A DNA stretch of 34,165 nt from Acrasis kona (lineage: Eukaryota; Heterolobosea; Eutetramitea; Acrasida; Acrasidae). The translations under genes and the position numbers were made by a program. The stretch covers positions 1 through 34,165 of the forward strand of contig JAOPGA020000152.1 of assembly GCA_026419775.2 (NCBI GenBank), given 5' to 3'. Each line of letters begins with the position of its first letter. Positions within the stretch are counted from its first letter, which is position 1. The notes beneath the pieces were generated by a model. It ran no database searches, was not told the DNA's origin, and was given only the letters and a program-made list of their open reading frames with translations. Below, piece after piece: positions 1-34,165 of this stretch.

Positions 1-371
1 TTGTAGGAGATGGAACACACATATCAGGAAGTTCAGCTTTAACAGCACGCATTCCTTTCTTCTCTGCCTCCCCATCATCAATCATAACCGTGAGCTGGTT
101 TTCAATCNATGAAGTGGAATCCTCAATGTAATTCTTTTGTTGGAGATATAATGCTATTGCAGTCCATATGTCCTTCATAACAATACCATTCATGCGGGTA
201 GTTAAAATTGAAAACGGAACATGGGCTTTCCTCATTCAATCAATTCCAATTACAGCTTGCACAGCAACACTACCAACGCCCTCATCATTGATGAGCTTGA
301 ATATTGAATTATATCCCAATATGTCAGAGAGACTGTCTCTTCCAAGAGCCTCTAAAGCTCCTTTTTCTACA
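1..371 (-). pseudogene. Partial reading frame off the left edge, unknown function
   Basis: Read on the minus strand, an open frame enters at a plausible acceptor (TTATTGTAG, near 372) and runs past position 1. Recognisable stretches are GRDSLSDILGYNSIFKLIND and, further on, MNGIVMKDIWTAIALYLQQ. One in-frame TGA lies just before an ATG at 235. Several GT...AG combinations around it (for example a donor in GTAGTG and the acceptor GGAAAG) would remove the stop in frame, so it may be intronic rather than a mutation. An N at 108 leaves one codon undefined. I do not recognise the family. The protein is soluble-looking with no membrane segment. The setting suggests transposon debris, but nothing in the sequence proves it. 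Confidence 0.4.
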
Positions 372-1282
372 ATAATATATAAAAAATAATAAACGTAATA
401 TTTATTTCNATGATATTTTTACATAAACTATGCACTACTCCCGTGAGGGCAAACAACGTGCAAGTCATTGTGATGGGGGTTATATTTTTTTAGAAAACAG
501 GGATAAGCTTGAAAGTTTATTGGTAGTTTTACAACCCCCGTCAATAGTTATTGATGAGTTACCTTACACAAAAAATTATATATATAAATCACCGAAAACT
601 AATTAGGTCTATACCTGCGGTATCAATATGGCCTGTTAGTTTTGATGTGGTCAAAAGGATAATCCAATGGCATGTTTGGTCGAGAAGAATCAGGACATAG
701 CCAATGAAACAAGGAAGGTTAAATCAATTTGATTAATAAAAGTAATATTTGAAACGAGAACTGTTGTCATGTAATAAATGAAAATGTAATGAAAAGGTAA
801 TGTTTAATTAATAGGACCTANCCCAACGGGTTATTAGGGGTTTGCGCCTGTAGGCGCTTAATGAACTGTAGGGAAACCAACGGTTTGTACAGGACTTTGA
901 CTACCGATTGTATAACATGTGAACAATACTAATAGAATGTTCGTTATGTTTCTGTACATTATAATTACATTTTGAATACTTTTTATACCATTCAATGAAT
1001 AGGTAATAATAAGAGAGTATATCAACCAATGTATTATATACTATGTATATAACTGCTAAACACTCAAGCGAAATTAGTCTTCGCGCTTGTGATGACCTGA
1101 ATGTGCTGTGGGGTCAGCACATTTGTACCTGTACTTTACACACCACACTTGTGAATATACACGTGTTGTGGTCAACCACTTACAACCATTTCCCGAGAAG
1201 GTGATTGCTCGTGTTCACAATTTGCCTTGTCAGTTCAAGATTGAAGTGCTTTACAGTGCTGTTGACTCTAAAAGCTTCATAT
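372..1282. other. Non-coding stretch containing one repeat
   Basis: There is no reading frame I would defend. It holds the repeat at 485-1230, a short hairpin near 1101-1120 (TGTGCTG/CAGCACA arms) and otherwise AT-rich sequence with an N at 822. A 90-residue frame on the plus strand at 1108-1380 starts without support and overlaps the 3' end of the protease gene on the other strand. Confidence 0.6.
485..1230 (-). repeat. Long copy of a polyadenylated repeat (also at 10432-10610)
   Basis: On the minus strand this copy ends with AATAAA, about 25 bases later CTGTTTTCT, then seven A. Positions 485-594 and 1196-1230 match 10442-10580 almost base for base, but here about 600 bases (595-1195) separate the two halves and are absent from the other copy. 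The interruption is bounded by the short shared motif TCGG, and no GT-AG pair fits the junction exactly, although a strong donor (GTAAGT) lies about 13 bases inside one edge and an AG about 6 bases inside the other. It could be the source transcript locus or an older retrocopy. No target duplication was found for it. Confidence 0.6.
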
Positions 1283-1285
1283 TTT

Positions 1286-2777
1286 TCAAGAAAATAAAAG
1301 TTCTTTTTTTATTAGCATATTTTGTAAGCAAGAAATCTTTAACAAAGTGCACCTTCTGCAAAAGAGTTTTTTATTGCTAGAGAAAAATTCCACTGTATTT
1401 GCAAGTTCAGTATTGTATTCTTCTAAACTGTCATCAGGTAAAAATCTGTATGCTAGAAATGAGTAATACTGGTCATTAGAGAGGAGCATAGTGGCTGGAA
1501 TTGTATTGACTGAGATGTTGTCCTCATAGTCTTCATTCAAACAATTGTTTATTCCCAGACCTGTAATTTGAGAGTAATACCACTTTAAACAATCTAAGTC
1601 TGAAAGAAACTTTCATGTTGGCAGCTTATACTTGTTTATCCAATCTTTTTTATTGCTTGGCACTGCTTTGAATATTGAGGTGTATGAAACAGTGTCATTA
1701 TTATCCAACATCACACTTTTTCTAAACAGAATTCTTTTTAGGACTACATTGTGCTTTCCAATTGCAAATTGCATTTTTAGTTAGTTTGTTTTAAATGAGT
1801 CAATGTCAAAAACACTCACTTTCTTTGTAGAAGGTCTCCAATCAACAGATGCTATAATCTTTATAAATTTCTCTTTCTCCACTTTATATAACTTCTTAAA
1901 TTTTTTATTTGAAAGAACATTGTGGTTATATTGTTATTGATTTTTAATTACTTGTAAAAGGAGCCTCTTTACTTCTGTAGCATAAGTGGTATTATTGTCA
2001 TTGTATAGAAGGCAGAAAGAGTTGGTATCTTGTCCAATTATATGCTCATAAGTAGTCTCTATATACAAATATTTTTTGAGGTTCTTTAAAGCACAATACT
2101 CACAAATGTCACTGGTATCTTGCATATTTGATAAAATATGATCAGAGAAGGCAACTGTTTATTGTCTGCATTGTGCATAATTTCTGCTTGGGCTCATTGT
2201 ATAATTCAGAATCATAGTTAGTTTGAATGGAGTGGACAAAAGTAACTGATTGATCCTTATTTTCTATAATGGCAAGAAACCAATGTTTACATGGGGTAAT
2301 AGTGTTGATCATAAAAATTGTATTTATACTATCCTTTAAAAGCTTCTTTCCCCATGTAACAATTTGACCTGTAGTAAAAGCTTGAACATTTAGAGCAGCT
2401 TTGAGCGCATTTTGTATATTCATGTTTTTAATTATAGCAAGGTCAATAAAGTTATCATTTGTAAAGCAATTCTTTGCTTTTAATTTATCAATATCGGAAA
2501 TGTGAAGTGTCATATTTTCTATCTTTGTTATGACACAATTTTCTGCTGTTTTTCTTCTTTTTTTATCATTGATGTTGTAAAAAAAAGGTTGGTATGCCTG
2601 TTCCTCTAAAACTTCTGCCTCTTTCTTAGTTTTCGGTCTCAAAAGTTTGTTGAATTCCGCTTTGTTTGATTTTCTCAGTTTATCAAGCATGTAAACACCA
2701 ACAAGGGTGGATGAAATACTGTTGTTCTTGTTTATGTGTTTGTAAGAGCAGTTAAGTTTAGTTATGGTTGTTGTCAT
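1286..2777 (-). CDS. Ulp1-type cysteine protease (C48-like), spliced
   Basis: The start at 2777 has a good context (ATACAATGACA). Residues about 85-120 resemble the Ulp1 segment that precedes the catalytic core (ISDIDKLKAKNCFTNDNFID). HWFLAII supplies the catalytic His (about 165), and GQDTNSFC supplies the oxyanion Gln and nucleophile Cys with the family's six-residue spacing (about 237 and 243). The acidic position is HS rather than DS, so the Asp is missing. A 37-nt intron (2155-2119) restores the frame between the His and Cys parts. Further in-phase introns are likely at 1951-1895 (57 nt) and 1819-1754 (66 nt, CTAAC branch motif), each removing a stop. One in-frame TGA (1615-1613) remains and may be an inactivating mutation or mark a missed intron. 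The family removes SUMO or ubiquitin-like modifiers; activity here is doubtful. Confidence 0.65.
2119..2155 (-). other. 37-nt intron in the Ulp1-type gene
   Basis: The donor is GTTGCC and the acceptor ATGCAAG. Removing it joins the His half and the Gln/Cys half of the protease in one frame (phase 1). The alternative explanation is a frameshift, but the same intron size recurs in three other genes in the window. Confidence 0.65.
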
Positions 2778-2995
2778 TGTATCTTTTTTGATGTTAGCAA
2801 TAATAATGTATTGTTATTTATACCCCTATGTTCAAGCAAAGTTCTATAATGAAGTTGAGAGTTAAGTTCAAGACTTCATTCTATGTTCATTATGTTGTTC
2901 ACATACTAACTCAACCAAAAAGTAAAATTAATTTACAAAATGTATTTATTATACCAAAAAAAAGCCGGTTTTCATCCTATTAATCCATGTTTTGA

Positions 2996-3165
2996 TTGGA
3001 GCAGATCAAGTTTTGCCACCTCTGGTTATATAACTCTCAGACAGATTTGTTTTACATCCAAAATCGCAAAGGCAATTTACACTTATGTACCAAATGTAAT
3101 ATGTTTTTATGTTGTAAACATTTAATTTGGGACTGTCCGAATATATCACTCAAATGGTCAGAGCT
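2996..3165 (+). pseudogene. Cys-rich reading frame split by a LINE (continues 5017-5083)
   Basis: The frame opens after a TGA, probably at an acceptor (TTGGAGCAG, near 3002). It contains a Cys cluster, HLCTKCNMFLCCKHLIWDC, reminiscent of the Cys-rich C-termini of piggyBac-type transposases, though that is only an impression. It reads into the LINE target duplication; on the far side (from 5001) the same frame continues as SELVGDINQILAQNIYN and ends at a TAA at 5081-5083. The clean continuation supports both the frame and the LINE boundaries. No ATG is visible, so this is a terminal exon or a fragment. Confidence 0.5.
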
Positions 3166-4932
3166 GACATTGCCGGAATACGGAGGAGAAACATGGGTAG
3201 ACTATTTCTTTTTGCTCCACCGAACAGAGGTGGCTATGGACTAGGCCATCCCTCTACGCTGATCAAAACTGAAGTTTTTGTTGGGCTACACAAGTCCTTA
3301 AACTCTGGCACTGATCCGCATCTCTTCGCCACCACCAGGCGACGATTCTTTGACATTCAACTGGCCAATAGGTTGCATGTGCACCCAGCAATGTCCAAAA
3401 CACGAATCTCCCATACCAATCGGGTGAACTCTTATCTGGTGAACTCGTGCAATCTGCTATACTCCGCTAATCTGCACATGGTTGACAACTCGCTGCTAAA
3501 GAATGCATCCTCGTATGTACTCACAGCCTGTAACAAGCACACAACTGATTCTGAGACCTCACGTGTTCTTGCTGCAAAGAGTATACACCTTTTGAATGAC
3601 CCCTTCTGGTCTAATGTTGATAAAGTCCAACAACTTTCGGATATCTTAGATGTCAACTTAAAGGAATTCTATATCAGGACAGTGTCACGCACTATGGCCT
3701 CGCCAGACAAAGGAAAAGTCGCACTATTCCTTGAAGAAGCTCGCTCTAACCTTGTTAGTCCCACCTCTAACGACATCAATAGCGATGGAAATGTTGTCAC
3801 TTGGTACACAGATGGCTCTGCAAACAAAGACAAAACTATTGCTGCTTATGCGGTAGTAAATAGTGAGGACTTTGATAAGGTGGAGTACGGAAGAATACCT
3901 GGCATAGCCAACAATTACAGAGCAGAACTGTATGGATTTCTCCAAGCTTTAAGGCGCTCTAGAGACGGTCAAAATGTCACCGTTATGACTGACTGCCTCT
4001 CCGGTATTGAAGCAGTTCATAGCTTCTCAAAATTGACTTCCATAGAAGAAAAGCTTCGTGTATGTGACAATCAGCTTCTCTCTGCTATTATTACAGAGAA
4101 GAATCGTTTTGCTAGCTGCGAGTTCTTTTATGTCCAGGCCCACGCCAACATTCCTGGAAATGAAGCAGCGGATAAATTTGCGAAACTGGGACTAAATAAC
4201 TTCTACATCAATGACATTAGTCCTCCATCGTCACTTCTCTTTGACATTGTTTGTAGAGGCGAAGTTCCACACTCCTCTGTCCGTAGTGCAGTCTCCGACT
4301 ACCTTCTGTCCACCATCTCCAACTCCTCTGATTACAAATATAATATTCTCCATGATGAATATAATATTAAAGCCAGCGTTGACACCAACCTTATGTCACG
4401 ACCCAAACAGATCTTCCTCCTCCGTCTCCGTTCCAATCAACTCTGCACACTTTCTAAAATGCAGTATTGGGACAACAACAACCAAATTAGCAACACCAAA
4501 TGCCCGAGGTGTTGTTTGCAACATGAGGACCAATCTCATGTTCTTTTAAATTGTCGCAAAAATTTGCCATACACTTATGATGCAATGCGATCAATCAATG
4601 ACCTGATTCGAAGCAACATGCTGCCAGGATCACTCATAAAGGGCTCATTTAAATTCTGGGGTCTTCCATTCACACTTTACCAAAGTGGTTTTGATTTTGA
4701 CAAACATCCTACGACTGACAAACGCAAAGCTACTATTTATGCTAGTTTACTTGGTTACACTAGTATGGATGTAGTTAAGCGCTTTTCAAACAAGATACCA
4801 GTCAAAAAGCCACTCCAAGTGTTGAGGAAGATATCAACAATCTTGATGGAAACCTCTTACTCCATCTGGCATGCGCGCTGCGCAACCCATGCCATCAAAT
4901 CCGCCAAGCTAGGCGGACCTTCAGCTGTATAG
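3166..4932 (+). CDS. LINE ORF2 C-terminus: RT thumb, RNase H, zinc knuckle
   Basis: About 587 residues of uninterrupted coding sequence begin inside the C-terminal part of reverse transcriptase (GGYGLGHPSTL, the thumb-region GGxGL signature). An RNase H domain follows with all acidic residues visible: Asp in WYTDGSANKD, Glu in YRAELYGFLQ, Asp in VMTDCLSGIE, and the final Asp with its preceding His in AHANIPGNEAAD. Downstream is a zinc-knuckle-like CPRCCLQHEDQSHVLLNC, usual near the end of LINE ORF2. The polymerase active site and endonuclease were lost by 5' truncation, so this copy cannot transpose by itself. It belongs to a different LINE family from the copy at 27451-33799. Confidence 0.88.
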   Translation, partial: DIAGIRRRNMGRLFLFAPPNRGGYGLGHPSTLIKTEVFVGLHKSLNSGTDPHLFATTRRRFFDIQLANRLHVHPAMSKTRISHTNRVNSYLVNSCNLLYSANLHMVDNSLLKNASSYVLTACNKHTTDSETSRVLAAKSIHLLNDPFWSNVDKVQQLSDILDVNLKEFYIRTVSRTMASPDKGKVALFLEEARSNLVSPTSNDINSDGNVVTWYTDGSANKDKTIAAYAVVNSEDFDKVEYGRIPGIANNYRAELYGFLQALRRSRDGQNVTVMTDCLSGIEAVHSFSKLTSIEEKLRVCDNQLLSAIITEKNRFASCEFFYVQAHANIPGNEAADKFAKLGLNNFYINDISPPSSLLFDIVCRGEVPHSSVRSAVSDYLLSTISNSSDYKYNILHDEYNIKASVDTNLMSRPKQIFLLRLRSNQLCTLSKMQYWDNNNQISNTKCPRCCLQHEDQSHVLLNCRKNLPYTYDAMRSINDLIRSNMLPGSLIKGSFKFWGLPFTLYQSGFDFDKHPTTDKRKATIYASLLGYTSMDVVKRFSNKIPVKKPLQVLRKISTILMETSYSIWHARCATHAIKSAKLGGPSAV

Positions 4933-4960
4933 AGTCATTTATACATATGTAAATAATTTC

Positions 4961-5000
4961 TAATAAAGCTTGTCGCAGAATGCGATTTATAAAAAAAAAA
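4961..5000 (+). terminator. LINE polyadenylation signal and poly(A) tail
   Basis: AATAAA at 4961 is followed about 25 bases later by ten A at 4991-5000, directly abutting the second copy of the target duplication. Confidence 0.85.
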
Positions 5001-5083
5001 TCAAATGGTCAGAGCTTGTTGGAGATATTAACCAAATTTTGGCCCAGAATATCTATAATTGTATTCACTATCTATTTAATTAA

Positions 5084-5414
5084 ATAATTTTAATAACAAC
5101 ATAAGGAGAATCTTGTTTCAATGGTAGTTTTTTATTTCAACTTTATTTAAAATGCAAATACAGAGCATTTTAGTGTGTATATTGTTGTTTTTACACAAGT
5201 ACCAAAAGGCATGCCGGGCTATATTGACAAACTTTGTTAGAATGCAATTTGAAAACTTGAAGCTAGTTAAAGAAGTTCTAATAGATCTATTATATTTCCA
5301 TAAGACTAATATTATTTACCCTTTGCAATAATTATTTTATTTATTAACCCATTGTAACAGATTTGGAGGGAGATTGACCGTTTAAAATGAGTTGAGTACA
5401 CATTTGTGAAAGAT
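5084..5414. other. AT-rich stretch without a gene
   Basis: I see no reading frame, repeat or structural motif that I can support here. Confidence 0.5.
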
Positions 5415-5585
5415 TGTTCAAAATTAATTGTTTACATATCACTATGTCACATTCTCAAATTCCAACTTCACAATCGCTTTTGGACAAGGTTCCAGCCCGC
5501 TACACCCAATTGGTTTTTAATAAAATAATTTTCAAGACTGTATTAACACATTAGCGTCCACGAGCATTTCCGCTCATATAAACTG
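5415..5585 (+). pseudogene. Deleted copy of the 19607-20190 gene region
   Basis: Positions 5415-5491 match 19607-19683, including the start codon (5444) and the first 16 codons (MSHSQIPTSQSLLDKV). The match then stops, and after about 40 unrelated bases two scraps of the 20034-20190 repeat appear: CAAGACTGTATTA, then in reversed order CGAGCATTTCCGCTC with what follows up to 5585. The local frame ends at a TAG after 36 codons. This is a rearranged remnant of the left part of the Mutator-like element at 19311. Confidence 0.6.
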
Positions 5586-5618
5586 ATCTTACGATCTTAA
5601 ATTAGACAGAGGATTTTT

Positions 5619-5667
5619 GATAGGTTAGACTGACAGGACCAGTCTAATTTCCTATAGTCAACCTATC
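5619..5667. repeat. Nested hairpin
   Basis: Inner arms TTAGACTG (5625-5632) and CAGTCTAA (5640-5647) face each other across seven bases. Outer arms GATAGGTT (5619-5626) and AACCTATC (5660-5667) enclose them. It lies just downstream of the rearranged gene fragment and could be part of a small palindromic element. Confidence 0.5.
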
Positions 5668-5720
5668 TCACCAAACAGAGGAGCCAAGCCAAATACCAAG
5701 GGAGTATATATTTTTATTAA

Positions 5721-6300
5721 TTATAGACATATGTATTTGTTAACACACCCTTTTGTTACCAATACTTTGCCGAGATACGTTCCAACATCCCAAATAAATT
5801 CACAACCTTCAATTTTACTAAAAAACTGGTAATAATCTAAAGTGGCATGTTTGGAAGCAAACAAGATAGATTTTACGGTCACTTCCTTCATTACTTTATC
5901 AATTGCTTTAACCTGTCCATATGCTGTTTTACTTCCATCACGGTACATTATAAAGTCATGCACCTTGATTGTGTGTCTAATACTATGGCTGTCTCTCTAT
6001 TGAAGTTGAGGGTACAAATAGCGCATTGCTTACATGGTCATTTCCCTTTTTGAAATCCATGATTCAATGTTCTTCATATTTAACCTTAAAATGTATCTTT
6101 GGAAAACACAGTGCTTTGCCTCTATAAAAGTTAAAAAGGTTCAAAAATTTTGAAACTTATTAAATGGTTTTGTCCACTATAATATTGGTGGGCCCCACTC
6201 TCTAATGTGATCAAACATATGCAGAACATTATGGCTACAAAACTCCTCACTTGTAATCTGTACAAAATCATCTCTCATAATGTCTCTGCATAGTCAATCT
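5721..6300 (-). pseudogene. Remnant of a tnp2/Plavaka-like transposase C-terminus
   Basis: On the minus strand a fragment reads EEFCSHNVLHMFDHIREWGPP, which parallels HTVQHMFDEAIKFGPP in the transposase at 24667-25836. It is followed across stops by EAKHCVFQRYILR, like the E-x-KH-x2-F motif after the catalytic region in tnp2-type transposases. A final open piece (5963-5721) begins HDFIMYRDGSKTAYGQVKAI, which resembles the family's C-terminal domain. Several in-frame stops separate these blocks, so the gene is dead. The assignment rests on motif order and the internal comparison, not on a database search. Confidence 0.55.
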
Positions 6301-7073
6301 CCTGCTGTGTAAGTGACCTTTGAAAGAGAATGGACATCCATTGGCTCTGCTTGAAATAGTTGCCTTGCCATCCACCTTTTTGAACGGATTGGGTACATCA
6401 TCTCCTTTGTGTAGTGTATACCCTCTCCTCGTAATGTATTCGCTAATCAATTTGCTCTTTGTGCTTGACAGCAGATGTGTCTTGATGGTTTCTTCTACTT
6501 TTTGGTTGTACTTCTCCAGGTTGGCAATAAGGTCTTTCTCATTTTGAACGCGCGCTGTATGCTCCCAAAGCTCCTCAAACATCTTTGAGGGGTGAACTGT
6601 TGGCTAATGTATGTTATAATGTTTAAGCCGGTTGAACTTACAGTTTTCTGTTGTGTAACATTCTTTTTATCTGCCTTCTCAACATTAGGTATGGTGTCTT
6701 TTAATGTGTTCCTCTTCTTCCGCGCTTTCTTCTTTTGATTCTTATGATGAATCTTTTCAGCATCTACAGCAGCAGTTGTAGGAATTCTTGACTTCAATAA
6801 CGGCGCTCTTCCTCCCAAAAAACAAAGGTTGTTCTTTCCATTAATTGCCGCTGTTTCTTGACCGCTAACAGCTGCTACCTCTATGCCGTCATTTGCATTT
6901 GTTCCGCTGTCTATTGCTTCAAATTCGTATGCATTTTGAATGGCAATCTGCTCCTCCAGTGGGACTTCACTGTTGCCTACATTTAAGTTACGTTCAGCAG
7001 CCTTTTGCCTAAGTTTGGCATACTGCGCTCTGTCTTGGCTTTGGCCAACAGATGATTTGTTTGGAGTACCCAT
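6301..7073 (-). CDS. Basic/coiled-coil protein of unknown function, two exons
   Basis: The ATG at 7073 has a strong context (AAGACCATGG). Exon 1 (7073-6642, 144 codons) is low-complexity with a lysine/arginine-rich block (KKKARKKRNTLKD) that could be a nuclear localisation signal. A 38-nt intron (6641-6604; GTAAGT...CATTAG) leads in phase 0 to exon 2, which starts PTVHPSKMFEELWEHTARVQ and forms a probable coiled coil. The coding sequence fades near 6300, where it abuts the tnp2-like remnant in the same orientation; the true 3' end is unclear and may have been lost. I do not recognise the family. It may be an accessory gene of the transposon whose transposase remains follow it. Confidence 0.5.
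6604..6641 (-). other. 38-nt intron
   Basis: The donor is GTAAGT and the acceptor CATTAG. The choice of acceptor (CATTAG rather than CAACAG 7 bases later) is fixed by keeping the coiled-coil frame open. Confidence 0.6.
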
Positions 7074-8044
7074 GGTCTTTTGTGTGAAGAAGTATTACAA
7101 AACTATTTAGTCGCACAAGAGAGCGGTTGAGTGATAATAATTGAGGATTACTTTGAGAATGGTGTAATAACATTCAAAAATGCTTCAAATAATGCCGTGT
7201 TGATATGTATGTTTTATAATGTAAAGAATATTATTTCATGTAGGTGCGGTTGGAACAATGTAGGTCTGAATGTATCAATGTCCTAGATTTGTAGCTGCAG
7301 CATGTCGAGATGCTGCCTCATTTTAATGATTGATTTTCATCGCATGGTTCATCAATTCCATCACAACATATCCCATCCGAGATTGTCAGCTCACTCTACA
7401 ACTATCACCTATTACTTGTGAGACATTATGTAAACATATTCTTAGCTTATTTTCGGAAAATGTTGCGCTCCGTTAGACTCTAAAAGTCCTGGGGATAGTG
7501 ACTTTATACTTCGAACGCAAGGTGCCTTACACTTGAAAGTATAAGATTTGGTTGTGTTATCAAGTTGAAGTTGATTTTGTTATCTCCCATCACAACATGT
7601 CCCTCCCAAAATAACCATCTCACTTCGCATCTGCTTCCGATTACTTGTGAGATAGTATGTAAACATATTCTTACCTTGTTTTCAAAAAAATGAAAATGTC
7701 TTTTTCATTCATGTTTGAATGAGGACAGCCTCTAACAATTCCATACTTGAGTATGAGGCGCCTTGTATTATGTTCATCACATCGCAGCAATCGAAATTAT
7801 TATATTTGGTGTTGTAGTCAGTCAGTTCAGAGAGTGCTGCATTAAACATTTCAGAGTGCTACAAATTGTGCCGAATGGATATGCAATGTTGCGTAACGTG
7901 TCAAATATCATCCTATCTCAATGCGGTCCAACGAATGTATGTTTGAATGTCCCAGATGTTGTGTAAAATGATTTGTTGGCTTATAAGATTGGCTTGTATC
8001 ATCAAAGCGTATTGCATAACACCTTTTTATTTATCAACAACTCT
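7074..8044. other. Non-coding stretch with a diverged tandem duplication
   Basis: I see no gene. Positions about 7370-7455 and 7588-7683 are diverged direct copies, best seen in ATTACTTGTGAGA followed by TATGTAAACATATTCTTA in both. Flanking sequence (about 7150-7290 versus 7825-7960) looks similar in layout but is too diverged to align by eye. Confidence 0.5.
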
Positions 8045-8053
8045 GTTGTTGCC

Positions 8054-8081
8054 GGTAGATACTTTAACACATACATTGAAA
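8054..8081 (+). repeat. Left terminal inverted repeat of the 8054-11959 element
   Basis: It is a perfect inverted match to 11932-11959. Weaker similarity (a shared A/T-rich run) continues some 20 bases inward. Confidence 0.85.
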
Positions 8082-8729
8082 TTGAATAAAACCACTTTTT
8101 TATAATATTAATGTTTAATTTTCTATTTATCAATATTGTCACGAGTGCCTATGCGCTTCAACAAAAACTTTGAATCTACCTGCTCCAAAAGATAATAGGC
8201 TAAAGTATAAGGAAATTCTGAAAGAGGGTCTCAAATGGTGTTGATGTGCAAATCGCTTGACGGACTTGAGTTTAGCAGCAAAATATACTCACAACTACTA
8301 GTTAACAGCTAGCTAGACAGAGCCTGTCAGGTACAAGATATCAAAGTGGCATGTCAAAGCATCTCCGAGTCTTATGCCTGTTAGTCGACTATCTACAGCT
8401 GCAAAACAACCTAGCACGTGGAAGGTTGGGTAACAACCAGTCCAGTCCTGCACTGCGGTGTTAAAATCCGTGAGTATGATTGTTGAAATACATGCAAGTG
8501 TGTCGGATTACCAAGTGTGACCATGTCTGCTGTATGTGCTGTCTTTATGATGACAAAGCATAGCCCAATATTGAGCTCTCATAACAGACACCGCTTTGTA
8601 TAAATTCATATCACCTTGGTTTCCGTATGTTATTGCGTTTGATACTCTATTTTTACTTACAGCTATCTTTTACTCACGTAAGGCTTCAGGATCTAACCTA
8701 GATTTAATTAAATTATGATTCAACGAATG
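8082..8729. other. Non-coding left subterminal region of the element
   Basis: This is 650 bases without a supportable reading frame. A small palindrome, GGTTGGGTAACAACC, sits near 8425. Its length and position fit the internal non-coding flank of a Mutator-like element. Confidence 0.5.
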
Positions 8730-11224
8730 TTATAAATAAAAATATAAAAATGATCCATAGTTAGATGAGAGGGCTGTTGTATAGTGCTGGTATTCATTTA
8801 CAATCTCTTGTACATTATGACTTTGACATTTGTTATAATTTGTTAATGCTGCTTTGAACTTAGTAATCAGAGCATACTTGACTGAACCAAAGGAATTCAT
8901 ACTTTGCACATGTGGTGGGGATTGTGGTGGCTTGTGCATGTTAAAGTACAAATTGCAGTCCTCAATCATTAATTTAACGGCTTCATCAACAGCTTCGTCA
9001 GGATATTTAATTGACACCGAGTGTTCTTTAAAGTCAACTGCACTCTGATCAATCAAATGTTTCACAATTGCAGCATTTATCAACGTTCTTGGACCACATG
9101 ATGTTGCATCAGGTTGGGAGCAAACATTGATTTTATGGCAACAGATTTCAAAACCGCCCTCTCCATTAGTCTCTAAGTCGTACCTCTGCTTGCAATATCT
9201 TACGACACGCTGAAGATTGGACAAGGCAGCCAAATCAATTGAATTAATTGTATACAAATGTATACATTTCTTAGACTTGTTTGCTTCAGCTAAGACCAAT
9301 GAATAGTGATTGGGCGTCATTACAAAGAACATGATTCGATCAAATTGTATTGACCCATCCTTATCTGGAGTGAATAAGCGTAGGAGTTGAATGTCAGGGA
9401 ACTGTGGTGTAATGTTTTCCCTAATGAATTTGTTGCAATTATTTACATTAAATACAAGGGTCTATCAAAGTTACAAAAGGCAATAAAAGAAACTCACTTT
9501 CGATTTAATCTGCCATGCTGACGGGAACCAAATTTCTGCTATTCCATTGAAGATTCCACATCCCATGCATTTATCCACACTGATTGAGGACATTTCTTCA
9601 GTCTTCAACTTGAGCGGTCCAACTTCATCTACTTTAACAGGCACTCCATCATCTTCCACAGTATTTGGCACCTGTCTATCACTCTTGTCTTTATGCCTCT
9701 TTAATAATGTTTTCGACCTCACAAATGATTTATTTTGATCCTTTAAAATCTTGATTATATCATTGATTTCATACTCAAGATTAAGCTTAGGAAGGTTTTG
9801 AGTGTCCTCAAATGTGAAAGGTACATCTTAAAATATGTAAATACAACGCAAGAATTATAAACTTAGCGGCATCTATTTTCGAAGGTTTGGTAAGAGATGG
9901 TGGAGTGGGTGTTTCTGCTTTTTGTGGTTGATTACAATTTGACCATATCGGCTTGTAAAGTCTGCCATCATCAGAGTCCTCTTCAAGAATTTTGATCATC
10001 ATAGGCATGTGATCAATTAAACGTTTTGTCGGCAGAGAAAGATTCAACACATAAGGATATTTTACAGCAAATTCATATAAGTGAATTTTTCTNTAAAACG
10101 TACGACTAGAGCAGCCTGCAATCGTATGTTAGAGCTCATTGAGTTTGAGAGCTCCTAAATCACTTTCACCCAAATCCAACGCCTTTTTAGCTTGAGGGCT
10201 AACAAATTTAATGTCGTTCTTCTCAATGTAGTCTTGATAGCATTTTCTCCATGAATGGAAGAACNAAATTGTAGCCTTAAGCTTGCTGCTGGCTATAGGA
10301 TTTGGGTCTGACAAATCTTTGGATGAACCAATGTTTTTGATAGCATTGTAATATGCACCAATCATTATGTCAGATTGAAGATTGCATTTGGTGGCGACTT
10401 GGTGTTGGGCACATATAGTGATGTATCCATATTTTTTTTTTAGAAAACAGGGATAAGCCTGAAAGTTTATTGGTAGTTTTACAACCCCCGTCAATAGTTA
10501 TTGATGAGTTACCTTACACAAAAAATTATATATACAAATCACCGGGAAGGTGATTGCTCGTGTTCACAGTTTGCCTTGTAAACACATCGAGCGGTCCAAA
10601 TGGAACGGGAATAGTGATGTATCCATAGGCTAAAATATCATAACTGCTGTCGTTTGACTCTATTGTGCTTATTTTTGATAGTAAATCTTTGGCATTATAA
10701 GCATCAGCAGTAGATTTTTGAACTGGCGCGGTAATTTGAGTCTGCAGTATTTTTATAGCCTCCTGTCTTTCGTCGATGTGGTTGTCTCCTTCTCCAGAGT
10801 TGCTGTCTTTCTCTGCCTCGTCCTCTTTCTTGGCTCCATCCTCATCGTTGTTGTTCTCCTCCTCCTCTTCTGTAATCTTTGTAGATTTTTTCTTCAAAGA
10901 TTTCTTTTCAAGATTTTGAATGTAATCTACAAAAGAGAAAACACCGTTTCCAATTTTCTCATCGCAGTCACCAAGTTTTCGAAGCTCACTTATTGCAGTT
11001 GTATCTTCATCATCAATTGCACAGTATGCTCCCTGAAGCATAACTTTGCTTATCCTGTCGAGATCTTTTTTACTTGTGCGGTTTACAAGATATGATACAA
11101 CAACCTCTGTTGAGCTGGGCCCGCATTCTTCTGTTACTTTTGTAAGTACGGCAGTGATTGTTTTGGAAAGCATAGAAATACTATCTTTCTTTGATTGGAT
11201 AGATGTCTTGTTAACGGTTGCCAT
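8730..11224 (-). CDS. Multi-exon gene with C-terminal Ulp1-type protease domain
   Basis: The start at 11224 (ATACAATGGCA) opens a helical N-terminus, then a Lys/Glu/Asp-rich linker (about residues 105-150). The exon is interrupted by a 179-bp retrocopy (10432-10610) and resumes at YGYITICAQHQ. Intron 1 is 10169-10116 (54 nt, CTCTAAC branch motif). Exon 2 begins GCSSRTF and reads YEFAVKYPYVLNL. The next junction (about 9850-9800) cannot be resolved in frame. The exon ending at 9498 joins the last exon (from 9461) over a 36-nt intron. The last exon shows NHYSLVLAE (catalytic His) and CSQPDATSCGP (Gln and Cys six apart); the usual DS is NS, so Asp is replaced by Asn. Family role: cleaving ubiquitin-like modifiers. 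The insertion has probably inactivated the gene; Ns lie at 10093 and 10265. Confidence 0.7.
9462..9497 (-). other. 36-nt intron in the protease gene
   Basis: The donor is GTGAGT, the acceptor TTGATAG, and the branch-like motif GTAAC. It joins WQIKSK to TLVFNVNNC in phase 0. Confidence 0.75.
10116..10169 (-). other. 54-nt intron in the protease gene
   Basis: The donor is GTGAAAG, the acceptor GATTGCAG, and the branch motif CTCTAAC. It removes a stop and keeps phase 1. Confidence 0.7.
10432..10610 (-). mobile_element. Polyadenylated retrocopy with 17-bp target duplication
   Basis: Seventeen bases, ATAGTGATGTATCCATA, occur at 10415-10431 and 10611-10627. On the minus strand the 179-bp insert ends with AATAAA, about 25 bases later CTGTTTTCT, then a run of nine A next to the target duplication. 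It is therefore a reverse-transcribed transcript end, presumably mobilised by a LINE. It splits the codons for YGYITI in the protease gene. Most of it matches 485-594 plus 1196-1230; the first 30 bases (minus-strand sense) match nothing else seen in the window. Confidence 0.82.
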
Positions 11225-11931
11225 TGTATATTATTGTGATTAGTGTTTGTGTGCTAGTGTGCTAGGTTGTTTGTAAAATTACGCGCTTCGATAACAAAGT
11301 GCAGCCTTCAGCCATACAAACAACCCACTCGAAGAGACAAAAATCAAACAACGCTTTTAAGAGAAATGAGGATGATGTCAATTGTTAAACTTTAGATTTT
11401 AAGTCCATCGGTGACAACACGACAGACATAATTTTTTATTACCAACTGAACTTACCCGGACGATCAACCTTACCAGTTTCAATACACTGTTTCAAGAGAA
11501 GCGACTATTTTATACGATGACATACATAGTTTCTCTTTGATAAATGTTAACTTTAAATAGATGTAGACATTCTAGAGGGACGATTAATCATGATAGCGAC
11601 ATAATGACCACTTTATTTCTTTTTTGATACATACTAGACATCAGTTGAATTCTAGCGTTACAAAATTAAGTCATTTAGCAACTTGATACCTTTCATACCA
11701 AGGAAGCGCAATGTACGAGCTTCTATAGTATTGTAGCATATAATTAGAATATAAGCAAGCTGGTTTGCAGAAGAGGTGTTACTTGGTGTTCAATACAAAC
11801 GTCTCTAGATTTTACAAGAACAAATAGGTTTCAATTATTTGATTGAACGTTAGTGGCACCGGTGCCTATCAAATTTTAATTACATGTTATACAATTAAAT
11901 AATAATTCCAAAAAATGAATACATTTATTAC
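11225..11931. other. Non-coding right subterminal region of the element
   Basis: This is the upstream region of the protease gene and the inner flank of the right terminal repeat. I see no reading frame of note and no clear promoter element. Confidence 0.5.
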
Positions 11932-11959
11932 TTTCAATGTATGTGTTAAAGTATCTACC
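11932..11959 (-). repeat. Right terminal inverted repeat of the 8054-11959 element
   Basis: It is the perfect inverted partner of 8054-8081 and is followed directly by the 9-bp duplication GTTGTTGCC. Confidence 0.85.
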
Positions 11960-12002
11960 GTTGTTGCCTCATGTGCTTGTCAGTTTCCAAATCAAAAGTT
12001 GA

Positions 12003-12991
12003 CCAACACTTTACAAGGAATCAAAACTTTTGTCTCTTATAATCAACTCAACACACCTTTTCAAATGGGTAATTGGCAAATACAAGGATGAGAAGGTTAT
12101 CCAGCACTGGAGGAATCTTTATGTGAAGGAACAACACCCAACTGTTGTAGTCCACCTTAAAAAGGGAATGGATGTTAAAAAGATCATTGGAAACCACATC
12201 ATTTGTCAGACGGAAGTAACATGCGCGGTCGGGACGAATATTGTGAAAACCAACGGTCATGCGGCGAACACTCCTTGGGAAGGCCTAAAATTCTTCATCA
12301 AGAAAGGATACTCGAGCACCCTTAGAGCCAGGAAACACAGAGTCCAGAAAGAATTGTCAGCAAGATTTAAAACACCCGTAACTATCGATGTGAAGAATTT
12401 GGCATCCGCAAAAGGCAATGCCTATTGTTTTGTGGTAATCACAGTCCTCTCCAAAGAGCAAGAGATACCGATAAGTTCTTCACTCGAGGAAATTGAGGTG
12501 GACGGTTTCATCCTAGACCCGTTCAAGCCGTATAAAAAATCTTTGTCGGGTCAAGCAACATCCAACAGCTCCCCCAACCAGTCAACAACGCCACTACCAC
12601 CAGCATCGACAACCTCACAAACCAAATCAAATTGATGGCCACAAACATTTCGGAATGTAAGGAGCAGATTAAAATAATCGCGGTAAGACAAGATGATTTT
12701 GAGATCGCCCAAAAGGAAGACCACGATGCGATCCATGCATTAAGAGAGGATGTCAGCGAATCCAAATTGGACATAAAAGCCATCCTGAAGTTACTAATGG
12801 ACCGGCAGAGTACCGAGGTTGCAGCACTTCCAAAAAATTTGGCGAGCTCGAAAAGGAAGGCAAGCAAAGTTGTTGACATCTCGTCGCCAAAGAAGCTAAA
12901 AGGGGGCAACAGACTCTTGGTTGGAGGAAAGATAAAAATGACATGGACTGTGAGAGTTAAAGTGTACACAGTGTTAGGAATAAGCCGCTAG
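12003..12991 (+). CDS. Unknown protein ending in coiled coil, possibly ORF1-like
   Basis: An open frame starts after a TGA (12000-12002) without an early ATG, so the 5' end is missing or lies in an upstream exon. The first part (to 12635) has a mixed alpha/beta look (TPVTIDVKNLASAKGNAYCF) and ends in a Ser/Thr/Pro-rich tail. A second, overlapping frame, opening about 12540, reads TSIDNLTNQIKLMATNISEC, then a probable coiled coil and a basic tail (SSKRKASKVVDISSPKKLKG), stopping at 12991. The two frames look like one protein joined by a frameshift or tiny intron near 12550. The stop lies inside an (AAAT)n-tailed repeat, so this may be ORF1 of a non-LTR retrotransposon; that is inference. The family is not recognised. 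Confidence 0.45.
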
Positions 12992-13043
12992 TCGCGTCCA
13001 AACACTTTAATTGGGCTACGGCTCCATACAAATAAATAAATTA
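12971..13043 (+). repeat. 3' end of an (AAAT)n-tailed repeat
   Basis: GTGTTAGGAATAAGCCGCTA and the following bases to CTCCATACAAATAAATAAAT match the reverse complement of 34151-34072. Both copies end in AAAT repeats, as non-LTR retrotransposon or SINE 3' ends often do. The stop codon of the preceding gene (TAG in CGCTAG) lies inside the conserved part. Confidence 0.65.
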
Positions 13044-13247
13044 TTGTTTGATATAAAGAGCATTTATTTACAAAGACAATTTAACTGATTATTACGATTG
13101 TCTAGTAGAGTTCAGATCAGTGTTTGGTGAGGCTACGGTGGAGTTTTTCTTTTTTAACAATTTCTTTTTCACTAAGATGAACAATTTTTAACATGTTATG
13201 CATTCCAATATATAAAAAAGTATCCATTGCCTTGTCCAATTTCTGAT

Positions 13248-13442
13248 CTAAAACCCTTTCCCTTTCAAATGATGATAAATGTCACCATCTTTTATAATTT
13301 TATCCCAATCTCCGTTATATTCACAATGTTTCTTAATCAAAAGTTTGGAGCGCCAGCCACTTATTCTCTGTATAGGTTCCGCTTCGGTTTCATAATCTGT
13401 ATCAGTATAGTTACAGGTTTTGTAATCTGAAGGTTCATCCAT
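13248..13442 (-). CDS. Small protein, possible Myb/SANT-like fragment
   Basis: It is 64 codons long with a good start context (TTTACAATGGATG, ATG at 13442). The stretch IKKHCEYNGDWDKIIKD resembles the middle of a Myb/SANT helix set (W-x2-I after a glycine turn), and a Trp lies about 19 residues before. Harbinger elements commonly encode a separate Myb-like DNA-binding protein, and a Harbinger-like transposase pseudogene lies 350 bases away. It is too short for a complete domain; it may be one exon or unrelated. Confidence 0.35.
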   Translation of the reverse strand: MDEPSDYKTCNYTDTDYETEAEPIQRISGWRSKLLIKKHCEYNGDWDKIIKDGDIYHHLKGKGF

Positions 13443-13535
13443 TGTAAACAACAATTTTGACACAACAAAGAAATAGAAAACAGTTAATCACAAGAATGGA
13501 TGAAGCTTTAAAAAGAAACAAGAGGAAACATTTGT

Positions 13536-13691
13536 TACCCTTTTACTAACAAGACTGTATTAGACAAAATGCAGCGTTTCAGCGCATTGCAATTTATTGC
13601 AATCATATACAACTTTCCCGTTACATGGGTGGTTTTAGTAAATTTTACTTTTGAAAACATCAGTTTATATGAGCGGAAATGCTCGCGAACA
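13536..13691 (-). repeat. 155-bp repeat, inverted copy of 20034-20190
   Basis: The match to the reverse complement of 20034-20190 is nearly perfect from TTACCCTT through CTCGCGAACA, with only three or so substitutions visible. Scraps of the same sequence occur at 5533-5585. It is not bounded by obvious inverted termini of its own. Confidence 0.8.
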
Positions 13692-13784
13692 TATTAGTTC
13701 TATGGAAATATAATACTAAAGCTTTTGTATTTTAACAACATCATTCAAAATTGCTTGTACATGTGTATGCTAATCTTAGCAAAA

Positions 13785-14795
13785 ATGCAACGAATGTTGT
13801 CAATAGACTTTGGAAAGGCAATGACTGTTCGAGGACTCTCAACAAATTTTGGTTTGGGAAAAGGCAGAGTTAAAACAAGAAGAAAGAAGCTGATTTGTAG
13901 GAACAAATATGAAGAACTTGATGATGAAGCACTTAAGAACCTTACGAATGTCTATAAGGATGACTTCAATCAAATACTCGACCATTTAACTCGGACTTGG
14001 ACAGACTTTGAACAATCTAAAATACCAAAGTATGGGTTGATCTTTTTATTCTACTAACAGTCAAAGAAATGTTCCACTAGAAGATGGATTAGTAATCTTT
14101 TTCAACTGGGTTGCTCATTATAATAATGAAAAAACTATGATGGACACTTTTGGGGTTTCATCTTTTACCATCTCTGTTTATTACGGGAGTATATAAACCA
14201 CCTAATAGATTACATGCAATCATTTGTACCTAACAAACCTGATGCAAATATTCCTACATCACAGTACTCAGAACTAATCTTCTTAGTCATTGATGGAACT
14301 ATTCATCCAATTCAAAAACCAACGTATGAGCAACATCTCTTTTACAGAGGCGATAAGAAATGCCATTTTACACAAACGCAGTTAGTAGCCGATATGAACG
14401 GTAAAATTATTGCATTTGATACATTTATTCTTGGCCACATTCATGACTCCACAGCTGCTAGAAAAAATGAACATTTTGAAAATGTTGCAGGTGAGAGCTT
14501 TATATTAGGTGATCCTGGTTTCAATGGTGTTGATTATGTTGTTGCAGGATTAAAGAAAACTTCATGCACAACTGCCGAGCATTAAGAATTCTTTAAAGTG
14601 ACAAGAAATGAACAAAGGATTGTAGAGCACGTTAATCAACGTTTCAAGTGTTTCAAAGCAATCTCAACGGAAACAATTTTTCACCATAATTTGAAACTAC
14701 AAACAGGCTTAATCATTATTAGCATCAGACTATATAATTTGAGACTTGGGAAAGGAGATTTCGCTCCAAGAGATTCATACTGCGGAAAAGAGTAA
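13785..14795 (+). pseudogene. Harbinger/IS5-like DDE transposase (DDE_Tnp_4 type), broken
   Basis: The N-terminal part has a helix-rich region (KYEELDDEALKNLTNVYKDD). After a frame change near 14050, WVAHYNNEKTMMDTFGVSS resembles the helix-turn-helix of the family; another frame change near 14180 leads to the catalytic part. The triad is visible: Asp in FLVIDGTIHP, Asp in ILGDPGFNGVD and Glu in RIVEHVNQRFKCF. A TAA at 14583-14585 interrupts the frame between the second Asp and the Glu, and the coding sequence continues in the same frame to 14795. At least two frameshifts and one stop make it inactive. I found no convincing terminal repeats. Confidence 0.7.
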
Positions 14796-15605
14796 TGATA
14801 CAGAGAATGTAATAAATGTGCTATTTTATCAAAAACATCTTTCGTGCAATGTCCGTTAGGCCTCTATAGGCATGGGTAATGCTGCCTTTACCTACTACAC
14901 ATGTATACTTCATGCCACAATTACCTGAAAAGAATTAGTGTCTATTTTGTGAGATAATAATTCACACCAATCGACCAGATGTTCAATCCCGCATAATACA
15001 TCCATCCCTCGCAACGGCGACTTAAACCTTCTTTTAAGACTATGACAAAGCTGTCTTAATTAATGTATTGTAAGGGATAGTTGACTATATTGCGATTGGA
15101 TAATTGAAATTTTTCAATCTAAAAATTTTGTGAAAAAACAAGATCATGCCATCTTGAAAGACATAAGCGACTAGGCTGTACAATCTTTGTACGACCAGCC
15201 TTATACAAAACATCAACAGACCTCTCTATATGCAGCCACATCTGTACATATCAACATTGTGGAGTTTCAATTCATACTTTGCATAGAGATGTGCAATAAT
15301 GTACAAGCTGTATCATTTCGGGTAACGTCTCAAACTGTATGGTTCTAATCACATTTATCGTGACATTAACACATACTACGCACCTACTTTCACTCAATCT
15401 ACGGTACTATCGTAACATCAACAACATCTTTAGCTTTCGCATTATTATCATTGACGATTTCGAGCGTTTTGGCTTTGTGTTTTGTACTTTGTACTTTGTA
15501 CTAGTAATAAAATTGTACTTCTTAACTAATAAATTTGTACTTCATACTTTTAATTGATTCTAACTTGTACAAACTACAATTTACAATTATTTTGCTCCCC
15601 CACGT
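14796..15605. other. Non-coding stretch with a short tandem repeat
   Basis: No gene is visible. Around 15479-15550 the heptamer TTGTACT recurs at least five times, three of them in direct tandem. The rest shows no structure that I can support. Confidence 0.5.
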
Positions 15606-16900
15606 AAATCCCTTAAAATGCTCGAATATACGTATTCGGAGTTTTCGACCCTCGCTTTTCAACTTCATCTTAGGGTCAGTGAGAGTTGATTCTTAAATTC
15701 CCAATACGATTATCTGAGCTTCTTAAGCATAATGGCTCATGTAAAAATCAAAAATAAAAAAGTTTGGGTTTGTGTCAAAATCAAATTTTTAATTTCTTTT
15801 TGTGGAACATAGGTTAAGACGCTCAAATATTCGTATCGGGAGTTGTCGTTGTTGAAGTTTCAACAATACCTTAGAATCAAGGAAAGTCGATTTGTTAAAA
15901 AGCTTAATTATACGTATCTGGAATTTTCGTCCCTAGTTTTTCTACTTCACCTATGGGTCACAGAAGTCGATTCTTAAACTCCCGATACGGATATTTGATC
16001 ATTTTAAGCGATCTAGCTTCTAAATAAATCGAAAATCGTTAAGCTTGGGATTGGGACTATTTTTTATTTTTTATTTTTTCTAGAGCAATCATGCATAAAA
16101 AGGTCAAATATACGTATCGGAGTTTACTTTCAAAGTGATTAAAGTGAAGTTAAACTCCGAATACGTATATTTAAGCATTCTGACCTATATTAATTAAAAT
16201 ATAAAATCGGTTTTGTCACAAACCCAAACTTTTTGATTTTTGGTATTTTCATGAGATATTATGCTTAAGAAGCTCAGATATTCATATCGGGAATTTAAGA
16301 ATCAACTCTCACTGACTCATAGGTGAAGTTGAAAAGCGAGGGACGAAAACTCCGAATACGTATATTCGAGCAAATTGATATATATTTTTCGAGAAAAAAA
16401 TTAAAATTTAATTTCGAATTAAACCAAAGTTTTTCGATTTTTAATTTTTTCTTATGCTAGTACGCTTAATAAGCTCAAATATTCATATCGAGAATATTAA
16501 AATTGACCTATGTTAACTTATGCTGAAGTCGAAAAGCTAATAATATAAACTCTGTATACGCATATTTGAGCATTCTGACCTATGTTACTCAAGAAAAAAA
16601 TTAAAAATCAGTTCCGACATAAACCCATTATTAACGATTTTTGATTTTTTTTCTGAGCTATTATGCTTAAAAAGCTCAAATATTCGTATCGGGAATTTAT
16701 GAATCTACCCTCACTGACTCTAAGGTGAAGTTGAAAAGCTAGCAACAGAAACTCCAGATACGCATATTAAAGCATTATGACTTATATTCCATCAGGAAAA
16801 AATCAAAAATTAATTTCGACCCAATCCCAAGTTATTTGTAATGTTGCTCAAGATGCTTCAAAATTCATATAAGGAATAATGACCCAATCGCTTTTTATCA
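15606..16900. repeat. Satellite-like array, about 200-bp period, inverted halves
   Basis: On the right (about 16260, 16465, 16670) a unit recurs every 200-205 bases in the same orientation: a start like AAGCTCAAATATTCGTATCGG, a middle GGTGAAGTTGAAAAGC, then CTCCGAATACGTATATT. On the left (about 15610-16020) the same unit runs in the opposite orientation. The switch lies near 16090-16170, where two copies of the outer motif face each other across about 30 bases. Each unit also has inverted ends (CTCAAATATTCGTATC against GAATACGTATATTTGAG). Units are diverged. There is no coding potential. Confidence 0.8.
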
Positions 16901-17340
16901 AAAAACATTAGCTTAGGGGGTTTATTGAAAGTCTATGGATTTTATAGCTCAGCCGTCAAAACTAACTACTATATAAGCTTGATTGAACTGCTATATGTTT
17001 AATAAAGACCCAACAAAAGTTAGTATATTAAAAACAAGAGCCTGTCGCATTGAAGGCTTAGCAAGTACATTAAGGACAAACAACAGTCTATCTTAGTACT
17101 CTTGAAAAAAGAAACTGATATATATATGTTATGTACGTACCTTAATAAAGTTTACATACATACAATTTTATTTCTCTCACTTAAAAACAAACTATGCAAC
17201 ATGAAATTTGACGATTATATGCTATACATAATACCAACAAATCATAAAACATGTTTTGTAAGGAAAATATACAAAAACATTCGAGATAATTCAGAAATAA
17301 ATGCTTTAAACATAATTGACTTTATTTTGACATTTTATGT
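16901..17340. other. AT-rich stretch without a supported gene
   Basis: An open frame at 17102-17407 (+) lacks an ATG start and has AT-driven composition; it overlaps the 3' end of the transposase pseudogene on the other strand. I do not support it. Confidence 0.5.
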
Positions 17341-19263
17341 TCATTGGTCTTTGTCTTCTTCTTCATGGTCCTCTTTCACATTCTTGAAGTATATTTCATT
17401 CTTATAGAGTGCTGTCATCATTGCTCTCTTGTCCTCATGTGTTTTTTAAGAGCATATCTCCAAGTTGTTATGGTGGGTGGCATTAATTTTAAACCAATCG
17501 CTAAATGCAGGTATTATGCAGGTGCGACCAATTACAGATGTATCATTTGTTAATTTAACATATATCTCCTTAGGATGTGCTCCATCTAGATTATTTGCTA
17601 TTACAGATGGGTATAAGGTAACTAATGCACACACATCAGCAATCTGCTCATTTTTGTAGTTGTGTTGGTAAGCTCATGGTCTGTTATCCTCATGTGAGCA
17701 TATAAACTTAATTTAAAAGGTCTGTCAAACACTTTAACTAGAGCCTTCCATTTTGTTTTATCTTGACTGCGAACAAACACATCAACAATACCACACATCT
17801 GAGTAGATCCTTCATTAAATAAAATGCAAAATGACTTCCTTAAGTATGACGTCTTCTTATCAGAATCAATTCTCAGCCTATTGTTGATTTCAATAGAGTA
17901 AAACATGTAATCAGTGTCTATAATTCCATGATGGCGGTACTTCAATCTTTTGCTAGCAGATAAATCGGATAACTGAGCCTCGTTACTGCTTCTATATAAA
18001 CAACCTTCAATACTCTTAACATATGACCACATCTTCTTGATTGTGTGTTCGTACAGTCCAACATCAACTAAAGTTTGATAAAAAGGGTGACCAGGTGTCA
18101 TTGGGTTGTTGTTTAAATCCATCTGTAACTGCAATTCATGAGCATTTAAATACCCATCAAATATCAACTTTATATGTTTTAGAATAACAATATCAACATT
18201 ATTTAAGATTGGTGCTAAAAATGTACCACCATGCTTTAAAAAGCTACTGATCTGTAAACCATTCATATATAGTTCCTTTTTGGGATCTGGTTGATCAATA
18301 TACAAACTATTATCTTGTAATTTTTTTAAAACATCAATAAATTTCTATAATGTGGAAAACTTTTTGCATACATTTTTCTATTGCAGAAAATTGCGACTTG
18401 CTTCTGGATTTGTTTGTAATTACACCAAATATCAAAGTACTCTGAGCTTGACATGGAGGAAATCAATTTTAATGCTGACATTGTAAGTTCCAAATTCTCC
18501 CAAATCTAATTTCAAAACACAGAAGTTTTCTAATTTTGTTGCTTTGATTCAACCTGTTCAATCAATAAACATGCCACAAGTTTTAAATGTACATATGCAA
18601 AATATACAAAAGAAAAATTTGGTAAGCTCAGGGCAACACTTTTCCAATAGAGCATAATAGTCATTCATAATTACTAACTCATACTGTAATAACACATCAA
18701 ATAGTGTTATATATTTGTATAGTTCAGCTAATACTGAAAATATGTACATTACTAGATTTTCATTGCTATCAGCACCTTTTAATATCATTATAGGGATATG
18801 ATAATCTCTATCTTATAAACCAATTATTGGTGAATTTATGACAGACAAACACATATGAACAAATCCCTTAGCAGAACCATCAAATGAAGCTTTGATAATT
18901 ACACGTGTACCATTTGGCACACCTGCAATATTTTTTAAAAAGTGGACAACTTTAATTGGATCTAGTTTTGTGCACACACTATCACTCTCAATATTAAACA
19001 AGTTCTTTGTTTAGATTTGTTCAATGTTTGTTGAGTAATTTAAGGGACACCATTACATATCTTAAATATGTATGGAATTTATGAAGCACAATATATGTCC
19101 TTGAGGATATTAACTGTTCATCATTAACCCCTACAATATCATAGGAGAGACCCGGGAAAACTTTGTTTTGTAATGACCAATATGGGTTTGTATTATAAAA
19201 AAGTACTATTAGTCTATATTTAATTCTACTATTTTGAGGATAGTCCCGACAATTACAACCCAA
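17341..19263 (-). pseudogene. tnp2/Plavaka-like transposase, degenerate
   Basis: Minus-strand blocks in order: GLSYDIVGVNDEQLISSRTY (19263-19021); VIIKASFDGSAKGFVHM then, after an in-frame TAA, DYHIPIMILKGADSNENLV (19001-18558), which resembles the tnp2 segment around the first catalytic Asp and the IPL stretch; then a C-terminal part (18305-17622) with GHPFYQTLVDVGLYEHTIKK and IIDTDYMFYSIEINN. A frame change near 17640 leads to CALVTLYPSVIANNLDGAHP, and after one more stop an acidic tail (KEDHEEEDKDQ) ends at 17341, followed by AATAAA. The middle, including the zinc-binding and HxxH region seen in the 24667 gene, is missing. It is a dead relative of that gene. The family call rests on motif order. 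Confidence 0.6.
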
Positions 19264-19310
19264 ACAAATTATGACACTTCATCAACAATCTCAATAACAC
19301 TTTGTCGACT

Positions 19311-19499
19311 GCGGATATCTGAAATGTACAAATAATTATCTGAGATGTACAACAAGGTATACAGGTCACCGAATAACTTATGTGAGGACCATTTTTTAAT
19401 ATGACTAACACAGTTTTGTACGCTCTTTCGAATGGTATGTGCCGCATCTCAAGATTTTCATGATCGCATTCCATCGGAATTTAATCATGATCATCAAAA
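19311..19499 (+). repeat. Left long terminal inverted repeat
   Basis: It matches the reverse complement of 26738-26948 apart from scattered substitutions and a 20-bp tandem duplication (CTGAAATGTACAAA-type unit) present only on the right. Confidence 0.88.
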
Positions 19500-19635
19500 A
19501 TGAATTTGTTGAGAATACCTCTATTATTCAAGTACATTACACCTAGAGTAGTGTTGAATGAAAATCAAAGTGCAAATTGACATTTAATTAAATTTTGACA
19601 TTAATTCGTTCGAAATTAATCGTTTACACATCACT

Positions 19636-20190
19636 ATGTCACATTCTCAAATTCCAACTTCACAATCGCTTTTGGACAAGGTTAATGCTCTCGGAGCGAA
19701 GGGTGGTGTTCTCCTCAAGAACAGCATCGGTTGTATGGACCTTGAGGAACTGTGTGACAAGATGAAGACTAGGAAGGTCCGCTTTCCTTTCTTCTACGAC
19801 GCGTTACCATCTGATGTTGACCGTCGCAATGCAATTCTCCCACTGTTGTGGAAGAGTTACGNTAAACCTCCCATTCTCCGGAAAATTTCAATGGAGGATG
19901 AAGAGGATGAGGATGAAGACGAGGAGTTGGATGATCGGTTGGAAGACGAGGAGGAGGCGGGTCTAAACGCTCCAGCGCCTGTCGATAACAATGAATCCAT
20001 TCCTCAGGGTGCGGTACCACCCGCGACAAGAATTGTTCGCGAGCATTTCCACTCATATAAACTGATGTTTTCAAAAGTAAAATTTACTAAAACCACCCAT
20101 GTAACGGGAAAGTTGTATATGATTGCAATAAATTGCAACGCGCTGAAACGCTGCATTTTGTCTAATACAGTCTTGTTAGTAGAAGGGTAA
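19636..20190 (+). CDS. Acidic protein of unknown function in the Mutator-like element
   Basis: The ATG at 19636 opens about 75 residues of ordered-looking sequence (LLDKVNALGAKGGVLLKNS, then KVRFPFFYDALPSDVDRRNA). A strongly acidic stretch follows (about residues 86-110) and a linker. The C-terminus from about 20034 comes from the 155-bp repeat also found inverted at 13536-13691, so the original C-terminus was probably replaced. An N at 19862 leaves residue 76 undefined. The first 16 codons and leader recur at 5415-5491. Its position beside the left terminus, divergent from the transposase, suggests an accessory gene of the element. I do not recognise the family. Confidence 0.5.
   Translation: MSHSQIPTSQSLLDKVNALGAKGGVLLKNSIGCMDLEELCDKMKTRKVRFPFFYDALPSDVDRRNAILPLLWKSYXKPPILRKISMEDEEDEDEDEELDDRLEDEEEAGLNAPAPVDNNESIPQGAVPPATRIVREHFHSYKLMFSKVKFTKTTHVTGKLYMIAINCNALKRCILSNTVLLVEG
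20034..20190 (+). repeat. 155-bp repeat, inverted relative to 13536-13691
   Basis: It forms the 3' end of the acidic-protein frame here, while the copy at 13536 stands alone. Near-identity suggests recent duplication. Confidence 0.8.
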
Positions 20191-20212
20191 TTAATTTTTT
20201 TGATTTCATTGA

Positions 20213-21454
20213 TCATCCGGAGGACATTCCTAGCTTTGATTGTTCTATCAGCTCACGGATCTCCCTGCTCTTTGACTTTGGTGCCTTCGATGATAAATGT
20301 TCCACTTCAACATCATCAATTGATGCACGGCGAGAATGAGTTAGACGAAGGTCCGAGACGGTCTCACTGTTAATATCAACAGTAGTTGCGATACTGTCCT
20401 CTTGTTGATATCCAGTCAATGTTGTTGGTACTCTTCTTTTTCTCACAATGGTTGAAGAAATGATGGGTGTACTCTTGGTCTGTTTGAGGTTGCCTGGGGT
20501 ATTGTTGTCTATCTCTTTCAAACTAGAAGCTTTGTTAGGTCCATCACCAGCGTCATTGTCATTGTCATTGTCATCAATGATCACCTTCCTCATTCTTTGG
20601 TTTGCTCCAGTGTGCATAGCCACAGTATCCAAGGCGTCACAGTCCTCATGGGTTTCTTCGGGACCATCAGACAATGAATAATTGTCAAACCCACCAAGCT
20701 GTTCATCATCACGGTCATAACCGCTACCATTGTCCTCATCATCACTGTCTTGATGTTCCATCTCTAAAGCCCTCTCAAGAGCTCTTGTCCTTGTACATTG
20801 GGCGGGCTGCCTGGATGATGGCACTTGATCGGTTTCGATTTCAACAAGGCCTTCTCTTGCCTTCTTCATTCTATATTGCGGCTTCCGACCAGGCTTGAAC
20901 AACGCGTTTGTAATTGGAAGTGGAAGATGCGGTGCCTTNGTTAGTTTTGGATTGTTGTAGTGGTGCAACCAGTTCAATAATTTAAAAGGATCATTCAATG
21001 GGAAATCAGACTTGGTATTGTTCTTGTATAAATGTAGAGCAATAGCGTAGATATGACCACACGCTTTTCCGCCTTGGTAGTTATAGTCAGGACAATCACA
21101 CATTACAAGTAAGGAGAATATTGTATATGTGTAGTCTGATGGCTCTGAATACAAATAGAACACGCCGGCTCTTGATGTGGATGTTCTCAAACTATAAGCT
21201 CCATTTGACTGAAGTTCCTTCAAAATGTCCTTTGCCTTTTCCAACCGCTTTGTCGCTTGTATCTCTGTCTTTGTTGCTCTATTGTGCTTTTCAAAGCGGA
21301 CTTCAAAAGACTTTTTGTCCATAAACTGGGTCACAAGGGTCACCGCATCATCTATCCTTGTTGTTTTAATTCCGTTGAGCAACGGTAATAAAATGGAACT
21401 CCATATTGTTCATCATGCCAGGTACTTTGAAAATAATTACCGACAAACATGGGG
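20213..21454 (-). pseudogene. Mutator-like transposase, C-terminal part with SWIM finger
   Basis: From 21454 the frame reads MFVGNYFQSTWHDEQYGVP then FYYRCS, a pattern typical of the region after the Mutator catalytic core (Y-x4-W...R). Near 21385 the frame shifts, continuing RIDDAVTLVTQFMDKKSF. A SWIM zinc finger follows (CDCPDYNYQGGKACGHIYA: C-x-C, then C-x-H), the hallmark C-terminal domain of Mutator-like transposases. The tail is long, acidic and Ser/Thr-rich, with stretches such as DSDDEDNGSGYDRDDE, ending at 20213. The upstream part lies across the nested insert at 26433-26580. An N lies at 20939. The gene is inactive because of the insertion, frameshift and missing catalytic core. Confidence 0.7.
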
Positions 21455-21737
21455 TTCTAATCGAAGAGATTTTTGGTATTTTTCAACCGGTTTTTCAAAA
21501 AAATTGCAAAACTGGTGTTAACAACCGGTTAGTTTTTTGTCTAAAAAGTGAAAAACACCACTAGTGAAATCGGTTGCATACACCGGTTTTAACAACTTGT
21601 GATAAAAACGAGGCATACGAACTGGTGCATTCAACCGGTTCAAGGTATAGGCTATGGATTCTAAAGCAAGGTAGTATACAAATAAAATTACATTAAATTG
21701 ATATCAAAATATTTTATTGTTCAAAGTCACTGCTGGA
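21455..21737. repeat. Left subterminal region with CCGGTT motifs
   Basis: AACCGG or CCGGTT occurs repeatedly (near 21494, 21533, 21592, 21645) in both orientations, often beside AACAAC. Clustered short motifs near transposon ends often bind the transposase. The right end has only a few similar motifs (26368 CCGGTA, 26395 CGGTT). Confidence 0.5.
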
Positions 21738-22856
21738 TTAATCATCCTTCTTCTTCTTGTGCTCTGCAAGTATCTTGGCCAATGTCACTTCATCAATGCC
21801 AGCATTTGTGAGTAAATCTTCAATTTTACTGGACTTTGCCTTCGACTTCCTGACCTTAGTTGTCTTCAGGGTTTCTATAAAGTGTTAATGTTAAAACATG
21901 TTTATACTTACCTGTCAACAAGTGTTGAAGCTCCTTGTCAAATGGCTTATCAACTTGGTTCTTGCACTGAACTAAGTGGGACAGCTCATCTCTTAATTGA
22001 GCAGTGACGTGGTTTCTCAAGACATCGCACCCAAGTTTTCCTGTTGTGGTCTTGCCATCTTTCTCCATACCGTCCAGCTTGGTTTGCACTGTTGCTGCCA
22101 CAATGCTTTTGACATTCTTGTTAAGCGCAGTGGTGATGTTGTATATGCCTCCCCATTCATTAAGTAGGTGTAATACACCAATAGCAATCTTTGGTATAGC
22201 TTCAGTGACTACGTTGCCCATAATTTTCGACAACTCCTCTTTGGTAACTACAAGGGCTACAATGTTGGTTTGTTTATAAATTCAGAAGTTTACCTTTAGG
22301 TCCTGAGTTCTCCACCATATCAACTTGCTCCTCAGTCCGTGCCCTCTTCTTGGATTGCTCTATACCAAATTCTAAATCTACTTCGGCTGGCGTCTTCCTC
22401 TTTTTAGTCTTCTCTACTTCACTGGGCTTGTTGTCTGTTCCTTGGTAATTAAGTACGCATGAAAAGTTAGACCTTACCAATTTTAGGCTCATATTGTGGA
22501 CCTGTTAAAAGATCACCATCTTCAATTGAATCATGAACCCAATCACTTGTTTTAAGGATTACTTCCTCCCCTATGCAGGTGAACCAAGTACTCCTCTTAC
22601 CTTGCTCGTAGATGCAATAGTTGCATTCCTTTGAGAGAGCTTTGCGAACTTCTCCACCTGCGTCCTCCAATGCCCCCTTGACTGTTACGGATACATCTTT
22701 GTCTGCTACATCTACAAAAAATATTAGTCCAGAGAATATTATTGAGCGTTTAGGCTTAGCTCTAGATGCAGGCTTTAGAGTGCTGGTCTTCGGTTCATAA
22801 GTATAGCAATTGTTTTCTGATAAATAAATCCACATCCATTTGTATCCAAAAGACAT
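21738..22856 (-). CDS. BRCT-domain protein, four exons
   Basis: Exons 22856-22478, 22440-22294, 22256-21912 and 21874-21738 are separated by three introns of exactly 37 nt (GTAAGG, GTAAAC and GTAAGT donors). The spliced frame is 335 residues without a stop. Residues about 38-122 form a BRCT domain: RSIIFSGLIFFVDV, the Gly-Gly turn ALEDAGGEVRKAL, then the conserved Trp in SDWVHDSIEDGDLLTG. BRCT domains bind phosphoproteins or DNA ends in repair complexes. A basic nuclear-type stretch follows (KTKKRKTPAE, KKRAR), then a helical part (exon 3) and a Lys-rich C-terminus (ILAEHKKKKDD). An upstream exon is possible. It is cargo or an accessory gene of the nested transposon; a role in transposition or target choice is speculation. 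Confidence 0.75.
21875..21911 (-). other. 37-nt intron 3 of the BRCT gene
   Basis: The donor is GTAAGT and the acceptor TTTATAG, with ATTAAC as a possible branch motif. Confidence 0.75.
22257..22293 (-). other. 37-nt intron 2 of the BRCT gene
   Basis: The donor is GTAAAC and the acceptor ATTGTAG. A second acceptor nine bases downstream (CTTGTAG) is also in frame, so the protein could differ by three residues. Confidence 0.7.
22441..22477 (-). other. 37-nt intron 1 of the BRCT gene
   Basis: The donor is GTAAGG and the acceptor ACCAAG, with a CTAAC branch motif close to the donor. Phase 1 is preserved. Confidence 0.7.
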
Positions 22857-22970
22857 ATTAAAGAATCTGTTCACTGTGGTATTTCTTGAGTTGACCAAAT
22901 CAACTATGAACAAGAAAAGGAAGCGCTAACTTTATCAAATGCGCCGTAGTACGTATTGTCAACCAAAACG

Positions 22971-24566
22971 ATGCAACTAGTTGCTATTGTTGCATTTATT
23001 CGAATTGCATTCATACTTTTCTTTTTATTCAAGATTAAAATATTATGCTGTGAGAGCAGGGCGAATAGGAGAGGAAGAGTAAAGATGAGGGCACTTTTTA
23101 AAAAAATCCAAAAGCACCAAGAAATTATGCGACAATTTCGAAGTTCAATTCATTCGATTATCAACATATCCGTCGCATCCAACAANTTTATTCTAGCCGT
23201 ATCCTCTTTCTCAACTCTGCAAGCATCAACTTTGGATCATACAATATCCACTACAATGGGTGTTGGTGAGGAAGATTTTTACTTAACGTACAACAGCACA
23301 CCAATACGATTTGATAGAAGACTTGATGCGTATGGCATATCAAATGGCTCAACATTGATTTTCAACATGAGATTAAAGGGCGGGGTTAAGAAGAGGAAAT
23401 TAGAAGAGTGCGGAGATGCGAATTCGAACAAAACAACATCCATTACCAACTCCATACAAGACCAAGAAAAAGAAAATATTAGATTTTTGAATATTGAGAA
23501 GTGGTCGGATGAGAAAGCAACTTTAATTGACAAAAAAGATTGTGAGGATGTAAATGAAGAGGACAGATTTGTTTTTGCAAAAGATTTGATGAGGGATGCC
23601 ACGCATAGATTTCTGTCTCCTTTCAATGTGTTGGAATGTAAAAGAGATGTTTTGGGGAATTCTGAAAAATGCGCTGGTTTGATTGTCAAGATTGAAGGTC
23701 AGCAACAATACATTTGCGTAAAGTGCAAATTAGAAACTAGAGTATGCCCGCAATGCCATTCATTCCATCACCATACTGTTCACAATCTCAACAAGCATAT
23801 TGATGGTACAAGACACCAAGGATTGTATAATAATATCAACATTGAACTACAGAAGGATATTATTTTGCTTGATGATGAGAGTCTTACAACAAGTGCGATT
23901 CTTGCAGCGTTGCTACTTGGACATATCCGCTATACCAAGTGCATACAAAATAATCAAATTCTAGAACTTGTTAAGGAGCCACAAAACACCACACCTCCTT
24001 CTAAAGTATGTGAATCAGAGTATAGCAAACTTTATTCAATTCTTTCAAAACCATCAATTGACAAGTACGACAATTTGAATCACGACATCTACAACAAGGC
24101 AGTTGAAGCTGCATTTTCCAATATATATACCAGAATCAAAGCACCGCAATCTAATGGAATACAGCCATATAAATCAGTGCAAGAAGGAATGAGTCATCGT
24201 TACTGTCGTGAAGGAGGTTTATCGCAAGATGGTATTTCAGAATTGAGATCATACTTGAAAGTTGCTGGAGTCTTGGAAACAAAGATCAAAAAAAAGGTTT
24301 CTACTTTACAGAATGATGCGCTCCAATTGCAAAGAAAATATATAGAAGAGAAGCAGAAGTCTTTAGAAATATGGGACAAGAACACAACCTTGTCTGATAA
24401 AATAAGACTTGAACAAAAAATTGAGCTACTCAAGATACAAGTATTTGAAGAAAAGCTCAAGTGCACTGAACTTCAAATCTCTCATCTGCAATCCTCTAAT
24501 CTAGTTCAAGACATTCGACACTATACTGATATAGAATCAAACCCTTTATTTGTTAAAATGATCTGA
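22971..24566 (+). CDS. Ubiquitin-like fusion protein with Cys/His cluster and coiled coil
   Basis: From the first ATG (22971) the frame gives 531 residues, no introns. Residues 3-27 are hydrophobic (possible membrane anchor), but ATG 39 (MRALFKK) may be the real start. Residues about 64-138 match ubiquitin's C-terminal half in order: EEDFYLTYNSTPIRFDRRLD parallels the LIFAGKQLEDGRTL region, AYGISNGSTLIFNMRLKGG parallels YNIQKESTLHLVLRLRGG. It ends in Gly-Gly (137-138), directly followed by a basic VKKRKLEE, as in ubiquitin precursors cut after Gly-Gly. Lysines equivalent to K48 and K63 are absent. Residues 249-282 hold a Cys/His cluster (CVKCKLETRVCPQCHSFHHH, then further His), probably zinc-binding. 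Residues about 430-515 are a coiled coil. An N at 23186 leaves residue 72 undefined. Confidence 0.7.
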   Translation: MQLVAIVAFIRIAFILFFLFKIKILCCESRANRRGRVKMRALFKKIQKHQEIMRQFRSSIHSIINISVASNXFILAVSSFSTLQASTLDHTISTTMGVGEEDFYLTYNSTPIRFDRRLDAYGISNGSTLIFNMRLKGGVKKRKLEECGDANSNKTTSITNSIQDQEKENIRFLNIEKWSDEKATLIDKKDCEDVNEEDRFVFAKDLMRDATHRFLSPFNVLECKRDVLGNSEKCAGLIVKIEGQQQYICVKCKLETRVCPQCHSFHHHTVHNLNKHIDGTRHQGLYNNINIELQKDIILLDDESLTTSAILAALLLGHIRYTKCIQNNQILELVKEPQNTTPPSKVCESEYSKLYSILSKPSIDKYDNLNHDIYNKAVEAAFSNIYTRIKAPQSNGIQPYKSVQEGMSHRYCREGGLSQDGISELRSYLKVAGVLETKIKKKVSTLQNDALQLQRKYIEEKQKSLEIWDKNTTLSDKIRLEQKIELLKIQVFEEKLKCTELQISHLQSSNLVQDIRHYTDIESNPLFVKMI

Positions 24567-24666
24567 AAACCAGTTAACAAGAAGTAACAACGCCCCATCA
24601 GAACAATGTTTATCAATTAGTTCTTGATAATATTTTGTTTCTACAACATGACTAACTGTTTTTGAT

Positions 24667-25836
24667 TCATCTGGAATAAATCGTAGTACTTATATGCACA
24701 TCAACAACTTCCAGCGCTTTGTAGTTATCATTGACTTTCACATATGTGTTTTTCTCCTTCCTGTAAACTGTCTCTGGATAGTTATATCTCAGTGTGTCAA
24801 GGATTTCTGTCATCTTGGTTGCATATTCCACTCCAGTTGCAGTCGATTGACCAGCTAGCTTCTTCATTGGCACATGATAATGTTCAAATGGCTTTGTATG
24901 ATATGTACATGGTGGTCCAAATTTAATAGCTTCATCAAACATGTGTTGAACAGTATGAAATTTAATATGGTTGGCGGCATCATCACCAAATAATTTTTTA
25001 TATGCAGTTCCATAGCGCATATACACTGTTTTAGCAAACATTATATCTTCTTTACTGAGATTAGAGTTGTATAATATGCGATAATATAGAAGATGATCCA
25101 TGTAGCATTGAAAGTGTGTAGACGATAGCATAGAATCAAATATCAAAGGTAATATTCTAATAAAGTCGGACCAGTCATCTCCATCCCAATTACCACGGTC
25201 ACTAAACAAACTCATTTTTAAGGCACTTTTTAATTTTAGTGCCTGCATTTTCTTATCAATGGTGACCTCATTTAACATCTTCTCCTGCACCATCAATTCA
25301 ATGTGGTGCTTTGAGAAGTTGCTAAGAACTTCAATGTGAAAAATGTCTCCTGGACTACACTCATGTATATCAAAGGCATATGGATATGGGGATAACTCCC
25401 AAAAACTATTGAAGTCACAACGAATAGACACTGTTTTTGCTACTGCTTTATATGCTTTGTTATTAGTGATGCTATTAAGAATCTTGATTTGTGATGCAGT
25501 TTTACTAACAGATCTCATGTCATCAACCAAATCAGTACAATGATATTCTGTCTTTTTTCTATAACACCGACAACAACCTGTTGTGGCCATATAACCCTGC
25601 ACACCACAAGCCTCATTATGCTCAGGCTGATTAGCTATAACTAAATGTAAAATAGGACGGACAAGAACATGCTTCTTTAATAATGCATGCCAGACAACTA
25701 TACCGCTGTAAAGATTCTTTAAATCACGCACTGCTCCTAGCGCAAATTCATGTAATGTGAGATCTTTGTTACCAACACTATATAGAATCTTTGATCTCAA
25801 TTTCCCTCTATATTTATAACTAGCATTAAATAGGTC
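24667..25836 (-). CDS. tnp2/Plavaka-like transposase, central and C-terminal part
   Basis: The frame opens at 25836 after a TAA, without an early ATG, so an upstream exon or N-terminus is missing. It shows the family's order: HLVIANQPEHNEACGVQGYM followed by CCRCYRKK (zinc-binding pair after the D-x-PE motif, here N-x-PE); a long helical region; HIKFHTVQHMFDEAIKFGPP (the H-x-H...GPP segment); then EHYHVPMKKLAGQS, parallel to the E-x-KH motif. The expected Asp of the D-x-PE motif reads Asn, which may be inactivating. It ends at 24667, earlier than the 17341-19263 relative, so the C-terminal domain is absent. It is the only transposase inside the nested element and presumably moved it. Confidence 0.65.
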   Translation of the reverse strand, partial: DLFNASYKYRGKLRSKILYSVGNKDLTLHEFALGAVRDLKNLYSGIVVWHALLKKHVLVRPILHLVIANQPEHNEACGVQGYMATTGCCRCYRKKTEYHCTDLVDDMRSVSKTASQIKILNSITNNKAYKAVAKTVSIRCDFNSFWELSPYPYAFDIHECSPGDIFHIEVLSNFSKHHIELMVQEKMLNEVTIDKKMQALKLKSALKMSLFSDRGNWDGDDWSDFIRILPLIFDSMLSSTHFQCYMDHLLYYRILYNSNLSKEDIMFAKTVYMRYGTAYKKLFGDDAANHIKFHTVQHMFDEAIKFGPPCTYHTKPFEHYHVPMKKLAGQSTATGVEYATKMTEILDTLRYNYPETVYRKEKNTYVKVNDNYKALEVVDVHISTTIYSR

Positions 25837-26227
25837 TTAATTATGTAAATTAGAGTATGAGTTGTATGCCAGAAAGAATAAGTGGATTGCTGCAGATGAT
25901 AAACTCATTAAAGTACACTCCCCTCCAAGTTCTTTTAAAAGAAATAGAACAAAAGTCACTATTGGTTGCGATGTGGCATTCAGTAGCAATATTAATTCTT
26001 TTGGTAAGCTCCAAAGTGTTGAATTTTGGGTTTTTGAATCTGGTGTTGTAGTTCCAGTGGCATTTGTAGATCAATATAAGTGCGATGGAGTTTTATCAGC
26101 AAATATGTGCCCTGTTGTAAGTACTGATACAATTGTTAAAGAAAACTGCTGCATTCATGGCAATGACCTAACTTTATCTCTTGTAGTTGAGAGAGGTAAT
26201 AAGGAGTATGTCTGTATATTTTATTAA
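25837..26227 (+). CDS. Unknown small protein or exon in the nested element
   Basis: The frame opens near 25840 (no ATG), reads YARKNKWIAADDKLIKVHS, then a beta-rich part (VEFWVFESGVVVPVAFVDQY) and ends at 26227 (KEYVCIFY). It is divergent from the transposase and separated by only a few bases. I do not recognise it. It could be the last exon of a gene whose start was lost, or one end of a gene truncated by the element's formation. Confidence 0.35.
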
Positions 26228-26432
26228 AAATCATTGTGGTTAATTTTATATTATTGTTGCTTTTATTGTGAATTTTAACTGTTGACCTTGGTGTTCAATG
26301 TCTTTATGCTATGTTGAAATCGATACTTGTTGCGGTGAAAAGTGGTAATTTTAACCAGTATTTTTGGAACCGGTATTTTTCAACCATTTATTTCGGTTGA
26401 TTTCACCATACCAAAAATTCCTCTAATTAGAA

Positions 26433-26580
26433 GGTATTTGACTTCTAGTTCATCAAAATATTCGAGGTATTGCTCTTCGCTTTTGCATGCAACCATACTT
26501 CTTACAACACAAACAATTCAAGAGGCCAAATACCAAATCAATGGAAAGAAGATAAACTTTAGTAATTTCACTTTTGATAC
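26433..26580 (-). pseudogene. Mutator-like transposase, upstream fragment
   Basis: On the minus strand KLLKFIFFPLIWYLAS, an in-frame TGA, then SMVACKSEEQYLEYF leads to DELEVKY at the edge of the nested element. The frame continues at 21454 on the other side. The catalytic acidic residues that should lie further upstream are not present, so most of the N-terminal half was lost before or after the insertion. Confidence 0.6.
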
Positions 26581-26737
26581 GATTTAAAGACACAAAAGGC
26601 ACTAATATTTATGATAGCAGTTTAAATACATTCATTATTTATTTGGAACAGACTGATAACTCAATAAGACAATAAAACACAATGCTTATCACTTTATTGC
26701 GCTGAGTGAATGTAATTTAACATAATAAAAAAATATT

Positions 26738-26948
26738 AATTTTGATGATCAAGATTAAATTCCGATGGAATGCGATCATGAAAATCTTGAGATGCGGCAC
26801 ATACCATTCGAAAGAGCGTACAAAATTGTGTTAGTCATATTAAAAAATGGTCCTCACATAAGTTATTTGGTGACCTGTATACCTTGTTGTATATTTCAGA
26901 TAATTATTTGTACATTTCAGAAAACCTTTGTACATTTCAGATATCCGC
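26738..26948 (-). repeat. Right long terminal inverted repeat
   Basis: It is the inverted partner of 19311-19499. Near its outer end the motif TACATTTCAGA is duplicated in tandem with a 20-bp period. It abuts the 9-mer TTGTCGACT. Confidence 0.88.
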
Positions 26949-27082
26949 TTGTCGACTAACATATTGTACAACTGATATATAAAGTGCACGGAGTGTACAA
27001 CGGCATTCACGTATCTATCTACAACAGTACTTATTACAAGTGCACGGAGTAGTAGTTTTACTTCACATCCGCTGAGCTTCAT
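26949..27082 (-). pseudogene. Reading frame split by the Mutator-like element (continues 19301-19253)
   Basis: ATG at 27082 opens MKLSGCEVKLLLRALVISTV and reaches the 9-mer at 26957. Resuming at 19301 the same frame reads VLLRLLMKCHNLFGL and stops at 19253, giving about 60 residues in all. It is hydrophobic and Leu-rich, of unknown function, and short enough that it might be a chance frame, but its continuation is consistent with the element boundaries. GTGCACGGAGT occurs twice within it. Confidence 0.35.
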
Positions 27083-27393
27083 CGTTCATCTATCTTCATC
27101 ACCCTTCATTTACTTAACATACATACGATGTTGAGGTTCAAGCCTTCAAGTTGTGCGGCATTTTTAAAAATGTTACAAAAAACAGAAACCAAATATATTC
27201 AGGTGCTTTCTTTTTTTATTCGGTGTTTTCCGGGTGTTTCCGGGTAGGGTAGGGGTTAAAAAGTTGCTGGATATAAATTGGCTTTCTGAGATGTGCAGTT
27301 GAGATGTGACTGCAAAATAATTTCTCAAAACCTATCAGTGAAGACATGTTTGAAACTTTATACAAACACAAAAAGATTGCTTCTCTTTCCTTT
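27083..27393. other. Non-coding stretch with a G-rich tract
   Basis: Around 27228-27258 TTTCCGGGTGTTTCCGGGTA is followed by GGGTAGGGGTTAAAA, a short G-rich repeat. It has no coding potential and is too short and irregular to call telomeric. Confidence 0.45.
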
Positions 27394-27450
27394 TTAAAAT
27401 AAAGAAAAAAATAGAATCATAGTGAGGGGGCTTTGTCCAATGCTTAACAT
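27394..27450 (-). pseudogene. 3' part of a reading frame split by a LINE (see 33800-34074)
   Basis: Read on the minus strand it continues the frame entering at 33800 as MLSIGQSPLTMILFFSLF and stops at 27396-27394. Confidence 0.45.
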
Positions 27451-27523
27451 TTTTTTTTAAGGTTGATTTATTTTTGATTATACAAATTAGTGTAAACAAA
27501 ATTTATCTGACAGTCGCATCAGC

Positions 27524-30500
27524 CTACTGATTTCTCTTGGCTGATTTGGTGGCGGCGGCAGTGGGATTACATTTCGCTAGGGAAATGTGGTCTGTCCATA
27601 TGGCTTTATTGCATAGAATAATGTGGTCAAGAATTCTTGCTCTTGTGTTCTTCTTTGCAACTGAGGGTCTGCCATATATCTGAATGTAGTTGTTGATGGT
27701 TGGAGGTATGAGACAATGTGAGACATATATAGATTCGGGGCCAAATCTGATTTTCTTTGCTAATGCTGTTGTTGAGGTCTTGCCTAGGCGTAGGTGGGAT
27801 GATAGGAGGTTTATTAGACCCGCGTATTTGCGGGAGATAAGCGCATTATTTCTGTAGCAGCGTTCGGTAACATGAGTTTGGTTGGGTCTGAATATTTTGC
27901 ATCGGCATCCTTTGGCTTCACGTGGATTTAATAATCTGTAGGCTCTACTTTTTAGAACGAAACCTCTTAGGTTATGTGGGTCAGAGATATGTTTATGGTT
28001 TAAATATTGGTCAATCTTGACGTGTTCTTTTAAAATAAAATAATCCGGTCTTTCTTCTCTGAGTTTGGATTCCTTAAGATGGTTAAAACGAGTTGCGCAT
28101 TTCTTCCTCAAAGTGTGCTCGATAATTCTGTTGTTGTGGTCAATGAATAAGGTGTTCGGGAGGAACGGCCATCTGTATGATAAAAGTGTTGCCATTGGAT
28201 TGTCGGTTGCTAGATTGGCTTTAGCGTCTACAAGATTGTTTAACCTCGATGCAAGGTCGAATTTTTTGGTGTGGGCTTTGACATGTTTGAGAACAGCATT
28301 AGATCTTGTTATTTCTTTCACAATTTCTTTAATCAGTGAGTGATAGGGTATTTTCATCCATTTATGTGATGTGGTTGGTAGGTTGAGCGCGTAGTGTATG
28401 ATGTTAATCGCTGAAAGAGAGTCGGTGTGTATGGTTGTTTCCGGGAGGAGTGTTTTGATAAGAGCAATGAGTATCGCTTGAAGTTCGGCGTGTAGAATTT
28501 CTAGATGTAGAGCTAGTGACAGAGGTGATGCCATCTGATGCAGCCCATCCTGAACTACGTAATTTGTTGTTGATTTTAAGAGAACCGTCCGTGGCTACGT
28601 TGGTCAATGACCATTTGTTGTCGTCAGTGTGGTTTATGAAGGTCATTAACGTTAGTGTGGCAGATTCACCGAGGATTAGTGGGTTTAGTATGTTCGCTTT
28701 CATGGTAGTCATCGTAGTTTCTCTAATTTCAATGTAAATATCTTCATTTATGTTGGGTATCTTATTCTTGAGTATAGTTAAGGGTGTGAAGCAGAGATGT
28801 GAGATGAGGTCCAGGTTTACTATTGTGGGATTGCTGAGTACTTTTTTGATTATAGGTAGGTCTGGGCTTTCGTAGATATTCCATAAGGGTGACCAGGATG
28901 CGAAAGATTTTGAGTGTGTGTCTAGGGAGTTGATAAATGATTTAACTTTGACCGATGGTTTCTTTTTTATGGCCCGATAGATGTCTTCAATATTCCAATG
29001 TCTTATCCTAGATTTGTCTCTTCTGACTAATGAGAATTTCAGGTGGTTGGCAGCGTAATGGGCTGCTTTGAAGTATTGAGGAAAGTATGGGTTTTTGGTT
29101 GATTTAGGGAAGTTGGTTTTGGGTGTTGTTAGTGGACGCTTGATGGTGTTCTCTAATTCATCTAAAGTTAAGGTGGTTATGAGCTTGCAGTAGTGGTTAG
29201 GAGAGTTTAAGTTATTTATGATCAGAGCACATTTCTCGGTGTTCCAAATTTGTTCAATATCAGGAATGTTAAGTCCGTATTTCTTGCTTGTGATGATGTG
29301 CCTGGGGATGAAAGATAGATCTTCTCTTGAGTTGATTGTATCAAAGATGATTTTAGAAATTTTGCTTATAAGGGTATTCTTCTGGTCCTTGTTGCCAATT
29401 AGAGGGATATAGAATCTTATGATGGGGATAACATCAGTGGAGATCATCCTTGATATTTGGGGCAGACTGAGTTTGGAGTATTTGAGTTTGTGGCATTTCG
29501 AGGTGATTTTACTGAGGAGGGTTTGTTCGGTTTTTACAGTGCTCAATTCCTTATTTAAAAAGATTCCAAGGTGTATAAATTCGCCGTAGCCAATGTTTTG
29601 CACTGACAGTGATGTCTTGGCTGTGTTGATCACAAGTGGTTGGTTATTTGATTCAGAGGAGATGAATTCACATTTACTCTTAGAGACTTCGAGTGCGTTG
29701 CAGTCAAGGTATTCAATTACAGCATTGACACCAAGAGTTAGGTTTGCTATTGAGTTGGCGATTAGAAAAAGGTCGTCCATCCAGCCTGTGCCTGGGATAT
29801 ACACTGCTGTTTTTGTTGTGTTCCATTTGAATCCAAAGTTTGTTCGTTCTAGATATTGCATTAAGGGTTCCATAAAGTAACAAAAGAGGTCTGGTGAGAG
29901 AGAATCTCCTTGTCTTATGCCGAGTTTAAGATTAATTGCTTTTGTTAGGCCTCTCATAGTTCTTATGGTTACTTTCGATAGCTCGAATAGATGGTTTACG
30001 AATTTGATCACTTTAGGACCGAAACCTAGCCAGGGGAGGATGAGATCAAAGGAGTGGGAGGTGACAGTGTCGAAGGCTTTTACAATGTCGATTGTGGCTG
30101 CCGCGTACGGTGTGTTTGATCTATTGCCTTTAGCTAGAAGATTATTAATGTAGAAGCGGAGCATTCCATTCCCTCTAGCCCTCCACATTGCATTTTGGAA
30201 AGACTGTTGTTTAGGCATAATTTGGCATTCATTCTATTTCTGATAATGGAGGTGGTTAGTTTGTAGAGTACCGAAAGTAAACTAATCCCTCTATAATTGA
30301 CTAGTCTTCTCCTAGAGTCTTTTTTATGGAGTAAAATCATGATGGATTGATGGAGAGATTTGTGGATGTGATTTGATTTGATCATAGTAGAAATGATGGT
30401 CATGATGAACGATTGAACTACTTTGGGGCTGTTCTTGATTGTTAGACCTTGGAGTTGGTCTGGGCCGGGCGATTTTTTACCGTTAATGTGTTGGATTTGT

Positions 30501-32048
30501 GGGTCAAACTCATGAAGATTGACAGGCATGAAGATTTCATCGTCGTCAATAGGGTTATGTCCTGTTGGGGTGCATGTAATTTTTTGAAGTAGTTAACAGT
30601 TTCTCCTCTGTATCAAGAGCTATGGTCTTATCATCGCGTTCGATGACATCGGGGAAATTGGCTTTTGATTTGAAGATTACTCGTCTCAGGGTTTTGCTGT
30701 TCTCACCAAATCACTTGTCAAGATCTTTAGCCAGTTTTCTATCTTTGACAGTTTTGAAAGCTCTCTCGATTTCATTAATCTGGGTCCACATGGTTTTTCT
30801 TGATAGACGTAATACTGAAACCAGCTGCATTAGTCCTTGATCAAAGTCATCTTGGTTTTTATCAGGCATATTCTTTATTCAAATCGGTGACTTTTTAATG
30901 GTATCCATAAGTATTTCGATGTTTAGGTCTGGATGTTCATCTCTTTAGAGTTTATAGCATGTCCTTATGATAGAGCTCATCTCGTTAATTTTAATCATTT
31001 TTTCGTTGATCCCATGGAAGGTTTTTGGTTTCTTCTTAATGGGATTTCTCTGCGTTAGATTGATTTTGAGGTCTGAGGCTAGCTTTGTCGTGAGGAGTGA
31101 TGTTACTTCGGTGATAGCCGGTTCTAGTAAGTTCAATCTTGATTGAAGTGGAGAGTTGGAGTTCAGGAAGATGTCTTTGATTTCGGGGGGTAAATTGTCT
31201 AGCCAGAGTGGTGTGATCTTCTTTAGCGACGCTTGAATTAGTTTTGGGTCCTTACAGATAATTCTTGTAGGTGGGAGGGAGTCTTTGGCATGAATGTTCG
31301 AGTTGGTATTGATTGTGGCTAATACTGCTCTGTGGTCAGATGTGAAATTACAAGGATCTTCATCTACTTGATAGTTGTATGAGGATAGAAAGGAGTTGTA
31401 TAAGATGTAATCTATTCTTGATTTTGTTATTGAGCCATCTGTGTAGGAGAACCTAGTGCATGTGTTGGTTTCGAAAGGTTCAGCAGCATCGGATAAGTTG
31501 TTATCTGATATAAATTTTCTCAAATATTCATTTGGTTGTCTAATGGTGGTGCCCTGATGTTGATCTGAGTCAAGGACAGCGTTCAAGTCGCCTGAGATAA
31601 TTTTGTGGCCTTCTAGATTTTTTAGTAGTGCATTTAGATCAGAGTAGAAGCTGCCATGAGTTTTCTCGTCGGTTGGAGCATACAATGATACTAGAACATA
31701 GCTTTTTTTATCCAAGTCTTTGAATGTTACAAAAGTTATCCTGCCTAGAAGTGATTTAGGTAGGTGCACATCGTCTGATGAACTGATGATTGGAATATTT
31801 GGATTGCATATAATCGCGGTGCCTGCGTTCGGCATCTTTACTTTTCCATTTTTATGTGAAATTGCTTTAGAGTAGAAAGTAGGCCAATGATCGATGATTA
31901 CAGGACGGCTAAAGTTGCGTGTTTCTTGGATCAGGATGAAGTCGGGGCAGTGGGTGTTGAAAATGTTACGAACTGAGTTTATTTTTTTGGTGGCCAGTCC
32001 GTTGACATTAAAAGAACAAATTTTAAAACCACCATTTATTGGACTCAA
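27524..32048 (-). pseudogene. LINE ORF2: APE endonuclease, reverse transcriptase, RNase H
   Basis: APE-type endonuclease (32048-30945): NVNGLATKK, the metal-binding Glu in ILIQETRNF, SLYAPTDE, GDLNAVLD, RIDYIL and TSDHRAVLA are all present. Stops (TAA, TGA, TGA) and a frame change near 30560 follow. Reverse transcriptase: KSPGPDQLQG, LLHKKDSRRRLVNYRGISLL, a frame change near 30200, then AATIDIVKAFDTV (motif A), GIRQGDSLSPDLF (motif B) and GWMDDLFLI (the xxDD box). RNase H: NVATDGSLK, a frame change near 28510, HAELQAIL, IHTDSLSAI and LNNLVDAKAN. A Cys/His stretch (CRCKIFRPNQTHVTERC) precedes the end at 27524. ORF2 opens at a TTG that overlaps the ORF1 stop (TTGA, 32048-32045). Confidence 0.88.
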
Positions 32049-33614
32049 AACTCCTCGTCGTCTTCCATGTGGTCAACGACGGATAATGGTGATTTATCTA
32101 CTAGAGCTAAGTTGCTCATGTAGTTGGTTTCGTTCATCGTGAGTTGGTCGATGGATTGTTCAAGTTCTCTCAATCTTCTGATTATTGGAGGATAAGAAAA
32201 TCAATGCTCCTGTTGTTTGAGCGTTTTGCCTTAAATTGTTCTCGTTGTTCGTCTTGATGGTGTCAAAAAGAATTGTATCTCTTCTATGCATTTCTTTGTA
32301 TACTGATCTCGTGAGGTTGTCTAATTTGCTGTGGATGCTTTTGATCTCCTTTGAGCCTTGTTGGATGTCTTCGGCGATTTTGTTGGATTTGTGATTTTTT
32401 TTCCATTTGGCAGGGTCTTTGTCGTTTGTGGCATCTCTGGTGAGCAACCAGTTGACAGTTCTATCTTTGAATTTAAACTTGTCACAGTTGTCTAAGAACG
32501 ACATTGTGTCTTCCCATGTGTCAAATGCGAATCTTACTCTATTTCTATGCTTAGGATCTTTGTAGGGCTTGATAAGCAGTTTTGTTGGATTATTGTCTGT
32601 GATTCTGTTTGCTAGTTTGACTAGGCCTTGTGATGAGAGATAACCGTCAGGGATGTTCATTCCCGTGAATTCATTGTGGTCGAGGGGTGGCTTATCGGTG
32701 CACATGCTAATCGTTAATTTGTGTGTTATTAAATCAGCGTCTTGGTACAAAACATTTGCGCCTTTAAGAATGTCTAGTGATTCAATCTCGGTGATGGTAA
32801 AAAAGAACGCCGATATGTTTTGGTTCCTTATATATTTAGCGTCAGTAATTAGTGCTATTAAGGATATTGCGTCTGTGAGGTCATTGCGTACTGTATCTAA
32901 AGTGCTACTGTCTTTGGGTACGTTGAAGATTTTACCTGAAGCATATTTGTCTTCATCCAAATTGTCCATGAGGTACGACATTCTACCTTCATTGTTTGAG
33001 TTAGCGTGTGCATAGGCGGTCCTTAAGGCGCTTTATTCATTGAATGTCACGAAAACATAGGTAGGTGCATGACTGGGGGTTTGAGAATTGGGGAGTCTGA
33101 AATCGAAGTCTTCAACGTTAGCATTCATTATGGACGCTAATCTTTCTTTGTTGATGCAATGGGGGATGTTGGTGGGAAGAAACCTGACTATGGCTTCTAT
33201 TCTATTATGGTGCTTATCTGAGAGTGGGTCAATATTGTTCGCGTCTTCATCGGCAACCTCTTCATGCTCAATTCTTCTTCTTTTTTTTGGTGTGAGAGTG
33301 AGAGTTTGTTGGGTGCCTTCAGTGTATTCACGCCATCTTGATTTAGCGCCATACAGATTTATGAATGTGGCAAATGGTAGGCACAAGGTGTGGGTGGTGT
33401 TATTGGATTCTTTTCTAGGTTTGATAATTTTTTTTACAATTGTTGAATTACATCTTTCTTTAGAACTAGATTCTAAGATGTTTGTGGCTTTGAACGTGTG
33501 AACATCGTGATCAGTGAAGGGCCATTGGTCTTTTGGGGTTTCAGTGAGGGTGTTAATGAGGTCTGCGTCGATTGGTGTCTCTTGTCTGGTTAAGTTTTCT
33601 TGATGAGTGTTCAT
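32045..33614 (-). pseudogene. LINE ORF1 with one stop and one frameshift
   Basis: The ATG at 33614 opens 193 residues with a basic stretch (TPKKRRRIEHEE) and a short RNA-binding-like end (PTYVFVTFNE). A single TAA (33035-33033) interrupts the frame, which continues for 17 codons to a further ATG (32981) and on to 32160 (FKFKDRTVNWLLTRD, then a coiled-coil region around SKLDNLTRSVYKEM). A one-base shift near 32190 gives RELEQSIDQLTMNE and an acidic C-terminus, DHMEDDEEF, ending at 32045. The expected role is RNA-binding chaperone of the retrotransposition complex, inferred from its position. Confidence 0.75.
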
Positions 33615-33799
33615 TGTCTATATTAAATATGTTCTTGTCCTGGGTAAGTCTCTGGGTGTGCAAAGGGCTTCTAATGTCGACTCGCTGATGCGAAAGGTCT
33701 CTTTTTTGTGAAAAGTGAGTTAACGCAACGGTTAGTTAACGACCCAATGTATTGACGCCAAGCTAATCTCCGCAGTTGACTGGTTTTACAAAAAAGACG
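33615..33799 (-). promoter_or_regulatory. LINE 5' leader, probable internal promoter region
   Basis: This is the 185 bases between the target duplication and ORF1. LINEs carry an internal promoter here. The direct repeat-like GTTAACTAACCGTTGCGTTAAC is the only visible structure; no known promoter motif is recognised. Confidence 0.4.
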
Positions 33800-34080
33800 A
33801 ATGCTTAACATTATTGCTGTAAAAAAATTCCATATATGTAGCAATTTATCTTTCCCTGCATCTGTTAATGTGTCATGGCTCTCAACCTCTTTATTAGCAG
33901 CGTTTTTACAACGAGGAAAAATGTGATTATTGACAGCCTGTAATGTAATGTCATCAATGTCAGTAGGTATAGTATACTTTATTTTATATGGGACTATTGG
34001 TAGCTGATTGATGTTGTGGTCTGCCCGGTATTTTGAAGCAAGTTTGCAATTTAAAATATTGTGTTCAAATGTATTTATTT
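33800..34080 (-). pseudogene. Unknown reading frame split by the LINE
   Basis: From the edge of the (AAAT)n tail the frame reads FEHNILNCKLASKYRADHNI, then LPIVPYKIKYTIPTDIDDIT and DAGKDKLLHIWNFFTAI up to the LINE, and resumes at 27450 with MLSIGQSPL to a stop at 27394. Clean continuation across the 13-bp duplication supports a once-coding frame. Its upstream part is cut by the (AAAT)n-tailed repeat. The family is not recognised. Confidence 0.5.
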
Positions 34081-34165
34081 ATTTATTTATTTGTATGGAG
34101 CTGTGGCTCAATTTGAGTACTCGGACGCGACTAGCGGCTTATACCAAACACTATTTACAATCAAT
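34072..34165 (-). repeat. 3' end of an (AAAT)n-tailed element, cut by the window edge
   Basis: The reverse complement matches 12971-13043, including GCCGCTAGTCGCGTCC and CTCCATACAAATAAATAAAT, with a longer AAAT tail (34072-34093). The rest of the element lies beyond the window. Confidence 0.65.

Follow-up and report, generated by a model that had tools for sequence, protein, structure and literature searches.

The open reading frame (ORF) at positions 22971-24566 (+) of the window (the whole stretch of 34,165 nucleotides analysed here, contig C77 of a genome assembly of 37.35 Mb in 1021 contigs) codes for the N-terminal half of a transposase, that of a Plavaka/EnSpm-related DNA transposon of the cut-and-paste type. 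It encodes a ubiquitin-like domain (UBL) that ends in Gly-Gly, and this kept cutting signal suggests that host ubiquitin-cutting enzymes may ripen the transposase. A first-pass annotation had seen here a complete fusion precursor lying beside a tnp2-like transposase. Its inventory of the frame (an ORF with a UBL, Gly-Gly, a basic stretch, a Cys/His cluster and, by eye, a coiled-coil-like region) stands, whereas its picture of a free-standing neighbour of the transposase does not, as the frame is the head of the transposase itself, severed by an inversion in the window copy.

Organization of the transposase gene

The window frame is open throughout, and a chance ORF is ruled out by the at least 46 pieces of the genome that match its protein. 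The part belonging to the transposase spans 22971-24551 (+); the stop codon at 24564-24566 falls inside an inverted block. All on the plus strand, the protein begins with a hydrophobic segment (residues 4-22, 22980-23036), a possible membrane anchor which was absent from the first-pass annotation, and continues with the UBL (about residues 64-138, 23160-23384), which ends in MRLKGG and contains a single N in the DNA, read as X at residue 72. The Gly-Gly (residues 137-138, 23379-23384), directly after which the cut is predicted, precedes a basic, NLS-like KKRK (residues 140-143, 23388-23399), a zinc-finger-like Cys/His cluster (about residues 221-282, 23631-23816) and a coiled-coil-like region (residues 436-507, 24276-24491), the latter recognised by eye rather than by a coiled-coil program.

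Compared with the 97%-identical copy on contig C268, two adjoining blocks of the window are flipped, 24544-24687 (-) and 24686-25841 (-), the second of which holds the transposase core with the C(2)C, H(3)H and E motifs; from 25843 onward the original direction is resumed, with the C-terminal part of the transposase at 25841-26227 (+). The arrangement of C268 is also that of C88, C543, C949 and C781, as far as each extends. The minus-strand ORF at 24667-25836, previously taken for a tnp2-like neighbour, therefore belongs to this gene as its inverted central part, which leaves the gene disrupted in the window copy. Within the flipped part, one acidic motif position is unlike C268 and C178, and the inversion itself may be a misassembly.

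In C268, the UBL, the Cys/His cluster, the coiled coil and a Plavaka-related transposase of the DDE type form one ORF of at least 1049 amino acids, which runs without a stop to the end of the contig. UBL and transposase follow in the same order in C178 (913 amino acids, one stop, then 294 amino acids) and share one frame in C845 (822 amino acids) and C610 (642 amino acids). A free-standing precursor beside a transposase is rejected on this ground. The order of domains in the other copies is a hydrophobic N-terminus (in three of the six subfamilies described below), a basic segment, the UBL ending in R-x-x-G-G, an NLS-like basic cluster, the Cys/His cluster, a variable linker or coiled coil, and the DDE-type core.

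The Plavaka profile PF18759 (cut-off 26.3) is matched with 28.7 bits by C268 and with 26.3 by C178 when scored together with its neighbours; the C178 protein alone reaches 23.4 bits, under the cut-off, and exceeds that of Pfam ubiquitin. No match at E<=0.1 was found in the C610, C147 and C845 proteins, nor in the window piece. Genome-wide, four of nine matches lie over the cut-off (C268, C178, C949 and C996); the one in C949, situated between two separated pieces of UBL-transposase, seems to be part of another element, like that of C996. Plavaka (CMCT clade) transposases have a C(2)C and an H(3-4)H motif placed after the second D and ahead of the last E; C268 and C178 agree with this, their motifs running D, GCCxCY, HIKFH, KPFEHYH (based on patterns, not on structure). 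Four other transposases of the genome (C998, C502, C623 and C856) are 24-28% matches to the core. The frames of C998, C502 and C856 have a Cys-rich start and no visible UBL (that of C623 starts too late to tell), and none of the Pfam ubiquitin matches at E<=0.01 in the genome lies on these four contigs, so that the UBL seems, from these sequences, to have been added in one branch of the transposases.

The element, its ends and its accompanying genes

The placement of the UBL inside a mobile element, already noted in the first-pass annotation, is confirmed by a unit of 4978 bp (21455-26432) with ends TTCTAAT..ATTAGAA, flanked by a 2-bp duplication of the target site (GG, 21453-21454 and 26433-26434). 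Its left terminal inverted repeat is TTCTAATCGAAGAGATTTTTGGTAT (21455-21479, +) and its right one lies at 26408-26432 (-), the ends reading TTCTAATCGAAGAG.. and its near-complement. C743 and C169 carry the sequence that surrounds the unit in the window but not the unit itself, and so provide empty sites. The element of C147 has TTCTAATCGGCGG.. ends (TTCTAAT) and an AT duplication, and that of C178 has TTCTAAACGGAGA.. ends (TTCTAAA) and no clear duplication; a target-site duplication of 2 or 3 bp, as in Plavaka, is hence seen in two of three elements. Among the five longest inverted-repeat pairs listed per locus, a pair of TTCTAA-type ends was present at two of six loci (C178 and C147) and absent from C610, C845, C268 and C835. 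Single ends of this type occur in C268, C543, C829, C835, C949, C845 and C834.

The unit is inserted in an outer, apparently MULE-like element. This outer element is bounded by inverted repeats of 198 bp (19313-19510 and 26729-26926) and includes a SWIM-like ORF (20213-21409, Pfam E 0.021, under the cut-off); a further repeat at 19608-20036 has many occurrences in the genome.

A second, probably spliced gene of the element (21856-22925, -; exons assigned by eye) is divergent to the transposase. It comprises a BRCT exon at 22467-22922 (BRCT_2 E 6.3e-5, under the cut-off), an NLS-like exon within 22274-22504 and a conserved 'IPKIAIGVLHLLNEWGG' exon within 21856-22281, all on the minus strand. 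The same three-part divergent gene is found in C178, C829 and C147, where BRCT_2 is over the cut-off; in the C610 and C327 groups few ORFs were looked at. The C178 element in addition carries, inside its terminal inverted repeats and divergent to the transposase, a gene for a TET-like 2OG-Fe(II) oxygenase (PF20515 E 1.5e-38, L012:2618-3781, -). Such a TET/JBP-like gene within the element was seen in C178 only; the window ORFs submitted to Pfam gave none.

A ubiquitin-like domain

Residues 75-140 of the window ORF match ubiquitin-family proteins. Taken alone, the window copy gives weak matches (Pfam ubiquitin E 0.031, under the cut-off, residues 79-135; PDB best E 4e-5, ISG15 5e-4), and the ubiquitin-like identity assigned in the first-pass annotation becomes firm through profiles of its relatives: every one of the six subfamily UBLs reaches E<=0.1 against Pfam ubiquitin (best 8.6e-8), five of them also match Pfam Rad60-SLD at this threshold, and a profile of the six finds ISG15 (4e-14) and ubiquitin-S27a (4e-11 to 6e-11) in the PDB and is aligned to ubiquitin by hhalign with a probability of 97%. 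As judged from these profiles, this is a real ubiquitin-like domain. The C178 match covers positions 6-70 of the 72 of the Pfam profile and hence the whole domain, not a C-terminal half only as previously described; in the window copy, the whole UBL would start near residue 64. The profile searches favour a beta-grasp fold, and a single-sequence AlphaFold2 run on the window piece alone gave a poor model with a mean pLDDT of 42.7. C178 scores higher against the ubiquitin-eS31 fusion S27a (29.3 bits) than against single ubiquitin (21.7 bits), and the match to the fusion extends to residue 233, beyond the Gly-Gly at 225-226.

Read from the alignment, the position of Ile44 is T or S and that of K63 is N or D in all six subfamilies, and the position of K48 is K in C829 only; both lysine equivalents are missing in the window copy, as had been pointed out. 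The equivalent of Arg72 is invariant and that of Arg74 is not kept. The signalling surface of ubiquitin (Ile44 patch, K48/K63) is thus not preserved, and T or S at the Ile44 position throughout speaks against a role in ordinary ubiquitin signalling.

Conservation of the Gly-Gly tail

UBL frames are present at 15 of the 20 paralogue loci examined, which with the window makes 16 loci; four of these UBL sequences helped to build the search profile. By sequence they fall into at least six subfamilies (window/C268/C543; C178; C829/C815/C835; C845/C834/C147/C48; C610/C350/C751; C327/C542), between which the UBLs are 25-43% identical (mean 31%). The Gly-Gly is kept at 14 of the 16 loci, including C48, where it lies beyond a stop, and C835, where the frame shifts shortly past it; the two exceptions are C542, altered to LKCR, and C147, with a frame slip ahead of the Gly-Gly. 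Among the five paralogue loci devoid of a UBL frame, C361, C733 and C939 are relics reading LKGR, and the part that encodes the UBL is missing from C88 and C949. Four further contigs (C907, C183, C355 and C431) show partial matches only and stand outside the set of 16.

The tail R-x-x-G-G is invariant across the six subfamilies: of 76 ungapped columns in the UBL alignment, only five show no variation, among them three (R, G, G) of the last six (hypergeometric P 0.0027). A tail of the SUMO type, which is QTGG, is thereby rejected. The Gly-Gly is followed by A, V, V, S, G or S in the respective subfamilies, then within a few residues by a K/R cluster in all six, which includes one invariant Lys. 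The layout of a ubiquitin-like precursor, a C-terminal Gly-Gly succeeded by an extension, is accordingly found at 14 of 16 loci and in every subfamily. Loss of the Gly-Gly among homologues had been named beforehand as a result that would speak against the precursor reading; with this degree of conservation, the test did not refute it.

Selection was followed within groups of recent copies. The pooled pN/pS of the UBL is 0.73 (16 non-independent pairs); the window group has nonsynonymous changes and no synonymous ones, and in the C610 group pN/pS is about 0.27-0.44. To judge from these values, recent copies may be mostly decaying, with constraint visible between groups.

A hydrophobic N-terminus in three subfamilies

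A hydrophobic stretch (Kyte-Doolittle 2.6-3.0) followed by a run of Arg/Lys lies ahead of the UBL at 7 of the 16 loci, in three subfamilies, and starts with M-[QED]-L at six of the seven, C543 being the deviating one. Over its 23 aligned codons, second positions differ in a fraction of 0.26-0.30 and other positions in a fraction of 0.61-0.65, a pattern as expected for a coding sequence that maintains a hydrophobic helix; the basic stretch between this segment and the UBL has no such codon-position bias. We infer that the segment might insert into a membrane. The other three of the six subfamilies have no in-frame hydrophobic N-terminus, and in C751 a hydrophobic stretch lies upstream with stops in between.

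Possible processing by host deubiquitinases

We propose as the likeliest mechanism, though at somewhat less than even confidence and by analogy with cellular precursors, that the transposase is a precursor which host deubiquitinases would cut past the Gly-Gly to free a transposase with an NLS, the hydrophobic segment, where present, possibly serving as a membrane hold. A precursor cut in this way fits the retained R-x-x-G-G with an NLS behind it, the basic extension, and the small size of the residue next to the Gly-Gly. The transposase would be synthesised in precursor form; USP-type deubiquitinases of the host would recognise the UBL together with its RxxGG tail and cut after the Gly-Gly; and the freed protein, starting with a small residue and an NLS, would go to the nucleus and act on the TTCTAA-type ends, where the BRCT partner protein might act at the DNA break. 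Where the hydrophobic segment exists, a membrane may retain the precursor until it is cut, and cutting would then be the activation step. Precedents for such cutting are described in several studies: FUBI-eS30 is processed by USP36 (PMC8354635), Sde2 is cut at GG-K by Ubp5/Ubp15 (PMC9508853) and SDE2 is likewise a UBL precursor cut at its diglycine (PMC5131917). In USP36, Glu residues contact Arg72 and Arg74 of ubiquitin (PMC10611586).

Several observations argue against a cut precursor. With T or S at the Ile44 position and Arg74 lost, ordinary deubiquitinases might not bind; the absence of an in-frame hydrophobic N-terminus from half of the subfamilies weighs against a membrane tether; the missing codon-position bias of the basic stretch ahead of the UBL and the poor structure prediction count on the same side; and the UBL is under little purifying selection within very recent copies, although this is as expected if many copies are dead. 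The Gly-Gly might also persist by descent from ubiquitin, but decayed copies have lost it (C542; C361, C733 and C939). The fullest version of the proposal, a transposon lineage with a latent, membrane-held ubiquitin-fusion transposase that host deubiquitinases activate by a cut past the Gly-Gly and with a BRCT partner for the DNA break, appears to us unlikely as a whole.

Of the other explanations, the one that survives best, possible if on the unlikely side, is that the UBL is a permanent, uncut adaptor binding host factors such as the proteasome, DNA repair proteins or the SUMO/ubiquitin machinery, its Gly-Gly being a leftover. Integral UBLs are present in many eukaryotic proteins, and the BRCT module of the partner gene, of a DNA-repair type, as well as the Rad60-SLD matches of five of the six UBLs would suit such a role. 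Yet integral UBLs usually lose the Gly-Gly, while here the tail is the best conserved part of a domain in which most other positions differ. That the UBL is a functionless passenger, captured from a host ubiquitin-eS31 or similar gene with its Gly-Gly inherited, seems to us improbable: the succession of UBL, Gly-Gly and basic stretch does resemble ubiquitin-eS31, and the exclusively nonsynonymous changes in the window subfamily point the same way, but the frame has stayed open in subfamilies as far apart as 25% identity with the tail conserved, and pN is well under pS in the C610 group. Very improbable, and less likely than release of the transposase by deubiquitinases, is a true modifier attached after its release to host or transposon proteins to the benefit of the element, as the first-pass annotation had considered; the RxxGG with its invariant Arg72 equivalent is in its favour, as are the ISG15 chains, which lead the solved structures that have one matched stretch, but in five ORFs scanned from the C178 element Pfam names no E1, E2 or E3, the hydrophobic extension would stay on the released UBL in three subfamilies, and the Ile44 patch is not kept.

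Autoregulation, silencing or host factors usually keep transposases in check. If cutting by host deubiquitinases proves true, a ubiquitin-type precursor would be a new way of timing or placing the activity of a transposase, and, with the membrane-held form, a mobile element would let the ubiquitin system of its host govern when it transposes.

Relation to known systems

The element resembles Plavaka in PF18759 over the cut-off in C268 and C178, the C(2)C and H(3)H motifs and the 2-bp duplication, and the TET-like oxygenase gene of the C178 element adds a further resemblance to the Plavaka/EnSpm-like (CMCT clade) fungal DNA transposons whose ends and motifs are described by Kojima (2025; PMC12730594). 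In the main text of that paper, Plavaka ends are TGT..ACA or CATCA..TGATG, in contrast to TTCTAAT/TTCTAAA here, and we therefore do not file the element as PlavakaA or PlavakaB; the words ubiquitin, SUMO and zinc do not occur in that main text. The N-terminal UBL with its Gly-Gly and the BRCT partner gene further set our element apart from Plavaka. With this lineage, the Plavaka/EnSpm group gains a UBL and a BRCT module, together with a TET-like gene in one element.

The succession of ubiquitin-like domain, Gly-Gly and extension is shared with FUBI-eS30 (FAU) and ubiquitin-eS31 (RPS27A; compared here through S27a), which are ribosomal proteins and not transposases. In eS31, a zinc finger follows the ubiquitin-like domain; neither of the two fusions is known to have a hydrophobic N-terminus. 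ISG15, a vertebrate modifier, provides with its C-terminal domain the top profile score among chains with one matched stretch (55.3 bits), and shares with the window copy, as read from the alignment, a T at the Ile44 position and an aromatic residue two positions earlier; this likeness is probably convergent. Sde2 resembles the proposed precursor in being a nuclear protein whose UBL precursor is cut by deubiquitinases at a diglycine to yield the active form (PMC9508853, PMC5131917). Unlike the UBL element, Sde2 is not mobile DNA, and Sde2-C, whose first residue is Lys, is short-lived under the N-end rule, whereas a small residue follows the Gly-Gly here (PMC9508853).

Protein searches with the whole C178 protein and with its core region returned no relative; such searches recover proteins of similar length that have 5-residue words in common with the query, and can overlook distant relatives. 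In a control search with RPL3 of the same genome, 8000 candidates were scored and 1703 proteins, some from named eukaryotes, lay at E<=1e-150, showing that the database holds eukaryotes. A scan of viral contigs gave no relative of the UBL-transposase either, and the literature on transposons with ubiquitin-like or BRCT domains contained nothing similar by title or start of abstract among the matches listed, a set that mostly leaves subscription papers outside.

Other features of the window and the genome

The window contains two Ulp1-type (C48) protease-like ORFs on the minus strand, one at 2142-2813 (Pfam E 0.013, under the cut-off) and one at 8730-9461, recognised by eye and without a Pfam match. 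A fragment of a Harbinger-type transposase (DDE_Tnp_4, Pfam E 1.6e-13) lies at 14130-14585 (+), followed by a divergent tandem array (15780-16850) whose units, of roughly 200 bp each, are repeated in both direct and inverted orientation. Downstream of the element, an apparent non-LTR retrotransposon occupies 28404-33617 (-); its reverse transcriptase matches PF00078 (E 8.6e-13), and an ORF at 30945-32072 looks endonuclease-like by eye only. RPL3 of this genome (L045, contig C878) is 89-91% identical to two proteins of source jgi and at most 71% identical to the others among the 120 matches listed, so that the host seems to be a eukaryote with few sampled relatives. A search with the Chitin_synth_1N profile gave no match in the genome, its control being unable to respond. 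Elsewhere in the genome, we observed 19 tubulin-family matches, some of which are pieces of one gene, and in C610, just upstream of the UBL-transposase and on the opposite strand, a fragment of a tyrosine recombinase of the Phage-integrase type (PF00589 E 4e-9, L017:5645-6280, +).
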